The notes beneath the pieces were generated by a model. The model saw only the letters and a program-made list of their open reading frames with translations, was not told the DNA's origin and searched no databases. Position numbers and translations under genes: made by a program. Shown piece by piece: positions 1 through 64,000 of a DNA stretch of 64,000 nucleotides (positions within the stretch are counted from its first letter, which is position 1; each line of letters starts with the position of its first letter). The stretch is from Nostoc carneum NIES-2107 (GTDB taxonomy: Bacteria > Cyanobacteriota > Cyanobacteriia > Cyanobacteriales > Nostocaceae), in contig AP018180.1 in NCBI GenBank assembly GCA_002368155.1, positions 2,761,947-2,825,946 of the forward strand. Direction: 5' to 3'.

Positions 1-72
1 TACTTTACATTTCACACTCAAAATGAGATTGCAGGTAACCGAGAAATTATCGGCATTGAACGGCTCAAATAA
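1..72 (+). CDS. C-terminal end of an unidentified protein (partial)
   Basis: Frame 1 is open from the first base of the window to a TAA at 70-72, giving a 23-residue tail that ends in GIERLK. It converges on the next gene, whose stop lies one base away at 74, a usual arrangement for tail-to-tail genes. The piece is too short to identify. It could be chance, but the absence of a non-coding gap before the convergent stop favours a real gene end. Confidence 0.4.
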   Translation, partial: YFTFHTQNEIAGNREIIGIERLK

Positions 73-73
73 A

Positions 74-490
74 TTAAAATCTAATTCCTAATTGCCCATT
101 GAATCCACGCACAGAATTATAACCAGCACCTACAAAGAGGTGATCGGTAGCACCGACCTGAACACCACCAGAAACCGCAACACCTTTATCTTCGGAATAA
201 TACCCCAGTCCTACATAAGGTGAAATCACTGGCAAACTGAGAAATTTCAGAACATCAACTCCAGCAGAACCGTCGGGGCCACTTCCAACTTCCACCCCCA
301 AATTTAAAGCTCTAGCTCCCACAGCATAGGTAACATCGCCATCTTGTCCGCCAACCGAAACCCAAGGTTGTGGTACGAGTTGAGCAGATGCGCGGCTAGG
401 GCTAAATAAAGCTAGCAAACCGAGTGATGCAATGACTGTTTTGGCAATTATCGCTGTTTTCACCTTATCCTCCGACATTATCTGCAACAT
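74..490 (-). CDS. Small secreted protein, possible outer-membrane beta-strand protein
   Basis: A 138-residue protein. Residues about 10-37 form a signal peptide: a charged start, the hydrophobic run TVIASLGLLALF, then a likely cleavage near ASA-QL. The mature part is rich in Gly, Val and aromatic residues, with alternating polar/hydrophobic stretches (YAVGARALNLGVEVG, VQVGATDHLFVGAGYN), and ends in Phe (GIRF), as small outer-membrane barrels often do. I do not recognise the family. MSEDK at residue 5 is an alternative start. The barrel idea is inference from composition only. Confidence 0.75.
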   Translation of the reverse strand: MLQIMSEDKVKTAIIAKTVIASLGLLALFSPSRASAQLVPQPWVSVGGQDGDVTYAVGARALNLGVEVGSGPDGSAGVDVLKFLSLPVISPYVGLGYYSEDKGVAVSGGVQVGATDHLFVGAGYNSVRGFNGQLGIRF

Positions 491-653
491 TTTAATTGTT
501 TTTAATTAGTCATAGTGACGGATTAAACCTTGCTCAAGTGCCTAATACTTTCTTTAATTAATCTTGCTCAGTTTCGTAAAGCACCATGCTTTGAGGCTCA
601 GGAGGATACAAGTTCCAAACAGTATAGTCGGTTTTGGAAATTTTTACACTGAG

Positions 654-1420
654 CTAATTGATTTTTCGGTCACACAAAGAGCGATCGCCTGTTTGTAGTG
701 CTGTGTTAGTTCGCAAATAATCCTGCACCAAGTTACAGCCGTAAGCTAGGGGATGAGTTTTGAGAATACGCGGCAAATTCCAAATAATTAGCGTGTTATC
801 ATCACCCCCTGAGGCTAAAAAAGTACCATCCTGGCTGATAGCAATTTTGCGAATGGCGGCGGTATGACCTCTGAGGGTAGTGATTTCTGTACCATCTAAC
901 TGCCAAAGTTTGATAGTAGCATCCACACTAAGTAGCTGGTGGGAATTAAATATAAGATGGACGTAGGTTGGGTTGAGGAACGTAGACGCGCAGCGGCTTC
1001 CCGTAGGGTAACCCAACACCCGCATGGGTTACGCTATCGCTAACCCATCCTACAAATAATTATGCCTCCCTACTTACCAGAAGCAATTATTTGATTATCA
1101 GGACTAAATGCTACTCCCCAAATTGCAGCGGTATGACCTTTGAATGTATGCAATAACTTACCATTGACTGTCCATAACTTGACAGTATTATCGCCACTAC
1201 CAGTAGCTACCATTTTACTGTCAGGACTAAAAGCTACTCTCCACACAGATGCCGAATGTCCAACTAAGGTGGTGAGCAGCTTACCCTCTACTGTCCACAG
1301 CTTGGCTGTACCATCAGCACTGGCGGTTGCTAACATTTTACCGTCGGGACTAAAAGCAACTTGCCAGATTTGGGCTTGGTGTCCTCGGAGAACCTGCGAT
1401 TGAGGGTGATCGCGTAGTGG
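654..1420 (-). pseudogene. WD40-repeat protein, 5'-truncated and MITE-interrupted
   Basis: The minus strand encodes WD40 blades (LRGHQAQIWQVAFSPDG, LVGHSASVWRVAFSPDS, FKGHTAAIWGVAFSPDN, LRGHTAAIRKIAISQDG) with GH and W-D signatures. The frame stops at a TAG just after IIASGK (about 1070) and reopens at SVDATIKLWQLDG (about 929). A 144-bp element with TA target duplications lies exactly between them, and deleting it with one TA copy gives IIASGSVDATIKLW without a break. The 5' end is lost: WD40 coding meets a transposase remnant at about 1420, so no start codon or N-terminal domain remains. Intact relatives are large regulatory or scaffold proteins; this copy cannot make one. Confidence 0.85.
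931..1074. mobile_element. MITE inserted in the WD40 gene, TA target duplication
   Basis: A 144-bp element beginning AGTAGCTGGTGGG and ending CCTCCCTACT, so its ends are inverted (AGTAG/CTACT). Inside is a second inverted pair, GTAGGTTGGGTT at 963-974 and AACCCATCCTAC at 1042-1053. TA flanks it at 929-930 and 1075-1076. Precise removal restores the WD40 frame. It has no coding capacity. A TA duplication is typical of IS630/Tc1-mariner-type transposition, so a mobiliser of that kind is inferred. Confidence 0.85.
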
Positions 1421-1421
1421 T

Positions 1422-1952
1422 TTGGAGCTTGTTCAAGAAATTTTAACTAAATTTCAGCTACTAGTTGATAGTGCAGAACAGCCTATAAATAGACCATCAC
1501 AGCCAGAAGAGCAAAAAAAATACTATTCAGGAAAGAAAAAACAACATACTAGAAAAAGTCAGTTTGTTGGTCTTACAAAAGCTCAGGATATTGTCGATGT
1601 AGAAGTAGGCTTCCCTGGGACAACTGCGGACATCAATTTATTTCGTAATCAACAAGAAAAATTTCATATCAAACAAGGATTTGGAGGTGATAAAGGATAT
1701 CAGAGCGGTAAAAATATAAAGACTCCTGACAAGAAAAAAAGAAACCAAGAATTAAGTGATTCACAAAAACTAGAAAACAAAGTATTTTCCAGTAATCGGA
1801 TATATATTGAGCATCTCATAAGATTAGTGAAAATTTTTCAAATAGCATCACAAAGATTCCGACTAAAAAGCGATGTTTACAATGATATAATTTTTACGGT
1901 TTGTGGATTGGTAAGGTTGAGAATTGGTAGTTTGATTTTAGGAGTTACTTAA
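1422..1952 (+). pseudogene. IS5-family (DDE_Tnp_4-like) transposase, N-terminally truncated
   Basis: The open frame encodes the C-terminal half of a DDE transposase. It has a basic KKKQHTRKSQF segment, DVEVGFPGTTADINLF (second catalytic Asp region, as in HARBI1/IS5 enzymes), FGGDKGYQSG, and a C-terminal VKIFQIASQRFRL followed by a helical tail. The helix-turn-helix and first catalytic Asp are missing, and no ATG precedes the homology (only a TTG at 1422). The left side abuts WD40 coding directly, so this is the residue of an insertion plus deletion. Possible terminal repeats remain downstream (TTAGACAA at about 1954 and TTGTCTAA at about 1999). Confidence 0.75.
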
Positions 1953-2363
1953 ATTAGACAATAATGGCGATCGCCTATAACTATAAACTCGTATTTTGCT
2001 TGTCTAAACTATCAGTAACGATATCAAACCCTAATTATTACGTTGACTGAGAATCTCCAAGGTTTGGTCTCAAAGCCTTGTGTGTACTTGCTTTAAAGTT
2101 TTAGGACAGGTCTACTGTGCTAGTTGCGTAAATCCTGATGTTTTTAATGTAGTGGACTGACAGGAAATACTCTACTTTTGCCCATAGTGGGGAAGGAAGA
2201 GACTTGCAACTTAAAAAATATTCCATCCCTGCGGGACGCTACGCGAACGCTATATCAGCAGAGGAGAAAGAATATGTGTCTTTGAAAGTGGGATAATTTA
2301 TTTTCTGGAACATTTCCAGAGAGTAGGGCATAATTATCTGAAATAAGTGGGGTATTGTTCTGA
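1953..2363. other. Intergenic, 411 bp, repeat debris
   Basis: Non-coding stretch between the transposase remnant and the nucleotidyltransferase gene. It holds the inverted pair TTAGACAA/TTGTCTAA (1954-2007), a solo end of the AGGACTTACGCA repeat family (TTGCGTAAATCCT near 2125-2137), and a Nostoc-type GCGGGACGCTACGCGAACG repeat (2232-2250). I see no gene in it. Confidence 0.6.
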
Positions 2364-3245
2364 ATGCCAATCAATCAAGTTAGAAAAGCGGTAATTCCTG
2401 CTGCTGGTTTTGGTACTAGATTATTTCCTGCGACTCAAGTTGTCAAAAAAGAACTTTTCCCTATTATTGACCAAGATGGCAGAGCTAAACCTGTAATTTT
2501 AGCAATTGTAGAAGAAGCGATTAGCGCGGGTATTGCAGAAGTAGGAATTGTTGTCCAGCCTGATGATTTAGGAGTTTTTACAGATTTATTTAAAAATCCA
2601 CCTCCAGAGGAACTTTGGCAAAAACTTTCGCCTGCCAATCAAGAATACAGTCAATATCTGCAAGAATTAGGTGAGAAAGTTGTGCTATTAACTCAAACAC
2701 AACAAGAAGGATATGGTCATGCAGTATTCTGTGCCAAAGATTGGGTACAAAATGAGCCATTTTTATTAATGTTAGGCGATCATATTTATAAATCTGACAT
2801 TGATAAATCTTGTGCGCGTCAAATGGTCGAACTTTATGCCCAAGTTAATCAAAGTGTAGTCAGCTTAACTACAATGCCAGCTGCAATCATTAATAAAGCA
2901 GGATGCGTTGCAGGAATGTGGCAAGAGTTCAATTCGCTGTTGCAAATCTCACAACTTGCAGAAAAACCCAGTATTGATTATGCACGCCAACATCTACGAG
3001 TAGAAGGTATGGCAGAAGATGAATTTTTATGTGTATTTGGCTTATATATATTGACACCAAAAATCTTTGATTACTTGGCACAAAGTATTCAAGAGAATTT
3101 GCGTTATCGTGGCGAATTTCAGTTAACGACTTGTTTGGATCAATTATGTCAAGCAGAAGGAATGACAGGTTATGTGATGAAAGGTAAATGTTTTGATACT
3201 GGTTTACCAGATACCTATCGCCAAACATTAATTGATTTTCGGTAA
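2364..3245 (+). CDS. GalU-like UTP-glucose-1-phosphate uridylyltransferase
   Basis: A 293-residue sugar nucleotidyltransferase. The N-terminal signature VIPAAGFGTRLFPAT (residues about 9-24), followed by VKKELFPI, is the nucleotide-binding loop and catalytic Lys/Arg region of GalU-type enzymes. LMLGDHIY (about 134-141) contains the metal-binding Asp, and the C-terminal GKCFDTGLPDTY matches the sugar-binding end of the family. The enzyme would make UDP-glucose from UTP and glucose-1-phosphate for polysaccharides and glycolipids. Length is usual for GalU (about 290-300). Substrate is inferred: cyanobacteria often use the unrelated CugP as main UDP-glucose pyrophosphorylase, so this paralogue could serve another sugar. 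ATG start; no operon partner. Confidence 0.85.
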   Translation: MPINQVRKAVIPAAGFGTRLFPATQVVKKELFPIIDQDGRAKPVILAIVEEAISAGIAEVGIVVQPDDLGVFTDLFKNPPPEELWQKLSPANQEYSQYLQELGEKVVLLTQTQQEGYGHAVFCAKDWVQNEPFLLMLGDHIYKSDIDKSCARQMVELYAQVNQSVVSLTTMPAAIINKAGCVAGMWQEFNSLLQISQLAEKPSIDYARQHLRVEGMAEDEFLCVFGLYILTPKIFDYLAQSIQENLRYRGEFQLTTCLDQLCQAEGMTGYVMKGKCFDTGLPDTYRQTLIDFR

Positions 3246-3332
3246 CATGAGAGGTTACTTATAAAGTAAAACTAAAATTACTGCTTTACTGGTATTATTT
3301 TTTGGAGTTCCCTAAAAAAGGAATTAAATAAC

Positions 3333-4301
3333 ATGACTTCAGTAACTCACCGTGAAGTCGAAACCAATGGCATCAAGATGCATATTGCTGAACAGGGGCA
3401 GGGGCCACTAGTAGTCTTGTGTCACGGTTTCCCAGAAAGTTGGTACTCTTGGCGACATCAATTATCAGCACTAGCAGAAGCAGGATTCCACGCAGTAGCA
3501 CCAGATCAGCGTGGCTATGGGCAAACCTCAAGGCCGGAAGCAATCGAGGCATACAATATTTTCCAGTTGGTTGGTGATATTGTGGGTCTGGTTCATGCTC
3601 TGGGTGAGGAGCAAGCAATCATTGTGGGACACGATTGGGGTGCCCTGGTTGCTTGGCATTGTGCCCTACTACGTCCAGATATTTTTCATGCCATCTCCCT
3701 GCTGAGTGTGCCTTATCGACCCCGCACTTGGTCAGACATTCAACCAACACAAGCAATGAAGTTGATGGCTGGTGAGCAGGAGTTTTATCAGCTGCGCTTC
3801 CAAGAACCAGGTAAAGCAGAGGCGGAACTGGAGTTTGATGTTCGCACCAGCATACGTACCATCCTCTACACTGCTTCAGGAGATCCACCACCAGAAAAAC
3901 GCTGGCGCTTCTTGTACGACAAGTCAGAAAAAACATTAGACCCAAGTTCCGTACCAGAGAAGCTTCCCTCTTGGCTAACAGAAGAAGATATCGATTTTTT
4001 CACCGCTTCCTTTGAGCAGACTGGTTTCTGGGGTGGGTTGAACTGGTATCGCAACATAGATGCTATGTGGAAACTCACACCGTTTCTCAGCGAGGCAAAG
4101 CTACACCAGCCAACTCTATTTGTGGCAGGAGAAGCAGATGCCGTGATCGCAATGTACCGTGAAGCATTCGATTCCTTAGAGCAGAACGTGCCCAATTTGA
4201 GGCAGAAGGTTTTGCTACCTGGTGCTGGCCATTGGATTCAGCAGGAGCGCCCAGCCGAAGTTAACAGACTACTCATAGAGTTTTTGAAAGACCTTGATTA
4301 A
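3333..4301 (+). CDS. Alpha/beta hydrolase, epoxide hydrolase-like
   Basis: A 322-residue cytosolic hydrolase. Residues 31-35 (HGFPE) form the oxyanion-hole motif of epoxide hydrolases. The nucleophile is Asp101 in GHDWGA, not Ser, which favours the epoxide hydrolase/haloalkane dehalogenase branch. LNWYRN supplies a cap-domain Tyr, an acid lies in GEADAVI (about 268), and the catalytic His is His300 in GAGHW. The likely reaction is epoxide hydrolysis to a diol through an alkyl-enzyme ester; the natural substrate is unknown. The gene stands alone 87 bp after the nucleotidyltransferase gene, with GGAGTT/AAAGGAA upstream of the ATG. Confidence 0.88.
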   Translation: MTSVTHREVETNGIKMHIAEQGQGPLVVLCHGFPESWYSWRHQLSALAEAGFHAVAPDQRGYGQTSRPEAIEAYNIFQLVGDIVGLVHALGEEQAIIVGHDWGALVAWHCALLRPDIFHAISLLSVPYRPRTWSDIQPTQAMKLMAGEQEFYQLRFQEPGKAEAELEFDVRTSIRTILYTASGDPPPEKRWRFLYDKSEKTLDPSSVPEKLPSWLTEEDIDFFTASFEQTGFWGGLNWYRNIDAMWKLTPFLSEAKLHQPTLFVAGEADAVIAMYREAFDSLEQNVPNLRQKVLLPGAGHWIQQERPAEVNRLLIEFLKDLD

Positions 4302-4607
4302 GGGACTTTGACTGGAGTCTTAACGATCAGTTTTTCAGCTATTACGATAAGCTGATGCACATCTAATACCGTTTTGAAAAAAGAACGCGACAGATGGACA
4401 GGTAGGGGCACGGCATCCACAATCTTTTAGTATATCAAATTATCTTACTGGTGCCGTGCCCCTACAAAGAATTTATTTGTCGCAAACATTGTTTGAATGG
4501 GTATAAATTGCAGATTTTCTTGTTTGGGTTGACAAAAGAATGCGACAGATACACAGACTCAAAGTCTTGTCCTGTCTGGATTCTTAATTTTGAATTTTGA
4601 ATTTGTA
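4302..4607. other. Intergenic, 306 bp, occupied by a MITE-like repeat
   Basis: The gap between two convergent genes is filled largely by the GCGACAAAT repeat described at 4366-4509. The remainder is AT-rich (TTAATTTTGAATTTTGAATTTG near 4584). No gene is seen. Confidence 0.6.
4366..4509. repeat. Inverted-repeat element, GCGACAAAT family, copy 1
   Basis: Outer ends read ATACCGTTTTGAAAAAAG on the left and, on the opposite strand, AATTTATACCCATTCAAAC on the right. Inside them are GCGACAGAT and ATTTGTCGC, then GTAGGGGCACGGCA paired with TGCCGTGCCCCTAC around a short AT loop. The same architecture recurs at 46114 and 63219 in this window. There is no coding capacity; it looks like a non-autonomous element that folds into one long hairpin. 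Confidence 0.7.
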
Positions 4608-5426
4608 TTAATTGGTTTTTGAGCCTCGATAAATGCGTTCCCTTTGTTCTGGAGAGAGTTCTGTCATGGGAAACCATTCATATTCAGAACTAGGAAGTTG
4701 CTTGGGTAATCGAACTGTTCGTTGTTCATTTTTTGGGAAATCTATGTCCCCATTGCTAATTAAAGATGGGCTAATTAAAGTTTCATCTATTTCTGATGGG
4801 GGCAGATGATTTGGAAGTAATACATAGGCGTGCTGTTGTGGATTGTATGCTAAAACTTCTCCTGTCTCAATTTGATATATCCAAGCGTAAATACTCAGTT
4901 GTTTTTGGTGCAGCTTAGAGCGAATCACTGGATAAGTCCGGAGATTTTCGATTTGAGTCAGTACATTCTCTGCAATTATTATTTCTAATAATTCTTCTCC
5001 TTTGTAGTGGCTATAGTTATCTTTGACCAGCCGTCGGGTTGCCTCTGTATACTTGAGCCAGTCATGTACAAGCGGCATTTCTGCCCGCAAGCTGTCTAAT
5101 TTCATTAACCCCTTCATGGCACCACAATGTGAGTGTCCACAGATAATAATTTGTTGAATATCTAATGCTTGAATAGCATATTCAATTGTTGCCCCTTCAC
5201 CACCATTAGTCGCACCATAAGGTGGAATAATGTTGCCTGCATTGCGAATGACAAATAATTCGCCTAAACCAGCTTGTGTAATTAGGTTGGGGTCGATACG
5301 CGAATCTGAACAAGTAATAAACAGAACTCTGGGCTTTTGACCTTGAGAAAGTTGTTCAAATAGTTCTTCATTGGCGGGGAAATAACTACTTTGAAATTCG
5401 CGCAGTCCTCTAATCAGTTTTTTCAT
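4608..5426 (-). CDS. ccaA: Beta-carbonic anhydrase, CcaA/IcfA-like
   Basis: A 272-residue beta-class carbonic anhydrase. The zinc ligands are Cys39, His98 and Cys101, with the Asp41-Arg43 dyad in CSDSR; the spacing is that of cyanobacterial CcaA. Length also matches CcaA, whose C-terminal extension of about 70 residues binds the carboxysome scaffold CcmM; here that tail runs from about residue 200 and is rich in Leu-Pro-Ser. It interconverts bicarbonate and CO2 next to Rubisco inside the carboxysome. Carboxysome location is inferred from the tail, not shown. The gene is monocistronic; McdA/McdB and a CcmS-like gene lie 8-13 kb away. Confidence 0.88.
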   Translation of the reverse strand: MKKLIRGLREFQSSYFPANEELFEQLSQGQKPRVLFITCSDSRIDPNLITQAGLGELFVIRNAGNIIPPYGATNGGEGATIEYAIQALDIQQIIICGHSHCGAMKGLMKLDSLRAEMPLVHDWLKYTEATRRLVKDNYSHYKGEELLEIIIAENVLTQIENLRTYPVIRSKLHQKQLSIYAWIYQIETGEVLAYNPQQHAYVLLPNHLPPSEIDETLISPSLISNGDIDFPKNEQRTVRLPKQLPSSEYEWFPMTELSPEQRERIYRGSKTN

Positions 5427-5905
5427 CTGGCACCTAAATCAATATGGTCATAATTGAAATTTTTCGGATAATTATTTACCCGAAAATGTGAGATAATATC
5501 AATCAAAATTATTGGCTAAATTCATTTAGTCATTCTGAATATATTGCCTCACTCTGTTCGCTTAGTCTGTTAAACCTATTATTGTATTGCTGAAGTAATA
5601 TTACTCAACTACTATCTTTAGTTATACCTTGAATGTAACAGCAATCTGCAATTAGGCATAAAGTTAGTATTTTATCTAACTGCATCAAGTCTTGTTAGTA
5701 CTAATCTTCACAAGTGAGGATATAAGCAATCAGTATCTCTCGCTACAATATTGTAAATCTACAACAATTTATCTATCGCCAATATTATTTTTATTGGTAT
5801 CAGGATGAAAAAATTATCACAAAATTTTGATAGTTGCACAAGAATCAGATAGTAGAGAATCAATTCTTTCTTTAAGCTAAAAGTAATGCATTTGCAGAGG
5901 GTTGT
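5427..5905. other. Intergenic, 479 bp, AT-rich divergent region
   Basis: Upstream of both the carbonic anhydrase gene and the DUF1772 gene, so it should carry both promoters. It is AT-rich with no clear hairpin, STRR tract or open frame, and I could not assign a specific operator. Confidence 0.4.
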
Positions 5906-6397
5906 ATGACAAATGTTGACTACTGGCTATTGACATTAAAACTTTTCACAGTCTTGGGCTGCTCTCTGGTTGCGGGAGTCTTCTTTGCCTTTTCCACTTT
6001 TGTGATGAGTGCTCTGGCTCGGCTTCAGCCTAGAGAAGGCATTGTTGCTATGCAATCCATCAATATTACAGCCATCAATCCGTGGTTTATGGTGGCGCTA
6101 TTTGGAACAGCACTGGCTTGCGTGTTTCTGGCGATCGCATCACTATCAAAGTTACATCAACCTGGTGCAGTTTACTTGCTGCTTGGGAGCCTATTCTATC
6201 TCGTAGGTACAATTTTGGTGACGATCGCTTTTAATGTACCCCTCAATGATGCTCTGGCGATCGCCAAACCAGATAGCACTGAGGGCGCAAATCTCTGGGC
6301 TAGATATCTTGCCAATTGGACATTCTGGAACCATGTGCGAACAATAGCGGCATTTAGCGCAGCTGCTTTGTTGGCGATCGCACTCTGTAAGCAATAG
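5906..6397 (+). CDS. DUF1772 family membrane protein
   Basis: A 163-residue protein with four hydrophobic segments: about 8-36 (LKLFTVLGCSLVAGVFFAF), 55-80, 85-108 and 140-160. The N-terminal pattern GVFFAFSTFVM SAL, the NITAINPWFM motif and W-ARYLANWTFWNHVRT near the C-terminus match DUF1772, which includes fungal anthrone oxygenases, although bacterial members are mostly uncharacterised. Function here is unknown. HIP1-related GCGATCGC sites are dense within the gene. It is preceded by CAGAGGG before the ATG and appears to stand alone. Confidence 0.8.
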   Translation: MTNVDYWLLTLKLFTVLGCSLVAGVFFAFSTFVMSALARLQPREGIVAMQSINITAINPWFMVALFGTALACVFLAIASLSKLHQPGAVYLLLGSLFYLVGTILVTIAFNVPLNDALAIAKPDSTEGANLWARYLANWTFWNHVRTIAAFSAAALLAIALCKQ

Positions 6398-6581
6398 GAC
6401 TGGTCTAATGAATAACGATTAGCTTAGCTAACGAGAGAATCAGAGTTTTAGCTGATTCCTCACTCAGGTTTGATTATCCCAATTTAACTAGAAGAGAGTT
6501 AAATTAGTTTCATTGCACTTAGAAAAAACACTTACTTAATGAATCCCAATTTCGACCAAGAGCTAGAAGTAGAAATTCTGG

Positions 6582-6726
6582 CTACAGTAATAAATCTCTG
6601 ACCAATTGCGACAAGCGACGATTTTGACGTTTAAGAGCATCTAAAATGCCACTATTTGATTTGGGTTCTTGCTGGAACTTAATAGCAGCTTCAATAGTAG
6701 AATACATCGCGGCTAAAGGTGTGCTT
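6582..6726 (-). pseudogene. Relic of a histidine-kinase dimerisation domain
   Basis: The minus strand reads TPLAAMYSTIEAAIKF, then LDALKRQNRRLSQLVRDLLL and a TAG at 6582-6584. This is the helix-1/helix-2 region of a HisKA domain: the kinase signature HELRTPLAAM is present from its Thr onward, but the phospho-accepting His and everything before it are missing, as is the ATPase domain. About 45 codons survive. It is a gene fossil left by deletion, too short to fold as a kinase. Confidence 0.65.
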
Positions 6727-6812
6727 ATACACTTTATTAATGCAGGGTATAATATTTAATCTATAGTATTAGCAATTAGCCAGATATTCCTTGATTAAAA
6801 GAGAAATATGCT

Positions 6813-7025
6813 ATGACTCCAGAACAGCAAGAAACAGAAATATGGATAGATTTAATGCGTAAACGGCTGCAAAATGTAAACAATCGCTCATACGCATTAG
6901 CTATTGAGTATTACTTACAGAAAATGGCAGATAATTTAGATGATGAAAGACTCCTTGATGATTGTCTCTACAACATTCAAATGTTACGCATCCAAAGACA
7001 TTGGCAAAATTCGGCATTGAATTAG
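6813..7025 (+). CDS. Small hypothetical protein, 70 residues
   Basis: An acidic/basic helical protein with no signal or membrane segment. It starts at an ATG with GAGAAAT upstream and contains the helical stretches EIWIDLMRKRLQNV and LAIEYYLQKMADNLDDERLLDDCLYNIQML. I do not recognise it. Its length, an in-frame start with no competing long frame, and regular helix periodicity make it a plausible gene. It sits 87 bp downstream of the kinase relic, so it could belong to the same eroded locus. Confidence 0.55.
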   Translation: MTPEQQETEIWIDLMRKRLQNVNNRSYALAIEYYLQKMADNLDDERLLDDCLYNIQMLRIQRHWQNSALN

Positions 7026-7310
7026 CTGGAAGCGTGCAAAACTTGAAATCGTTCGCATAGTTCTGGATTCCATTTATCTGGCACTTTAAACCTCTTGTTC
7101 TTACAGTAACAATTAGGTAATTTTATTCACAGCAGATGTTTGCTAATTAGCCACAAATAAAAAAGTAGATAGTCATAGTTAAAGATGGCAGCATTCTGAT
7201 GAACTCTATATTTTCTTATATACGGAAAAAGGGAAAAAAGTTGTTCCTTTTTCGGCTTCACTTTTCCCCCTTTTTAATATAGTTATATGCAATTGCCAAT
7301 CTACTGAGAT

Positions 7311-8258
7311 TCAATTGGAAATGTGCAATATAGCTTTACCTGGATATTGTCTGTCAAGTAGCTTTTGTGCCACATCAGCAATTTGTGTCCAATTAGCTTC
7401 AATATTAATGTGAGGACGTAATTGTCCTGCTTCTACTAAACGTAAAAGTCTTTGCAATCCCACTGCGGCTGACTCCCGTTGTAATTCATGGAACAAGATT
7501 AAACCGTACAAACTTGCGCCACCTGTGCCATAAAAACTCTGGGCATTAAATGTGACTTCTGTACCTCCGGATGTACCGAATAGCACAACAGTACCGTTTG
7601 GTGCTAACCAACCAAGAGATGTGCCTAAAATATCGCTACCTACTGACTCAATAATCAAGTGATAGGAACCATATTCGCTTTCTTTTGAAAGCTTTTCACC
7701 AATAATTACAGCATGGGCACCAGCATCTTTGACGAAAGATTCGTATTCTGGGCGGCGAATATGTGCTACTACTTGTGCGCCACTGAGCCGTGCTAGTTGA
7801 ATAGCAAAGTAGCCAACACCACCAGATGCTCCGGTAATTAATACTGAGCGTCCTAAAAGTGAACCGCCTTTGAGTAGAGCATGATAGGCAGTTAAACCCG
7901 CTACGGGTAAAGTCGCAGCTTGTTCAAAGGATACTGAAGCGGGTAATTCTGCTAGAGAGTGGGTGGGTACTGATACCAATTCCCCCCAAGCACCAGAACG
8001 GAGTAAACCAACAACTCTAGTTCCCGCGGCTGGGCCTGAACCGTCAGCCGCAGGCGTTTCTACAACACCAGCTAAATCCCAACCAGGCCGCCAACCAGCA
8101 GCAGCAGTGGTGGAACGTCTGACTTCTCCGCGGTTGAGAGAAATTGCTACTACTCGGATTACTGCCTCATTAGCAGCTGGGGTAGGTGCATCGACATCAC
8201 GCAGTACTAAACGCCCTGATACATTGGGGTCAACAACAATGGCACGTATTTTGCTCAT
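7311..8258 (-). CDS. Zinc-independent MDR oxidoreductase (quinone reductase-like)
   Basis: A 315-residue medium-chain dehydrogenase/reductase. The N-terminal GroES-like fold includes SLNRGEVR and GWDLAGVV. The nucleotide-binding Rossmann motif ITGASGGVGYFAIQLA lies at about residues 140-156, and LFGTSGG at about 227-234 follows. The structural zinc-binding Cys cluster of alcohol dehydrogenases is absent, so it groups with NADPH:quinone reductases and enoyl reductases. The substrate is unknown. The region upstream of the ATG begins directly with GGGATTAGGGATT heptamer repeats, leaving no strong Shine-Dalgarno site. Confidence 0.85.
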   Translation of the reverse strand: MSKIRAIVVDPNVSGRLVLRDVDAPTPAANEAVIRVVAISLNRGEVRRSTTAAAGWRPGWDLAGVVETPAADGSGPAAGTRVVGLLRSGAWGELVSVPTHSLAELPASVSFEQAATLPVAGLTAYHALLKGGSLLGRSVLITGASGGVGYFAIQLARLSGAQVVAHIRRPEYESFVKDAGAHAVIIGEKLSKESEYGSYHLIIESVGSDILGTSLGWLAPNGTVVLFGTSGGTEVTFNAQSFYGTGGASLYGLILFHELQRESAAVGLQRLLRLVEAGQLRPHINIEANWTQIADVAQKLLDRQYPGKAILHISN

Positions 8259-8636
8259 GTTAGGGATTGGGGATTAGGGATTAGGGACTGGGGATTGGGA
8301 GAGAATGAATTCTTGTACAGACGCGATTAATCGCGTCTCTCTGACCCTTGTCAATTCTAACGTTTGACAAGTTTCAGCAATCTCTTCTATTTCCCTGCTT
8401 CACTGTTATGGTTCTTGTATCATGTTGATGGGGTATAGCTGCTATGCCTTGCTCCACGCCATTCGCAGTTAAAATATCTAATTGTATAAATTTATGTAAA
8501 ACTAATAATTAGTTTTGCTAAGTGAATTTGGTTTGTCTCAAGTTCAGAAAGTAGAACTCCAAAACACCAAGCCCAGATTACCTAATTCCTACTCCAGACA
8601 CAATAAATTTAAACCCGGATAGCTCAAGGCATAAAG
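8259..8636. other. Intergenic, 378 bp, STRR tract and 20-bp palindrome
   Basis: Divergent region between the oxidoreductase and the dienelactone hydrolase genes. It contains a heptamer tract (GGGATTAGGGATT..., 8262-8300) and the perfect palindrome AGACGCGATTAATCGCGTCT at 8319-8338. The rest is AT-rich and presumably holds the hydrolase promoter. No gene is seen. Confidence 0.6.
8319..8338. repeat. AGACGCGATTAATCGCGTCT palindrome, copy 1
   Basis: A perfect 20-bp palindrome. Variants of the same core (GACGCGATnnATCGCGTC) recur at 18268, 28771, 29574, 40472 and, degenerate, at 40607. It is always intergenic in this window. Confidence 0.8.
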
Positions 8637-9470
8637 ATGATTAAAGATATAACACGCCGCAACTTTATCGCAACTGCTACCCTTGCTACAGGTTTTGCTT
8701 TAGCAGTGCAGCCTGTGAGTGCGAAAGTCATTACCACCGATACCAAAGGATTAGTCGCGGGTGCGGTGAAAATACCTGTACAAGATGGTGACATTCCAGC
8801 TTATAGGGCACAGCCAGCAACAGGAAGTAATTTTCCGATAGTGCTGGTAATTCAAGAAATTTTTGGCGTACACGAGCATATTCAAGATGTTACCCGTCGT
8901 TTTGCCAAGTTAGGATATTTAGCGATCGCACCCGAATTATTTATTCGTCAGGGTGATGTGTCAAAATTAAGCAACATTGATGAAATTCGCCCTATAGTAG
9001 CAAAAGTTCCCGACGCTCAGGTACTATCTGACCTTGATGCTACTGTAGCTTGGGCTGTTAAATCTGCAAAGGGAAATGCTAACAGGTTAGGAATTACGGG
9101 TTTTTGCTGGGGTGGAAGGATTGTCTGGTTATATGCAGCACATAATCCTCAAGTTAAAGCAGGTGTAGCGTGGTATGGCAGATTAGTTGGTGATGCGACA
9201 GAACTGCAACCCAAGTATCCCATTGATATTGCCTCAACCCTAACAGTTCCCGTACTGGGACTGTACGGTGGTAAAGATACAGGCATTCCATTAGATACTG
9301 TAGAAACAATGCGCGATCGCCTCAAGTCTAGCAGCAGCAAATCTGAAATCATCGTTTATCCCGACGCACCCCATGCTTTTTATGCCGATTATCGCCCCTC
9401 CTATCGCGAAAAAGAAGCAAAAGAAGGCTGGAAAAAGCTCCAGGCTTGGTTTAAACAGCATGGTGTCTGA
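8637..9470 (+). CDS. Dienelactone hydrolase family protein with Tat signal
   Basis: A 277-residue alpha/beta hydrolase. The N-terminus [19 protein letters not shown] (residues 6-24) is a twin-arginine signal, so the protein is likely exported folded. The catalytic triad is Cys157 (GFCWGG), Asp214 (YGGKD) and His247 (DAPHAFY), the order typical of dienelactone hydrolases. [10 protein letters not shown] near residue 73-82 carries the usual substrate-pocket Glu. It would cleave dienelactones or related esters; the natural substrate in cyanobacteria is not established. A hairpin follows at 9500-9522. Confidence 0.88.
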
Positions 9471-9499
9471 TTTTTAAGGGAAAAAACACATTTTTCGTA

Positions 9500-9522
9500 G
9501 GGGTTTAGCACTGCTAAACCCT
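9500..9522 (+). terminator. Hairpin after the dienelactone hydrolase gene
   Basis: GGGTTTAGCA at 9501-9510 pairs with TGCTAAACCC (9512-9521) around a one-base loop. It lies 30 bp after the stop codon but lacks a following T-run, so it may be a repeat rather than a true intrinsic terminator. Confidence 0.45.
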
Positions 9523-9704
9523 GCATAGCACGGAGCTATTAAAGTGAATTTGGGCGATCGCATCTTTTCACCAAAAATTATTGGTGACTCGATAGGCGAT
9601 GTATACGACGGGTTAAGCCGACGCGCAATTTATATCTTGCAGATACGATTAAACCCTTGTAACACAACCTTTTTGAATCTCTGTGAATATATTCGAGGGA
9701 GATG

Positions 9705-10145
9705 TCAACCTTGTGGTGTCCATTTGCGAGTGCATTTCAAAACATCGCCTTCGATTGTGTAATCACATTTGGCCAAAAAGCTTTGCCCTAAAAGACCAAT
9801 TGAAGTTTCTGGTGCGATCGCTACGTTAACATTATTCACTTGAGCGCCACCAACTTCTACCGACTTCACCATACTGACAGGCCAAACCACTACTTGGTTA
9901 TTTGCTACCGTAAACGGTATTGCACCCATTGCTTCTACTTTCAAAGCATTAGCCATTTTTGGAGTAATGATTGTCATATCGGCCCCTGTATCCAAAATCA
10001 TCGGAAACGTCTGATTTTGATTGAATGTGACATTGACAATTATTCCTCCATTCCCCGATCTGTTAATTTTTGCTGGCCCTCTTTGGGGAAGATGGATAGT
10101 CAGTGCTATCAATATCAGAAATAAAGGAAGTGCAAGAGCTTCCAT
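9705..10145 (-). CDS. Retropepsin-like aspartic protease
   Basis: A 146-residue protein with an N-terminal hydrophobic anchor (LALPLFLILIALTIHL, residues 3-19) and a single retropepsin domain. The catalytic motif is LDTGADMTII, with Asp52, and GLLGQSFLAKCDYTI near residues 115-130 is the second conserved block. Such clan AA proteases act as homodimers, each subunit giving one Asp. The anchor puts the active site outside the cytoplasmic membrane. Targets are unknown in cyanobacteria. The gene stands alone; the next gene upstream is a transposase relic. Confidence 0.8.
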   Translation of the reverse strand: MEALALPLFLILIALTIHLPQRGPAKINRSGNGGIIVNVTFNQNQTFPMILDTGADMTIITPKMANALKVEAMGAIPFTVANNQVVVWPVSMVKSVEVGGAQVNNVNVAIAPETSIGLLGQSFLAKCDYTIEGDVLKCTRKWTPQG

Positions 10146-10312
10146 ATATTTACCTCAATTTGACTTGAAAATGAGGTTTGTAGATTACCATTTTTTCTCA
10201 GAAAACACACGAAGTTTTCAGTAAAATTTTCATCTACCCTAAGTTATAAATTCTTAACATAAACCTCGTCTAGAGCGCCGGTCGAGTAGAGAGTATTGAC
10301 AAATTAAAAAGA

Positions 10313-11215
10313 CTATGAAACAGGAATGAGCGACGAATTTTCTGGTGTAATGTGGGACATACGAGCCAGAACATGAAGATTGTGAACAACAGCCATTCTG
10401 CGGAGATCAAAAAGATTTTTCCGCAGACCAAGATAGCGAGCTTGGTCTCCTTGCCAGTAACCAATATGAGCTAAAGAATGCTCAACACTGATAGGTTGAC
10501 GGAGTGGAGCGCGTCCTGCAAAAGAAGTTTGACGCTCTCGGAGTTCAAACAGTAAAGATTCATCAGGGTGAATGGAAATGGTTCGACCATGTTTGCTCTT
10601 TGTGCATTGAGTACGTAGAGGACAAGTAAGACATTCATGTTCTGGAAAGTGGACAATACCGCCTTCATGAAAGGGCAAACTGATACCATTTGGGCAGCGG
10701 ATGAGAGAATTGTCCCATATGATATTAACAGGGCACGGAATTTTACTAGCGTTCCTTTGCTGAATGGGGCTTTTTCGCAATCAAGACAATCTAAAACTAG
10801 CTGCCATCTTCTATCCATTTCTATGGCTTCTATTGCCTCATCATCTGAACAGGACTGTATATGCTTGAAGGATAATAAACAGTGCCAATTGTGCTGGTGG
10901 CACCGGGGACAATCCAACGCTACTATCTTTAAAAATTTTGGACAATTCTAAACCCCATCTACTTTGAAACCCCTAGTTTTTTCCGAATAGAATTTGGCAA
11001 TAAAATCCTATTCTCTTCCCTGTTCCCTGTTCCCTGTTCCCTTTTGAAAAACTACAGTTCTCAACTTGGATGAGGTTTAATTGAAAATCTGAATCAAATA
11101 GTTCGTGGCGGATCTGCCGCAAAAACACAAATAGCTTGGCTTTACGTATACGTTTTACTACTGTTGACTCTTTGGGTGATAACTCGATGGGAGGTTGCCA
11201 GATTGGTGGACGCAT
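10313..11215 (-). pseudogene. IS1182-type transposase, shattered
   Basis: Three collinear pieces of one transposase are in different frames. The start at 11215 gives MRPPIWQPPIELSPKE and KAKLFVFLRQIRHELFDSDFQ. After junk containing a CCCTGTT heptamer tract (about 11020-11042), homology resumes around 10900 with SDDEAIEAIEMDRRWQLVLD and FSKGTLVKFRALLIS. A central deletion and frame change lead to the C-terminal zinc-like and DDE end (CPNGISLPFHEGG, CLTCPLRTQCT, SVEHSLAHIGYWQGDQARYLG) up to the stop at 10313. The element is dead, with most of the catalytic core missing. Confidence 0.85.
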
Positions 11216-11435
11216 TTTATACTCCTTATTCTTTAACCCTCATTTAGTTTATTTGTACTACTTTGTCCACATCTTCCTACCTCTTTGTCAATATTTAGAT
11301 GCGTTTGCCCTGTTTCGCCAACCTATTTATTTTTGCAAAAACTTACAATAAAACCACACAAATTCAGAGATATCTCCCTTATTATCTGTATAAATAGCAG
11401 CTTTAATGGAATTGTCAATTTAAATCGACAGTCCA

Positions 11436-12035
11436 ATGTTACAAACCAACCGTAAATTGAACCAATTATTTTTAGCTGCTGTATTTTTAGTATTAGTAGA
11501 AACACTGAGTAATCCAAAAGTTGAAGCAAAACCGATAAACAATCTTCAGCAATTACCCACATCAAGCATCATTGCAGCCGCACCAACATGGCAAGAATTT
11601 TCTTCATCTGAAGGAAAATTTTCTGTGCTTTTTCCTAATGGACAAGTAGAAGATATATCTCCGCCTGAAAATTCTAATTCCTCAGGTATTAAATCTTTAA
11701 AAATGCACGGTGTTAATGGAGGTAAAAATGCTTTTGTTGTGGGATATGCAGACTTTAGCATTGATGTCAGCCAGGTAGCTCCGGGAGCATTAATCGATGC
11801 TTTTCTAGAAGGGATGTTAGAAAATGAAAGCAAGTTATTGAGTCAAAAAAATATTCAGGTTGAAGAATATCCCGGTAAAGAAATTAAAGTCAAAGATGAA
11901 AAAAATGGCACGATTTATAACAGTCGCTTTTTTCTGGTTGGACAGAAAATATATTTTATGATGGTTGGTAGTATAGAAACTCCTGAAATTAGCGATACGC
12001 AAAAGTTCTTCAACTCTTTCCAGTTGATTAAGTAA
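11436..12035 (+). CDS. Secreted hypothetical protein, 199 residues
   Basis: Residues about 9-31 form a signal peptide (LFLAAVFLVLVETL, then KVEAKP). The mature domain begins WQEFSSSEGKFSVLFPNGQVEDISPP and ends in FFNSFQLIK, a pattern common in cyanobacterial extracytoplasmic proteins of unknown function that bear a single alpha/beta domain. FSVLFP...FNSFQ resembles PsbP-like or lipoprotein-type folds, but I cannot assign it. The gene is followed by a strong hairpin at 12068, so it is probably monocistronic. Confidence 0.75.
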   Translation: MLQTNRKLNQLFLAAVFLVLVETLSNPKVEAKPINNLQQLPTSSIIAAAPTWQEFSSSEGKFSVLFPNGQVEDISPPENSNSSGIKSLKMHGVNGGKNAFVVGYADFSIDVSQVAPGALIDAFLEGMLENESKLLSQKNIQVEEYPGKEIKVKDEKNGTIYNSRFFLVGQKIYFMMVGSIETPEISDTQKFFNSFQLIK

Positions 12036-12067
12036 TGCCAATTTAAGAACAGAATGTGACGGATAAG

Positions 12068-12093
12068 AAGGGCACAGCAATGCTGTGCCCTTT
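12068..12093 (+). terminator. Strong hairpin between two co-directional genes
   Basis: AAGGGCACAGCA pairs perfectly with TGCTGTGCCCTT, giving a 12-bp stem with no loop bases to spare, followed by TTGAATTAT. It sits 33 bp after the preceding stop. Two upstream in-frame ATGs of the next gene (12056 and 12080) lie before or inside the stem, which argues for a later start of that gene. Confidence 0.6.
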
Positions 12094-12139
12094 GAATTAT
12101 AGGCAAAAAATGTCCAAACAGTATGGTAAACTGAGGTTT

Positions 12140-13042
12140 ATGTTTCCAAGTTTTTTACCTACAGCCGTTGGGCAACTAAAAGAACCTGCCGCGATCGCAC
12201 TTGCTCAAAGTATTCAATCTCAGGCGATCGCAACTCCTCTGGCTAATCAACCAATCAATACTACCTATGTACATCAAGGTAGTGGTGGTGTACCAATTTT
12301 ATTAATTCATGGCTTTGATAGTTCAGTTTTAGAATTCCGGCGACTACTGCCATTATTAGCCGCAGAAAATGAAACTTGGGCTGTGGATTTATTGGGTTTT
12401 GGTTTTACAGAAAGATTGTCTGGGATTAACTATAGTCCCACTGCAATTAAAACCCATATTTATTATTTTTGGAAAACACTAATTAACCAACCTGTAATTT
12501 TGCTCGGTGCATCAATGGGTGGTGCAGCAGCAATTGACTTTACACTGACTTATCCTGAAGCGGTGAAAAAACTAGTATTAATGGATAGTGCAGGTTTGCA
12601 GGGTGGTTCACCATTAAGCAAATTCATGTTTCCCCCTTTGGATTACTTCGCCACAGAGTTTCTGCGTAATCCCAAAGTCCGCGATCGCATTTCTCGCGCA
12701 GCTTATAAAGCTCAACAATTGGTAACAAATGATGGTGTAGATTGTGCCGCACTACACCTACAAATGCCAAGCTGGAGTCAAGCTTTAATTGCTTTTACTA
12801 AAAGTGGTGGTTATCGCGCTTTTCGATTTAAAAAATTAGCAGAAATTCAGCAGCCTACACTTATTTTATGGGGTGATGACGATAAGATTTTGGGTACTAA
12901 AGATGCTCAAAGATTTAAAGGTGCAATTCCCCACAGTCAACTTGTATGGATACAAGATTGTGGACATCTTCCTCACCTAGAACAACCACAAATCACCGCC
13001 AAAAATATTTTAGAATTTGGCAGCAATACCCCTGAATTTTAA
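12140..13042 (+). CDS. Alpha/beta hydrolase
   Basis: About 300 residues with a Ser-nucleophile fold. HGFDSS is the oxyanion loop, GASMGGAA the nucleophile elbow, GDDDKI the acid and CGHLPHLEQP the catalytic His. GFGFTERLSG and the small cap resemble lipase/haloperoxidase-type hydrolases. The frame is open back to 12056, but the region before 12093 is a hairpin. The ATG at 12140 (MFPSFLPTAVGQL, TGAGG just upstream) is preferred, and 12110 (MSKQYGKL) is the alternative. Substrate unknown; cytosolic. Confidence 0.82.
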   Translation: MFPSFLPTAVGQLKEPAAIALAQSIQSQAIATPLANQPINTTYVHQGSGGVPILLIHGFDSSVLEFRRLLPLLAAENETWAVDLLGFGFTERLSGINYSPTAIKTHIYYFWKTLINQPVILLGASMGGAAAIDFTLTYPEAVKKLVLMDSAGLQGGSPLSKFMFPPLDYFATEFLRNPKVRDRISRAAYKAQQLVTNDGVDCAALHLQMPSWSQALIAFTKSGGYRAFRFKKLAEIQQPTLILWGDDDKILGTKDAQRFKGAIPHSQLVWIQDCGHLPHLEQPQITAKNILEFGSNTPEF

Positions 13043-13044
13043 AA

Positions 13045-13080
13045 ACGTAGGATGCGTTACGCTGGCGCTAACGCATCCAT
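13045..13080. repeat. GTAGGATGCGTTA palindromic repeat, copy 1
   Basis: ACGTAGGATGCGTTA and TAACGCATCCAT flank CGCTGGCGC. Related hairpins lie at 16221 and 37932, and the inner half of the MITE in the WD40 gene (963-1053) has the same arms with GGGTT in place of GCGTT. Confidence 0.7.
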
Positions 13081-13272
13081 AAATTTTCACCAGAAAGGTG
13101 CGTTACAGCTACGCCTCACACACCATTTAATACTTGTCGGTTAAGGGGAAAAGGGGCAAGAAAAAACCTTTACCCCTTACCTTTTCACCTTTCCCCCAAA
13201 CCAAATTCCGAGTTGAAAATCCTTAACCGAGCAGTATTGACACACCCTTTTATATAGACACGGGAAGCATTA

Positions 13273-13872
13273 TCAATCAAGCAACCACATCTGCGAAGAA
13301 CTATCTTCTGGTTCATCTGGTTGTGTTATCGCCAATCTTTCCGACGACCTATGTGATTTTCTATAATAATCTTGAGTATGGCTAGGTCTAACTGGTTTAT
13401 AACTTTCCTGTTGTTGTTTTAAAGCATTACTTTGAGCTACAAGCTGAGAATTAGCTTCTACAAACTTTTCTTGTTCAGCTTTCAAAGAATTAATTTCTTC
13501 TATTAGCTTCGAGTTAGATTCTGCTAAATGTAAAGCAGCTTGTTTAGCTTCCTCAAGTTCTTTAGTTAGCTTTGTAGCTAATGCTTTTTGTTCAGATACA
13601 GATGATTCTAAATCTGCAACTTGTTTTTGGAGGTTGGTTTCTGTGGCGTGAGATTTGTCCAGACTTTCTTTTAGCTCTTTAATAGTATTTTCTAAATCAG
13701 CCTTGGTGGGTGCGGAACGCCTAGCTGTAGTTGATGACTCTGGTGTCTGCGTTGGTGTTTCCTCTACTTCGCTAACAGCTTCAGCATTTACCTCAATCGC
13801 TGTTTCACCTTCAGATGGCGTAAATTTTTGTGCTTCTTCTTGTAATAAATCAGATAGACGTTTTTTAACCAT
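13273..13872 (-). CDS. Coiled-coil partner of ParA, candidate McdB (type 2)
   Basis: A 199-residue protein starting at [15 protein letters not shown] lies five bases before this ATG, so the 27 upstream in-frame bases are not used. Order of parts: basic start, acidic/Thr-Ser-rich disordered segment (20-50), a long Gln/Glu/Lys coiled coil (about 55-155, [17 protein letters not shown] onward), then a polar tail ending MWLLD. The start overlaps the ParA stop by 8 bp, showing translational coupling. Known type 2 McdB proteins are small, low-complexity, coiled-coil partners of a ParA with an invariant Trp near the C-terminus; this one has Trp four residues from the end. Assignment is by architecture and context. 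Confidence 0.65.
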
Positions 13873-14503
13873 TATTCCTCCAATCAAGCTGTAATTCATT
13901 AGCTACACGACGATAGTCTAACTGCGCTTCCAGTGCGTGTTTACCTCGCCATTGAGTAATCGCCACACCCTCTAGTGCTGCTCTCTCATGCGCTTTATAG
14001 GCGCGGATAAAGGTTTTACAAGCGGGGATTCCTAATCGCGTGAGGGTGTTTTGCGCCTCAACTGCTTCCCCAATACTCCGCGGATCGACTTTGGTAAGCA
14101 GCACCCGATGGGGAACTCCCAAAGGAATGACAGCTTTTCTGACTGTCTCAATTAAGACGGTTAGATCCATTGGTGCTGGGGGTGTGGGTAAAACGAGATA
14201 ATCTGCGATCGCTACTACCGTCGCCAATGCTTCAGAGTGCAGCGCCGGAGGCGTATCCACTATTACTAAATCGTAACCTGTTAGCTTTCTTAAATCACCT
14301 AAAAGTTGCGGATTTGTTTCTTGAGATAGATCAAACCCCATACCGTTCTGATTGCGCCCAAACCACCAACTGGCAGAACCTTGAATATCTGCGTCAATCA
14401 GAATTACATTGTATTTTTGGGCAAAGTTTGCAGCCAGATTAACTGCGGTAGTCGTTTTACCGACACCTCCTTTACCGTTGAGTATAGCAATGATGTTTGG
14501 CAC
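13865..14503 (-). CDS. ParA-type ATPase, candidate McdA (type 2)
   Basis: A 212-residue deviant Walker ATPase. [10 protein letters not shown] (10-19) has the signature Lys11 and P-loop Lys16, [14 protein letters not shown] is the switch I/A' region, and VIVDTPPAL the Walker B. The protein lacks the N-terminal DNA-binding HTH of plasmid ParAs and is short, like McdA, MinD-like and other cargo-positioning ParAs. McdA forms nucleoid-bound gradients that space carboxysomes; type 2 versions keep the signature Lys seen here. It heads a two-gene operon with the coiled-coil protein. No parS-like site or ParB is nearby. A generic ParA of another cargo remains possible. Confidence 0.78.
13877..13881 (-). 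promoter_or_regulatory. Shine-Dalgarno site deciding the coiled-coil protein start
   Basis: GGAGG on the minus strand, inside the end of the ParA gene, five bases before the ATG at 13872. It supports the internal start and coupled translation of the pair. Confidence 0.75.
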
Positions 14504-14825
14504 TTTTTAACTTCCGACGCTGCCATATAAGAATATACTGCTTTGTGCCTCCACTATTTATTTTGCTAACACTTGCTTACAATTCCAAGCAGCCAGCAAT
14601 TTCTTTCGTCTTTTGCCAACACAAAAGACAAATGACCAAGGACTTATGACAGCCTAAATGTAAAAATTTACAATCTAGACGCACATCAGTTTAACTTTAT
14701 TCTAATAGAATTTGGCAATTAATTAGTAGCAAATACTCATATCTTGCGAGGGATTTTTCCGCCCTCAATATTAGAAAAACTTGTAACAATAAAAGCCGAA
14801 ACTTATCTCATCCTCGGAATTTTAT
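14504..14825. other. Intergenic, 322 bp, divergent promoters
   Basis: Separates the divergent ParA and P450 genes. AT-rich with no marked repeats or open frame; ATAGAATTTGGCAAT near 14705 also occurs at about 10988. Promoters for both genes are expected here but were not resolved. Confidence 0.4.
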
Positions 14826-16208
14826 ATGACACTCACTCACAGCTTACCTGATGGGCCAAAACTACCGCGTTGGCAAAGGCTTTTCAAGTTTGTGACTCAA
14901 CCAGTGCAATATTTAGAAGGTTTTGCCAAAATCTACGGTGATTCATTCACTGTTTGGAGTAAGGGTGCTAAGCATCTGGTATATTTTAGCCATCCCCAAG
15001 CGATAGAGGAGATTTTTACTGCCGATCAGAGTTATTTTCAGACTGGTGGGGGGGATGGAATTTTAAGATTGTTGTTAGGTGATAATTCTGTAATTTTACT
15101 TGATGGCGATCGCCACCAACGCCAACGGCAATTATTAACCCCTCCTTTTCATGGCGAAAGAATGCGGGCTTACGGCCAAGATATTCGTGAAATTGCTGAG
15201 CAAGTAAGTAATGAATGGCAGATTGGCAAACCTTTCAATATCCGTAACTCTATGCAAGAAATTACCTTGCGCGTCATTTTACGAGTAGTGTTTGGTTTGG
15301 ATGAAGGTGAGCGGTTTCAAGAACTGCGGCAATTGCTCAGTTCTTTGCTAGATTTTATCGGTTCTCCTATACTTTTTGCTTCCTTCTTGTTTAAATTTAT
15401 GCGACAAGATTTAGGTGCATGGAGTCCCTGGGGTCGGATAATCCGCCAACTACAAAAAATTGATCAATTAATTTATGCTTTGATTCAAGAACGTCGGGCT
15501 GAATCTAACCAAAATCGTCAAGATATCCTCAGTTTGATGATGGCGGCTCGTTATGAAGACGGACAACCAATGTCAGATTTAGAATTACGTGATGAATTAA
15601 TGACATTATTGGTTGCAGGACATGAAACTACTGCTTCTGCATTAACATGGGCTTTTTACTGGATTGATCAGTTACCAGAAGTGCAAGAAAAGTTACTACA
15701 AGAAATCGATACCCTTGGTGTCAATCCTGATGCGAGTAGCATTGCTAAGTTGCCTTATTTAACAGCAGTCTGTCAAGAAACATTGCGGATTTATCCAATT
15801 GTGATCAATGGTTTTCTTAGGGTGGCAAAATATCCAATTGAAATTATGGGGTACAAATTACCAGTCGGCACCCTAATTATACCTAGCATTTATTTAGCGC
15901 ATCATCGCCAAGAAATTTACCCAAATTCCAAACAATTTCGCCCAGAACGCTTTTTAGAAAGACAATTTTCACCTTATGAATATTTACCTTTCGGTGGCGG
16001 TAATCGTCGCTGTATCGGGTTAGCATTTGCCCAATACGAAATGAAAATTGTTTTAGGAACAATACTGTCGCATTTTCAAGTTTCATTAGTAAATAAACGT
16101 CCTGTGTCTCCTGTACGCCGTGGCTTAACCCTTTCCACACCCCCAGGATTGCGAATGATTGCAAGACCTCAAGTAAAGCGTGGAAATAGTTTAATTACTA
16201 ATTCGTAA
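14826..16208 (+). CDS. Cytochrome P450, CYP110-like
   Basis: A 460-residue soluble P450. I-helix oxygen-binding motif AGHETT at 264-269, the K-helix ETLR, the PERF region (FRPERFL) and the haem loop FGGGNRRCIG with Cys396 are all present. There is no N-terminal membrane anchor. The DGPKLPRWQRLF start and class B-like length match the CYP110 family that is characteristic of Nostoc-type cyanobacteria, members of which hydroxylate fatty acids or terpenes. Substrate and redox partner are not evident here: no ferredoxin or terpene synthase adjoins. Confidence 0.88.
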   Translation: MTLTHSLPDGPKLPRWQRLFKFVTQPVQYLEGFAKIYGDSFTVWSKGAKHLVYFSHPQAIEEIFTADQSYFQTGGGDGILRLLLGDNSVILLDGDRHQRQRQLLTPPFHGERMRAYGQDIREIAEQVSNEWQIGKPFNIRNSMQEITLRVILRVVFGLDEGERFQELRQLLSSLLDFIGSPILFASFLFKFMRQDLGAWSPWGRIIRQLQKIDQLIYALIQERRAESNQNRQDILSLMMAARYEDGQPMSDLELRDELMTLLVAGHETTASALTWAFYWIDQLPEVQEKLLQEIDTLGVNPDASSIAKLPYLTAVCQETLRIYPIVINGFLRVAKYPIEIMGYKLPVGTLIIPSIYLAHHRQEIYPNSKQFRPERFLERQFSPYEYLPFGGGNRRCIGLAFAQYEMKIVLGTILSHFQVSLVNKRPVSPVRRGLTLSTPPGLRMIARPQVKRGNSLITNS

Positions 16209-16220
16209 TTCGTAATTAAG

Positions 16221-16256
16221 ACGTAGGATGCGTTCGCCTTGGCGAACGCATCATTC
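16221..16256. repeat. GTAGGATGCGTT palindromic repeat, copy 2
   Basis: GACGTAGGATGCGTTCGCC and GGCGAACGCATC form a hairpin of 12 bp or more. It is preceded by an ATTCGTAATTCGTAATT heptamer tract (16198-16218) and lies between convergent genes, where it may also act as a terminator. Confidence 0.7.
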
Positions 16257-16266
16257 AATTGAGACA

Positions 16267-16857
16267 TTATCTAATATTTTGCTCACTTGCAAGACGTTCA
16301 TAATGTTCTTTATCCCGATACTTAATAGTTCTCATCGCTTGATTACCAACAATTGCTAAAGGCTCTACATTGCCAGTGACAACCGTACCCGCTGCGATAA
16401 TTGCGCCATCTCCAATTGTCACGCCGGGAACAATAAGAACATTGCCACCAATCCAAACATTGCGACCAATAACTACTGGTTTATGAATATAAACATTATA
16501 TTCATAGGGCAGTTCATTACTTTGATAATCATGATTTGCCGAGAGGATAACAACGTTAAATCCGATTGTACTATTATCGCCAATTGTGATTCCACCACGC
16601 CCATCTAATAAAACATCTGGGCCAATATAAACTTTATTTCCTAGAGAAACATTTTGTGGATGCTCAATTTTGATATCTCGCTTGAATCGCACATCTGCAC
16701 CACAAAATTTTAATTGCGGCTTCAGTTGTTGATGCTTATAACGCCTGATTTTATTTTCTAAGTATTCTCCCCACTTGACTAAACGGGGTACTAAATTTTG
16801 CTCTAATATTCGTTCCAATTTATTCGTTACTTTATTTTTTAACTGTTGCATAAACAT
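16267..16857 (-). CDS. Hexapeptide-repeat acetyltransferase
   Basis: A 196-residue left-handed beta-helix acyltransferase. After a helical N-terminus, hexapeptide repeats run from about residue 65 (IGPDVLLDGRGGITIGDNSTIG) to about 175 (VIGRNVWIGGNVLIVPGVTIGDGAIIAAGTVV). The loop His in LSANHDY is the usual catalytic base of the maltose/galactoside/WcaF-type acetyltransferases. It likely transfers an acetyl group from acetyl-CoA to a sugar. There are no polysaccharide genes adjacent, so the acceptor is unknown. Confidence 0.85.
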   Translation of the reverse strand: MFMQQLKNKVTNKLERILEQNLVPRLVKWGEYLENKIRRYKHQQLKPQLKFCGADVRFKRDIKIEHPQNVSLGNKVYIGPDVLLDGRGGITIGDNSTIGFNVVILSANHDYQSNELPYEYNVYIHKPVVIGRNVWIGGNVLIVPGVTIGDGAIIAAGTVVTGNVEPLAIVGNQAMRTIKYRDKEHYERLASEQNIR

Positions 16858-17062
16858 TCGCAGGATTTAGGAAACCAGACGGGTATTAAATTACCAGCCA
16901 TATTTGTTAGGTTTCCCAGAAAAATCTATTTTCTCCCAGATGCATCTGGGTTGCACTAAAAGCAGGGTAGAAACTATTCACTCATAGACTTCGCAATTTG
17001 CTAAGATAGCTGATATCTGGCCAGATTACCTTTTATGAATAAATATCGGCTCTTAACAATTC

Positions 17063-17365
17063 ATGCACATTATTACTCGTGCAAGACTTGCAGAATTTTG
17101 GGAAAAGCATTCTAATGCACAAACAAGTCTGCGATTATGGTACAAAATTACATCTTTAGCTCAATGGCAGAACTTTGTGGAGTTATGCCAAACTTTCCCT
17201 TCAGCAGATCAAGTTGGTAATCTGACAGTGTTTAACATCGGCGGTAATAACTATCGACTCATCACTTTGGTAGATTACAAGTACCAAAAAGTTTTTATCC
17301 GCCATGTCCTCACCCATGCAGAATATGATAAGGAGGATTGGAAAAATGACCCCTGGAACACATAA
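17063..17365 (+). CDS. higB: HigB-like toxin (mRNA interferase)
   Basis: A 100-residue protein of the HigB toxin family: ARLAEFWEKH at the N-terminus, the central WYKITS and TVFNIGGNNYRLITLVDYKYQ strands, and VFIRHVLTHAEYDKEDW at the end carry the family's conserved basic and aromatic residues. These toxins cut mRNA on the ribosome. It is the first gene of a pair and overlaps the antitoxin by 20 bp, the toxin-first order normal for higBA. Confidence 0.85.
   Translation: MHIITRARLAEFWEKHSNAQTSLRLWYKITSLAQWQNFVELCQTFPSADQVGNLTVFNIGGNNYRLITLVDYKYQKVFIRHVLTHAEYDKEDWKNDPWNT
17330..17336 (+). promoter_or_regulatory. Shine-Dalgarno site of the HigA gene
   Basis: AAGGAGG inside the 3' end of the toxin gene, nine bases before the ATG at 17346. 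It selects this start over an in-frame ATG at 17304 and gives the antitoxin a much stronger ribosome site than the toxin has. Confidence 0.7.
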
Positions 17366-17756
17366 AACTAAAAGCTATCTGGAATTACTTTACTCTTTCC
17401 CTCCTCGTCCCATCACTACCGAGGAAGAATTCTTAGCTATGCAAGAAGTAATCGATTCACTGATAGATAAAGGTGAGTTAACGACAGACGAACAAGACTA
17501 TATTAATGTTTTAGGTACTCTAGTTTACGAGTACGAACAAAAATATCATACTATAAAAGATATTTCTGGTGTGGAATTGCTTCAAGCCTTAATAGCTGAA
17601 TTTAATTTGCGGCAAAAAGATTTAGTTCCTATTTTTAAAACTGAATCTATCGTTTCGGCAGTTTTAAGTGGACAACGTCATCTTACAGTTAAACACATTA
17701 ACCAACTAGCGAAGTTTTTTCACATTTCTCCGGCTGCGTTTTTTGAGTCAAAATGA
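17346..17756 (+). CDS. higA: HigA-like antitoxin, HTH protein
   Basis: A 136-residue protein. The N-terminal half (PRPITTEEEFLAMQEVIDSL) is the toxin-binding helical segment of this antitoxin group, and the C-terminal half is an XRE-type helix-turn-helix (FNLRQKDLVPIFKTESIVS, then GQRHLTVKHINQLAKFFHI). It neutralises HigB and should repress the operon. The start at 17346 is set by a strong Shine-Dalgarno site. Confidence 0.85.
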   Translation: MTPGTHKTKSYLELLYSFPPRPITTEEEFLAMQEVIDSLIDKGELTTDEQDYINVLGTLVYEYEQKYHTIKDISGVELLQALIAEFNLRQKDLVPIFKTESIVSAVLSGQRHLTVKHINQLAKFFHISPAAFFESK

Positions 17757-17778
17757 AAATGATTGACTAACCTTTGTG

Positions 17779-18207
17779 TTAAAGCACAATCTGTTCTCGC
17801 ATCCGTTGTTCTAACAATTCCAATAAACTATCGACATCTTTAGCAATTTGCTCAAAACAAGTTGGTGGTGGTGGTTCTGGTGCAAATTGAATTAACTTAA
17901 TTTCACCTTTACCAATACCAATCATCACCACTTCTACTTCTGGTTTATGATTCTCGATAATGCCTAAAATTTCTTGTAGTCGATTCTCAACCCGACTATT
18001 TAATTTCTCTACCTCATCTTTTGGACAATAAACAAAATGCGGTGCTGGCTGTAAATCAATGCCAATAGTACCCTGAGTGTTACCATTTTCTAGCCACAAT
18101 CCCCAAAATAGCGCCGCCAATTCTGGTTGATTTGCTTTGACAAATCTATCTAATTGACTACGCCATTTACTATCGCCTGATTCCGGTTGGGTACTACCAA
18201 AAAACAT
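17779..18207 (-). CDS. CcmS-like protein (candidate carboxysome assembly chaperone)
   Basis: A 142-residue cytosolic protein beginning MFFGSTQPESGDSKWRSQLD and containing ELAALFWGLWLENG, TIGIDLQPAPHFVYCP and VVMIGIGKGEIKLIQF, ending in a helix (LLELLEQRMREQIVL). The pattern agrees with my memory of a cyanobacterial family named CcmS, which binds the C-terminus of a CcmK shell protein during beta-carboxysome assembly. I could not verify this by search. Supporting context: McdAB-like and CcaA-like genes within 14 kb. If the recollection is wrong, it is a conserved cyanobacterial protein of unknown function. Confidence 0.6.
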   Translation of the reverse strand: MFFGSTQPESGDSKWRSQLDRFVKANQPELAALFWGLWLENGNTQGTIGIDLQPAPHFVYCPKDEVEKLNSRVENRLQEILGIIENHKPEVEVVMIGIGKGEIKLIQFAPEPPPPTCFEQIAKDVDSLLELLEQRMREQIVL

Positions 18208-18267
18208 AAATAATTCGTAATTTGTAATTCGTAATTCGTAATTAAGAGTAATCCAGCCAATTGTCGT

Positions 18268-18291
18268 AGAGACGCGATTAATCGCGTCTCT
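18268..18291. repeat. AGAGACGCGATTAATCGCGTCTCT palindrome, copy 2
   Basis: A perfect 24-bp palindrome in the 98-bp gap between two minus-strand genes, beside an ATTCGTAATT heptamer tract (18209-18245). Same core as the copy at 8319. As it lies 14 bp after the ABC exporter stop, it might serve as a terminator, though no T-run follows. Confidence 0.75.
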
Positions 18292-18305
18292 AGCAACTCT
18301 TGAAT

Positions 18306-20114
18306 TTATCTCAAACCAGATTGTACGCGCCAGAGACTAGCGTAAACACCGTTTTGTTCTAGCAATTGTTCATGGGTTCCAGACTCTACTAATTTCCCAT
18401 GTTCCATGACGTAAATGCAATTGGCATTGCGGATGGTAGAAAGACGATGAGCGATCGCAATTGTGGTTCTATTGACGGTGATCCGTTCGAGCGATCGCTG
18501 AATTGCAGCTTCTGTTTCATTATCTACCGCCGAGGTCGCTTCATCTAAAATCAAAATGGGGGGATTTTTTAACACTGCACGGGCGATCGCAATTCTCTGT
18601 CTTTGTCCACCAGACAATTTTTGTCCTCTCTCCCCGACGATTGTCTCATAACCTTGGGGCAGGTGCATAATAAAGTCGTGGGCTTCTGCTACCTTCGCCG
18701 ATGTGATAATTTCTTCCTCAGTCGCTGCAAAGCTACCGTAGGCAATATTCTCCGCTACTGTGCCATGAAACAAAAATACATCTTGACTGACTAAACCAAT
18801 GCAGCGGCGTAAATCCTGCAAATTTAAATCTTGTAAGTCAATACCATCTAAGGTAATGTTGCCTGTTTTGATTTCATACAGCCGCAACAAAAGTTTAACT
18901 AAGGTACTTTTACCAGAACCCGTAGAACCGACAATCGCAATTGTCTGACCAGCAGGAATTTGCAAAGATAGATTTTTAACTACCGGGAATCTATCTTGAT
19001 AGGCAAAAGTCACATTTTTAAATTCCACTTCACCACGCACTGTCTTTGCAGGTAAAGCCCTATCACCGGGGTGAATTGCTATGGGTGTATCCAATAAATC
19101 CATGACGCGATTAGTAGAAGCCATTGCCCGTTGATATTGGTCAAAAGTATCCCCTAATCTAGTTAAAGGCCACAGCAAGCGTTGAATTAAGAATACCAAC
19201 ACGCTGTAAGTCCCGACAGACATCTTGCCAGCCACCGCCGCCATCCCGCCGTACAATAGTAATGCTGTAAAACCTACCAAAATCAGCATCCGAATTAGCG
19301 GTACGAAGGCAGCAGATAGTTTAATAGCTTTAGCGTTACTTTGCCTGTAAGCGTCACTATCTTGCTTTAAGCGGGAAGTTTCGTAATCTTCGGCGGTGAA
19401 ACTTTTAATTGTCATAATCCCGCTTAAGTTATTCACCAAGCGCGCATTCAAGAAACCTACCTTTTCCCGTACATTGGCGTAACGTGGCGCAAGCAACCGT
19501 TGAAAAGCAAAGGAACCCCAGAGAATAAACGGCATCGGCGACATCGCCATCCACGCTACACTAGGAGCCAATACAAAGAAAGCACCACCGATAATGACTA
19601 CTGTTGTGGCAACTTGGATAATATCATTAGCCCCTACGTCCAAAAACCGCTCTAGTTGGTTAATATCATCACTGAGAATAGACATTAAACCGCCAGTGCT
19701 GCGTTCTTCAAAATAAGCTAATTCCAAATCTTGCAAATGATTGTATGCATCTAGACGCAGGTTATGCTGAATATTTTGCGCTAAATTACGCCAAAGTTGA
19801 GCATATGCGTACTCAAAAACCGATTCTAGTATCCAAATAATGACAGTGAGCAGGGAGATAATTAAAAATTGTCCAAAGACATCTTTTACCCCTAACTGAG
19901 CAATAATAGAATCCTGTTGCTTGACAACAACATCCACCGCTACACCAATTAAAGCTGGTGGTGCTAAATCAAACAGCTTATTCAGGATGGAACAACCAAT
20001 AGCCAGCCAAATTTGTTTACGATACTGATGCCCATAATCCAAAAGACGCTGGAGGGGATGCACAGAATGCCTACGCTTTCTTGATACCTGATGAGATTTA
20101 AATGCTGTAGCCAC
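18306..20114 (-). CDS. ABC exporter, fused membrane and ATPase domains
   Basis: About 602 residues, MsbA/MDR-like half-transporter. The transmembrane part (about 25-320) has six hydrophobic helices. The ATPase has Walker A GSTGSGKS, signature [14 protein letters not shown], Walker [11 protein letters not shown] and the switch His (AIAHRLST). It exports a lipid, peptide or drug as a homodimer; the substrate is unknown. The frame is open to 20255, but its first 47 codons read through CCCTGCTC/CCAATTACC heptamer repeats, so I place the start at the GTG at 20114 ([11 protein letters not shown]). An ATG further in cannot be excluded. Confidence 0.85.
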
Positions 20115-20198
20115 AATGAGTCTCAGTTGCGTGCAATTGATATTAACACGACATTTGAACCAGGCGATCGCGGAGCGGGGGGATGAGGCAAGGGGGCA

Positions 20199-20289
20199 GG
20201 GAGCAGGGAGCAGGGGAGAAATAATTAATGGCAAACCCCAATTACCAATTACCAATTACCCCATGCCCAATGCCCAATGCCCCATGCCC
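20199..20289. repeat. STRR heptamer tracts
   Basis: Runs of GGGAGCA, then CCAATTA and CCAATGC heptamers, between the divergent ABC exporter and SPFH genes. Such short tandem repeats are typical of heterocystous cyanobacteria. They produce spurious open frames. Confidence 0.75.
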
Positions 20290-20329
20290 CATAAAATTTA
20301 CTTGCGGAGATGATTAAGGAGATGAAAAC

Positions 20330-21178
20330 TTGAAGAATCAGCAATTTGCGACGTGGCAAACCACAGTTTTAGGTGTTTTTTTGGCAATACTGGTGAGTAT
20401 TGCATTTAATTCCTTTATTATTATTAACCCAGGTCAAGCCGGAGTAATTAGTATCTTGGGTAAAGCGAGGGATGGAGCCTTACTAGAAGGTATCCACCTG
20501 AAGCCACCGTTTATTTCTGTGATAGATGTCTATGATTTAACTGTACAAAAATTTGAAGTGCCGGCTGAGAGTTCGACTAAGGATTTGCAAAATTTATCGG
20601 CGCGGTTTGCCATTAACTTTCGCCTCGATCCCACCCAGGTAGTAGAGGTAAGACGCAAACAAGGCACCTTAGCCAACATTGTCTCTAAAATCATTGCCCC
20701 GCAAACCCAAGAAGCCTTTAAAATTGCCGCTGCGCGCAGAACAGTAGAAGAAGCAATTACCAAACGCAGCGAATTAAAGGAAGACTTTGACAATGCATTA
20801 GGCGATCGCCTAGATAAATATGGGATAATTGTACTAGATACCAGTGTAGTTGACTTGACTTTTTCTCCCGAATTTGCGCGAGCAGTCGAAGAAAAGCAAA
20901 TCGCTGAACAACGGGCGCAAAGAGCCGTTTATGTAGCGCGAGAAGCTGAACAGGAAGCACAAGCTGAAGTTAATCGTGCTAAAGGTAAAGCCGAAGCGCA
21001 AAGATTGTTGGCAGAAACGCTCAAAGCCCAAGGTGGACAGTTAGTTTTGCAAAAGGAAGCGATTGAAGCATGGAAAGCTGGCGGCGCTCAAATGCCCAAT
21101 GTTTTAGTTATGGGTAACGACGCAAAAAATAGTGTACCCTTTATTTTCAACTTAGGTAATACTCAAAGTCAGCCCTAA
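20330..21178 (+). CDS. SPFH/prohibitin-family membrane protein
   Basis: A 282-residue protein. An N-terminal membrane helix (TTVLGVFLAILVSIAFNSFI, about 8-28) precedes the SPFH/PHB domain (IINPGQAGVISILGKARDG to about 195), followed by an Ala/Glu/Arg-rich coiled coil (EKQIAEQRAQRAVYVAREAE onward) as in prohibitins and flotillins. Such proteins form large ring- or cage-like membrane assemblies and modulate membrane proteases. The start is a TTG with AAGGAG eight bases before it. A closer ATG at 20322 gives only ATG-AAA-ACT-TGA, overlapping the TTG out of frame. Confidence 0.85.
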   Translation: MKNQQFATWQTTVLGVFLAILVSIAFNSFIIINPGQAGVISILGKARDGALLEGIHLKPPFISVIDVYDLTVQKFEVPAESSTKDLQNLSARFAINFRLDPTQVVEVRRKQGTLANIVSKIIAPQTQEAFKIAAARRTVEEAITKRSELKEDFDNALGDRLDKYGIIVLDTSVVDLTFSPEFARAVEEKQIAEQRAQRAVYVAREAEQEAQAEVNRAKGKAEAQRLLAETLKAQGGQLVLQKEAIEAWKAGGAQMPNVLVMGNDAKNSVPFIFNLGNTQSQP

Positions 21179-21259
21179 TTTGGATAAATCATTTTAGTAT
21201 AGTAGGCAATTACCACCTCAAATCCAAATAATCACCAAAAACCTCAATCAACTATATTC

Positions 21260-21676
21260 ATGTCAACTCCTAATCACCCCAATCTCACGGCTGAAGACGC
21301 AAGAAAAATTCTCAACAAGTTCAACTGTTTAGATATTGCACCAATCCTCAAGCCATCAGAAAAAGCTTCAGTGCGACGCGCTTTAATTCTCATAACTAGC
21401 CTTTCTGATTACCAAATTTTGGGTATTTGTGCGGATACAGCCGAATCAGGAAAGCTGGCTATGAAGACTTATTCCCAGGCTTTTGGTTATGAAGCGCCGA
21501 GTAATTTACCTGACATTGAAGGGCCAGTTTATATCAAATTAAACGGCAAAAATGGCTTGTGTTATATCGATTCCTACGCCGGTCATCATCGTGGTGTATT
21601 AGTCTCTTGTCAGTCGTACAATAGTGGGGGCATCAACGAAATGTATGGACATTTACCCCTCGATTTATTTGTCTAA
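21260..21676 (+). CDS. DUF1824 family protein
   Basis: A 138-residue soluble protein. LTAEDARKILNKF, LILITSLSDYQILGICADTAESG and GPVYIKLNGKNGLCYIDSYAGHHRGVLVS are hallmarks of DUF1824, a family confined to cyanobacteria and some plastids, with no known function. It ends in a short acidic/aliphatic tail (HLPLDLFV). It lies 81 bp after the SPFH gene on the same strand and is closed by a long hairpin, so the two may share a transcript. Confidence 0.85.
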   Translation: MSTPNHPNLTAEDARKILNKFNCLDIAPILKPSEKASVRRALILITSLSDYQILGICADTAESGKLAMKTYSQAFGYEAPSNLPDIEGPVYIKLNGKNGLCYIDSYAGHHRGVLVSCQSYNSGGINEMYGHLPLDLFV

Positions 21677-21683
21677 ATTTGGC

Positions 21684-21717
21684 CTAGGTAGGTAAAGTAA
21701 TTACTTTATCTACCTAG
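21684..21717 (+). terminator. Long hairpin after the DUF1824 gene
   Basis: CTAGGTAGGTAAAGTAA pairs with TTACTTTATCTACCTAG with one mismatch, a 16-bp stem only 7 bp after the stop. There is no T-run afterwards; it is probably a transcript end or a processing site before the ABC-F gene. Confidence 0.55.
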
Positions 21718-21758
21718 CTGCCAAATGACAAATTAGCTAGGACAAACCACGAATTTTT

Positions 21759-23687
21759 ATGAGCATTATTACACTACAATCTGTTAAAAAAGACTTTGGT
21801 ATTAAGGAAATATTAAAAGATGCAAGCTTTAGTTTAGATGCTACTGATAAAGTTGGGTTAATTGGTACTAATGGTTCTGGTAAATCTACTTTATTAAAAA
21901 TGATTGCTGGGCTAGAACCAATAGATAGCGGACAAATTTTAGTTAACTCTGGTTCTAAGGTAATTTACTTACCCCAGCAACCAGATTTAGACGAAAACCG
22001 CACAGTTTTAGAGCAGATTTTTGCCGATAGTGGCGAACACATGGCTTTAGTGCGTGAGTATGAGGAACTTTCCGATAAATTAGCGCACTATCCCGAAGAC
22101 AGTCAGTTGATGTCGCGGCTGTCGGTAGTCATGCAAAAAATGGATGCAACTGGCGCTTGGGAATTAGAAACCAACGCCAAAATTATCCTGACAAAGTTAG
22201 GTATTTCCGACTTTGATACCCGCATTGGCACATTATCTGGTGGCTATCGCAAGCGGATTGCTTTAGCAACAGCTTTGCTATCCGAACCAGATGTATTGTT
22301 GATGGATGAGCCAACCAACCATCTCGATGCGCTGTCTGTAGAGTGGTTACAAAGTTATTTAAATCGCTATCGTGGTGCATTATTTTTAATTACTCACGAT
22401 CGCTACTTTTTGGATCGTGTCACCAATCGCATTATTGAAATCGATAGAGGTGACATTTACACCTACACAGGTAACTATTCATACTACCTCGAAAAGAAAG
22501 CTTTAGCGGAAGAATCTGCCATTAGTAGCCAACGTAAACACCAAGGTGTATTGCGGCGAGAATTAGAATGGCTCAAACGTGGCCCCAAAGCGCGCAGTAC
22601 CAAACAAAAAGCTAGAATTGATCGCATTCAAGCTATGCGAGAAACTGAGTTTAAACAGGTTCAGGGTAAAGTTGATATTTCTACAGTTAGCCGCAGAATT
22701 GGCAAAAAAGTTATTGCGATTAATAATGTTTCTAAAGCTTACAATGGGCGCACCTTAATTAAAGATTTTACCTACGAATTTAGTCCCGAAGACCGCATTG
22801 GGATTATTGGTGGTAACGGCGCAGGTAAATCAACATTAATGGATATGATTACCGGACGAGCGCAGCCAGATACAGGTAATGTAGAGATTGGTTCTACAAT
22901 TCATATCGGTTATTTTGACCAACATTCTGAAGAATTGCTCACAGCTTTAAACGAAAATCAGCGCGTGATTGATTACATTAAAGAAGAAGGTGAATTTATC
23001 CCTATAGCTGATGGAACTAAAATCACAGCTTCCCAAATGCTAGAGCGATTTTTATTTCCTGGTAATCAGCAATATGCGCCAATTCATAAACTATCCGGTG
23101 GCGAAAAACGGCGGTTATTTCTGCTGCGCTTACTGATGAGCGCACCCAATGTTTTAATTTTAGATGAACCGACTAATGATTTAGATGTGCAAACCTTAGC
23201 GGTACTAGAAGACTATTTAGAAGATTTTAGTGGATGTGTAATTGTAGTTTCGCACGATCGCTACTTTTTAGACAGAACTATCGACACCATTTTTTCCTTT
23301 GAAGAGGGCGGAACTCTTAGACAATATCCTGGTAATTATTCAGTTTACCTTGACTATAAAAAAGCTGAAGAAGCCGCACAGCAAGAAGCTGCTAGTAAAG
23401 AAAAATCTAGCAAGGTAGAGGTAGAAAAACCTGCATCTCAGCCAAAAGATTCGGAAAACAAAAAGCGGCGCAGAATGTCAAATTGGGAAAGGAAAGAATT
23501 TGAACAGTTGGAAGATAAAATTGCTCAGTTAGAAACTGAGAAAGCGGAAGCGGAGAAAGCTTTATTAAATGTTTCGGCGGGAAATTATAGCCAGGTACAA
23601 AAATTGTACGAGCAAGTGGAAACGCTCAAGCAAGCGATTGATAAAGCCACTGAAAGGTGGATGGAATTAGCTGAAATGGATGCTTAA
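21759..23687 (+). CDS. ABC-F family ATPase (Uup/EttA group)
   Basis: A 642-residue protein with two ATPase domains and no membrane segment. The first has Walker A GTNGSGKST (about 37-45), LSGGYRKR and LLMDEPTNHLD; the second GGNGAGKST, LSGGEKRR and LILDEPTNDLD. A linker with ELEWLKRGPKARSTKQKAR joins them, and a basic then acidic coiled coil closes the chain (KKRRRMSNWERKEFEQLE onward), which is the Uup arrangement. ABC-F proteins bind the ribosome E site; Uup members also bind branched DNA. It is probably housekeeping rather than an antibiotic-resistance factor. Confidence 0.9.
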   Translation: MSIITLQSVKKDFGIKEILKDASFSLDATDKVGLIGTNGSGKSTLLKMIAGLEPIDSGQILVNSGSKVIYLPQQPDLDENRTVLEQIFADSGEHMALVREYEELSDKLAHYPEDSQLMSRLSVVMQKMDATGAWELETNAKIILTKLGISDFDTRIGTLSGGYRKRIALATALLSEPDVLLMDEPTNHLDALSVEWLQSYLNRYRGALFLITHDRYFLDRVTNRIIEIDRGDIYTYTGNYSYYLEKKALAEESAISSQRKHQGVLRRELEWLKRGPKARSTKQKARIDRIQAMRETEFKQVQGKVDISTVSRRIGKKVIAINNVSKAYNGRTLIKDFTYEFSPEDRIGIIGGNGAGKSTLMDMITGRAQPDTGNVEIGSTIHIGYFDQHSEELLTALNENQRVIDYIKEEGEFIPIADGTKITASQMLERFLFPGNQQYAPIHKLSGGEKRRLFLLRLLMSAPNVLILDEPTNDLDVQTLAVLEDYLEDFSGCVIVVSHDRYFLDRTIDTIFSFEEGGTLRQYPGNYSVYLDYKKAEEAAQQEAASKEKSSKVEVEKPASQPKDSENKKRRRMSNWERKEFEQLEDKIAQLETEKAEAEKALLNVSAGNYSQVQKLYEQVETLKQAIDKATERWMELAEMDA

Positions 23688-23715
23688 ATTAAGATTGACT
23701 ATTTGTCTTTTATCC

Positions 23716-24669
23716 CTACAGTACACCTTCAAATAGGTTTAACTGAATGCTAGGAAGATAATCTGTGTTGTTCTTACCCTGGTCTTGAATATATTCCAGA
23801 ATACAACGAGCGACATATTCAGCTAGTTTCACAGGTACAGCATTACCAATCATTTGTTCCAATTCTGATTTATTTCCGTGAAACTGAAAGGTTTTCGGGA
23901 ATGTTTGAATGTAACTGCGCTCAATTGTGGTTAGAGGACGTAAATATTCTTTAATCTCGCATAAATCCCCTGGGTGCTTTTTATATGTTTTGGGAATGGG
24001 ACGATTCACACCACGAACTGTTGGACTAGGTTCATGGATACTGAAAACACCTCGTCTTTTATAGCTGCGAGGATGTCGATAAAAATATTCAATCCCTAAA
24101 TCATTACCTAAATAGTCGAAAACTGTCATAGGTTTATGCGACTGATTTTTGAGCAGGTAATTAGTCAGAGTATTATCTTCACCATCAAGTTGACCAATTA
24201 AAAAGTAACGCTTTCTACTTTGCGGAACTCCACAATAGCTAGCATTTAAAATTGATGAAGTTAAACCATATCTATTTTGTTTGAAGATTTCTAATATAGA
24301 CTTTAAAGCTTGGCTTTTGGCAATTCTGTCCACATTTTCCATCACAAACCATTTCGGCTTGACACAAGTAACAATATTCGCAAAAGCCAAAGTTAAATCT
24401 GCTCTACCAAGAGTTTCATCTCTTTTACCAGCACTAGAAAAATCTTGACATGGCGGCCCTCCAATAATTATTTCTGGTTTAAAATCAGCAATGACTGTAG
24501 ATATATTGTTAGATGATAAGTCTTGTTCAAAAATAGGATGTGGGAAATTTTTTCTATAAACTTCCACTGCTGGTAGCCAGGAATCAAAGGCAGCAACTAT
24601 ATCAAATCCAGCATTTTGAAATCCCAGTGATAATCCTCCGCAACCAGCAAATAAATCTACTGTTCTCAT
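23716..24669 (-). CDS. DNA cytosine-5 methyltransferase (type II RM)
   Basis: A 317-residue C5 methylase with motifs in canonical order: I DLFAGCGGLSLGF (5-17), IV GGPPCQDFSSAGKR with catalytic Cys74, VI MENVDRI, VIII QSRKRYFLIG, IX RPLTTIERSYIQTFP and X QMIGNAVPVKLA. The target-recognition region between VIII and IX is short, as for a single-specificity enzyme. It lies 33 bp downstream of the HindVP-like nuclease gene on the same strand, so nuclease comes first and methylase second. It should protect the host at the same site. Confidence 0.92.
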   Translation of the reverse strand: MRTVDLFAGCGGLSLGFQNAGFDIVAAFDSWLPAVEVYRKNFPHPIFEQDLSSNNISTVIADFKPEIIIGGPPCQDFSSAGKRDETLGRADLTLAFANIVTCVKPKWFVMENVDRIAKSQALKSILEIFKQNRYGLTSSILNASYCGVPQSRKRYFLIGQLDGEDNTLTNYLLKNQSHKPMTVFDYLGNDLGIEYFYRHPRSYKRRGVFSIHEPSPTVRGVNRPIPKTYKKHPGDLCEIKEYLRPLTTIERSYIQTFPKTFQFHGNKSELEQMIGNAVPVKLAEYVARCILEYIQDQGKNNTDYLPSIQLNLFEGVL

Positions 24670-24702
24670 TACTTAAAAATCAACCTTAGAGTTTTTAATT
24701 TA

Positions 24703-25800
24703 CTAATCAAATAGACCCGGAGAGTTATAAATTATAGCATCGAACCTCCGCTCTGGGCTTAATAAATTTTGTCCACCACCTAAAATAATTCTTTTAATTT
24801 CTTGCTTTTGGATTCTTGGTTGTCTTAATGCTTCGGATCTCATGTAAGCACGGGTGACTCTACCGCTTACTGCAAATGCTTTGTCATTTTTTGTGTTGTA
24901 AGAAAGAGAGTCGATAATCCTCCTGTGATTGAAAGAATTACTAATACTAAAGTCATAAAGCATTCTGAATAGCCAGACAATTGTTCGAGTATGTCTTGAA
25001 ATAGCTCTTACACTTCCGAAGGCATTAATTTCTAGCTTGGCTAAATCAATGAATAATCTGGTAAATGCCAGATTGCTCCAAACAAAAACATCTAGACAAT
25101 GTTCTGCAAGTTTTGGTGATTTGCCTTCTGTTTTCCATACAGGCTGCATCAGAAAAGGTTTTTGATATTCTAGAATCAAAAGCGCAATAGAGTCTATGAC
25201 GTTGATCATCTCTGGAATGTGAGGTATTACAGCAGATGGCTCTGTCCAGTCAGAAATTGCCGAAAATCTCTCACTTATGAGGTTGCTAATAGCAGATGGA
25301 TTTAATTTCAAGGTATCTGCAATAATACATGCTAAATAAACTATAGTATCCGGTCTGACTACAATTTCACATCCATAGTAATCCTCTGTTAAATCACAAG
25401 TTGTATTATCTGGTAAAGCTGTCAATTTAATTTCAATTGCTTGTAAACACGTTCCTAAATCTCGTGCTTGGGTAACTAAATCAACTCCTGGCAAATTTCC
25501 AATTATATATTGTTGATATGGCGTAAACTGTGCTTCAAAAGCGTAAAAAAGATTATCTGATTCAGGATTGATACCATATAGAATATCTGTACTGATATTT
25601 GCATGTTCAATTTTTAAGTTTGAGTTTAGCTTAATATATATATTTTCAAGGTTTTTGCTATATAAATAAGCGCAAAGTGAAGCTGGAAACGAGGAATTAA
25701 AGCAATTTTTACCCCAAGCATCTTTTTGGGTAAAGTCTCTATTTGAATGCTTTAATCCAAATAATCCAGTTTGTTGGTTTGGCGTATTCCCTAAAAACAC
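24703..25800 (-). CDS. HindVP-family type II restriction endonuclease
   Basis: A 365-residue protein. The start GLFGLKHSNRDFTQKDAWGK and FNSSFPASLCAYL are, to my recollection, typical of the HindVP family, members of which cut GRCGYC. A plausible PD-(D/E)xK core is GVDLVTQ (about residue 108) with EIKLT (about 127-131). It precedes the C5 methylase by 33 bp in one transcription unit. The GRCGYC specificity is inferred from family membership only. The frame is intact, so the enzyme could be active. Confidence 0.75.
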   Translation of the reverse strand: MFLGNTPNQQTGLFGLKHSNRDFTQKDAWGKNCFNSSFPASLCAYLYSKNLENIYIKLNSNLKIEHANISTDILYGINPESDNLFYAFEAQFTPYQQYIIGNLPGVDLVTQARDLGTCLQAIEIKLTALPDNTTCDLTEDYYGCEIVVRPDTIVYLACIIADTLKLNPSAISNLISERFSAISDWTEPSAVIPHIPEMINVIDSIALLILEYQKPFLMQPVWKTEGKSPKLAEHCLDVFVWSNLAFTRLFIDLAKLEINAFGSVRAISRHTRTIVWLFRMLYDFSISNSFNHRRIIDSLSYNTKNDKAFAVSGRVTRAYMRSEALRQPRIQKQEIKRIILGGGQNLLSPERRFDAIIYNSPGLFD

Positions 25801-26024
25801 AATCTCTAACCAATATAAACTACTTAAATAGCTAGTTTACACATAAATTTTCTGTATTAGTAGCATATTTGAGGAGTTTGCTTCTTACTCGTAACTATTG
25901 CTTGCTGAATTTCTTAAATTCAAATATTTTGATATTATTAGAGCTGATGAGTTATCTAATGCATTAGATAGCTTAAGGGTGACCAGCTTTAAGTTATGCG
26001 ATCGCACTTATCACCTGTTGACTA

Positions 26025-26519
26025 TTACAGCATTTCCTGGATTACTGACAATGGCAAAAATAGTTCTAAAGAAGTATCTTCCAGGCTGACAAAACCATAG
26101 CGAGAGTAGTAAGTTTTTGCATTTTCATCTTTTGCATCAACAAATAAGCCAATACCGCCTGCATTTTCTGCAACAATTAAAGCACGCTGCATAGCCTCTA
26201 TCATTAAAACTTCACCAATTCCTTGTCGTTGATAAGCTCTATCAACTGCTAATCTTGCTAGTTTGACACCAGGAACTTGAGAGGGGTATTTTTTGAAGAA
26301 TTTTGCTGGCAATTTATCTATACGCACTTCACACAATGTCAAGGTGAAGAAGCCTATTATCATCTCTGGCTGTTCTGTATTAACTAAAACGAAAGTGCGG
26401 GATACGCCTTTTTGGATATGCTGTCTTGCTGTCTGTTGTAGGAATTTATTGAGTGCTTCATTACCACAGTCAAAGGAATCTCGATTATGCTGTTTACCCA
26501 GTAATTCAATGATTCTCAC
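26025..26519 (-). CDS. GNAT acetyltransferase toxin, TacT-like
   Basis: A 164-residue GNAT protein. It opens with the TacT-type signature (FDCGNEALNKFLQQTARQH) and has VKLARLAVDRAYQRQGIGEVLM as the acetyl-CoA pyrophosphate loop, FVDAKDENAKTYYSRYGF with the catalytic Tyr, and an ending of beta strands. Toxins of this group acetylate aminoacyl-tRNAs and stop translation. It overlaps the DUF1778 antitoxin by 14 bp and follows it, the antitoxin-first order of tacAT/ataRT loci. Confidence 0.88.
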   Translation of the reverse strand: MRIIELLGKQHNRDSFDCGNEALNKFLQQTARQHIQKGVSRTFVLVNTEQPEMIIGFFTLTLCEVRIDKLPAKFFKKYPSQVPGVKLARLAVDRAYQRQGIGEVLMIEAMQRALIVAENAGGIGLFVDAKDENAKTYYSRYGFVSLEDTSLELFLPLSVIQEML

Positions 26520-26793
26520 TAAAAAATTCCTTGTGCTTTTTCCAGGCTGCTTTTAACTTTTCATTTGCTACCGGAGGGTTCTCAATCAGGCTAAATACTG
26601 TATCAGCATCAGTTTGTGACAAAATAATCACTCGTTCGTCTTCTATCAATTTTTTTGCTTCTTTCAAAGCCGCCTGAATCATAAACTGATTTAAGGTAGC
26701 ACCAGATAATTCTGCTGCTCTTTGTAGAGTTTCTTGAATACTCACAGGAACTCTAGCTGTTATCCTGACTGTGTTTTCTTGATTGTTAGACAT
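26506..26793 (-). CDS. DUF1778 antitoxin, TacA-like
   Basis: A 95-residue protein. The N-terminal ribbon-helix-helix (VRITARVPVSIQETLQRAAE, then SGATLNQFMIQAALKEAKK) dimerises and binds DNA. The C-terminal tail (SLIENPPVANEKLKAAWKKHKEF) is the toxin-binding segment. With the downstream GNAT gene it forms a classical type II toxin-antitoxin pair next to the restriction-modification genes. Confidence 0.88.
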   Translation of the reverse strand: MSNNQENTVRITARVPVSIQETLQRAAELSGATLNQFMIQAALKEAKKLIEDERVIILSQTDADTVFSLIENPPVANEKLKAAWKKHKEFFSENH

Positions 26794-26982
26794 GGTGAAT
26801 CAAGTGTTATGTTCTATAATCTTAACTTAGTGGTGCCAAAATGACACCATAAACATGAATCTATTCAGATCATTCTCAATACCTGTCTAAAATCACTCAC
26901 ATCGAACTCAAACTCAATACAAGAAATGGTATATTTACAAGTTTGATATTACAAAGTTATCTCTAATATCTATCTAAAAAAT

Positions 26983-27480
26983 ATGTTAAATAGTTCTACT
27001 CAAAATATCCGTGACTCTGCTATCCATTTTTTAGAACAAACTCCAGTCCAAAGGCTACAAATTCTCCGAGAATTAGGTATTGCTCGTTATGAATTTTTGA
27101 CTCAACTGCGCCTTAATGAAGCGAATATAAACTGTATTATGAGATTTCTCAGTAATCCCAGCCAATTAAAATTTCCTAATTTAAGCGGTGCCGATTTATC
27201 TAATTTAAATTTAGCAGCAGTCAACTTTATTCGGGGGAATTTATCAGGCGCAAATTTGCAAAATACCATTTTAGTAAATGCAGACCTATTATTTGTAAAT
27301 TTCACCCAAGCTGATTTAAGAAATGCAGACTTAAGCGGTGCAACCCTCAACCAGACTATCTGGTTAGATACGCTAGTAGATGAATGTCAGTTGGGGAATG
27401 GGACTGGTTTATCACCCCAACAACGTAAAGATTTACAACTGCGTGGTGCTAGATTTAACACTTCGGCAGATGATAATTAA
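26983..27480 (+). CDS. Pentapeptide-repeat protein
   Basis: A 165-residue protein. An N-terminal helical region ([22 protein letters not shown]) is followed by pentapeptide repeats of the A(D/N)LXX type from about 60 to 125: [48 protein letters not shown]. These form a right-handed beta-helix. Cyanobacteria have many such proteins of unknown role. There is no signal peptide. It lies 55 bp upstream of purT on the same strand. Confidence 0.85.
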
Positions 27481-27535
27481 ACGTCAAAAATAAAAATTAT
27501 CAGATTGTCTCGTTAATATTGACTTGGATTAATTC

Positions 27536-28705
27536 ATGCATAATGAAATTAAATTGCCTAAAAAATTAATGTTGTTGGGTGCAGGAGAGTTAGGCAAGGA
27601 GTTTGTAATTGCTGCTCAACGACTCGGTAATTATGTAATTGCTGTGGATCGTTACCCTAATGCACCGGCAATGCAAGTTGCTGATTGCTCAGAAGTGATT
27701 TCCATGTTGAGTGGTGATGATTTAGAAGCTATCGTCAGCAAGCATCAACCTGATTTAATTATCCCGGAAATTGAAGCGATCAGAACTGAAAAACTTGTAG
27801 AATTTGAGCAACGTGGGATAATAGTTATTCCGACGGCAGCGGCGACTAACTACACAATGAATCGTGACAGAATTAGAGACTTAGCCAATGAACAATTAAA
27901 TATCAGAACTGCTAGATATGGTTATGCAAATTCTCTAGAAGAGTTGAAAGTCGCTGCTGATTTAATTGGCTTTCCAAATGTGCTAAAACCTGTGATGTCA
28001 TCATCTGGTAAAGGACAATCTGTAGTTCAGAATAAAGATGAAGTTGAGCAGGCTTGGAATTATGCGATCGCAAATTCTCGTGGTGATACTCAAAAGGTAA
28101 TTGTAGAGGAATTTATTAACTTTGAAATAGAGATAACTTTACTGACTATTAAACAGTGGAATGCGCCTACTATTTATTGTCAGCCTATTGGTCATCGCCA
28201 AGAAAGAGGCGATTATCAAGAATCTTGGCAACCAGCCGGAATCTCTGAAGATAAAATTTTAAAAGCTCAAGAAATCGCCAAAAAAGTTACCGATGCTTTA
28301 GGAGGAGCCGGGATTTTTGGGGTTGAGTTTTTTATTACTAAAGATGAAGTTATTTTTTCTGAACTTTCTCCCCGTCCCCATGACACAGGTATGGTGACTT
28401 TAATCTCGCAAAATCTTAATGAGTTTGAATTACATTTACGGGCTGTTTTAGGCTTACCAATTCCCAATATAGAACAGTTTGGCCCTTCAGCTAGTGCGGT
28501 AATTTTAGCTTCTGAAAAATCAGATTCTATTACCTATACAGGTGTAGCGGATGCATTAGCTGAAAAAGATGTAGATATTAAGCTATTTGGTAAACCCAGT
28601 TCCCATCCTTATCGGCGTATGGGAGTAGCTTTAGCTAAAGGCGTAAATGTAGAAGAGGCCAGAGAAAAAGCTACAAGAGCAGCGAGTAAAGTGAAATTAG
28701 TCTGA
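27536..28705 (+). CDS. purT: Formate-dependent GAR transformylase
   Basis: A 389-residue ATP-grasp enzyme. The N-terminal Rossmann motif MLLGAGELGKEFVIAAQRLG, the ATP-binding SSSGKGQSV, VEEFINFEIEITLL and FSELSPRPHDTGMVTL are characteristic of PurT. It makes formyl-GAR from GAR, formate and ATP in purine synthesis, as an alternative to folate-dependent PurN. Its length equals the family norm. No other pur genes are near. Confidence 0.93.
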   Translation: MHNEIKLPKKLMLLGAGELGKEFVIAAQRLGNYVIAVDRYPNAPAMQVADCSEVISMLSGDDLEAIVSKHQPDLIIPEIEAIRTEKLVEFEQRGIIVIPTAAATNYTMNRDRIRDLANEQLNIRTARYGYANSLEELKVAADLIGFPNVLKPVMSSSGKGQSVVQNKDEVEQAWNYAIANSRGDTQKVIVEEFINFEIEITLLTIKQWNAPTIYCQPIGHRQERGDYQESWQPAGISEDKILKAQEIAKKVTDALGGAGIFGVEFFITKDEVIFSELSPRPHDTGMVTLISQNLNEFELHLRAVLGLPIPNIEQFGPSASAVILASEKSDSITYTGVADALAEKDVDIKLFGKPSSHPYRRMGVALAKGVNVEEAREKATRAASKVKLV

Positions 28706-28770
28706 TAATTTTCTCTAAGCTGTTACGCATTTAAGTTGCATATTTACTCATCAGCATTGCCAAAAAATTG

Positions 28771-28830
28771 TAGAGACGCGATTCATCGCGTCTCTGATGA
28801 ATCGCGTCTCTGATGAATCGCGTCTCTACT
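28771..28830. repeat. Triple GACGCGATnnATCGCGTC repeat, copy 3
   Basis: GTAGAGACGCGATTCATCGCGTCTC is followed by two further tandem TGATGAATCGCGTCTC units, ending in TAC. It looks like local amplification of the palindrome family found at 8319 and 18268, in the gap between purT and the convergent CVNH gene. Confidence 0.8.
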
Positions 28831-28894
28831 GTTTATCCTTGACAACCCTAACACCAGAATATTGGCTATAGGTGCGTATCAGCTTAAATCTGCT

Positions 28895-29215
28895 TTATGG
28901 GCTACCTGTATATTCTAGGTTGCCATCAATGTTTTCAATTCCATTCAAAACTAGAGAACTTTCGTTCCATAAACCATCCATTCTGCGGCAAGTGGCGGAT
29001 AGGACATCTCCATCAATAGAGATATTCATCGCACTTGACTGAAAACTACTAGGCGCGTAAGGATCAGTTACTTCTAGAATGCCATCAATGTTTTCGATTC
29101 CTCTTAAGGATAGTGAAGTTTCGTTCCAAGAACCATCGCGTCTTTGACAAGTCGCTGATATTACATCTCCGTCAATAGAGATATTTTCGCAAGTGTATTG
29201 ATAATTACTACTCAT
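28895..29215 (-). CDS. Cyanovirin-N homologue (CVNH lectin)
   Basis: A 106-residue protein made of two tandem 50-residue CVNH repeats. Each has NISIDGDV(I/L)SATC(Q/R)R, W-NE(T/S)SL and GIENIDG. The fold is a pseudo-symmetric lectin, and relatives bind high-mannose glycans. There is no signal peptide, as in many CVNH proteins. In repeat 1 the disulphide pair YTC/ATC is intact; in repeat 2 the first Cys is replaced (SSAMNIS), leaving one unpaired Cys. Sugar-site residues were not checked. The physiological role is unknown. Confidence 0.85.
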   Translation of the reverse strand: MSSNYQYTCENISIDGDVISATCQRRDGSWNETSLSLRGIENIDGILEVTDPYAPSSFQSSAMNISIDGDVLSATCRRMDGLWNESSLVLNGIENIDGNLEYTGSP

Positions 29216-29650
29216 GGCTTATGTATTTTTCTAGTTAAATCCCGTAGAAGTTGTATGATATTCAACTTACAAGAGGTATGTACTGCAAAAGCATTTTTAG
29301 GATAAATCGCCTATATTCCTTATAAATGAGGGTTAATGCGATATATCTAGATGTTATTTGAGACACATTGCTTTTGTTAGTAGTAGATATTACTTCTAAC
29401 TTTTACAAACCATTGATTTACTTAAGTTTTTTTTAATACTTAATTTCTGAAGGCGCAAAAAGTAAAAAATATATCATTTTAATAAAAATAAAAACAGGAT
29501 AAACACTTAGCTATTAGCTGTGTTTATCCTCATTACGGTTCGGTTAATAATTTTGCGTCATGATTTTGGGGTTGTAGAGACGCGATGAATCTACAAAGAC
29601 GCGATGAATCGCGTCTCTACAGGATTTAAATTCTACAATCCGACTATTTG
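29216..29650. other. Intergenic, 435 bp, AT-rich with a palindrome copy
   Basis: Between the CVNH gene and the AMIN-serine hydrolase gene, both on the minus strand. Most of it is AT-rich and featureless. A GACGCGATGAATC repeat cluster (29574-29620) lies near the hydrolase stop. Confidence 0.5.
29574..29620. repeat. GACGCGATnnATCGCGTC repeat, copy 4
   Basis: GTAGAGACGCGATGAATC, then AAAGACGCGATGAATCGCGTC and TCTAC. One half unit plus one full unit of the same family as 28771. Confidence 0.75.
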
Positions 29651-30994
29651 CTAGAAGTTGACGTTGGTGGGAGAATTACCAGTGGCAACGGGGTTAGGCT
29701 GATTGAGGTAATTGTAGACAAGCTGGGAAACTTGGCGAATAAAGTCTCTACCTCTACTGTCTTTATAGGGACGTTTGACAAAGATTGCTGCTAGATAATG
29801 CTTACCATTTGGCATGGTGATAAATCCCGCATCGCCAATTAGAAAGCCAATATCGCCGGTTTTGTTGGCGATAACTGCGCCTTTACCTAAACCTGCGGGA
29901 AGCAGAGTGTGGATTGTGGTATGACGCAGAATATCTAAAGCTTGCTCTTTACTACTGGGAGAAACTAGTTTGTTATTGACTAACAAAGCCAAGACTCTGG
30001 CCATGTCTTGAGAACTAGTGGTGTTGGTTCCTCGCAAGTCAGCTAAAAGATGGCGAATTACAGTATCTTTCAATCCCCAGCTACGGAAACGCTGATTGAG
30101 TTTCGCTGCTCCACCCAAGCGGTCAATAATCATATTAGTGGCGGTATTATCACTAATAGTCACCATTTTGGTGATAGTTTCTAAAGCTGTGTACTTTTTA
30201 CCAACGCGTTCATACTGCATATCTCCTGAACCGTTGGTGACTAAATCGCCGCGCATAGTCAGCTTTTCATCTAGCCTGACTTTACCAGCATCTAAATCTT
30301 GGAAAAAGGCAATAAGAATCGGCAGTTTAATTGTACTGGCTGCGGGAAAAACGCGATCGCCTTTAATATCCAAATAATTGCCAGTATCCAAATCGAGGAA
30401 AAACATCCCGGTGGTGAGGAAGCTGTAGCGGCTCATCAAGGCTTTAATTTGGGGTTCCAAAGCCTTCATTGATGAATTCAACGGGACTACACCCGCAAAC
30501 AAATTCCTATTAGTAACTATTGGCGGCGTGATGGGTTGCGCTGGAGTAATTACTGGTGGAATACTGGGTTGAGTAATAGCGACTCTCGTGAGTTGGGGTA
30601 ACTGTACAGACCAATGATTTGGGGATTTTTCTTGTAGCTGGACTTGGGCTGGATCTAGGGTGTAACCGGGCGCTAAGGTAATGAGGATGCGGGTACTATC
30701 AGCACCAAACTGTCCAATTTGAATTTGTTGCGTGACTGGGCCTATCTTTTGAGTCACCTGGGGATAATTCAGGTTAACACCCGGTAAGTCAATAGCTAAA
30801 CTTGTAGGAGTCAAAAGTTGGACTCGTGGTTGTACAGTCTCATCTGTAGTGAAGTCTAGATGATTGCGGTTGCTATCAAAATGCCAATTAGCAACTGTCG
30901 CCGCTTTCACCGTTGCACCTAACAAACAGGTACTTAAAAAGCTGGCTAATACCCAGCTTGCTTTCACAATATTGTGTTTGTGTGTGAGTCGCAT
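29651..30994 (-). CDS. AMIN-domain serine hydrolase, class A beta-lactamase-like
   Basis: A 447-residue exported protein: signal peptide (about 10-31), AMIN domain (about 32-135, peptidoglycan/pilin-type targeting), a Pro-rich linker (about 140-165), then a class A beta-lactamase-like domain with Ser220-x-x-Lys223 (STIK), Ser281-Asp-Asn283 (SDN) and Lys378-Thr-Gly380 (KTG). The omega-loop, where lactamases carry the deacylating Glu166 (ExxLN), reads HLLADLRGTNTTS and has no Glu. The protein may therefore bind or acylate beta-lactams or peptidoglycan without hydrolysing them well. It is probably a cell-wall enzyme; antibiotic resistance is not indicated. Confidence 0.85.
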   Translation of the reverse strand: MRLTHKHNIVKASWVLASFLSTCLLGATVKAATVANWHFDSNRNHLDFTTDETVQPRVQLLTPTSLAIDLPGVNLNYPQVTQKIGPVTQQIQIGQFGADSTRILITLAPGYTLDPAQVQLQEKSPNHWSVQLPQLTRVAITQPSIPPVITPAQPITPPIVTNRNLFAGVVPLNSSMKALEPQIKALMSRYSFLTTGMFFLDLDTGNYLDIKGDRVFPAASTIKLPILIAFFQDLDAGKVRLDEKLTMRGDLVTNGSGDMQYERVGKKYTALETITKMVTISDNTATNMIIDRLGGAAKLNQRFRSWGLKDTVIRHLLADLRGTNTTSSQDMARVLALLVNNKLVSPSSKEQALDILRHTTIHTLLPAGLGKGAVIANKTGDIGFLIGDAGFITMPNGKHYLAAIFVKRPYKDSRGRDFIRQVSQLVYNYLNQPNPVATGNSPTNVNF

Positions 30995-31152
30995 TAATTA
31001 AAACTTTCTGTGTGATGAAGATTGAGAAACTAACAATTAGTAATGGTTACAAAAATACAAATCTGACAAATCGTCAGAATTATATACTGCCGCGATAACT
31101 TTACAACTAGCGATCGCAATTTCCGGAAAGTTCTAACTCAATCTCTAAAAAA

Positions 31153-32655
31153 TCACAACCCCAAATCTACGGCAATGCGGTGAGCACAAGCAAAACCCGA
31201 AAATGCTACTGCATTCAACCCCTGACCAGGAAAGGTACTATCCCCTACACAATACAATCCAGGGATGGCGGTGCGATTAAATGGCATACTCAATAACCCG
31301 CGCAACTTACGCCGAGGAATTGGCCCGTAAGTCCCATCTTCTCGTCCTAAAAAGCGGCGATGGGTGCGGGGTGTTCCTACTTCCAAATAATCCATTCCTG
31401 CATCTAAACCAGGGAAAATTTGCTCTAAGCGGTCAATAATTCGCCAGGCTGCGGCTTCTTTACGTTTCTCATATTCCTGCTCGGTTAAGCCTTGCCAATT
31501 CTCGATCCAATCTGGGGTAAAAGCATGAATAATGTGATAGCCTGTTGGTGCTAAATCAGGGTCAAGCAAGGTGGGAATGGAAACAAAAATAGTACCTTGT
31601 GGTTTGGTCATATCCTGCCAATCTTCTAGCAAAATATGATGACACTCTGTCCCTGGTGGCAGAACTGACTGCTTAACCCCCATGTGTAAACTGAAAAAGC
31701 TGGGTGATTTCTGATATACTTGTTGCCATTTTTTCTCATTACGTGGCATTTCCTCTACAGGTAGTAATTTTTCAAAAGTATCCCAGCGTGTAGCATTAGA
31801 AACTATGCGTTTTCCCCGATAGATTTGACCATTTACCAATTCCACACCAACAGCCTTTCCGCGTTCGGTGAGAATTCTTTTCACCCTGGCTTGATACTGA
31901 ATTTTTCCCCCAGTTTTCTCTAAACCTGTGGCTAATGCTTGAGCAATTTTTCCTACTCCCCCTTTGGGGTAATTAACTCCGCCATAATGTCGATCAGAAA
32001 AGACCATTCCTGCATTAATCATGGGTGTCATATTGGCTGGAACCACTGACCAGCAATAACATTCCATATCAATAAATCTTAATAATTCCGGGTCTTTAAT
32101 GTAGCGCCGTGCGATATCTCCAGCATTTTGCGGCAAATATTTGACCAAACCCAGACAAGCTAAAGGATGTTTCAAAAACGTCCGTAACAAATACCGAGGT
32201 TCTTCTAATGACAGCAAATCCATGCTGTTGAGACAATTAAATACTTGCCAGCATTCGTCATAAAAACGACGAATCCCCTTCGTTTCATGAGGAAAATAAG
32301 CAGTAAGATTTTGCAAATATTTTTCATAAACACGGTCAACTTTCAAGTCTAAACCGTTGGGTAAGTGGTAATGAATCTGCACCGGATCGGCAATTGTCTC
32401 TACGCTGACATTCACAGCATTAAGCGCACGGGTGAGTAAATTTGTAGTACCATTTTGTCCCATCCCAAAAATCATTGAAGCTCCCACATCAAAGTGATAA
32501 CCTTCACGTTCAAAATAGCCAGCACTGCCACCAGGAATGAGATAACTTTCTAATACCAGCACTTTAGCTCGTTTTGCTGCTAGCTGGGTTGCTGTCACCA
32601 AGCCACCAATACCAGAACCAATGACAATTACATCAAACAAGGAATTACGGGTCAT
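31153..32655 (-). CDS. crtH: Carotenoid (prolycopene) isomerase
   Basis: A 500-residue FAD protein. The dinucleotide-binding motif [18 protein letters not shown] is at 10-27, [16 protein letters not shown] and [21 protein letters not shown] are CrtISO hallmarks, and the C-terminal [18 protein letters not shown] is the second FAD motif of the phytoene desaturase superfamily. It converts poly-cis prolycopene to all-trans lycopene in the plant-type carotenoid route. Its length is as expected. The gene is monocistronic with an 818-bp upstream gap. Confidence 0.92.
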
Positions 32656-33094
32656 AAATAATTAAAAATGCACAATTAGTCTTGAAAATTTTTTCAGTGG
32701 CTTTCGCAGTAACAGAAGTTTGAATTTCCACACCCTATAAGAATGCAAAATGCAAAAATCTGATTTATGCAATTCATCATTACCATTAAATAGTCAGATA
32801 TTCCACATAATCCCTTGAAAAAATGTAGCAGATATTACTTTTCACAGAAAAGATAATACTTAACTGCTTTGATAAACTGCGATCGCCAATTAAAAAAATA
32901 TCCCAATGTTGCAAATATAGAAAGGTTTCGGGAACACAAATATCTCAATTTACGTTCCTGAATTGCGTAGTTTTTATATACTGCGATCGCATCTGTTTTC
33001 AGTACACAGCATTTTTCCCTACAGCAGAGTCAATTTATAGAGTAAAATCACAATTTATTGCGAAAACGGAAGCTAGCGCGTTCTTACACACAAA

Positions 33095-33160
33095 AAAAGA
33101 GGGACGAGCCGCTACTGCTGGCTAATCCCGTCTGCCGATCCTTAAAGAGAGGAGAACACT
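33095..33160 (+). ncRNA. Candidate structured RNA upstream of upp (unassigned)
   Basis: GAGGGACGAGCC (33101-33112) can pair in part with GGCTAATCCCGTC (33120-33132), and AAAGAGAGGAG follows although no open frame starts there. It is more GC-rich than its surroundings. It does not match the TPP, cobalamin, fluoride, manganese, guanidine, glutamine or Yfr motifs I know. It may be a small RNA or a leader, or nothing. Confidence 0.25.
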
Positions 33161-33245
33161 AGATAACAATATAACCTTGGTTGAGAATACCTGTCAACTA
33201 CTAATGCAATTTATTATCAATAAGCTTGAGTTAGGTGATTTTTGC

Positions 33246-33376
33246 CAATCCTCAATCCCCAGTCCCCAATATCCCCAATCCCCAGTCCCCAATCCCCAGT
33301 CCCCAATCCCCAGTCCCCAGTCCCCAGTCCCCAATCCCCAGTCCCCAATCCCCAATCCCCAATCCCCAATCCCAAA
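33246..33376. repeat. STRR heptamer tract CCCCAGT/CCCCAAT
   Basis: About 18 tandem heptamers alternating CCCCAGT and CCCCAAT. They drift to CCCAAATCC at the end, near the upp gene. Similar shorter tracts lie at 8262, 20199, 35185, 53125 and 62245. Confidence 0.85.
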
Positions 33377-33473
33377 TCCAAAATCTAAAATTGTATTAGC
33401 TGCCAGTCGGAGACGCGACAGAGTATTATGATGTTTCAGTTCTTATATAGTAAAGAGTCGCCTTTTCCTGGCT

Positions 33474-34124
33474 ATGACGGTACAACTGCGCGTTTATGTT
33501 CCACCCCATCCCCTAATTAAGCACTGGCTAGCGGTAGCGCGTGATGTAGCTACACCTTCGGTACTATTTCGCAGTGCAATGGTAGAGTTGGGAAGATGGT
33601 TGACCTATGAAGCAGCACGAGAGTGGTTGCCGACTCTAGAGACAACTGTGCAAAGTCCTTTAGATACAACTGCGGCCACTTTCATCGATCCACAAGTACC
33701 TGTGGCAGTAGTGCCGATTTTACGGGCAGGGTTAGGATTATTAGAAGGGGCGCAAACCTTGCTACCCTTAGCTTCGATTTATCATCTTGGCTTAGTGCGA
33801 AACGAGGAAACACTACAACCTTCTTGTTACCTAAACAAATTACCAGAAAAGTTTGACCCTCAAACAAGGGTGTTAATTACCGATCCGATGTTGGCAACAG
33901 GAGGATCGATGATGGCAGCAATGTCAGAATTAATACAACGGGGTGTCGATCCAGCCTTCATTCGGATTGTTTGTGTAGTGGCAGCTCCGCCAGCTTTACA
34001 AAAACTGAGTGTGGCTTATCCTAGTTTAAATATTTACACTGCGACTATAGACGAGACCGTCAACGAGCAGGGATTTATTGTACCGGGATTAGGAGATGCA
34101 GGCGATCGCACCTTTGGGACTTAA
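33474..34124 (+). CDS. upp: Uracil phosphoribosyltransferase
   Basis: A 216-residue PRTase. The PRPP loop LITDPMLATGGSM (about 135-147), PILRAGLGLLEGA (about 82-94) and the C-terminal VPGLGDAGDRTFGT uracil-binding loop define Upp. It salvages uracil to UMP. It is an intact, cytosolic homomultimer. The small glycine-zipper membrane protein gene follows 76 bp later on the same strand. Confidence 0.93.
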   Translation: MTVQLRVYVPPHPLIKHWLAVARDVATPSVLFRSAMVELGRWLTYEAAREWLPTLETTVQSPLDTTAATFIDPQVPVAVVPILRAGLGLLEGAQTLLPLASIYHLGLVRNEETLQPSCYLNKLPEKFDPQTRVLITDPMLATGGSMMAAMSELIQRGVDPAFIRIVCVVAAPPALQKLSVAYPSLNIYTATIDETVNEQGFIVPGLGDAGDRTFGT

Positions 34125-34200
34125 GCTAGGATGCAGCTAGGGTAGGAAAATAAATTAACTGGTGTAAAAGTCACAAAGTTTTTTTAAGGCGGTTAAGAAT

Positions 34201-34554
34201 ATGAGTCAGCGTGATGGTTTTGTAGGTGGTTTTTTCGCAGGCGCGCTTTTTGGTAGCGTTGTGGGTGGCGTTCTGGGAGCCTTGATTGCTACCCGTCAAG
34301 ATCCAGAACTATTAGCCGAAGATGAAGCACAACAGACGAATAACTCCGAGGAAGCTAAAAAAATACCTGGGAAACGTCGTCAGATGAGAGCTTCAGAAAC
34401 AGACGGACTAGAAATGGAATCAGCCAGGCGATCGCTAGAAGACAAAATTGCCCAGCTCAATGCCACAATAGATGAAGTACGAAAGCAGCTGGGAAATGTC
34501 AATGGCACTGCACCACAAACCATGAGCGATCGCTCTTTCACTAAAGATTCTTGA
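34201..34554 (+). CDS. Small glycine-zipper/YtxH-like membrane protein
   Basis: A 117-residue protein. Residues 7-30 (FVGGFFAGALFGSVVGGVLGALIA) form a glycine-zipper hydrophobic helix. The rest is charged and ends in a coiled coil (MESARRSLEDKIAQLNATIDEVRKQL, about 75-98). The plan resembles YtxH-domain proteins, which are membrane-associated and of unclear role. Conserved-looking, but I cannot name it. Confidence 0.75.
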   Translation: MSQRDGFVGGFFAGALFGSVVGGVLGALIATRQDPELLAEDEAQQTNNSEEAKKIPGKRRQMRASETDGLEMESARRSLEDKIAQLNATIDEVRKQLGNVNGTAPQTMSDRSFTKDS

Positions 34555-34795
34555 CAACCTCAGGGACTTCCAAGGAATAAATTACTCAATTCCGGCATTG
34601 AATATAACTATCAGATTTCTGCTTTCCCTACTTCCCCTGCTTTTCCTGCTCGCCAAAGCAATTGATTATTTTTTGATTTGGAAGTCCCTTATCATACAAT
34701 CAGTCTGCCAAACTCTGCTATACAGACTGCATGACACAGACTAAATTAAAATTTATGGTAATACCTTGTTCGCTTAGCAGGAAACTAAACCATCC

Positions 34796-35071
34796 ATGAA
34801 TCTACTGATTGCTACACTGGCTACTTTCATTCAGATTTACACTGTTTTACTCATTGTTCGGGTTCTCTTGACCTGGTTCCCCAATATTGACTTTTATAGT
34901 CAGCCTTTTGCGGCCTTAGCCCAGATTACAGACCCCTATCTCAACCTCTTCCGCTCAATCATTCCCCCACTGGGCGGTATGGATTTTTCTCCCATCCTCG
35001 CTTTCTTGGTATTGCAATTAGCTGGAGACTGGCTGCTTCCTACTTTGCAGAGTCTATTCAATTATATGTAA
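34796..35071 (+). CDS. YggT family membrane protein (Ycf19-like)
   Basis: A 91-residue protein with two membrane helices (about 5-27 and 62-85). The YggT signature is present: LLIVRVLLTWFPNIDF, PYLNLFRSIIPPLGGMDFSPILAFLVLQ. YggT/Ycf19 proteins act in thylakoid or cytochrome maturation and nucleoid arrangement in phototrophs. A textbook intrinsic terminator follows 28 bp downstream, so it ends its transcription unit. Confidence 0.9.
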   Translation: MNLLIATLATFIQIYTVLLIVRVLLTWFPNIDFYSQPFAALAQITDPYLNLFRSIIPPLGGMDFSPILAFLVLQLAGDWLLPTLQSLFNYM

Positions 35072-35098
35072 TCACAATTGTGCAACTGATGGAAAAAC

Positions 35099-35125
35099 AG
35101 GGTGGAGCAAGTCCACCCTATTTTT
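35099..35125 (+). terminator. Intrinsic terminator after the YggT gene
   Basis: AGGGTGGA (35099-35106), loop GCAAG, TCCACCCT (35112-35119), then ATTTTTATG. An eight-base stem with a T-run: the clearest rho-independent terminator in the window. Confidence 0.85.
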
Positions 35126-35224
35126 ATGCAATTTTAGATTTTAGATTTTGGATTGAATGAAACACATTATTTCTCTATTACCCATTACCCATTACCCAAT
35201 CCCCAATCCCTAATCCCCATTCCC

Positions 35225-35755
35225 CTATTTCCGCACCTGACCGCTAAACCCAGCAGCCTTAAACTGCTTCAGCTTTAATGGAGTAGGTTGATTTGCTGGT
35301 ACAGAGATTCTGAATTCAAAATCGCTCACACCTGGGGGAATTTCGGGAATAGATCCCAAACGCGTGCGGTTTTGTAGTACAGAGTCGTTGTTAGCATCAT
35401 AGATGCGTCCAAAAATATCTGCATCGTAGACGGTTTTATAAGTACCATTCTCGGCTTTGCCAGTGACAATAAAACAGTTAGCAGCCGCAGAACCGCTACT
35501 AATAACAGCACCTTCTGCTAGTTCTGGCGGACAATCTTTATAAGAAATATCGAATAGTTTAATTTGTGTCAGCGCTAACGCTGGAGGAGTCAACACCAAT
35601 AATAAAGCTCCCAAGAGGCAAGAAATAAATATTACCTTAATTGGTTTTAACCACACAGTTACTAGGCGTGCAATTAATTCCTTAAGCGAAGAGGAGTTGA
35701 GCTGACCTAAAGCTAGGAAATGAAACCAAGAAGTGATGCGGCTGTTATTTTCCAT
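35225..35755 (-). CDS. Secreted hypothetical protein
   Basis: A 176-residue protein. A long N-terminal region (residues 1-35) precedes a hydrophobic helix (IKVIFISCLLGALLLVLTPPALAL, about 39-62), so it is either an uncleaved anchor or the true start lies further in. The mature part contains ISYKDCPPELAEGAVISSG, then CFIVTGKAENGTYKTVYDADIFGRIYDAN and SDFEFRISV, a beta-sandwich-like pattern with two Cys. I do not recognise a function. A STRR tract adjoins its stop. Confidence 0.7.
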   Translation of the reverse strand: MENNSRITSWFHFLALGQLNSSSLKELIARLVTVWLKPIKVIFISCLLGALLLVLTPPALALTQIKLFDISYKDCPPELAEGAVISSGSAAANCFIVTGKAENGTYKTVYDADIFGRIYDANNDSVLQNRTRLGSIPEIPPGVSDFEFRISVPANQPTPLKLKQFKAAGFSGQVRK

Positions 35756-36279
35756 ATCTAAAAATAGTTGTAACGAAATCTCCGTAACATTGATACCAAA
35801 GGCAGAATTTAAGCTGATACGCGCCTAAATCAAATATTCTGGCGTTAGGACTGTCAAGGGTCAAGAGTCCAGGGTCAAGGGCTAGCTTGGACTTTGGACT
35901 CTTGAACGCCAGTTGCTTCTCCCAAGGGGAGACGCTACGCGAACAAGTCGGCAAAGCCGCCCAACGCACTGGCTCCTTTTGACAACCTGAGTGCGAAATA
36001 TACAATTTAAATGCGTAACAGCTTATTACTTCAGTAGGGTTAGCTATTAGGTAAAACAAAGCACATTAGTACTGGTTTTTAGTTCCTACCCTTAAGGGTG
36101 TAGCATTGCTAAACTCTCATAGTTATAGGGCTACTCTGCACTACTGAATAATTCAAGACTTGGTAACTAAAACTGTTTTTAACCCCAGCTTACCTGAATT
36201 TCCTGACCAAAGATATTGGAGAGTTGCATTTCACTTTTGTAATAATTAGGGAAAATAACCCTTAACTTGCTATTAACTT
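35756..36279. other. Intergenic, 524 bp, GCCAGT hairpin repeat
   Basis: Contains GGTCAAG/GGACTTT heptamer remnants (35859-35905), a GCCAGTTGC...GCACTGGC hairpin repeat (35908-35974) and AT-rich DNA before the next gene. A 315-bp open frame over the minus strand here is repeat-derived and not supported. Confidence 0.55.
35908..35974. repeat. GCCAGTTGC...GCACTGGC repeat, copy 1
   Basis: GCCAGTTGCTTCTCCCAAGG, then GGAGACGCTACGCGAAC, and closing CAACGCACTGGCTCC. A hairpin-bounded short repeat; related copies are at 60579 and 62366. Confidence 0.65.
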
Positions 36280-36891
36280 ATGACTCCGGATGAGATTGAA
36301 GCAGTTTTGCAAGCAGCCTTTAAAAGTTGTGATGCAGCCAGCTGTCCTCTCACTGATACGCAAAAACAGATATTACTGCAAGTGGTAGAGAAAATCCAAG
36401 GAAATTCTAAATTTGGGGTGTTAGAGATTGCTAATCCCTTGGATGAACTGACTTCAGAGGAATTGGTTGCATTTTTGCAGTTTGTGAGAACACAAGAAGC
36501 AGAAGACAAAATTTGGAAAACCAAATTACTTAATGATTGGTTGCACGAGAATGATTCTGGAGAAGTACAATTTATCCGCGAACGCTATGGCGTACAGTGG
36601 CTAAATCGGGTTCAAGCATATCATTTTGAAAAATACGCTGATTGTGAAGACGCACTTAAACTGAGAGTAGGCGATCGCATTGAAATTTCCAATGCTTTAT
36701 GGGAATGGGTACAAGACGATGGCCCTTGTAAGCCAGAATGGTATTCTTGCGTAGTCTTGCAAGTTGATGAAATGAAGAATGGCGATGATTTCGTTAGCAA
36801 TTGCGTCGTCCGCTTCTATAACGGTGCTGAATATGAAATTCAAGGAATTTACGAGTGGAACCGTTATAATTGGCGCTGGTTAAAGAACTAA
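36280..36891 (+). CDS. Conserved-looking hypothetical protein, 203 residues
   Basis: A soluble acidic protein. N-terminal helical part (MTPDEIEAVLQAAFKSC) with CDAASCPLTDTQKQILLQVVEKI, a middle helical part (DELTSEELVAFLQFVRTQEAEDKIWKTKLLNDWL), then a small barrel-like end (LKLRVGDRIEISNALWEWV, then CVVRFYNGAEYEIQGIYEWNRYNWRWL). The last half resembles an SH3-like strand pattern. I know the look of such proteins from cyanobacteria, but no function. It is 20 bp upstream of an alpha/beta hydrolase gene, probably co-transcribed. Confidence 0.75.
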   Translation: MTPDEIEAVLQAAFKSCDAASCPLTDTQKQILLQVVEKIQGNSKFGVLEIANPLDELTSEELVAFLQFVRTQEAEDKIWKTKLLNDWLHENDSGEVQFIRERYGVQWLNRVQAYHFEKYADCEDALKLRVGDRIEISNALWEWVQDDGPCKPEWYSCVVLQVDEMKNGDDFVSNCVVRFYNGAEYEIQGIYEWNRYNWRWLKN

Positions 36892-36911
36892 CAAGACTAC
36901 ATATTTAAACA

Positions 36912-37886
36912 ATGTTATCTTCTTTCAACAGTATTTTGCTGTTGGCTACAACTTGCTATTGTGCGATCGCTTCTTTGATGGAAGATCGCCAACCCCCACC
37001 AGGTAAACTGATTGATGTGGGTGGTTATAGTTTGCACCTTTATACTGCGGGCGAGTCTGGCCCCACAGTTATCGTAGAACACAGCCTAGGCGGGATTGAA
37101 GGTTATTTACTGCTGCCAGAGATAGCCAAGCATACAAGAGTTTGCATCTACGATCGCGCTGGATATGGTTGGAGCGATCATAGTCCATATCCGCGCACTA
37201 GTGCCCAAATGGTTGCAGAACTAGATTATTTACTTACTCAAGCTAACATTCAGCCACCCTATATTTTGGTGGGAAATTCCTTCGGTAGCTACAACGTGCG
37301 GCTGTATGCACAGTACTTCCCCGAAAAAGTTATGGGAATGGTACTTACCGATGGACTTCACGAAACTGCGATGCTGAAAATGCCCATCCCTTTACAGTTT
37401 TTAAAACTGTTTTTTTTATCGGGATTTGTGATGTCCTTTATTGGTTCCATTCTGGGTATTGTGCGATTACTCAAAGTCATAGGGGTATTTGAGTTAATCA
37501 AACGCGAGTTAATTAAATTTCCTAAATTGATTTTAAACCCAGTCAAGCGTTCTTTCTGCCGTCCCAAGCACTGGATAACGATGAGTCGAGAAATATTAAA
37601 TTTAGATATTAGTAGCCGCCAGGTTGAACTAGCTAATTACTTTGAGGCCTTACCCATAGTTAGTATTAAAGCTAAAACCTTTTTTCATCCTTCTATTTGG
37701 TCTCTGTTTCTACCTATAAAAGCTGCTAATAAATTAAGAGAGCAGATGCATAGCGAAATCCTCAACTTATCTACAAATTCTGTACAAATTCAGGCTGATA
37801 AAAGTGGTCATTTTGTTTGGATAGACCAACCTGAAATCATTGTGGGTGCGATTTTGGAGATTTTGAACACTTGCGATCGCAATTAG
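36912..37886 (+). CDS. Alpha/beta hydrolase with N-terminal signal or anchor
   Basis: A 324-residue protein. Residues about 4-22 are hydrophobic (FNSILLLATTCYCAIA). HSLGGIEG marks the oxyanion loop, YDRAGYGWSD the next block, GNSFGSYN the nucleophile elbow and SGHFVWIDQP the catalytic His. A hydrophobic cap insertion lies at about 160-200 (FLKLFFLSGFVMSFIGSIL), which suggests membrane contact or a lipid-like substrate. It lies 20 bp after the 203-residue gene. Confidence 0.82.
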   Translation: MLSSFNSILLLATTCYCAIASLMEDRQPPPGKLIDVGGYSLHLYTAGESGPTVIVEHSLGGIEGYLLLPEIAKHTRVCIYDRAGYGWSDHSPYPRTSAQMVAELDYLLTQANIQPPYILVGNSFGSYNVRLYAQYFPEKVMGMVLTDGLHETAMLKMPIPLQFLKLFFLSGFVMSFIGSILGIVRLLKVIGVFELIKRELIKFPKLILNPVKRSFCRPKHWITMSREILNLDISSRQVELANYFEALPIVSIKAKTFFHPSIWSLFLPIKAANKLREQMHSEILNLSTNSVQIQADKSGHFVWIDQPEIIVGAILEILNTCDRN

Positions 37887-37931
37887 TGTTTCACAATTGA
37901 CTCTAGAATTTATATTGGATTCTTGAAGTTC

Positions 37932-37966
37932 AGGTAGGATGCGTTAGCGATAGCGTAACGCATCAA
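37932..37966. repeat. GTAGGATGCGTTA palindromic repeat, copy 3
   Basis: GTAGGATGCGTTAGCGATAG and CGTAACGCATC, the same family as 13045 and 16221, located between convergent genes. Confidence 0.65.
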
Positions 37967-38146
37967 CGCCAAAGCTTTTCGTTCCTCAAACCAACCTTGT
38001 ATATGTTGGGTTTCACTCCGTTTAACTTGAACCTATATCCACATCTACCAATTATTCAAAATTCAGCAACAGATACTCGACTATCAACTATAGGAAAATC
38101 TGGCTTTATTAGTTTTAAATTTTGAATTTTAAATTTTGAATTATTA

Positions 38147-38611
38147 TTAATTCTCTACTGGCTCTTGGTCAAATTGTCGCATCAATTGTAGAAGAGCTTC
38201 TTTATCCGTTGGTTGTCCCTCCTTAAGCAATTTGGCTAAACCTTCAAAATACTTTTCGCGTTCTCCTGCGGGACAAAACATAATTAATAACTTTGCAGGT
38301 CTGTTTCCTGGATTGCTAAATGTATGAGGAGTTCCTGGTGGAACTAATACAAAAGCTCCTGGTAGACCCTGTATTGTTTGCTCGCCAACTATAATTTCCA
38401 CTTCTCCTTCTAGAACATAAAACATTTCTTCCATCTGGCGATGAATATGCAGTATGGGTGCAGTTCCTCCTGGTTGTATTAAGTTTTCAAACAATCCCAA
38501 GTGACCGTTAGTATCAGTTCCAATAACTTTGAATGTCACTTTGCTGTCACCAATAATTAAGTGATTACCTTCTCCTGGCGCTAATATAATTTCTTTAATT
38601 GGTAAAGTCAT
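38147..38611 (-). CDS. Cupin-domain protein
   Basis: A 154-residue single-cupin protein. Motif 1 is PILHIHRQMEEMFYVLEGEVEI, with two His and Glu as metal ligands, and motif 2 PGTPHTFSNPGNRPAKLLIM, with the third His. The metal and substrate are unknown. It has a C-terminal helical tail (EKYFEGLAKLLKEGQ). Monocistronic. Confidence 0.85.
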   Translation of the reverse strand: MTLPIKEIILAPGEGNHLIIGDSKVTFKVIGTDTNGHLGLFENLIQPGGTAPILHIHRQMEEMFYVLEGEVEIIVGEQTIQGLPGAFVLVPPGTPHTFSNPGNRPAKLLIMFCPAGEREKYFEGLAKLLKEGQPTDKEALLQLMRQFDQEPVEN

Positions 38612-39183
38612 ATAAACTCCTGTGGTGTGAGATTTCTATTTTTACAATTCTAATGAATGGAAAATTATATATCTTCAGCCCCTTAGACAGTCAAGCATCT
38701 ATCTAGAGACTAATTTTTTCACTAATTAACAACAATCAGGTTATTGATACTGACAAAATTTTATTAATATTGGTCAAAATGAATGTGATGCATAGATTGA
38801 AGTTTATGATAAAGCAGAGCATCATTGATAATTTAAAAGTAAAATCCCAAATGATAGCAAATAGCTGAATCAATCGGTAGGAGGATGGAGCTAAGACTAT
38901 AAATTTTTAACTTTAAAACAAGTGACAACTTTTTAGTGATGTAGAAAATTCTAGCTGGGCAAAACCTGCACCAAATTAAAACCTTTGCAGCATTGTCAGG
39001 GTATAAATCAGTTTGGGTTTCTTTACTTTTAGGAAATATCTGACAGCATACTCAATAACAGTAGATGGAACAATTTTGTTTGCTCACATCTTGCTTTTGA
39101 CTTTGTAGCTAATGCCCAACCTATCAACATCGCTATCAAATAGCAATTGTTTAAAGCTCAGTAATCTATCAGGAGATTGATAA
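38612..39183. other. Intergenic, 572 bp, divergent promoters
   Basis: Separates the cupin and the Gfo/Idh/MocA genes, which point away from each other. AT-rich with no repeat family member. AGGAGATTGATAA precedes the second gene. I see no further gene or hairpin of note. Confidence 0.4.
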
Positions 39184-40302
39184 ATGACAGCTACAAATGG
39201 GAAGCGCAAAATTCGTTACGCAGTTATAGGACTAGGTTGGATTGCTCAAGAAACTGTGCTACCTGCTTTTGCTCAAACTGAAAATTCGCAATTAGTGGCA
39301 TTATTTTCTGAAGACCAAGTTAAGCGTGACGAATTGGGTAAACAATATGGAGTTAAAGCTTTCTCTTACGAAGAGTACGACAATTGCTTACGAAGTGGCG
39401 AAATTGATGTAGTTTACATTGCTTTGCCCAATCATTTACATTGCGATTACACTGTACGAGCAGCAAATGCTGGAGTTCATGTGCTTTGCGAGAAGCCAAT
39501 GGCAGTGACAGAGCAGGAGTGTGAACAGATGATTCGCGCTACTAAAGATAATAACATCAAGCTGATGATTGCTTACCGTTTGCATTTTGACAAAGCAAAT
39601 ATGCAAGCAGTAGAGATTGCAAAATCTGGAAAAATTGGCGACCCGCGTATTTTTAACTCAGTATTTACTCAGCAGGTTGAAGAAGGTAACGTCCGCCTAG
39701 AGCCAATCTCCAATGGTGGCGGTACTGTGTACGATATGGGTATCTACTGCATCAATGCTGCTCGTTATCTGTTTCAGGATGAACCAACTGAAATATTTGC
39801 CTTTAGCGCCAGTAAAGAAAAGCAAGACTTTGACGAAGTTGACGAAATGACAACTGCTATTCTGCGGTTTCCAGGCGAGAGATTAGCCAGCTTTACCTCT
39901 AGCTTTGGTGCTTCACCAGTTTCAACCCTCCAGTTGGTTGGTACAAAAGGCGATTTGCAAATGGATTCAGCCTACTCCTATCAAGGAGAACTCAAGCAGC
40001 AAATTACTATCAATAATCAAACAAAAGAACAATTTTATGCTGCTGGCGACCAGTTTGCTGCAGAAATCACCTACTTCTCTGATTGCATTCTTAACGATAA
40101 AGAACCAGAACCATCAGGTGAAGAAGGTTTGGCAGATATCAGGATTATCCGTGCAATTTACCAATCAGCACAAACGGCTCAGCCTGTGCATCTGAGTGAG
40201 TTCCATCGTCAGCAAAGACCATCAGCACAGCAAATTATTCAGCGTCCTTCAGCTGAATCTCCAGAGTTGATTCATGCAGCAGATCCTTCGGGTAAGTCGT
40301 AG
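39184..40302 (+). CDS. Gfo/Idh/MocA family oxidoreductase
   Basis: A 372-residue NAD(P)-dependent dehydrogenase. The N-terminal Rossmann motif YAVIGLGWIAQE (12-23), the family motif CEKPMAVTEQEC with the catalytic Lys, and GGGTVYDMGIYCINAARY in the C-terminal alpha/beta domain are clear. Such enzymes oxidise sugars or inositols. An unusual Gln-rich tail (EFHRQQRPSAQQIIQRPS) extends past the normal end. An AGGAG lies eight bases before the ATG. Confidence 0.9.
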   Translation: MTATNGKRKIRYAVIGLGWIAQETVLPAFAQTENSQLVALFSEDQVKRDELGKQYGVKAFSYEEYDNCLRSGEIDVVYIALPNHLHCDYTVRAANAGVHVLCEKPMAVTEQECEQMIRATKDNNIKLMIAYRLHFDKANMQAVEIAKSGKIGDPRIFNSVFTQQVEEGNVRLEPISNGGGTVYDMGIYCINAARYLFQDEPTEIFAFSASKEKQDFDEVDEMTTAILRFPGERLASFTSSFGASPVSTLQLVGTKGDLQMDSAYSYQGELKQQITINNQTKEQFYAAGDQFAAEITYFSDCILNDKEPEPSGEEGLADIRIIRAIYQSAQTAQPVHLSEFHRQQRPSAQQIIQRPSAESPELIHAADPSGKS

Positions 40303-40667
40303 TTAAAGATGAGGGAATACGGTTCAGATAACGGACTTCCAACTAAAAAAATATACTATCGCTTTTTTGGCAGGGGGGCAGGGAGCAGGGGAGAATAAAA
40401 ATATTCTCGGACTATATTGGATAATTTATTTTCTGGAAGTCCCTAAAACAAATCGATTGACGTTTAAATCCTGTAGAGACGCGATTTATCGCGTCTCCAC
40501 AACCTCAAAATCATCACCAAAAATTCTGAATCGAACCGTATTAATTGATCAGAGAAATAAACTGTAATTCCTGATTCCCTTGTATTCTTGATTGGCTTTT
40601 AAGTACAGACGCGATTAATCATGCCTCTCCAACTCTTGACCCCTAAATTATTTACAGATTGATAATT
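40303..40667. other. Intergenic, 365 bp, palindrome copies
   Basis: Contains a GGGGGCAGGGAGCAGGGGAG heptamer tract (40374-40395), the hairpin GTAGAGACGCGATTTATCGCGTCTCCAC (40472-40500) and a degenerate copy of it (40604-40628). No gene is seen. ACTTCCA/GGAAGTCCC pieces (40338, 40435) may be element ends. Confidence 0.55.
40472..40500. repeat. GAGACGCGATTTATCGCGTCTC hairpin, copy 5
   Basis: Near-perfect palindrome of the 8319 family. A decayed sixth copy (ACAGACGCGATTAATCATGCC) begins at 40605. Confidence 0.75.
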
Positions 40668-41135
40668 ATGGAAATCAGAAGTTCAGCCTTTTTTATCGGC
40701 AATACTATTCCCTTTAAATACACTTGCGATGGAGATAATATATCTCCTCCAATTCATTGGGAAGACCCTCCACAAGGTACACAAAGTTTTGCTTTGATTG
40801 TGGATGACCCAGATGCACCTGAGAAAACTTTTACTCATTGGGTTGTCTACAACATACCTGTTGATAGGCGGGAATTACCAGAAGGTATTACTCCAGAACC
40901 TAAGATTGCCAATGGTGGTATACAAGGACAAAATAGTTTTGGTCGATTAGGTTTTGGCGGCCCTTGTCCGCCTTCAAAGGATGGCGCTCATCGTTATTTT
41001 TTCAAAATTTTTGCATTAGACCAATTGCTCGATTTACCCCCCGGTGTCAGCAAGGAAGAATTATTGCAAGCAATCGAAGGTCATGTTTTAGATAAGGCAG
41101 AAGTCATGGGGCGTTATGCTAGGGAAATTAGATAA
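40668..41135 (+). CDS. YbhB/YbcL-family PEBP-like protein
   Basis: A 155-residue protein of the phosphatidylethanolamine-binding/Raf-kinase-inhibitor fold. It contains FKYTCDGDNISPPIHW, ALIVDDPDAPEKTFTHWVVYNI, the ligand-site GFGGPCPPSKDGAHRY and a C-terminal helix. The ATG at 40668 is preferred over a TTG three codons earlier. Bacterial members have no firmly known function. Cytosolic. Confidence 0.88.
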   Translation: MEIRSSAFFIGNTIPFKYTCDGDNISPPIHWEDPPQGTQSFALIVDDPDAPEKTFTHWVVYNIPVDRRELPEGITPEPKIANGGIQGQNSFGRLGFGGPCPPSKDGAHRYFFKIFALDQLLDLPPGVSKEELLQAIEGHVLDKAEVMGRYAREIR

Positions 41136-41159
41136 TTAGATTTTGAATTGTTGGCTTAG

Positions 41160-41327
41160 CCTCTATTTCAGTCCAGTAGTGTGCGTTATCAAGTAGACCT
41201 GACTTTTCCCGTTAAGTCTTTTTTGCAAGCTGCCAGCCCTCACAGAGGTCGTGTAATTTTAACCAACCTCGCCACAGTACCTGAATACCAATGGGTGTTT
41301 TACTTCGATGTTCTAAGTAAGAAGTAG
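41160..41327 (+). other. Short open frame, possible gene remnant
   Basis: Open from just after a TAG (41157) to TAG at 41325-41327, about 55 codons. It reads VRYQVDLTFPVKSFLQAASP, then GRVILTNLATVPEYQWVFYFDVL, which looks like normal protein sequence, but the only start is GTG at 41181 without a Shine-Dalgarno site. It is probably a remnant of a larger gene. Not recognised. Confidence 0.3.
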
Positions 41328-41356
41328 GTGGGAGTATTTGGATTTACCTAAAAAAG

Positions 41357-41569
41357 TTAATCATTAAAAAAGTTTGGATTTAAATCAACAGGAAATACCA
41401 AAAGTTCCCTAGCCGCCTCCTGCTTAGTTATTTGATAAATTTCGATTGCCTTTAATAACCGACAGTATTTAATTGGTATCCATTGCCCATCACTGAAAAA
41501 ATATATTACAACCCGGTGATTTAGGTATTGTTCTGAAGGAAGCGGAACACTCCAGTTGTCAGTCAACAT
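41357..41569 (-). CDS. Small hypothetical protein, 70 residues
   Basis: A soluble protein: MLTDNWSVPLPSEQYLNHRV, VIYFFSDGQWIPIKYCRLLKAIEIYQITKQEA, ending LNPNFFND. The start is an ATG. Not recognised. It may be a true small gene; the pair of short frames here suggests a locus in decay or a small accessory cassette. Confidence 0.5.
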   Translation of the reverse strand: MLTDNWSVPLPSEQYLNHRVVIYFFSDGQWIPIKYCRLLKAIEIYQITKQEAARELLVFPVDLNPNFFND

Positions 41570-42020
41570 CTATTTCTTGAGTCATATATTTACTAGGCGT
41601 GCACTATTGATTTTTTGATTCCTTCTCATCCTATTGATATGCAACTGTTTTGATTGACTATCTCTAGTTAGGTTCCCATTTATTACGAAGGTTATATTTT
41701 AACAATCAGCAGCGAATAATTAAGTTAAGATAAATGAGTGAATAATTGCACTGAATATTTATTGAATGAAATTGAAATTTTTCAAACCTAATAGACATTA
41801 AAAATATTCCTGTCAACTATTACAAAAAAAATAATATAGGTGACTATTAATCGTGGAAATTTAGTTACAACTTATGGGCGCAAATTTACCCAGAAACTTG
41901 TGAATTATAGCCAAACTCAAATAAACCCAGTGGCGCAATTCTAAGGTCGCAGGGATGAAAAAACGACACACAGGCGTTGCAGTTGCTTTGTTCTTTTGGA
42001 TTTTCGACCTGACGACTACA
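41570..42020. other. Intergenic, 451 bp, AT-rich
   Basis: AT-rich stretch downstream of cysK and upstream of the 70-residue gene, both minus strand. A 64-codon open frame starting at 41955 on the plus strand is mostly antisense to cysK and unsupported. I see no repeat family. Confidence 0.4.
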
Positions 42021-42980
42021 CTAAATTACCTCTATTATTTCTGTGCTACTTTGGTTCCACATGACCGTGCTGAGATAGCGTTCTCCCGCACTGGGTTGGA
42101 GAATCACAATTCGTTGCTGATTGTAGTGCGATCGCTTTCCTATTTGTAACCCAGCATAAACCATTGCACCTGTGGAGATTCCACTGAGGATGCCTTCTAC
42201 TTGAGCTAATTGTCGTCCTGTTTCGTAAGCTTGCGTCTCGCTGACTGTAAAAATTTCATCGATGAAATCGACTCGCAAAACATCGGGAATGAACCCTGCA
42301 CCAATACCCTGTAAATTATGTTCCCCTGCGGGTTTACCACTTAGCACCGCACTATTAGCGGGTTCAACAGCAATTATTTGGATGTGGGGATTTTGCTGTT
42401 TGAGATAGCTACCAGCACCGGTGAGAGTTCCGCCTGTTCCCACACCGACAATTAACATGGCAATGTCACCATCAGTATCCTGCCAAATTTCTGGCCCAGT
42501 AGTATCGTAATGGATTTTGGGATTGGCGGGATTGCTGAATTGATGGGGTGAGAAAGCATTGGGAATGGTGGTGAGAAGTTGATTCGCATGAGCGATCGCT
42601 CCTTGAATATCTGCGGCGGCCGGAGTTAAAATTACTTCTGCACCATAAGCTTGGACAATTTGCCGTCGTTCCTGGCTCATGTTTTCTGGCATAGTCAAAA
42701 TCAAGCGATAGCCCTTGGCGGCACATACCATTGCTAACCCAATCCCAGTATTTCCAGAGGTGGCTTCGACAATGGTGGAAATTCCCGGTTGGATTAACCC
42801 CGTCCGTTCTGCTTCTCGCATCATGCTAATGGCAATTCGGTCTTTTACCGACTTAGCGGGATTCATCCCCTCCAATTTCAAGACAATTTCCGCCACACAG
42901 CCAAACAGCTGCGGTAAGCGTTGTAGTTTTACCAGGGGAGTATGTCCAACAATTTCTGTAATGTCATGATAAATTCGCAT
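42021..42980 (-). CDS. cysK: Cysteine synthase (O-acetylserine sulfhydrylase)
   Basis: A 319-residue PLP enzyme. The PLP-binding Lys46 is in NPAKSVKDRIA, the substrate loop is TSGNTGIG (about 69-76), the phosphate loop is GVGTGGTLTGAGSYL and the closing motif is GISTGAM. It makes cysteine from O-acetylserine and sulphide. It starts 17 bp after the 904-residue fusion gene on the same strand, so the two very likely share a transcript. Confidence 0.92.
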   Translation of the reverse strand: MRIYHDITEIVGHTPLVKLQRLPQLFGCVAEIVLKLEGMNPAKSVKDRIAISMMREAERTGLIQPGISTIVEATSGNTGIGLAMVCAAKGYRLILTMPENMSQERRQIVQAYGAEVILTPAAADIQGAIAHANQLLTTIPNAFSPHQFSNPANPKIHYDTTGPEIWQDTDGDIAMLIVGVGTGGTLTGAGSYLKQQNPHIQIIAVEPANSAVLSGKPAGEHNLQGIGAGFIPDVLRVDFIDEIFTVSETQAYETGRQLAQVEGILSGISTGAMVYAGLQIGKRSHYNQQRIVILQPSAGERYLSTVMWNQSSTEIIEVI

Positions 42981-42997
42981 TCAGAAAATTATGTAAT

Positions 42998-45712
42998 TTA
43001 CTCTAAAATCATCAACCGAAACAGGAATGCTGTAAAACCCAACATCAATAAAAGATGGGGAAGATTCTTAAATATTGGTCGCTGAGTAATGCGTAACAGG
43101 GGATAAGGGCTGAAAATCATTGCTGAGAGTAGCGTTACCCCTTGGAGAAATTGAGCCACATCAAAACTCCAGGTGAGTGTGGGTAAGGAAGCACCACTAA
43201 ATCCTAAAGTTCTGGCTACCACAGGCAGAATTTGCCCTGCTTCCATCATGGCAGCGGGAATGTAGTGAGCGAGATTGGCTGCTAAAGTGAAGGGAAGATA
43301 GGCGTAGATGACGGTGAGATAGTTCGGTTGCTGTGGATCGAAGAAACGAGCGATCGCATGAGTCAAATAAGTCAAGATGGCGGGAATAGCCAAAAATACT
43401 AGGGCAATGGGAATGCTCATCAGTAAATGATCGGCATTGATGGGAATCCCATCCCATCCCAACCATCCCAGAATTGTCTGGGTATGGTGCATGAATACGC
43501 CACCAAACAATAACAGCAATAGAGCCGCTTCTGCCCAAAAACCTCGATGATTGTCTAATAAATCTGATGCTGGAAATCTGAGATTTAATTGTGCTGAACG
43601 ATTGGGACAGGCTTTGAGGCAAGTCATGCACAACATACAGTCTCGGTTATCTTGCAACTGTGCTGGGTGGGAATAAAGGGGACAACCGCCTGTTGCCTGT
43701 CCTTCATTGGCTAAGGCATCGGCAAAGGTAACAGGTGTAGCATCACTGCCTTTGTAACAGCCAAAGGTGTTGCACTGGCTGCCACACACCTGCTGCGTCG
43801 AGCGCAACTCCACCATCGAGAGTTTAGCAAACATCCCATTCATGCCCCCAATCGGACAGAGATAGCGACACCATAACCGCCGTTCATAAATCAGGCTAAA
43901 AATCACGGCACCAGCTGTAATTACCACCAGCAACCAGGCAGAAAGATAAGCATGGTGCGGTAAATCCCAGAGTTTTTCCCACAGATAAATGGCCACAAAA
44001 CCTGCAAATAAAATCCAGGCTCCCCAACGGTTCAGCCATTGGGTATTCCAGGGGAGTTGCTGACGCGGCCACAGCCACAGAGAGAATCTTCGCAACCATT
44101 CGCCAGTAATCATAAATGGGCAGACGGCACACCAAAGGCGACCGACAAAGGCAAACAGAAACAAATACCCAGGCCACCACCATGCCCAAAATAAATTCAG
44201 GGTGATGCTGCTCTGGCGCTCTTGCGGGCCGATAAATCCCAGGATTGTCACAGGTACAAAAACTGCCATCATCACCACCCAGATGCCTTCGGGATACCAC
44301 CAACTCAATAAAACTCGTCGCAACCAAGGGACATGAGTTAACAGGTCAAGGCGAAAGGCATTCTTTGTGGATTGCACCGACCACAATGCCTGCTCAGAAA
44401 TGACCGTATGGCCAGATGGTGTCATAATCACAGCACGGTGCAAAATCTCTGCCAGTTCTGATAAGTTGCCAGGATAGTCGTAACTGAGGAGACGGCGTAG
44501 ATTTGATTGATCCAGCCTTAACAACGAGCGATTCTGTTCTCGGCAGAACTGAGCAAGAAAGTAACGGGCAAAGTCGAGGATATCTGCTTTGCGTTGGGGT
44601 AGAGTAAAGAGTTTGATAGTGATGGCGTTAACATCAGACAACTCTAGTTTTTGAGGAGATGCCAAAATCAGCCGCACCCAAGACTGGATCGGTTGAGGTG
44701 GTTGAGTTGCCAAATCCGTTTTGCTGACAATGCCATGATTGGGCAGTACTAATCCGGTTTTGAGATAGTGAATTAAGCGAGTGCGATCGCCTTCACTCAA
44801 TACTTGCACATTTTCTAACAGCAGGGTGCCACGCTCCAATAGTTCCAGGATGCCGGGTTGCTGACCGATTCTGCCAAACAAAGTATCGGTATCTAGCCGA
44901 CCATCTTCAGAACGAGGTAAATTAGCACAATCCATTTCTGCAAAGGGTTGCGCTGCCAATGCAGAACGAGCATGGATTAGCCCTGCTACAAAGGTTTTAC
45001 CTGTACCTGGTTGCGCCTGTAAGATTACAGGCTGGAGATTTGCGGCTGCTTGATGAATCTGCTGTGCGAGTTTTTGGGCTGCTTTACTACTGCCGAGAAT
45101 GCTGGCTTCGTTAGGAACAGCTTGAATGTAGGATTTTAACCCTTGAATTCGCATCTGTTCTTTAGCAATGCGCGCCGCATATTCATGCAAATCCTGATCA
45201 AGGAGGGAATGAATTACCTGTTGGATTGCTGGGTATTCCCCAATTAGGGTTTGAAACTGAGCTTGGGGGAGAAACCAAATTTCACTTTTGCTAAGAGCGA
45301 TCGCACTGGTTTGATAATTGCCCTCAACCGCATTGGCAACTAGTGTATAGCCAAACAAATCTCCGGCATTGCGGTAACGAATTAGCGATTTCCCAATCAG
45401 GGATTGACGGAAGATTTCCACACTACCCCATTTGATCAGGTACATACCAATGGGCGTTTGTCCTTCCTGGTAAATAAACGTTTGTGGTTCTACATGAAAG
45501 CAGTAAAAAGATTGAGCGATCGCCTGTAATACTTCTTTGGGCAATTTACCCCAAACTCGATGAAAACTTAGCCAACTGCTACATTCAGCCACTAAAGACT
45601 CATTCAAAGTTACAGCACTAGCGTTGTCTGTTCCCAAAGGGGATATTTGTCCTGGCATTACCAGAACTGGCTCTCTTTGAAGACTATTGGTCAAAGTTTC
45701 TCCAAAATCCAT
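42998..45712 (-). CDS. cNMP-binding / degenerate AAA+ / polyferredoxin fusion
   Basis: A 904-residue protein of three modules. Residues about 50-165 are a cyclic-nucleotide-binding domain (FIYQEGQTPIGMYLIKWGSV, NAGDLFGY). Residues about 205-440 are a bacterial-enhancer-binding AAA+ domain: Walker A QPGTGKT (234-240), but LFG(280) runs straight into RIGQQPGILE, so the sigma-54 GAFTGA loop is deleted. Walker B is GTLLLEN instead of GTLFLDE, and the sensor-II Arg is Ser418 (PGNLSEL). Residues about 470-904 are membrane helices of a NapH/NosR-like polyferredoxin: Cys528/Cys531 (CAVCP), Cys615/Cys619 (CRYLCP), a Cys643-647-652-677 set and a Cys692-695-698-702 ferredoxin motif. No output HTH is present. 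It is probably a redox-linked signalling or electron-transfer protein; function unknown. Confidence 0.85.
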   Translation of the reverse strand: MDFGETLTNSLQREPVLVMPGQISPLGTDNASAVTLNESLVAECSSWLSFHRVWGKLPKEVLQAIAQSFYCFHVEPQTFIYQEGQTPIGMYLIKWGSVEIFRQSLIGKSLIRYRNAGDLFGYTLVANAVEGNYQTSAIALSKSEIWFLPQAQFQTLIGEYPAIQQVIHSLLDQDLHEYAARIAKEQMRIQGLKSYIQAVPNEASILGSSKAAQKLAQQIHQAAANLQPVILQAQPGTGKTFVAGLIHARSALAAQPFAEMDCANLPRSEDGRLDTDTLFGRIGQQPGILELLERGTLLLENVQVLSEGDRTRLIHYLKTGLVLPNHGIVSKTDLATQPPQPIQSWVRLILASPQKLELSDVNAITIKLFTLPQRKADILDFARYFLAQFCREQNRSLLRLDQSNLRRLLSYDYPGNLSELAEILHRAVIMTPSGHTVISEQALWSVQSTKNAFRLDLLTHVPWLRRVLLSWWYPEGIWVVMMAVFVPVTILGFIGPQERQSSITLNLFWAWWWPGYLFLFAFVGRLWCAVCPFMITGEWLRRFSLWLWPRQQLPWNTQWLNRWGAWILFAGFVAIYLWEKLWDLPHHAYLSAWLLVVITAGAVIFSLIYERRLWCRYLCPIGGMNGMFAKLSMVELRSTQQVCGSQCNTFGCYKGSDATPVTFADALANEGQATGGCPLYSHPAQLQDNRDCMLCMTCLKACPNRSAQLNLRFPASDLLDNHRGFWAEAALLLLLFGGVFMHHTQTILGWLGWDGIPINADHLLMSIPIALVFLAIPAILTYLTHAIARFFDPQQPNYLTVIYAYLPFTLAANLAHYIPAAMMEAGQILPVVARTLGFSGASLPTLTWSFDVAQFLQGVTLLSAMIFSPYPLLRITQRPIFKNLPHLLLMLGFTAFLFRLMILE

Positions 45713-46113
45713 AACGCCATTTTATAGCCGTAACTTGAATCACAAGTAGTTCTACGACATACATCTTAACTGGATGTAATTATTCTCAGGACTTTTGGCA
45801 GGATTGACGAGAAAAGCCTTAGGGGGTTTAAATCATTTTGCAGCAATTTAGTCAAAGCTGCGCGTCAGGTTAATCCCTCAGTCTTCAAGGGGCGACAATC
45901 GCCTCTAAACCTAGCCAGCTAAAGGTTTGAGGGGCACAGACCCCTGGAAAAATTGGGGTGCTTATTGAGAATGAACTATACGGTTATTAGGCGGCTATCT
46001 GTAAGGTACAGTTTAATGGTAAAAAAGAACGGTCTCGTAAATTTAACCAGACCGTCATCATTTGGAAGTCCCTTAGATAGAGAATTAACGAACTTGGTAC
46101 AGATTAAATTAAA

Positions 46114-46207
46114 ACTTATACAAATCTAAAAAAGGAAGGCGACAGATTGTAGGGGCAAAGCATTGCTAAACCCATAGAATGTGTCGCATTATTTTTTCAA
46201 ATTGTAT
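46114..46207. repeat. Inverted-repeat element, GCGACAAAT family, copy 2
   Basis: ACTTATACAAATCTAAAAAA, then GGCGACAGATTGTAGGGGCA at the left; GTGTCGCATTATTTTTTCAA and ATTGTAT at the right. The central hairpin is partly lost (AAGCATTGCTAAACCC). Shorter than the copies at 4366 and 63219. Confidence 0.65.
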
Positions 46208-46306
46208 GAGGTAAAAAGCTAGAAGATTTAATATAAAAAATATTCTTTTTCCTGCTGCATCCTGCCTCAAAACTAATCAATTTGTAACTCCTATAATTTA
46301 AATATG

Positions 46307-46430
46307 ACTTACGCAAAGGTCACGGAATCACGTCATTATGAGCGTAGCGACATAATCGCCTAAAATTATGGAATTGCTTCCCTACACTGCGTTCCGGTCG
46401 CAATGACAAATTTTGCTTATGTAAGTCCTG
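46307..46430. repeat. Inverted-repeat element, AGGACTTACGCA family, copy 1
   Basis: Left end GACTTACGCAAAGGTCA; right end TTTTGCTTATGTAAGTCCTG (inverted). The interior contains GAGCGTAGCGACATAATCGC and CACTGCGTTCCGGTCGCAATG. About 124 bp without coding capacity. A second full copy is at 60535, and solo ends are near 2125 and 56281. Confidence 0.65.
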
Positions 46431-46592
46431 TTAAAAATGCTGTATCTGTACATCATGGCTATGGAAATCTGCTGTAAGTGATTTCCTCAGTCACGCTATT
46501 TTGATGAGATTTCAAGCTGAGAAATGGGAATTTTAAGATGAGAAACTATCAACAAAGACTAAATAACCACTCAGCATTTTATGTAGGAAACT

Positions 46593-48305
46593 ATGAAAAT
46601 TAGTCACAAATTAATTTTGGGTTTTGTGGGGATTGCAACTCTTACGGGAGCCATTGGTGCGATCGCAGTTGAGCAGCAATCCCAGGCGGCTAAATATCTG
46701 GCGCGACAGGAAGCTGAAGAAGTAGCGATGCTACTGGGGTATTTCGCGAATCATGAGTTGGAAGTGCAAAAACCGCGATCGCCTACGGAAATGTTAGCCA
46801 AGTTGCAAAATCATGTTTTAGCGCTACACAACCAACGGCAACGCGATATAGAAATCGTAGACCGTAATAAAATCATTTTGGCAGATGTAATTCCTGAAGA
46901 CATCGGCACGAAATTGGATCACGATCAAAATAATGAAGTTGGTCAAACTATTCAAGATGGTATCGCCAGAACTTATATTGAAATTAGTGATGAGTATCCC
47001 CAAGGAATTTACTTAATTGCTGTTCCTTTTCAAAATAGTCAGGGTGCAACTATTGGTGCTGTAATTTTGGAATATACGCCACTCTATAAAGCAGCAATGG
47101 CGGCAGCACAAAAAAGTATTGTGGCAACATCAATTCTCACTTTGGTCTGTGGTTTACTAGCATTAATAGCAGGTTCGCTGATTGCTAATCATATCTCTAA
47201 ACCAATTCAAAAACTTCAAAAAGCTGTTTTGAATTTAGCTGAAGGTAAACTAGATACTAGAGTTACTATGAATTGCCAAGATGAAATTGGCGAGTTAGCT
47301 ATTGCTTTCAATAAAATGGCTCATGATCTGCAAAGTTCTCGCTGGGAATTGTTGAATATTAACGAGCAATTGCGCGATGAAATTGCCGAACGACAGCAAA
47401 AAGCAATAGAATTGCAAGCAGCTTTGCAAAATCTCCAAAATCTGCAAAAAACTCAAGCTCAATTAATTCAATCTGCAAAAATGTCTAGTTTGGGACAATT
47501 AGTAGCAGGTATTGCTCACGAAATTAATAATCCAGTCAGCTTTATTCACGGCAATTTGACTCATGTAGAAAAATATGCTGAAAGCTTGATGAACCTTGTC
47601 GAACTCTACCAAGAATATTACCCCGACCCAGTGGTAGAAATTCAGGCGGAAGCTGAGAATTTGGAACTAGAGTTTTTGCGGGAAGATTTACCCAAGACTG
47701 TTGATTCGATGAGAATAGGAACTTGTCGGATTCGTGAGATTGTGCGATCGCTTCGCAATTTCTCACACATAGATGAAGCTGAATATAAGGTTGTAAATAT
47801 CCATGAGGGTATAGATAGCACTTTGTTAATTTTGCACCATCGCCTGCAAGCCAAAGCAGGTTTACCAGCTATTGAAATAATTCGAGAATACGGTAATTTG
47901 CCTCTGGTGGAATGTTATGCTGGACAACTCAACCAAGTTTTGATGAATCTGCTAGCAAATGCGATTGATGCTTTAGAAGAAGCTAATAGCAAACGCACAA
48001 CTCAACAGCTAAAAGATAATCCTAACCGCATCACCATTCGCACATCTATCATCGATACCCAGTGGGTGCAAATTGCGATCGCAGACAATGGTATCGGTAT
48101 ACCAGAAACAGCGCGCCACAATTTATTTAATCCTTTTTTCACAACTAAGCCAGTGAACAAAGGTACTGGAATGGGATTGTCTATCAGTTACCAAATCATT
48201 ACAGAAACACATGGTGGCAAACTAGAGTATGTCTCGACTCCAGGTGAAGGAACTGAGTTTATCATCCAGATTCCCAGTCACCAAAAAGTTCTGGCAACAG
48301 TTTAA
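46593..48305 (+). CDS. Membrane sensor histidine kinase, tandem copy A
   Basis: A 570-residue kinase. TM1 (about 7-28) and TM2 (about 176-198) bracket an extracytoplasmic sensor of about 150 residues rich in Gln/Glu. HAMP follows (ISKPIQKLQKAVLNLAEGK), then a coiled coil, and a HisKA domain with phospho-acceptor His309 in GIAHEINNPVSF. The ATPase domain has N (NAIDAL), G1 (DNGIGIP), F and G2 (GTGMGLSI) boxes. The HxxNNP type with long linker is common in cyanobacteria. There is no cognate regulator next door. It is about 80% alike to copy B by eye. Confidence 0.9.
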   Translation: MKISHKLILGFVGIATLTGAIGAIAVEQQSQAAKYLARQEAEEVAMLLGYFANHELEVQKPRSPTEMLAKLQNHVLALHNQRQRDIEIVDRNKIILADVIPEDIGTKLDHDQNNEVGQTIQDGIARTYIEISDEYPQGIYLIAVPFQNSQGATIGAVILEYTPLYKAAMAAAQKSIVATSILTLVCGLLALIAGSLIANHISKPIQKLQKAVLNLAEGKLDTRVTMNCQDEIGELAIAFNKMAHDLQSSRWELLNINEQLRDEIAERQQKAIELQAALQNLQNLQKTQAQLIQSAKMSSLGQLVAGIAHEINNPVSFIHGNLTHVEKYAESLMNLVELYQEYYPDPVVEIQAEAENLELEFLREDLPKTVDSMRIGTCRIREIVRSLRNFSHIDEAEYKVVNIHEGIDSTLLILHHRLQAKAGLPAIEIIREYGNLPLVECYAGQLNQVLMNLLANAIDALEEANSKRTTQQLKDNPNRITIRTSIIDTQWVQIAIADNGIGIPETARHNLFNPFFTTKPVNKGTGMGLSISYQIITETHGGKLEYVSTPGEGTEFIIQIPSHQKVLATV

Positions 48306-48630
48306 ATTTGCAGGCATAGTTTCCAGGAGGCAATCAATAGTACAATGTTCAATTGACCGAGAGGGTATGTAGAAACACTGACCGATTATAGTAGCAATTT
48401 TATTTATATATTTACTGAATATTTTGTAACTAATATTACATTTAAAAATTAAATTTACGAAGCGTAGATAAAACCTATATAAAAAGATTAAAAAAATACA
48501 AATATTTTAAAGCTTATATTGAGTGTTGCTAAGTTTACCAGTTATAGCCAAAAAAACGGGAATTTTACTAATATGAGGCTGTTTCCTACAATGGATTAGC
48601 CTCTCAGCACTATTGGGTATGTAGCAAGAG
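48306..48630. other. Intergenic, 325 bp, between the duplicated kinases
   Basis: AT-rich, with no open frame. GGGAATTTTACTAATATGAGG (48556-48576) resembles GGGAATTTTAAGATGAG before copy A (46527-46543), so a piece of upstream sequence seems to have been duplicated with the gene. Confidence 0.45.
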
Positions 48631-50322
48631 ATGAAAATTAGTCACAAATTAATTTTGGGGTTTCTGGGGATTGCATCTCTGACGGGAGGAATTGGTGCGA
48701 TCGCAGTTAATCAGCAATCACAAACAGCTAAGTACCTTGCTCGACAAGAAGCTGAAGAGGTAGCCATGCTACTGGGATATTTTACAAATCATGAGTTGGG
48801 TGAGGAACAACCGCGATCGCAATCTGAAGTTTTATCTCGGTTGCAAAATCATGTTTTGGCGCTACACAAGCAGCGTCAACGTGATTTAGAAATTGTAGAT
48901 CGCAATAAAATCATCCTGGCAGATGTAGTTACTGAAGACATCGGCACTAGATTGGAAGACGATCAAAATAATGAAGTTGGTAAAACTATTCAAGATGGTA
49001 TCAGCAGAACTTATATTGAAACTAGTCCTGAATATCCCCAAGGAATTTATTTAATTGCTGTTCCCTTTAAAACAAATAATGGTGACATTATTGGTGCAGT
49101 CATTCTGGAATATACACCACTTTACAAAGCAGCAATGGCAGCAGCACAAAAAAGTATTGTGGCGACATCAATCATCAGTTTGGTGTGTGGTGTACTGGCG
49201 TTAATAGCAGGTTTCCTCATCTCTAGAAACATCTCTAACCCAATTAAACAACTCCAGCAAGCTGTTTTAAATCTGACTGAAGGCAAATTAGATACTAGAG
49301 TAACTATTCATTCCCAAGATGAGATTGGTGAGTTAGCTACCTCGTTCAACACTATGGCTAACGATTTGCAAAAGTCTCGCTCTGAGTTGCTTGATGCTAA
49401 CGAGCAATTGCAAAATGAGATTACTGAACGCCAACAAGCAGAAGCCGAACTTCAGCAAACTCTAAAAAATTTGCAAAAAACCCAAGCTCAATTAATTCAA
49501 TCGGAAAAAATATCTAGTCTTGGTCAATTAGTAGCAGGTATTGCCCACGAAATTAATAACCCAGTCAACTTTATTCATGGCAATTTGACCTATATAAAAG
49601 AATATGTTGAAAGCCTAATCGACTTTGTGCAACTATATCAAAAGCATTACCCCAACCCAGTTATAGAAATTCAAGCTGAAGCTGACAACATTGAACTGGA
49701 ATTTTTGCAAGAAGACTTATGGAAAATTTTAGATTCAATGAATATGGGAACCTCTCGGATTCGTGAGATTGTGCGATCGCTTCGCAATTTCTCCCGGATG
49801 GATGAAGCTGAATATAAAGCTGTAGATATCCATGAGGGGATAGACAGCACTTTGTTAATTTTGCACCATCGTTTGCAATCTAAAGCAGATTTACCAGCAA
49901 TTGAGGTAATGCGAGAATATGGTAATTTACCTTTGATTGAATGTTATGCAGGACAACTCAACCAAGTATTCATGAATATTTTGGTAAATGCAATTGATGC
50001 TGTAGAAGAAGCCAATACCAAGCGTAGCAATCAACAAATAAAAGACAATCCCAGCCGCATTACTATTCGCACATCCCTGATAGATTCACAGTGGGTACAA
50101 ATTGCGATCGCAGATACTGGCACAGGTATACCAGAAACAGCACGTCACAATTTATTTAACCCTTTTTTCACAACTAAACCAGTCAATAAAGGTACTGGGA
50201 TGGGATTATCTATCAGTTACCAAATCATCACAGAGAAACATTGCGGCAAATTAGAGTATGTCTCAACTTCTGGTGAAGGAACTGAGTTCATCATTCAGAT
50301 TCCCATTCGGCAGACGGTGTGA
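48631..50322 (+). CDS. Membrane sensor histidine kinase, tandem copy B
   Basis: A 563-residue paralogue of copy A with the same order: TM1, extracytoplasmic sensor, TM2, HAMP (ISNPIKQLQQAVLNLTEGK), coiled coil, HisKA with His306 (GIAHEINNPVNF), and ATPase (DTGTGIP, GTGMGLSI). Most differences lie in the periplasmic part and in the linker before HisKA, where copy A has seven extra residues (LQNLQNLQKTQAQ type repeat). One Cys (EKHCGKLEY) replaces a Gly near the end of the ATPase. Both frames are intact, so both may function. Confidence 0.9.
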   Translation: MKISHKLILGFLGIASLTGGIGAIAVNQQSQTAKYLARQEAEEVAMLLGYFTNHELGEEQPRSQSEVLSRLQNHVLALHKQRQRDLEIVDRNKIILADVVTEDIGTRLEDDQNNEVGKTIQDGISRTYIETSPEYPQGIYLIAVPFKTNNGDIIGAVILEYTPLYKAAMAAAQKSIVATSIISLVCGVLALIAGFLISRNISNPIKQLQQAVLNLTEGKLDTRVTIHSQDEIGELATSFNTMANDLQKSRSELLDANEQLQNEITERQQAEAELQQTLKNLQKTQAQLIQSEKISSLGQLVAGIAHEINNPVNFIHGNLTYIKEYVESLIDFVQLYQKHYPNPVIEIQAEADNIELEFLQEDLWKILDSMNMGTSRIREIVRSLRNFSRMDEAEYKAVDIHEGIDSTLLILHHRLQSKADLPAIEVMREYGNLPLIECYAGQLNQVFMNILVNAIDAVEEANTKRSNQQIKDNPSRITIRTSLIDSQWVQIAIADTGTGIPETARHNLFNPFFTTKPVNKGTGMGLSISYQIITEKHCGKLEYVSTSGEGTEFIIQIPIRQTV

Positions 50323-50362
50323 CTAATAAGCGTCGCACCAACCGCTACAAATTAACTGAACT

Positions 50363-51634
50363 TTAGCCAAGAGTCATATTTTGCGAACAAATTGCTAGTT
50401 TTTCACTTGTATTAAGTCCAACTAAAGTGAGTTTATCTCCTGCATAACCCAATACGCCAAAATCGATTTCTTGAGCGGTTAAACCACTTGCTAGCTCAAT
50501 CTTATGAATTCCTAGTTCTAGCTTAGATATATCCTTTGAGTGAAGGTGGAACGCAGAAATATCAATTTTTTCACCACGCTCAAGATCAAAAATCTTATCT
50601 GAACCATAACCAGGTTTAAAGATAAAACTATCCTTACCTTTATCACCCCATAGTTCATCATCTCCATAGCCGCCATTGAGAATATCTTCGTCATCTCCAC
50701 CAATGAGGAGATCATTCCCACCTAATCCTGTCAGTATATCTTTACCTTTTTTGCCAATAATGTAATCTTCGCCTTGAGTTCCTCTGAGATAATCTTTCCC
50801 AGAAGTGCCATAAATGGGATTGAGGATATTGTAAGTCGTGTCTTGAGTTACATCAGCAACTTTGTAATAACCTCCAAACTCAAGAGTATGGCTTTCTTTG
50901 TCTGATAACTTGAGAGCCGCATAATCGCCACCTTGAACAAAAGGAATTTTCCATAGAGAATGACTTAGTTGCCCTAATGTCGGATAACCCTGATTCTCAT
51001 TGCCATAAAGAGTAGGATTATATAGATTAGGATCTGCTAAAACTGAATTCTTGTCATAGCCAAATACATTATTTTTTGGCAGAAAATATCGCGGTAGATC
51101 AGACCAAGGAGCAGGTTGAGTTATTGTTCGCAAATCTTGAGTTTTAAAAGATACTCCTGCTCCATCTACACTGATATGTTGTTGTTCTATTGTTGCTATT
51201 AAGTCATGTACCAAATCTACCAGAGTAGACTTCTTTGCATTTGGATTGGTGATCTGACCCGTTTGAATCTGCTTTAGCTGAACTTCAGTTAATGGAATAC
51301 CCCAATCAGCAATTGCATCCTTTGTCGTTGTATTCTCTGCAGCCTGGTTAACTAAAGGAAAGAAAAGTAGAGAATCTTTAGAAACAACCACTGAGCGTTC
51401 TGCTTTTCCTCCCGCTGGTGTTCCCAGCAAGAAAAAAATACCTTTCTCCGACTGAATTGCGTTGGCTTTCTCTATAGAGCCTCGTCTCCCTCGAGGGTCA
51501 GAATTATCATCATATAGTAGAGGGTTATTTTCCACTGGAGTAGAGGCGACATTACTCCACCACTTATCTCCTAATGCTGAATAGGTATAGCCATATTTGT
51601 TTTTGAGAGTTTCTTGGGTAATCACACTCACCAT
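50363..51634 (-). CDS. RTX calcium-binding repeat protein
   Basis: A 423-residue protein without a signal peptide, as in type I-secreted RTX proteins. The start is MVSVITQETL, set by AAGGAGG eight bases upstream. Residues about 1-280 form an unidentified domain (ALGDKWWSNV, FFLLGTPAGGKAERSVVV). Nonapeptide GGxGxDxLx repeats lie at about 290-345 (YLRGTQGEDYIIGKKGKD, ILTGLGGNDLLIGGDDED, ILNGGYGDDELWGDKGKD), followed by a peptidase-M10-like C-terminal capping region (DKIFDLERGEKIDISAF). It probably folds outside the cell on calcium binding. No type I secretion genes are in the window. Confidence 0.85.
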   Translation of the reverse strand: MVSVITQETLKNKYGYTYSALGDKWWSNVASTPVENNPLLYDDNSDPRGRRGSIEKANAIQSEKGIFFLLGTPAGGKAERSVVVSKDSLLFFPLVNQAAENTTTKDAIADWGIPLTEVQLKQIQTGQITNPNAKKSTLVDLVHDLIATIEQQHISVDGAGVSFKTQDLRTITQPAPWSDLPRYFLPKNNVFGYDKNSVLADPNLYNPTLYGNENQGYPTLGQLSHSLWKIPFVQGGDYAALKLSDKESHTLEFGGYYKVADVTQDTTYNILNPIYGTSGKDYLRGTQGEDYIIGKKGKDILTGLGGNDLLIGGDDEDILNGGYGDDELWGDKGKDSFIFKPGYGSDKIFDLERGEKIDISAFHLHSKDISKLELGIHKIELASGLTAQEIDFGVLGYAGDKLTLVGLNTSEKLAICSQNMTLG

Positions 51635-52186
51635 TATTTCTACCTCCTTGTTATGCAAGCTAAAAAAGCACTAGCCAATAGCAAATCAGCTATTACTAAT
51701 GAGAACTGAACAAGATATGTATAAAATTAGCCACTACTGAGTAACCATCATGCTGTGGCTGACCGAATTTTGGATTTTGCGAAAAGTGGGGTGCATGGGG
51801 TTAATCTAAAATCCAAAATTGATTGACAATCGCAAGTATGGTTTGGGAACACCATAGAGTAGTTAAATTAATTTCTCTATCTCTAGGTAGATGCCAAATC
51901 CATTGCTTATAAGGCGAATTTAAAAAAAGATTGTGAGGATCTTGTGAGGAAAGAAGTAAATTTACGTAAAAAAGGCTAAAAACAGCATAATAAATGCTTA
52001 ATACGCCATAAATATCCCTATAGAAAGAAAAATCTTCTGTTTATATAGATTTTTATTTTATTAGATGATAAAGCTAGCCACTTTGAGCAAAGCGCCATCA
52101 TAGTGCTGAAGTGTTGATAGTTGCTGTTAAGCGCTTTGTCTGGTGGCGATCGCTTCTGGGTAATCAGTGAATTGCTAAGTAGATTC
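51635..52186. other. Intergenic, 552 bp
   Basis: A gap between the RTX gene and aroE, both minus strand. It is AT-rich in the middle (51900-52060) with no open frame. TTGTGAGGATCTTGTGAGG (51929-51947) is a short direct repeat. A HIP1 site occurs near 52145. I see no assigned element. Confidence 0.4.
51643..51649 (-). promoter_or_regulatory. Shine-Dalgarno site deciding the RTX start
   Basis: AAGGAGG on the minus strand, eight bases before the ATG at 51634. It makes the upstream in-frame ATG at 51658, which lies at the other side of this site, unlikely. Confidence 0.75.
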
Positions 52187-53062
52187 TCACCCCAAACCTA
52201 AGTAATTTTGCAGTGCTTGACGCATCACATCTACAGGTACGGTTTCTTGCTGCAACCAGAGTTTTAATGCTGCTGCACCTTGTTGCACAAGCATTTCTAA
52301 ACCATCAATGGCGATCGCACCTTGTTGTTGGGCGAGTTGGAGATATTGTGTGGGTTTAGGTATATATATCAAATCGTAGGCGATCGCACCTTTTGGTAAA
52401 TCAGCTATTTCTGTCGCACTCACAGGCGATTCATCTACTTTGGGATACATCCCGATGGGTGTGGTATTAACTAACAAATTAGCTTGGGGAATTAGTTTCG
52501 TTAACTTATCCCATGTATGTACTTGCAAATTTGCACTGACTAAGGAATCAGCCCAACTCTCGTAAAACTCTTGTAATCGCTGCTGATTGCGCCCTACAAC
52601 ATGAATTTCCGCAAAACCTAGCTGTTGACAACCTGCAACCACCGCCCGCGCTGCGCCACCGTTACCTAAAATTACTGCTGCTTTCTGACTCCAATCTTGC
52701 TGATATGTGGTTTGCAAAGGGGAAATAAAGCCTTCAATATCTGTGTTAGTACCTACCCATTGGTTATTTTGACGACTCACAGTATTAACTGCGCCAATGG
52801 CTTGGGCAATAGGAGTAATTTCTGCCAAGAGGGGCATAATTGCCTGTTTGTGAGGAATTGTCACACTAAAACCCACAACCCCAACAGCCGCAAAACCTGC
52901 GATCGCATCTGCTAAATTTTCTGGTGCGATAGGAAAGGGTAGATAAACATAATCTAATCCCAATTTAGCGATCGCCGCATTATGCATCACCGGCGACAGC
53001 GAGTGTTCCACCGGATGTCCAATTACCCCGAGAAGTTTAGTTTTACCTGTAATATGCAACAT
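52187..53062 (-). CDS. aroE: Shikimate dehydrogenase
   Basis: A 291-residue NADP enzyme. The substrate domain has GVIGHPVEHSLSPVMHNAAI with the shikimate-binding Ser residues, SVTIPHKQAIM with the catalytic Lys and GTNTDIEGF with the Asp. The NADP loop is ILGNGGAARAV, and the C-terminus has VNTTPIGMYP and GLEMLVQQGAAALKLW. It reduces dehydroshikimate in aromatic synthesis. It is of standard length and lies upstream of no obvious partner. Confidence 0.93.
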   Translation of the reverse strand: MLHITGKTKLLGVIGHPVEHSLSPVMHNAAIAKLGLDYVYLPFPIAPENLADAIAGFAAVGVVGFSVTIPHKQAIMPLLAEITPIAQAIGAVNTVSRQNNQWVGTNTDIEGFISPLQTTYQQDWSQKAAVILGNGGAARAVVAGCQQLGFAEIHVVGRNQQRLQEFYESWADSLVSANLQVHTWDKLTKLIPQANLLVNTTPIGMYPKVDESPVSATEIADLPKGAIAYDLIYIPKPTQYLQLAQQQGAIAIDGLEMLVQQGAAALKLWLQQETVPVDVMRQALQNYLGLG

Positions 53063-53124
53063 ATTCTAGCTGTCAGAGATAGGCTTCGCTTGTATAGACG
53101 CAGACTTTCAATCTTGACATAAAT

Positions 53125-53205
53125 TGGGGGATTGGGGACTGGGGATTGGGGATTGGTAATTGGTAATTGGTAATTGGTAATTGGTAATTGGTAATGGGTA
53201 ATTGA
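53125..53205. repeat. STRR heptamer tract GGGGACT/GGTAATT
   Basis: ATTGGGGACTGGGGATTGGGG passes into about eight GGTAATT heptamers. It lies in the gap between aroE and ppk. It is the longest single-heptamer run in the window. Confidence 0.85.
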
Positions 53206-53275
53206 GTGTTTGTCATTAATTATTTCTCCCTCTGCTCCCTCTGCCTCCTCTGCAAGAAGCGATAGGATATTTATT

Positions 53276-55477
53276 TCAATTGAAATACCTAGATTTCAAA
53301 CTGGGGACTTTGACGTTGGTGTGGAATGAGTGCAGAATTTCCATGAGGATATTTTGGCTACTGCGTTCTGGTTCATTTTTGCGGGGGTGGCGTTGGATAT
53401 AAGAACCGTCTGATTGCAGTTCCCAAGCTTGGCGATTGTCTGCCAGCATAATTTCTAAAATGTCTTGTAAGGTTTGGGAAATTTTGGCATCTTCAATTGG
53501 TGTGACGGCTTCTACACGCCGATCTAAATTGCGGGGCATCCAATCGGCACTGCCGATGTATACTTCATCTTGTCCATCATTGTAGAAATGGAAGATGCGC
53601 GAATGTTCTAAAAAGCGACCGATAATGCTAATAACCCGGATATTCTCGCTGATTTCTGGTAAAGCTGGACGTAGGCAGCAAGTACCGCGCACAATTAAGT
53701 CAATTTGTACTCCGGCGGCTGAGGCGGCGTAGAGAGTAGTAATAATTTGCGGATCAACTAGTGCATTCATTTTGGCAATGATTCGCCCTGGTTTGCCGTT
53801 TTGACAATGTTCAATTTCCCGGCGAATCAATTCAATCATGCGATCGCGCATACTAATTGGTGATACTAGCAGCTTGCGGTAAGAATGCTGATGGGCATAG
53901 CCTGTTAAATAATTAAATAAGTCAGTTAAATCTGCACCTAATTCTTTGCGACAACTAAATAGTCCTAAATCGGTGTATAACTTCGCTGTTTTGGGGTTAT
54001 AGTTACCAGTGCCGATATGCACATAGCGAGAAATCTTGTCACCTTCCCGACGTACTACTAAGGCAATTTTGGTGTGAGTTTTTAATCCCACTAAGCCATA
54101 GACAACATGAACACCAGACTTTTCTAATCTCTGCGCCCAAGTTATATTATTTTCTTCATCAAAACGGGCTTTTAATTCTACTAACACCACAACTTGTTTG
54201 CCACTTTCCGCCGCAGCCATTAAGGAGTGGAAAATTTGCGAATCGCCAGAAGAACGATAAAGTGTCATTTTAATGGCTAGCACATGGGCATCGCGGGCAG
54301 CTTGGGCGATAAACTCTTCGACAGAGGCGCTAAAGGATTCGTAGGGATGATGTACTAATAAATCATGTTGTTGAATGATTGAGAAAATATTTTCTCTGCC
54401 TTCACTTTTCTGTGATTTCTCTATAGCAGTGGATTGATTGAAGGCACGTAATTTTGTAGGAATTACAGGTGTCCAAGGTGGATCTTTAAGTTCGGGTAAC
54501 GGCAAAGCCATGAAGGACATTAAATCCTTCAAATTCAATAGCCCATCGATTTCATAAATGTCACCTTCTGTTAATTCTAATTCTGGGAATAACATTTGGC
54601 GCATCGACTGAGGCATGGATTTTTGAATTTCTAGCCTGACTCCACAACCGCGAAATTGTCGCCCACGTAATTCTTGCTGAATTGCTAAGAGTAAATCGTC
54701 TGCTTCTTCTTCTGCTACTGCTAAATCTGCTTTACGAGTCAGGCGAAACTGATGATATTCGTTGACAATCATGTCTGGAAATAAGGCTTCTAAGTTGTGC
54801 GCCACTACCTGTTCAATGGGCACACCTATCCAATGATTTGGTATGTCATTTTGCGCTTGGGTATCGTGAGGTAATTCAATAAATCGCGGCAGAATATCGG
54901 GGACTTTGACTCTGGCAAATTTTTCTTTTTTAGAAACTGGATCTGTTACCACTACTGCCAAATTCAGGCTGAGATTTGCAATCAGGGGGAAGGGATGGCT
55001 GGGATCTACGGCTAAGGGTGTCAGCACTGGAAAAATTTGCCGTTGAAACAAATCTTGCAGGTAAGCGCGCTGTTCTAAGGTGATATCTGTGTAATTGAGC
55101 AGATGAATACCTTCTTGTACCATTTCTGTTCGCAACACCTTCTCAAAGTACTCGTGTTGCTGGATTACCATCGGACGGAGAACTTGTGCGATCGCATCTA
55201 ATTGTTCTTGAGGAGTCCGTCCATCGGGAGTGCGTTTACTTACCTGCGCTTGGACTTGTTCTTTGAGAATTGCCACGCGCACCATGAAATATTCATCTAA
55301 ATTGGAACTGAAGATAGAGGTAAACTTCAGTTTTTCTAATAATGGTGTCCGCCGATCCAATGCCTCATGTAAAACCCGCCGATTGAATTCCAACCAACTA
55401 AGTTCACGATTAAAGTAATACTGTGAATCACTTATTTTAATCACTTTGTTTATCGGTTTGGCTTGGGTCATATCCAT
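53276..55477 (-). CDS. ppk1: Polyphosphate kinase
   Basis: A 733-residue PPK1. The N-terminal domain has YFNRELSWLEFNRRVL and SNLDEYFMVRVA, the ATP-site and catalytic region contains RYVHIGTGNYNPKTAKLYTDLGLF with the autophosphorylated His, and the C-terminal part has HSRIFHFYNDG and YIGSADWMPRNLDRRVE. It makes long-chain polyphosphate from ATP reversibly. Its length matches cyanobacterial PPK1. Codon 1 or 3 could be the start (MDM). The region upstream has no obvious Pho box, although TTTTAACC-type motifs occur further up. Confidence 0.93.
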   Translation of the reverse strand: MDMTQAKPINKVIKISDSQYYFNRELSWLEFNRRVLHEALDRRTPLLEKLKFTSIFSSNLDEYFMVRVAILKEQVQAQVSKRTPDGRTPQEQLDAIAQVLRPMVIQQHEYFEKVLRTEMVQEGIHLLNYTDITLEQRAYLQDLFQRQIFPVLTPLAVDPSHPFPLIANLSLNLAVVVTDPVSKKEKFARVKVPDILPRFIELPHDTQAQNDIPNHWIGVPIEQVVAHNLEALFPDMIVNEYHQFRLTRKADLAVAEEEADDLLLAIQQELRGRQFRGCGVRLEIQKSMPQSMRQMLFPELELTEGDIYEIDGLLNLKDLMSFMALPLPELKDPPWTPVIPTKLRAFNQSTAIEKSQKSEGRENIFSIIQQHDLLVHHPYESFSASVEEFIAQAARDAHVLAIKMTLYRSSGDSQIFHSLMAAAESGKQVVVLVELKARFDEENNITWAQRLEKSGVHVVYGLVGLKTHTKIALVVRREGDKISRYVHIGTGNYNPKTAKLYTDLGLFSCRKELGADLTDLFNYLTGYAHQHSYRKLLVSPISMRDRMIELIRREIEHCQNGKPGRIIAKMNALVDPQIITTLYAASAAGVQIDLIVRGTCCLRPALPEISENIRVISIIGRFLEHSRIFHFYNDGQDEVYIGSADWMPRNLDRRVEAVTPIEDAKISQTLQDILEIMLADNRQAWELQSDGSYIQRHPRKNEPERSSQNILMEILHSFHTNVKVPSLKSRYFN

Positions 55478-55966
55478 TTTTCATTTATTTAGAGAAAATT
55501 TAATGGAACACAAATACCGATACTCTATTTAGATTAATGAGATAAAATGGCTACTTAGTCTGTTGCTTTACAGGACATTTTATCTTGGTCAATTAATTAA
55601 ACTTCCATTAGATTAAATAATTTACATGAGTTTTATTAAGGTTACTTTAAGGCAACTAGTTTAGTATTAATCTAGATAAGATACAAAGTAAATATATTAT
55701 GAACATCCTTCCTTGGTAAGGTATTTAGGGAAAGGTCAGATTATTTCTCTTCAACATAGCTCGTTAATTGCCTTTGCAATAATCATCTGTTTTACCTTAA
55801 TGAAATTCCAGAAAAAATCGATGATTTTTTACTTTCTTACTAAAGTAATTTTGCTTAATTACTTTTTAACTTAACATCACCCCATAGCTTCTTATTTATA
55901 TGTTAACAAAAGATTAATTGTGGGTTAAGAAAGCTTTAATACTAAAATTTGGGTTAGTAATGTAAG

Positions 55967-56000
55967 GTTTTTAACCACATAAAATTTTATGCGGTTAAAA
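55967..56000. repeat. Inverted repeat TTTTAACCxCATAAAA
   Basis: TTTTAACCACATAAAA is followed at once by TTTTATGCGGTTAAAA: 16-bp arms with one mismatch and no loop. TAATTTTTATTTG follows, so on the plus strand it could act as a terminator of an unseen transcript, or it may be an element end. Confidence 0.55.
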
Positions 56001-56236
56001 TAATTTTTATTTGATACATGAGAGAAATAAAACTCCTCAGTCTATTATTTAATTTAAGAAATTTACTGAGTTTTTCATGGCTAAAAGTAATACCAAATAA
56101 TAATTTTAACCTAATTGTTACTTAATCATTAATAGTAGTTACACTAGTATTAAATTTCACATTTAATAGTTACAGGATTCTGCTTTGATTGCTGAAATAT
56201 ACGTAGACTGGAATGTCACTTACTTGAGCGAGATTT

Positions 56237-56269
56237 AGATCCCCGACTTTTTGAAAAAGTCGGGGATCT
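56237..56269. repeat. Perfect 16-bp-arm palindrome
   Basis: AGATCCCCGACTTTTT (56237-56252), one central G, AAAAAGTCGGGGATCT (56254-56269). Both arms match exactly. No gene ends nearby, so it does not look like an ordinary terminator; I recall such palindromes as dispersed repeats in Nostoc genomes. Confidence 0.8.
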
Positions 56270-56331
56270 GGGCAGCAACTTTTGCTTATGTAAGGGCTAT
56301 TTCATCCTACAAATACTACACTGATTTGAAA

Positions 56332-56440
56332 ATTTTCATCTCCGTGAGGGGTAAAGGAATTAAAACTAGAGACTTAAACAGTAACTATTACACGCAAGAT
56401 TTTTAGTTTCCATCCCCTTGAGGGGTGAAGCAAGGTGCTG
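56332..56440. CRISPR. Degenerate two-repeat CRISPR relic, no cas genes
   Basis: Repeat 1 (56332-56366) reads ATTTTCATCTCCGTGAGGGG then TAAAGGAATTAAAAC; repeat 2 (56406-56440) reads GTTTCCATCCCCTTGAGGGG then TGAAGCAAGGTGCTG. The first 20 positions agree at 16 places, and the 3' half of repeat 2 has decayed. The 39-bp sequence between them is of spacer length. The 35-nt form GTTTCCATCCCC...GGGG...AAAAC is like cyanobacterial CRISPR repeats. No cas gene or leader is in the window. Confidence 0.6.
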
Positions 56441-56570
56441 TTTTTGGTGGGAGACGTAACAAATTACTCTGATTTTTCATAGCGTCAACAAGCAACTTAA
56501 TATAAGTTTTCTTGCCTACTGCAAATTATTGTTGTGTATCTACACCTGTAAGCTAGTTATCTAAAAAACT

Positions 56571-56846
56571 GTGATTGTTTTCTCAAAAGCTGCTTTTGCT
56601 TTCTCACCAGCAGCTTTTACTTTCTCACAAGCTGCTTTTGCTTATTCAATTTGGTATATTCAGCAAGCAAAAGCAGATATTGCTTTCTCACAAGCTGCGG
56701 TTACTTATTCAATTCGGTATATTCAGCAAGCAAAAGTAGATATTGCTTATTCAAAAGCTGTGTTTACTTATTCAATTCGGTATATTTAGCAAGCAAAAGT
56801 AGATATTGCTTATTCAAAAGCTGCTTTTGCTTTCTCCTTTGCGTAA
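56571..56846 (+). pseudogene. Heptad-repeat ORF (21-bp/63-bp periodic) with an internal stop
   Basis: From a GTG at 56571 the frame reads in seven-residue units: FSKAAFA, FSPAAFT, FSQAAFA, then 21-residue super-units YSIWYIQ-QAKADIA-FSQAAVT, YSIRYIQ-QAKVDIA-YSKAVFT, YSIRYI. In the third super-unit CAG has become TAG (56787-56789), after which the same frame continues QAKVDIA-YSKAAFA-FSFA to TAA at 56844-56846. At the DNA level it is a tandem 63-bp repeat built of 21-bp blocks. There is no Shine-Dalgarno site and no match I know. It is either a decayed repeat protein or a minisatellite. Confidence 0.5.
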
Positions 56847-56949
56847 TTTACTCAAAAATCTCATTATTACTATATGAATTGGTTGAAGCTGAATTGAAAG
56901 CGGCGATAGCCCGCACATTGGTGTCAACTGAACGCTTAACCCATAGCCC

Positions 56950-57075
56950 GACTAGGAATGAATTCCTAGTCTCATAGCAAAAGTCATCTCAAGATGACTA
57001 AAAATCCTCACAAATCCGTAGTCTACTTCAGTAGACTTAACCTATTAGACTTGGAATTCATTCCAAGGCGAGTCT
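56950..57075. repeat. Four consecutive hairpins
   Basis: GACTAGGAAT-GA-ATTCCTAGTC (56950-56971), AGTCATCT-CA-AGATGACT (56982-56999), AGTCTAC-TTCA-GTAGACT (57020-57037; first base at 57020), and CTTGGAAT-TC-ATTCCAAG (57050-57067) with outer AGACT/AGTCT. All stems are perfect, and their sequences differ except that each contains AGTC/GACT. The array ends about 60 bp from the stop of the hybrid kinase gene. Confidence 0.75.
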
Positions 57076-57136
57076 GAAAGCCTAGCAAATAAGCTATCTG
57101 TGTCTTATGTTGAAACCAATGCAGCCCACACTGCTA

Positions 57137-60100
57137 CTATTTAACCGCCTTCTGCTGCTTGGTTAATTCGATCATCTCTTCAAAACCGAAGCGATCAACT
57201 AAATCAATTAATGCTTTGGCAAGGCGATCGCTTGTTGGGGGAATTTCCTCAATTAACCTCAACACTTCTTTGCTGTTAACTCTTAGCGCGGCTTGATGCA
57301 GTTGTTCTATCCATTCTCTGGGCATTACTTCTAAGTCTGCAACTGTTAATGAGTTGGTTGGGGTGGATGCACTATTAGTAGAACCAATTTCAATATTTTG
57401 CTGCTGGTTCGCTTCTTGGGCGTAAACGTAGCGCACGCCCAAGTGTTCTGCCATTTTGTCAAAAATGATATTTGCCCGGAAGGGTTTGCGAACAAAGTCA
57501 TCAAAGCCTAAGGATAAGGCTGTTAACCTGTCTTCCTCAAAGGCGCTACCTGTTAAAGCCACAATGACTGGGGGCTGATTACCTGCGGCTTTAATATGTT
57601 GAGTGGCTTCAAAGCCGTTCATTACAGGCATTCTAATATCCATCCAGATGAAATGGGGTGCCCAACTTTCCCAAAGTGCGATCGCAGCTTCGCCGTTGAC
57701 TGCTTCTTTAACTTCAAAGCCGATGGGGGTTAATAATTCTACTAATAACCGCCGATTTTCTAGTTTATCTTCCACAATCAATATGCGATAACTGGATTGC
57801 CCTGGTTCTAAGCCGATGACTTGGCGAGTTTCTTGGGGAGTGGGTAAAGTATCTAAAATTACTGCACGGGTGGGGATATCAAAGGTAAACGTTGAGCCTT
57901 TGCACAGTTCACTATTCACCCTTAAATCTCCCCCCATCAACCGCACAAATCGCTGGCTGATGGGTAATCCTAGCCCTGTGCCTTCCTGAGATTTGTAACC
58001 TGTTTCAGTTTGCACAAATGGCTCAAATAACTTCTCAAAGTCTTTGGAAGCAATGCCGCAGCCTGTATCTTCAACGCTAAAGCGCAGGGTAACTTCTTGG
58101 TTGGGAATGATGATTGGTTCCCCAGCATTTACGTGTAATGTTACTGTGCCCGTCTGTGTAAATTTAATCGCGTTGCCGATGAGATTCACTAGCACCTGAC
58201 GAATTTTACTTTCATCGGCGTGGATGTATTGGGGTACTGTGGGCGATCGCTCGACTATTAACTGTAAGCCTTTGGATTGGGCTTTGAGTGCAAACATTTG
58301 TTGCAAGCGTTCCACCAAGTTCCATAAATCAAAATTGGTTTCGTTGAGGGTGACGCGACCGGCTTCAATTTTGGACATTTCCAAGACATCATTAATTAAT
58401 GTCAGCAAGTCTTCGCCACTGCGGTTAATCGTATCTACATAGTCTAGTTGCTGGGGGTTGAGGGAGTGATTTCGCAGCAGCAGTTGGGTAAAGCCCAGGA
58501 TAATATTGAGAGGAGTTCTCAGTTCATGACTCATGTTCGAGAGAAACTGACTTTTAGCTAAGTTAGCCGCATCCGCCGCCTCTTTAGCTTGCTTGAGGGC
58601 GATTTCTGTCTTTTTCAGCTTGCTAATATCACGGGCTACCCACAGCACTGTATTCTCAGATAATGGGGAAACGCTGGCTAAAAACCAAGTTTCGCGATTC
58701 TTCACAGCTAAGTGATATTCCAAGTAAACACTTTTGCGCGATTTATCAGGTTTATCTGGCTGTTCTCGCAACAGCAGTGCTTGTTGAATCGCATCATAAA
58801 TCAGATTGGCGACATCTTTGGGTAAAACTTCGTGAACTGTTTTCCCAGCCCGGTCTACATCTGGTTTATATGTATAGGATTGGGTTTGCACATATTTGAG
58901 ATAACGTCCCTCGCTATCAAAAACCACAACCATATCCGTCATCGCCGCGAACATTAACCGCAGTTCCGCCTCAGATTTGGATAGCGCCGCCTCTGCTTTT
59001 TGGCGATCGCGAATTTCTTGCTGAAGTTGGGCATTTTTCTCACCCAGTTCTGTGGTTCTTTCGACTACACGGCTTTCTAATTCTTCGTTGGTTTGAGCTA
59101 AAGCGTCAAAGGAGGCGCGCAGTTGTAGCGCCATTTGGTTGAAAGACTGCGCTAATTCGTTTAACTCAGTGGTGCTTTGCACAGCCACTCTTTGATTCAA
59201 ATTACCAGATGCGATCGCTTTGGCTGCACTTCCCAGTTTCAAAATCGGCTGAGTAATCCAACGCGCCGTTAACATCCCCAATCCCGTTGCCAGTACAAAT
59301 GCGGCTAGACAAAGTATAATCGTTGTCCGCGTATTGGCATTAATTTGATCCATGAAATCGGCTTCTGGAACCACCACCACAATCAGCCAATCCAAACCCT
59401 GCTGAGTTTTCATCGGCAGAAGTTGTAAAAATTGCCTTTGACCTTTAATGTCAAAATCTAGTTGTTGTGGTTGAGCAATTTTGGTGAAGTTGCCAAAGTG
59501 TTGCTGCAAATATGTAGCGGTATTACGCGTCAACGGATCTTTGCTATCTATCGCCTTGATACGCCGAGGATTCTGCTTGGTAATCGGCGCTTGGGGATTT
59601 TCAATTTCGTAGGGTTGTTGGGTGGTAGAACTCCCAACCAGTAATCCTGTTTGTGGCTCGACAATAAAAGTAACACCAGAACGTCCAATTTTCAGACTGC
59701 GGAGAAATTGACTAATTTCAGTTAAAGAAAAATCTACAGCCGCCACACCTAAGAGATTTTCCCGATTGTCATAGATGGGTAAACTAGCATTTAATACATA
59801 TTTAGGTGTTGCAAATAGTCGATAAATTCCCCCCCAGTTCGCTGTTTTAGACTTAACTGCTGATGTATACCAAGGACGAGTTCGCGGATCGTAATTAGGT
59901 CTAAATCTTAAAAGTTTTGTATGATTTCCCGGTCTATCTGCGGCATAAATGCGGATTTCGTGATTGGTAGATTCCCCAGAAAGCTTTACTTGAAAGCCAC
60001 CATGATCACCCTTTTCTACAGCAACGTGTTCGCCATAGTTGGAGCCAATATAAACCGCTGTCACCGTATTAAATGTTTCAATTTGATACCAAAGGTGTCT

Positions 60101-60397
60101 TTCTAATGCAGCTAAATCTTGTAAATTTACTTCACCTAAGCGGATGGCATTAGCATTGAGTTGGTTGATTTTATGAGGCGTTTCTACATAAGTTTTGAGA
60201 TACTGCTGAATGCGAGATATAATTTCACTGCGGAGTCTTATTGCTACGTCATTAACTGCGCGTTGCCCATTGTAAATTGATAACCATCCAGTCAACCCAA
60301 CAGCCAAAGAAATTTGCAAGATAAAAGGCACCACCAGCACGTGACGCAAGTGTAAACTTTTAACAACCTTTGCAAATCGATAGTTGAAAGGACGCAT
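57137..60397 (-). CDS. Hybrid sensor histidine kinase (dCache-HAMP-PAS-HK-REC)
   Basis: A 1086-residue membrane kinase. Order: TM1 (about 19-40), extracytoplasmic dCache domain (about 45-350; TRPWYTSAVKS, AAVDFSLTEISQFL), TM2 (about 358-378), HAMP (LGSAAKAIASGNLNQRV), coiled coil, PAS (about 480-600), HisKA with His624 (SNMSHELRTPLNIILGF), ATPase (EDTGCGIAS, EGTGLGLPIS), receiver with Asp920 (IWMDIRMPVMNGFEA), and a helical tail (about 1030-1080) that may be an Hpt-like or dimer segment without an obvious His. It probably senses a small ligand outside the cell. It is transcribed divergently from the next kinase gene. Confidence 0.92.
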   Translation of the reverse strand: MRPFNYRFAKVVKSLHLRHVLVVPFILQISLAVGLTGWLSIYNGQRAVNDVAIRLRSEIISRIQQYLKTYVETPHKINQLNANAIRLGEVNLQDLAALERHLWYQIETFNTVTAVYIGSNYGEHVAVEKGDHGGFQVKLSGESTNHEIRIYAADRPGNHTKLLRFRPNYDPRTRPWYTSAVKSKTANWGGIYRLFATPKYVLNASLPIYDNRENLLGVAAVDFSLTEISQFLRSLKIGRSGVTFIVEPQTGLLVGSSTTQQPYEIENPQAPITKQNPRRIKAIDSKDPLTRNTATYLQQHFGNFTKIAQPQQLDFDIKGQRQFLQLLPMKTQQGLDWLIVVVVPEADFMDQINANTRTTIILCLAAFVLATGLGMLTARWITQPILKLGSAAKAIASGNLNQRVAVQSTTELNELAQSFNQMALQLRASFDALAQTNEELESRVVERTTELGEKNAQLQQEIRDRQKAEAALSKSEAELRLMFAAMTDMVVVFDSEGRYLKYVQTQSYTYKPDVDRAGKTVHEVLPKDVANLIYDAIQQALLLREQPDKPDKSRKSVYLEYHLAVKNRETWFLASVSPLSENTVLWVARDISKLKKTEIALKQAKEAADAANLAKSQFLSNMSHELRTPLNIILGFTQLLLRNHSLNPQQLDYVDTINRSGEDLLTLINDVLEMSKIEAGRVTLNETNFDLWNLVERLQQMFALKAQSKGLQLIVERSPTVPQYIHADESKIRQVLVNLIGNAIKFTQTGTVTLHVNAGEPIIIPNQEVTLRFSVEDTGCGIASKDFEKLFEPFVQTETGYKSQEGTGLGLPISQRFVRLMGGDLRVNSELCKGSTFTFDIPTRAVILDTLPTPQETRQVIGLEPGQSSYRILIVEDKLENRRLLVELLTPIGFEVKEAVNGEAAIALWESWAPHFIWMDIRMPVMNGFEATQHIKAAGNQPPVIVALTGSAFEEDRLTALSLGFDDFVRKPFRANIIFDKMAEHLGVRYVYAQEANQQQNIEIGSTNSASTPTNSLTVADLEVMPREWIEQLHQAALRVNSKEVLRLIEEIPPTSDRLAKALIDLVDRFGFEEMIELTKQQKAVK

Positions 60398-61140
60398 CTT
60401 TTAACTCCTGCAATGAAACAGGTTGTTGACTGTTGACTGTGGACTGTTAACCGCCAATAACCCTTCATGTAAAATTTCGCAAATCATTTAAGATTGCTAC
60501 ATTTTTTACTTAGGGATTTCCAGAAATTAAATTTAGGACTTACGCAAATGTCATATTTTTTTCGTTTAGGTTTGTCCAGGGGAGCCAGTCACGTGCGGAG
60601 GTTCCCTCCGTTGAGTGAACTGGCGTTCAAATGTCAACAGTCCAAAAAACCTAAATCTTTGACCCTTGACTCTTGACTCTTGACTCTTATGCCAGAAGAT
60701 AACTGTGCCAGTTGCGTAAATCCTGAAATTATCCAATTTTCAAAGACAAGACCATAATTGTATTCTTCCTCCTCTGCTTTTTATTTAGCAGTCCCTTGTA
60801 TACATCTGAAAGCGAATTTATTTATCAGCTAGTCTCAAAAAAATTATGCAGCCAGTCTCAACTTTTTTAAGTCAAGCTAAAAACCTTACACATAACCTTC
60901 AATAATATTAATAAATGTAAATTGTAGAATGTATTCACGAAAAGTTTGTGAGCGCTGCTAATAAAATTAATTTCAGTATAGCAATCTCATTTGATTAATA
61001 AAATTTATTAAAATTCTGACCCATGACCAATTAGCAATTACCTTTGTATTGAAAAACAATAAAGTAAACCATTTTAATAAATTTAAATTGTAAAATATCT
61101 GAGAGCGATAATTAATGATTCTCTGAGCCAGTTGAGAAGT
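60398..61140. other. Intergenic, 743 bp, repeat element and AT-rich promoter region
   Basis: Between divergent signalling genes. It contains TTGACTG/TTGACTC heptamers (60423-60450, 60660-60690), an AGGACTTACGCA-family element (60535-60724) enclosing a GCCAGT hairpin (60579-60625), and about 350 bp of AT-rich DNA before 61141. The open frame at 60494-60676 is repeat-derived. Confidence 0.6.
60535..60724. repeat. Inverted-repeat element, AGGACTTACGCA family, copy 2
   Basis: Left end AGGACTTACGCAAATGTCA; right end GTTGCGTAAATCCT (inverted, one extra base). About 190 bp. The interior carries a nested GCCAGTTCACT...AGTGACTGGC-type hairpin and TTGACTC heptamers, so several repeat kinds have accumulated at one site. 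Confidence 0.65.
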
Positions 61141-62244
61141 ATGCAAATTACCCAGTCCAGCAAAGGAGATATTCTCATCATTGATGACACCCTAGATAAC
61201 CTGCGGTTGCTATCAGCAATGCTGACAGAACAAGGTTATGAAGTGCGGAGTGTTACTAATGGTGCGATGGCATTAATTGGCATCAAAGCTCAACCACCAG
61301 ATTTAATTTTGCTCGATATTAGTATGCCAGGAATGAGTGGGTATGAAGTGTGTGAGCATCTTAAATCTGACCCCCAAACACAAGAAATTCCTGTAATTTT
61401 TATTAGTGCTTTAAATGAGGTATTCGATAAAGTCAAAGCCTTTGCTGTGGGTGGTGTAGATTTTATTACTAAACCTTTTCAAATTGAAGAAGTTCTCGCC
61501 CGCATTGAAGTACAGCTCAAACTTTGCCGCTTACAACTGCAACTTCAAGAACAAAATCAGCGCTTACAAGAACAAGAAGCAGAACTCAGGCGATCGCTTG
61601 CACAAGAACGGGCGCTAAATCAACGCATTGAGGAAATGGTAGCCCTAGAAGAACGCAATCGCATCGCCCGCGATATCCATGATTCTTTGGGACATTCTTT
61701 AGTCGCGTTGAATGTGCAAATGGAAACAGTATTAACACTGTGGCACAGCGATTCCGAACGGGCGTGGCAGTTTTTAGTCGAAGCCAAAAAACTTGGTTCC
61801 GCAGCCTTGCGCGAAGTGCGGGAATCAGTTTCCGCCATTCGTTCCGATCCACTCCAAGGACAATTACTCGAAACTGCGATCGCCAACCTTGCCGAGGAAT
61901 TTTCTCACCTTACCGATATCCTGCCAGACTGCGAAATTGATTTATCACAACCCTTATCTAATACCGTAAATCATGTAGTATTTCGCATTATTCAGGAAGG
62001 ATTAACTAACATTTATAAATATGCCAATGCTACAAAAGTACAAATCAAAATCCAAACCAGAAATGATGGATTATTGCTCTTACTGCAAGATAACGGCCAA
62101 GGCTTTGATTCCGATCAAGCCGTGACAGGCTTTGGACTGCAAGGAATGCGCGAACGTACCGCCGCAATGGGCGGACAGCTAGATATATTCAGTAAACCTG
62201 GTGCTGGGTGTCGAATTATGGCACATTTTCCCAGGGAGGAGTAG
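61141..62244 (+). CDS. Receiver-HisKA_3 hybrid histidine kinase
   Basis: A 367-residue cytosolic protein. N-terminal receiver (DTLDNLRLLSAMLTEQGYEV; phospho-acceptor Asp59 in LILLDISMPGMSG), coiled coil (LQLQLQEQNQRLQEQEAELR), then a NarX/DesK-type HisKA_3 domain with His180 in ARDIHDSLGHSLVAL and a compact ATPase (DNGQGFD, GFGLQGMRERTAAMGG). The ATG at 61141 is taken rather than the TTG three codons earlier. HisKA_3 kinases normally pair with NarL-type regulators, and one follows 176 bp downstream. Confidence 0.9.
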   Translation: MQITQSSKGDILIIDDTLDNLRLLSAMLTEQGYEVRSVTNGAMALIGIKAQPPDLILLDISMPGMSGYEVCEHLKSDPQTQEIPVIFISALNEVFDKVKAFAVGGVDFITKPFQIEEVLARIEVQLKLCRLQLQLQEQNQRLQEQEAELRRSLAQERALNQRIEEMVALEERNRIARDIHDSLGHSLVALNVQMETVLTLWHSDSERAWQFLVEAKKLGSAALREVRESVSAIRSDPLQGQLLETAIANLAEEFSHLTDILPDCEIDLSQPLSNTVNHVVFRIIQEGLTNIYKYANATKVQIKIQTRNDGLLLLLQDNGQGFDSDQAVTGFGLQGMRERTAAMGGQLDIFSKPGAGCRIMAHFPREE

Positions 62245-62281
62245 GGATTGGGGACTGGGGACTGGGGACTGGGGATTGGGA
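62245..62281. repeat. STRR tract GGGGACT
   Basis: GGGATTGGGGACTGGGGACT and further heptamers directly after the kinase stop. Confidence 0.8.
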
Positions 62282-62365
62282 AGATGAGGGGGAGATGAGG
62301 GAGAAATAACAAATGCCTAATACTAAACATCTAACACCAAATACTCAATGCTCAATGCCCCATGA

Positions 62366-62410
62366 CGGCAGTTGCTACAACGGGGGGAACCCCCGCAACG
62401 CACTGCCTCC
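62366..62410. repeat. GGCAGTTGC...GCACTGCC repeat, copy 3
   Basis: GGCAGTTGCTACAACGGGGG pairs with CCCCCGCAACGCACTGCC. It ends 10 bp before the ATG of the NarL-type regulator. It forms a strong GC hairpin in the leader and accounts for the false N-terminal extension of that gene's open frame (62313-62420). Confidence 0.7.
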
Positions 62411-62420
62411 CCAATGCCCC

Positions 62421-63122
62421 ATGCCCAACTTAATTAAAGTCTTACTTGTTGAGGATCAAGAAATTGTACGGCAGGGTTTGAAGACGCTTTTGGAGTCAAA
62501 GCCGGGTTTGCAAGTGGTGGGTGAGGCTGATAATGGCAAAAGTGCGATCGCACAACTCGAAATTTTGCAGCAAAGTCACCAATTCCCTGATGTAGTGCTG
62601 ATGGATATCAGAATGCCTGAGATGAATGGCGTACAGGCTACAAAGATAATTTGTCAGCAATTTCCAGATATTAAAGTTTTGGTTCTAACTACATTTAATG
62701 ATACAGATTATGTTGCCGAAGCGCTGCGTTTTGGTGCTAAGGGATATTTGTTAAAAGATACTCCCGCCGATGAACTTGCCAAAGCAATTCAATCGATTCA
62801 CCAAGGCTATACCCAATTTGGGCCGGGAATTGTCGAAAAAGTAATTGCAGAAAACTCTTTGACAAAGGCAAACTCATCCAAGCCATTACCACCAGGCTTA
62901 ACACAATTAACAGACAGAGAACGAGAAGTATTGCTATTGCTGGCAGCAGGCGCAAATAACCGCGAAATTGCCCAAAATCTGCATTTATCTGCAGGAACCG
63001 TGAGAAATCACATCACGCATATTTTAACGAGAATGAACCTGCGCGATCGCACCCAAGCTGCGATCGTTGCTAACTCTTACCGCACTTGGCTAGAAAACAC
63101 TGAAACCTCAAATAATTCGTAA
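62421..63122 (+). CDS. NarL/FixJ-family response regulator
   Basis: A 233-residue regulator. Receiver: VLLVEDQEIVRQGLKTLLES, phospho-acceptor Asp62 (VVLMDIRMPEMNGV), Thr (LVLTTFNDTDYV) and Lys (YLLKDTPADEL). The C-terminal LuxR HTH is LTDREREVLLLLAAGANNRE, continuing IAQNLHLSAGTVRNHITHIL. The frame is open to 62313, but that part is STRR and hairpin repeat, so the start is MPNLIKVLLV at 62421. It is the likely partner of the preceding HisKA_3 kinase. Confidence 0.9.
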   Translation: MPNLIKVLLVEDQEIVRQGLKTLLESKPGLQVVGEADNGKSAIAQLEILQQSHQFPDVVLMDIRMPEMNGVQATKIICQQFPDIKVLVLTTFNDTDYVAEALRFGAKGYLLKDTPADELAKAIQSIHQGYTQFGPGIVEKVIAENSLTKANSSKPLPPGLTQLTDREREVLLLLAAGANNREIAQNLHLSAGTVRNHITHILTRMNLRDRTQAAIVANSYRTWLENTETSNNS

Positions 63123-63154
63123 TTTTGCATTCAACATATACACAAAAATATTAA

Positions 63155-63181
63155 AACCCCTCTCATTATTTGAAAGGGGTT
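63155..63181 (-). terminator. Hairpin between convergent genes
   Basis: AACCCCT/AGGGGTT stem with a 13-base loop. On the minus strand it is followed by TTAATATTTTT, so it reads best as the terminator of the bacteriocin transcript; on the plus strand it lies 32 bp after the regulator stop. Confidence 0.6.
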
Positions 63182-63218
63182 GTGCAGAAGCTTATTAAAA
63201 TCACATTCAGGTTAATCA

Positions 63219-63320
63219 TACCAATTTAAAAAAATGCGACAAATTGTAGGGGCAAGGCACTGCCTTGCCCTCTAGAATATTATTGATTTGTCGCAAATAT
63301 TATTTGATTTTGTATAAATT
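63219..63320. repeat. Inverted-repeat element, GCGACAAAT family, copy 3
   Basis: Left ATACCAATTTAAAAAAATGC-GACAAAT; right ATTTGTCGCAAATATTATTT and GTATAAAT. The central stem is GGGGCAAGGCA/TGCCTTGCCC. The best-preserved copy in the window. Confidence 0.75.
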
Positions 63321-63409
63321 TATCTGAGAATTTAGATGTGATTTGGAAGAGAGAACCTGGCATGATTAAATATTTAATTATGACCAAACCAGGTTTTTAA
63401 TTCTAAGAA

Positions 63410-63667
63410 TTAGTTACCTACGAACAAACCTTGACCAGCACTGCTGAAGATATCTTGAGCGTTAACCAAAGTTGTTGTACCAGCACCACCAGGCCCTGCA
63501 ACTGTTTGCTGACCAACTGCCAGATTTTTTTGGTGGAAAGTGCTACCAGTATCTAACGAGAGGCTTTGACCACCACCCAGAATAATTTCACCAAAGCCAC
63601 CAGCAACGTTATCTAATTCATCTTCAGATAATTCAATAGCAGCGATGTTTTTGATTTCGTTAGACAT
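63410..63667 (-). CDS. CTB-type bacteriocin precursor peptide
   Basis: An 85-residue peptide with a classic leader: MSNEIKNIAAIELSEDELDN followed by VAGG, a double-Gly cleavage site at residues about 23-24. The core (FGEIILGGGQSLSLDTGSTF onward, ending SSAGQGLFVGN) is Gly/Ser/Thr-rich, has no Cys, and contains the conserved KNLAVGQQTVAGPGGAG and TTTLVNAQDIFSSAGQ. It matches the cyanobacterial CTB family, which is normally exported by an ABC/HlyD system with a C39 peptidase. None of that machinery is in the window. A second copy follows upstream. AAGGAG lies six to eight bases before the ATG. Confidence 0.85.
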   Translation of the reverse strand: MSNEIKNIAAIELSEDELDNVAGGFGEIILGGGQSLSLDTGSTFHQKNLAVGQQTVAGPGGAGTTTLVNAQDIFSSAGQGLFVGN

Positions 63668-63773
63668 GATTTTACTCCTTGTAATTTAATGAATTAATGT
63701 GTGATTTCAAATGAGAGATAGAAGAGAGAACCTGGCATTGATGAGATATTAACCAGGTTATTAATGATGAGAA

Positions 63774-64000
63774 TTATTGCCCAACAAACAGACCTTGACC
63801 AGCACTGCTGAAGATATCTTGAGCATTAACCAAAGTGGTAGTACCAGCACCACCAGGCCCTGCAACTGTTTGTTGACCTACTGCCAGATTTTTTTGTTCA
63901 AAGGTGCTACCAGTCACTAAACCAAGACTTTGACCGCCACCTAAAACAATTCCATCAAATCCACCAGCAACGTTATCTAATTCATCTTCAGATAATTCAA
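63774..64000 (-). CDS. Second CTB-type bacteriocin precursor (partial)
   Basis: The C-terminal 75 residues of a paralogue; its start lies beyond the window. It reads LSEDELDNVAGGFDGIVLGG, then QSLGLVTGSTFEQKNLAVGQ and the same VAGPGGAGTTTLVNAQDIFS tail ending in GLFVGQ. The leader is nearly identical to the first copy, with most changes in the first 20 core residues. The spacer between the two genes also repeats the AGAGAGAACCTGGCATGATTA motif seen after the first gene, so the whole gene unit was duplicated. Confidence 0.85.
   Translation of the reverse strand, partial: ELSEDELDNVAGGFDGIVLGGGQSLGLVTGSTFEQKNLAVGQQTVAGPGGAGTTTLVNAQDIFSSAGQGLFVGQ

Follow-up and report, generated by a model that had tools for sequence, protein, structure and literature searches.

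A putative membrane polyferredoxin of cyanobacteria joined to a CRP-like domain and a degenerate sigma-54-activator-type AAA+ domain

The gene described here lies at positions 42998 to 45712 on the minus strand of the window (the whole 64,000-nucleotide stretch of Nostoc carneum NIES-2107 DNA that was analysed), and encodes a protein of 904 amino acids with no internal stop. As proposed in the first-pass annotation, the protein is a three-part fusion: a CRP-like domain, an AAA+ domain of the sigma-54-activator type and a membrane polyferredoxin are contained in one intact open reading frame. A cysteine synthase gene (cysK; 42021 to 42980, minus strand) starts 17 bp after its stop, at the position that the annotation had given. 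The three-part plan is conserved among homologues, and the family is cyanobacterial, with no viral copies confirmed. It splits into two subfamilies, A (45 loci, 40 aligned rows), to which the window protein belongs, and B (38 loci, 38 rows). The window protein is one of three family copies in its own genome.

The C-terminal half (residues 455-904; 43001 to 44350, minus strand) contains nine predicted membrane helices and two stretches matching Pfam Fer4_5, the better of which covers residues 592-631. The earlier description of this half as a NapH/NosR-like membrane polyferredoxin stands, but its length is about 450 residues rather than the 430 given there. The four Cys sets that had been noted are all present (C528/C531, C615/C619, C643/C647/C652/C677 and C692/C695/C698/C702), and the conservation of these residues is almost complete, with 11 of the 12 invariant in 78/78 rows and C702 kept in 77/78. 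The first two sets form membrane-edge motifs, C528-x2-C531-P (a CX2CP motif; 44117 to 44131, minus strand) and C615-x3-C619-P (43853 to 43870, minus strand), with the Cys residues of each present in 78/78 rows. By their Cys pattern, the other two sets are putative [4Fe-4S] sites (43604 to 43786, minus strand), of which the first is atypical (C643-x3-C-x4-C-x24-CP) and the second classical (C692-x2-C-x2-C-x3-CP). In the predicted topology, the N-terminus is in the cytosol and all 12 Cys face the cytosol. The structure model is of low confidence in the Fe-S loop (pLDDT <50), and a PDB fold search with the model of the C-terminal half gave no match (best E 1.4).

This half shares its membrane helices and two Cys-Pro motifs with NapH, NosR and RdhC (PceC). 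Passages of one paper describe two [4Fe-4S] sites in NapH/NosR, to which the two putative cluster sets of the window protein might correspond, and relate that RdhC/PceC was initially proposed to be a regulator and was later recast as a candidate for electron transfer, like NosR (PMC5928378). The window protein differs from these proteins in its first motif, which is CX2CP rather than CX3CP, in its atypical first cluster motif, and in having five further predicted membrane helices and an AAA+/CRP-like N-terminus. Its score against the NCBIfam napH profile (TIGR02163) is 41.6, below the cut-off of 213.05. FMN_bind, a feature of NosR and RdhC, was not found by Pfam in the window protein, and PF04205 had no match in the genome. 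Standalone polyferredoxins occur in Deinococcus ficus (29% identity over 97%) and in haloarchaea. These membrane 4Fe-4S proteins align with 67-97% of the C-terminal half at 21-29% identity, Glu728 and Glu824 are kept in both of those aligned, and the two that were scanned have no CRP-like or AAA+ part; their gene neighbours are different.

The AAA+ domain and its lid (residues 203-445; 44378 to 45106, minus strand) are identified by Pfam (Sigma54_activat at 205-322, 48.0 bits against a cut-off of 20.2; AAA_lid_14 at 373-444), and this fold, together with Walker A, is held in common with the enhancer-binding proteins NtrC, NifA and PspF, and with VpsR as a degenerate relative. In activators of this type, the catalytic residues are the Walker-B Glu, sensor I, the arginine fingers and sensor II. 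The annotation had reported Walker A as retained and the GAFTGA loop, Walker B pair and sensor II as lost, and all four observations are confirmed. Walker A (PGTGKT, residues 235-240; 44993 to 45010, minus strand) has G236, G238, K239 and T240 in 40/40 subfamily A rows. At the position of the GAFTGA loop (residues 280-287; 44852 to 44875, minus strand), LFG280 is joined directly to RIGQQPG. A GAFTGA-like string occurs in 0/78 main and 0/16 extra rows (0/94), and the LFG-to-GT interval is 15-16 residues long in 77/78 rows and 21 in the remaining one. The degenerate Walker B (TLLLEN, residues 296-301; 44810 to 44827, minus strand) has EN at 300-301 where activators carry DE; position 301, that of the catalytic Glu, is Asn, His or Gln in 36, 2 and 2 of the 40 A rows, respectively, and Asn in 38/38 B rows. 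The sensor-I position, 353, is Pro in 37/40 A rows and Glu in 36 B rows, and there is no conserved Arg at 357-365, the arginine-finger region of activators, in the 40 A rows. The sensor-II position is Ser418 in the window protein, is never Arg in A rows, and is Arg in 13/38 B rows. In subfamily B, the Walker-A residue Thr240 is replaced by Asp in 38/38 rows, so that the family as a whole cannot have ATP gating as its core function.

The adjoining cysteine synthase scores 419.9 against NCBIfam TIGR01139 (cut-off 350.95), and has both the SVKDR motif with the PLP lysine and TSGNTG. A cysK follows the A gene in 22/45 loci, in each case on the same strand, and follows the B gene in 0/38. Of the 34 genomes that carry an A gene, 16 have a cysK of at least 66% identity, which by its position adjoins A in all 16, and the other 18 have no cysK above 61%; in a set of 386 genomes, the linked type was found six times, always beside an A gene. 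These cysteine synthases form a separate clade, with a single 100/100 branch of the CysK tree parting 20 linked rows (those labelled as linked at identities of at least 63%) from 18 others. The cysK link is real and non-random, and is restricted to subfamily A. The remaining 23 of the 45 A loci have no adjoining cysK (three of these are cut by a contig end), and since this is about half of the loci, A can work without it. The two genes together (42020 to 45748, minus strand) are 95.9% identical to a copy on an Aulosira laxa plasmid, the flanks of which are unrelated to those in the window; no convincing terminal repeats or target duplications were seen around the unit. Gene clustering around 83 loci gave no other strongly linked neighbour. 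Five loci (L005, L010, L012, L014 and L024) are followed by a NUDIX-type gene, and two of these (L005 and L012) also by one for an alpha/beta hydrolase; Pfam was run on the L012 genes only. An NtcA-type upstream box was also considered and gave no signal (7/39 A and 0/38 B upstream regions had one; letter shuffles gave 4.2 and 3.7, respectively).

By its sequence, the N-terminal half is a former activator, consisting of a CRP-like domain and an AAA+ domain without its catalytic parts and without an HTH, and the C-terminal half is a polyferredoxin of the NapH/NosR type with 12 invariant or nearly invariant Cys. We infer that the protein functions in redox chemistry as a membrane-bound, cytosol-facing Fe-S protein whose pseudo-AAA+ half is regulatory, and not as a transcription activator, a reading to which we give an even chance of being correct. 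The polyferredoxin would link the quinone pool of the membrane with a partner in the cytosol by electron transfer, while the N-terminal half would serve as a platform for docking, oligomerisation and regulation. An AAA+ protein with a Walker-B trap binds ATP without hydrolysing it; subfamily A might be a natural equivalent, in which bound ATP sets the conformation. The exclusive gene linkage suggests that subfamily A acts with a dedicated cysteine synthase paralogue, and through such a partnership its redox or regulatory output may bear on sulphide or cysteine metabolism. A more specific proposal, which we regard as speculative and rather improbable, is that subfamily A is an ATP-set membrane redox switch with a private cysteine synthase, forming a portable module that would link the electron flow of photosynthesis or respiration with the capture of sulphide, in settings such as sulphidic mats. 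Among open-licence PMC papers, we found no account in print of the observations described here.

The most serious alternative, possible but clearly less probable than the redox protein just described, is a membrane redox sensor rather than a carrier, in which the clusters would read the state of the quinone pool or oxygen and the N-terminal half would signal to a partner, for instance CysK or a regulator. The two domains of the N-terminal half are both of classical signalling types, the AAA+ fold is kept without catalysis in A and B, and the B form is widespread without an adjoining cysK. In addition, subfamily B has a nearly fixed EPGLxKDN motif at the former P-loop site, so that selection acts on parts of the dead AAA+ and the domain is not mere ballast. 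Against a sensor, there is no visible output domain, and the N-terminal domains are the least conserved: mean identity between A and B is 0.64 for the Fe-S core, 0.32 for the AAA+ domain and 0.25 for the N-terminal domain, which makes the redox core the most constrained part. The cNMP_binding domain was not found by Pfam in five shorter members that were scanned (L134, L136, L137, L140 and L142). Seven rows (L134-L140), which by their small genomes and single family would be picocyanobacteria, keep all 12 Cys, and are aligned without a CRP-like domain and with a decayed AAA+ (Pfam was run on four of them).

A sigma-54-independent transcription regulator is unlikely, although names such as "nitrogen assimilation regulatory protein" and "sigma 54-interacting transcriptional regulator" imply regulation of this kind, and databases file the family under a nitrogen-regulator name. 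Among PDB sequences, the AAA+ domain is matched best by VpsR (6.3e-20), which likewise has no GAFTGA in the aligned stretch. VpsR works without sigma-54, and hydrolysis-dead AAA+ proteins of its kind still regulate transcription. However, no HTH was found in the window protein: the lid ends at about residue 445, the first membrane helix begins at 472, and the polyferredoxin takes the place of a DNA-binding domain. GAFTGA, the catalytic Glu, sensor I, the arginine fingers and the HTH of NtrC, NifA and PspF are all missing from the protein. Cyanobacteria were said in the annotation to lack sigma-54, and PF04552, the profile used for rpoN, has no match in the host genome (4/14 control genomes match, E. 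coli and B. subtilis among them); in a survey of the phylum, 2/292 genomes were above the cut-off, one of them clearly. Since GAFTGA, the catalytic Walker-B Glu and a host rpoN match are all absent, the window protein is not a sigma-54 activator, despite its database names. Slr1529 of Synechocystis, annotated as ntrX and known here from expression tables and one knockout metabolome, has the same product name as the Aulosira copy of the window protein (97.6% identical), and, going by that name, is probably a member of subfamily B. Passages of the metabolome study, which covered knockouts of supposed regulators, place delta-slr1529, by PCA, among the six strains named as showing the greatest change at 72 h; on the other side, the strain is absent from the 72 h Euclidean-distance list, and is named once in the main text (PMC5318462).

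The CRP-like domain (residues 73-159; 45236 to 45496, minus strand) bears on the cyclic-nucleotide-gated redox hub of the first-pass annotation, a reading that we consider very improbable. Both Pfam and sequence matches in the PDB assign it the fold of CRP/FNR sensor domains, with PF00027 (cNMP_binding) scoring 50.2 bits against a cut-off of 27.5, and two other members (L002 and L003) are also above the cut-off. In cAMP-binding domains, a Glu and an Arg of the phosphate cassette are contact residues. Here the cassette reads FGY where aligned cAMP-type domains have FGE, and has no Arg in YQTSA, so that the usual contact residues are absent. An acid is found at 121-124 in 0/40 A rows and an Arg at 132-136 in 9/40; unlike CRP/FNR sensors, subfamily A therefore has neither the usual contacts nor an HTH that could be found, and gating by a cyclic nucleotide is unsupported for the window protein and its subfamily. 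In subfamily B, the acid is present in 37/38 rows, and acid and Arg together in 11/38, which suggests that some B members could still bind nucleotide. The absence of the domain from some members also argues against a gated hub. A fusion or assembly artefact behind the 904-residue protein is refuted, because homologues in one frame (57-78% identity; at least 650 amino acids in 40/45 A and 38/38 B loci) come from many independent contigs, and nothing favours it for the window gene, frame breaks being confined to some other copies. The copies split in this way are L024, L031, L036, L037, L041 and L043.

A membrane redox protein that retains an activator domain as a catalytically dead part would account for the "sigma-54 activators" of organisms that have no sigma-54. 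It also corrects a misleading name, under which, if slr1529 belongs to the family, at least one knockout has been screened as that of a transcription regulator. With Walker A kept in subfamily A and lost in subfamily B, the family provides a natural experiment for studying pseudo-AAA+ domains, and its association with cysK suggests an unexplored connection of cysteine synthesis with electron transfer at the membrane.

The three-part protein is encoded on the minus strand (42998-45712) in a single frame of 904 aa, and matches the Pfam models for cNMP_binding, the sigma-54 activator AAA+ with its lid and the Fer4_5 membrane ferredoxin, all above cut-off, with three smaller Fer4 models matching below it. 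The motif readings of the first-pass annotation proved correct wherever they were checked against the sequence. Besides the window gene, the N. carneum genome (9.36 Mb, 4 contigs) has two more full-length copies, at 75% and 39% identity. Across 84,980 species genomes, 371 coding stretches matched the window protein, and the best 80 of these 371, which we examined, are all cyanobacterial by record title. They form two subfamilies, A, to which the window gene belongs (56-82% identity to the window protein over the best segment), and B (38-41%). Together with the N. carneum copies there are 45 A loci (43 from the scan and two from this genome) and 38 B loci (37 and one); 40 A loci gave alignment rows, each of at least 650 aa, with the split or truncated L031, L037, L041, L043 and L052 left out, and all 38 B loci gave rows. 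The A copies L024, L031, L036, L037, L041 and L043 lie in two or more frames, by decay or sequencing error. By hand count, with at most three candidates scored per genome, a family member (E < 1e-50) occurs in at least 72 of 292 phylum genomes, all in the window's class, which contributes 139 of the 292; nine listed genomes of g5, one genus of the window's family, have no family match. No AAA+/polyferredoxin fusion from outside the cyanobacteria was seen among plasmids, viral contigs or the best 80 of the 371 genome matches.

Judged from its residues, the AAA+ domain is a pseudo-ATPase. Walker A is intact in all 40 aligned A rows, and the position of the Walker B catalytic Glu is occupied by Asn (36 rows), His (2) or Gln (2); the preceding Asp is retained in 22/40, and the sensor-I position is Pro in 37/40. 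All 38 subfamily B rows have Asp in place of the Walker A Thr; at the Walker B pair, 37 read Asn-Asn and one Ser-Asn. The absence of GAFTGA, claimed initially for the window protein, extends to the family, since no GAFTGA-like string is present in any of the 78 family rows or 16 additional rows. The predicted fold is that of an activator AAA+ domain (Foldseek E 1.2e-12 to 1ny5; mean pLDDT 80.8 and pTM 0.56 for the full-length model). Plain decay of the domain is counted against by two features of B: the nearly fixed motif EPGLxKDN at the former P-loop (exact EPGL-E/G-KDN in 34/38 rows, the motif being found also in the seven rows L134-L140), and a sensor II Arg that survives in 13/38 rows, so that selection acts on parts of the dead domain. 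EPGLxKDN (L003, L047-L051, L053-L084, L134-L149) is kept also in small-genome members.

The statement that cyanobacteria lack sigma-54 agrees with our search, in which PF04552 had no match in the N. carneum genome. All 29 cyanobacteria examined in one study are reported to be without sigma-54 and its activators (PMC3162934), and two rpoN-bearing exceptions are named in another (PMC12316311). Of 292 phylum genomes, nine have a PF04552 match at E 0.001 or better and two pass the cut-off, one of them clearly (62 bits). This 62-bit Sigma54_DBD match, at G125:C1:411956-412339 in a 207-aa frame of a genome from the window's own family, is by its sequence a rare cyanobacterial rpoN-like gene.

Gating of the window protein by a cyclic nucleotide, as first proposed, is not supported: the cAMP-site signature is absent on alignment to cAMP-type domains. 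Of the cassette residues, an acid at 121-124 occurs in none of the 40 A rows and an Arg at 132-136 in nine, compared with 37 and 11 of the 38 B rows (both residues in 0 and 11 rows, respectively). On these counts, such gating is unlikely for subfamily A and may occur in some B members, and the two subfamilies may sense different ligands. Pfam did not find cNMP_binding in five shorter members (657-725 aa).

The membrane part has twelve cysteines conserved in the family alignment and nine predicted helices (hydropathy and AF2 helices), with loop charges that fit an N-in orientation, which would place every Cys set on the cytosolic side. Among named membrane families NapH comes closest, although the window protein falls far below its cut-off; Deinococcus ficus and haloarchaea have standalone relatives. 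Foldseek found no solved relative of the membrane-part model, which is weak evidence because 69 residues (the Fe-S loop) have pLDDT below 50. A NosR-like flavin partner is unlikely, since extracytosolic flavinylation is described as strikingly underrepresented in Cyanobacteria (PMC8238504), and FMN_bind has no match in the N. carneum genome.

The cysteine synthase gene (42021-42980; TIGR01139 419.9 bits, cut-off 350.95) lies 17 bases downstream on the same strand. This linkage, noted at first for the window only, is found, with cysK downstream on the same strand, in 22/45 A loci and in 0/38 B loci (the B locus L003 with 1.5 kb flanks only). The gap is 5-487 bp in 19 loci, 973 bp in L012, where a hydrolase gene intervenes, and 1354 bp in the near-identical pair L036 and L041, where cysK is in pieces; of the 23 A loci without linked cysK, three reach a contig edge within 88 bp. 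Linked CysK forms a separate clade in the sequence tree, in which a single 100/100 branch parts 20 linked from 18 other rows, and the nearest other copies in the N. carneum genome are 57, 56 and 55% identical to it. For 36 A loci the search covered 34 A-bearing genomes. A cysK of at least 66% identity is present in 16 of them, exactly those with cysK beside A (16/16 positions agree), and the other 18 reach at most 61%. Among 386 phylum genomes (at most five candidates scored per genome), six have a cysK of at least 67% (100, 83, 73, 68, 67 and 67%), 6/6 beside an A gene, the next best being 61%. The two surveys overlap, three of the six (G330, G213 and G207) having coordinates in common with the L005, L038 and L043 genomes; in both, linked CysK was never seen without A, and A often without linked CysK. 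In the family tree, built by a quick method with SH-aLRT support only, the linked state is present in deep A branches, with several apparent losses, among them one in the Nostocales A clade. The linked CysK rows read EATSGNTG at the place of EPTSGNTG or EPTTGNTG in other CysK rows, and TTG rather than TTA; these changes could mean altered substrate use.

In the family tree, L002, the other N. carneum A copy, falls within a 100% clade of Nostocales copies, whereas the window copy branches somewhere outside that clade. The two-gene unit at 42020-45748 has 95.9% identity, over 3,729 bp, to an Aulosira laxa NIES-50 plasmid typed as conjugative. This match ends 36 bp before the A start codon and one base past the cysK stop; outside these limits, a few promoter bases agree at different spacing. 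Because the match is bounded by the two-gene unit, A and cysK seem to have travelled as a pair. Mobile-element ends were looked for around the unit and not found. Beside the plasmid copy (L095), at 6067-7763, are genes for an ArsP_1 permease and a regulator of MerR type, and the plasmid flanks do not match those of the window. Close to the window unit, short stretches at 41190-41320 and 41314-41895 match plasmid sequences, namely transposase-associated DNA from Nostoc and Fischerella and two hypothetical genes from Calothrix, which hints at plasmid-derived DNA. By eye, closely similar histidine-kinase-like ORFs form a tandem pair at 46593-48305 and 48631-50322 (plus strand).

Slr1529 shares its product name with the Aulosira copy, and by that name is probably a subfamily B member. 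Its gene is listed as down to 0.29 under excess copper (PMC4182526) and with values below zero in a table on iron deprivation (PMC3516471). In a PCA at 72 h the knockout is one of six singled out as changing most, and it is absent from the Euclidean-distance list of the same paper, whose main text mentions it once (PMC5318462).

The habitats of the hosts offer a hint and no more: hosts of A with cysK include Phormidium pseudopriestleyi FRX01 and Roseofilum, for both of which sulphide is a theme in the literature (PMC8002359, PMC4284477). For subfamily A, we infer binding of ATP without hydrolysis, and a physical or metabolic partnership with CysK. Since the Fe-S core is under the strongest constraint, the window protein would be a redox protein, whose activator half would serve as a regulatory or docking platform.
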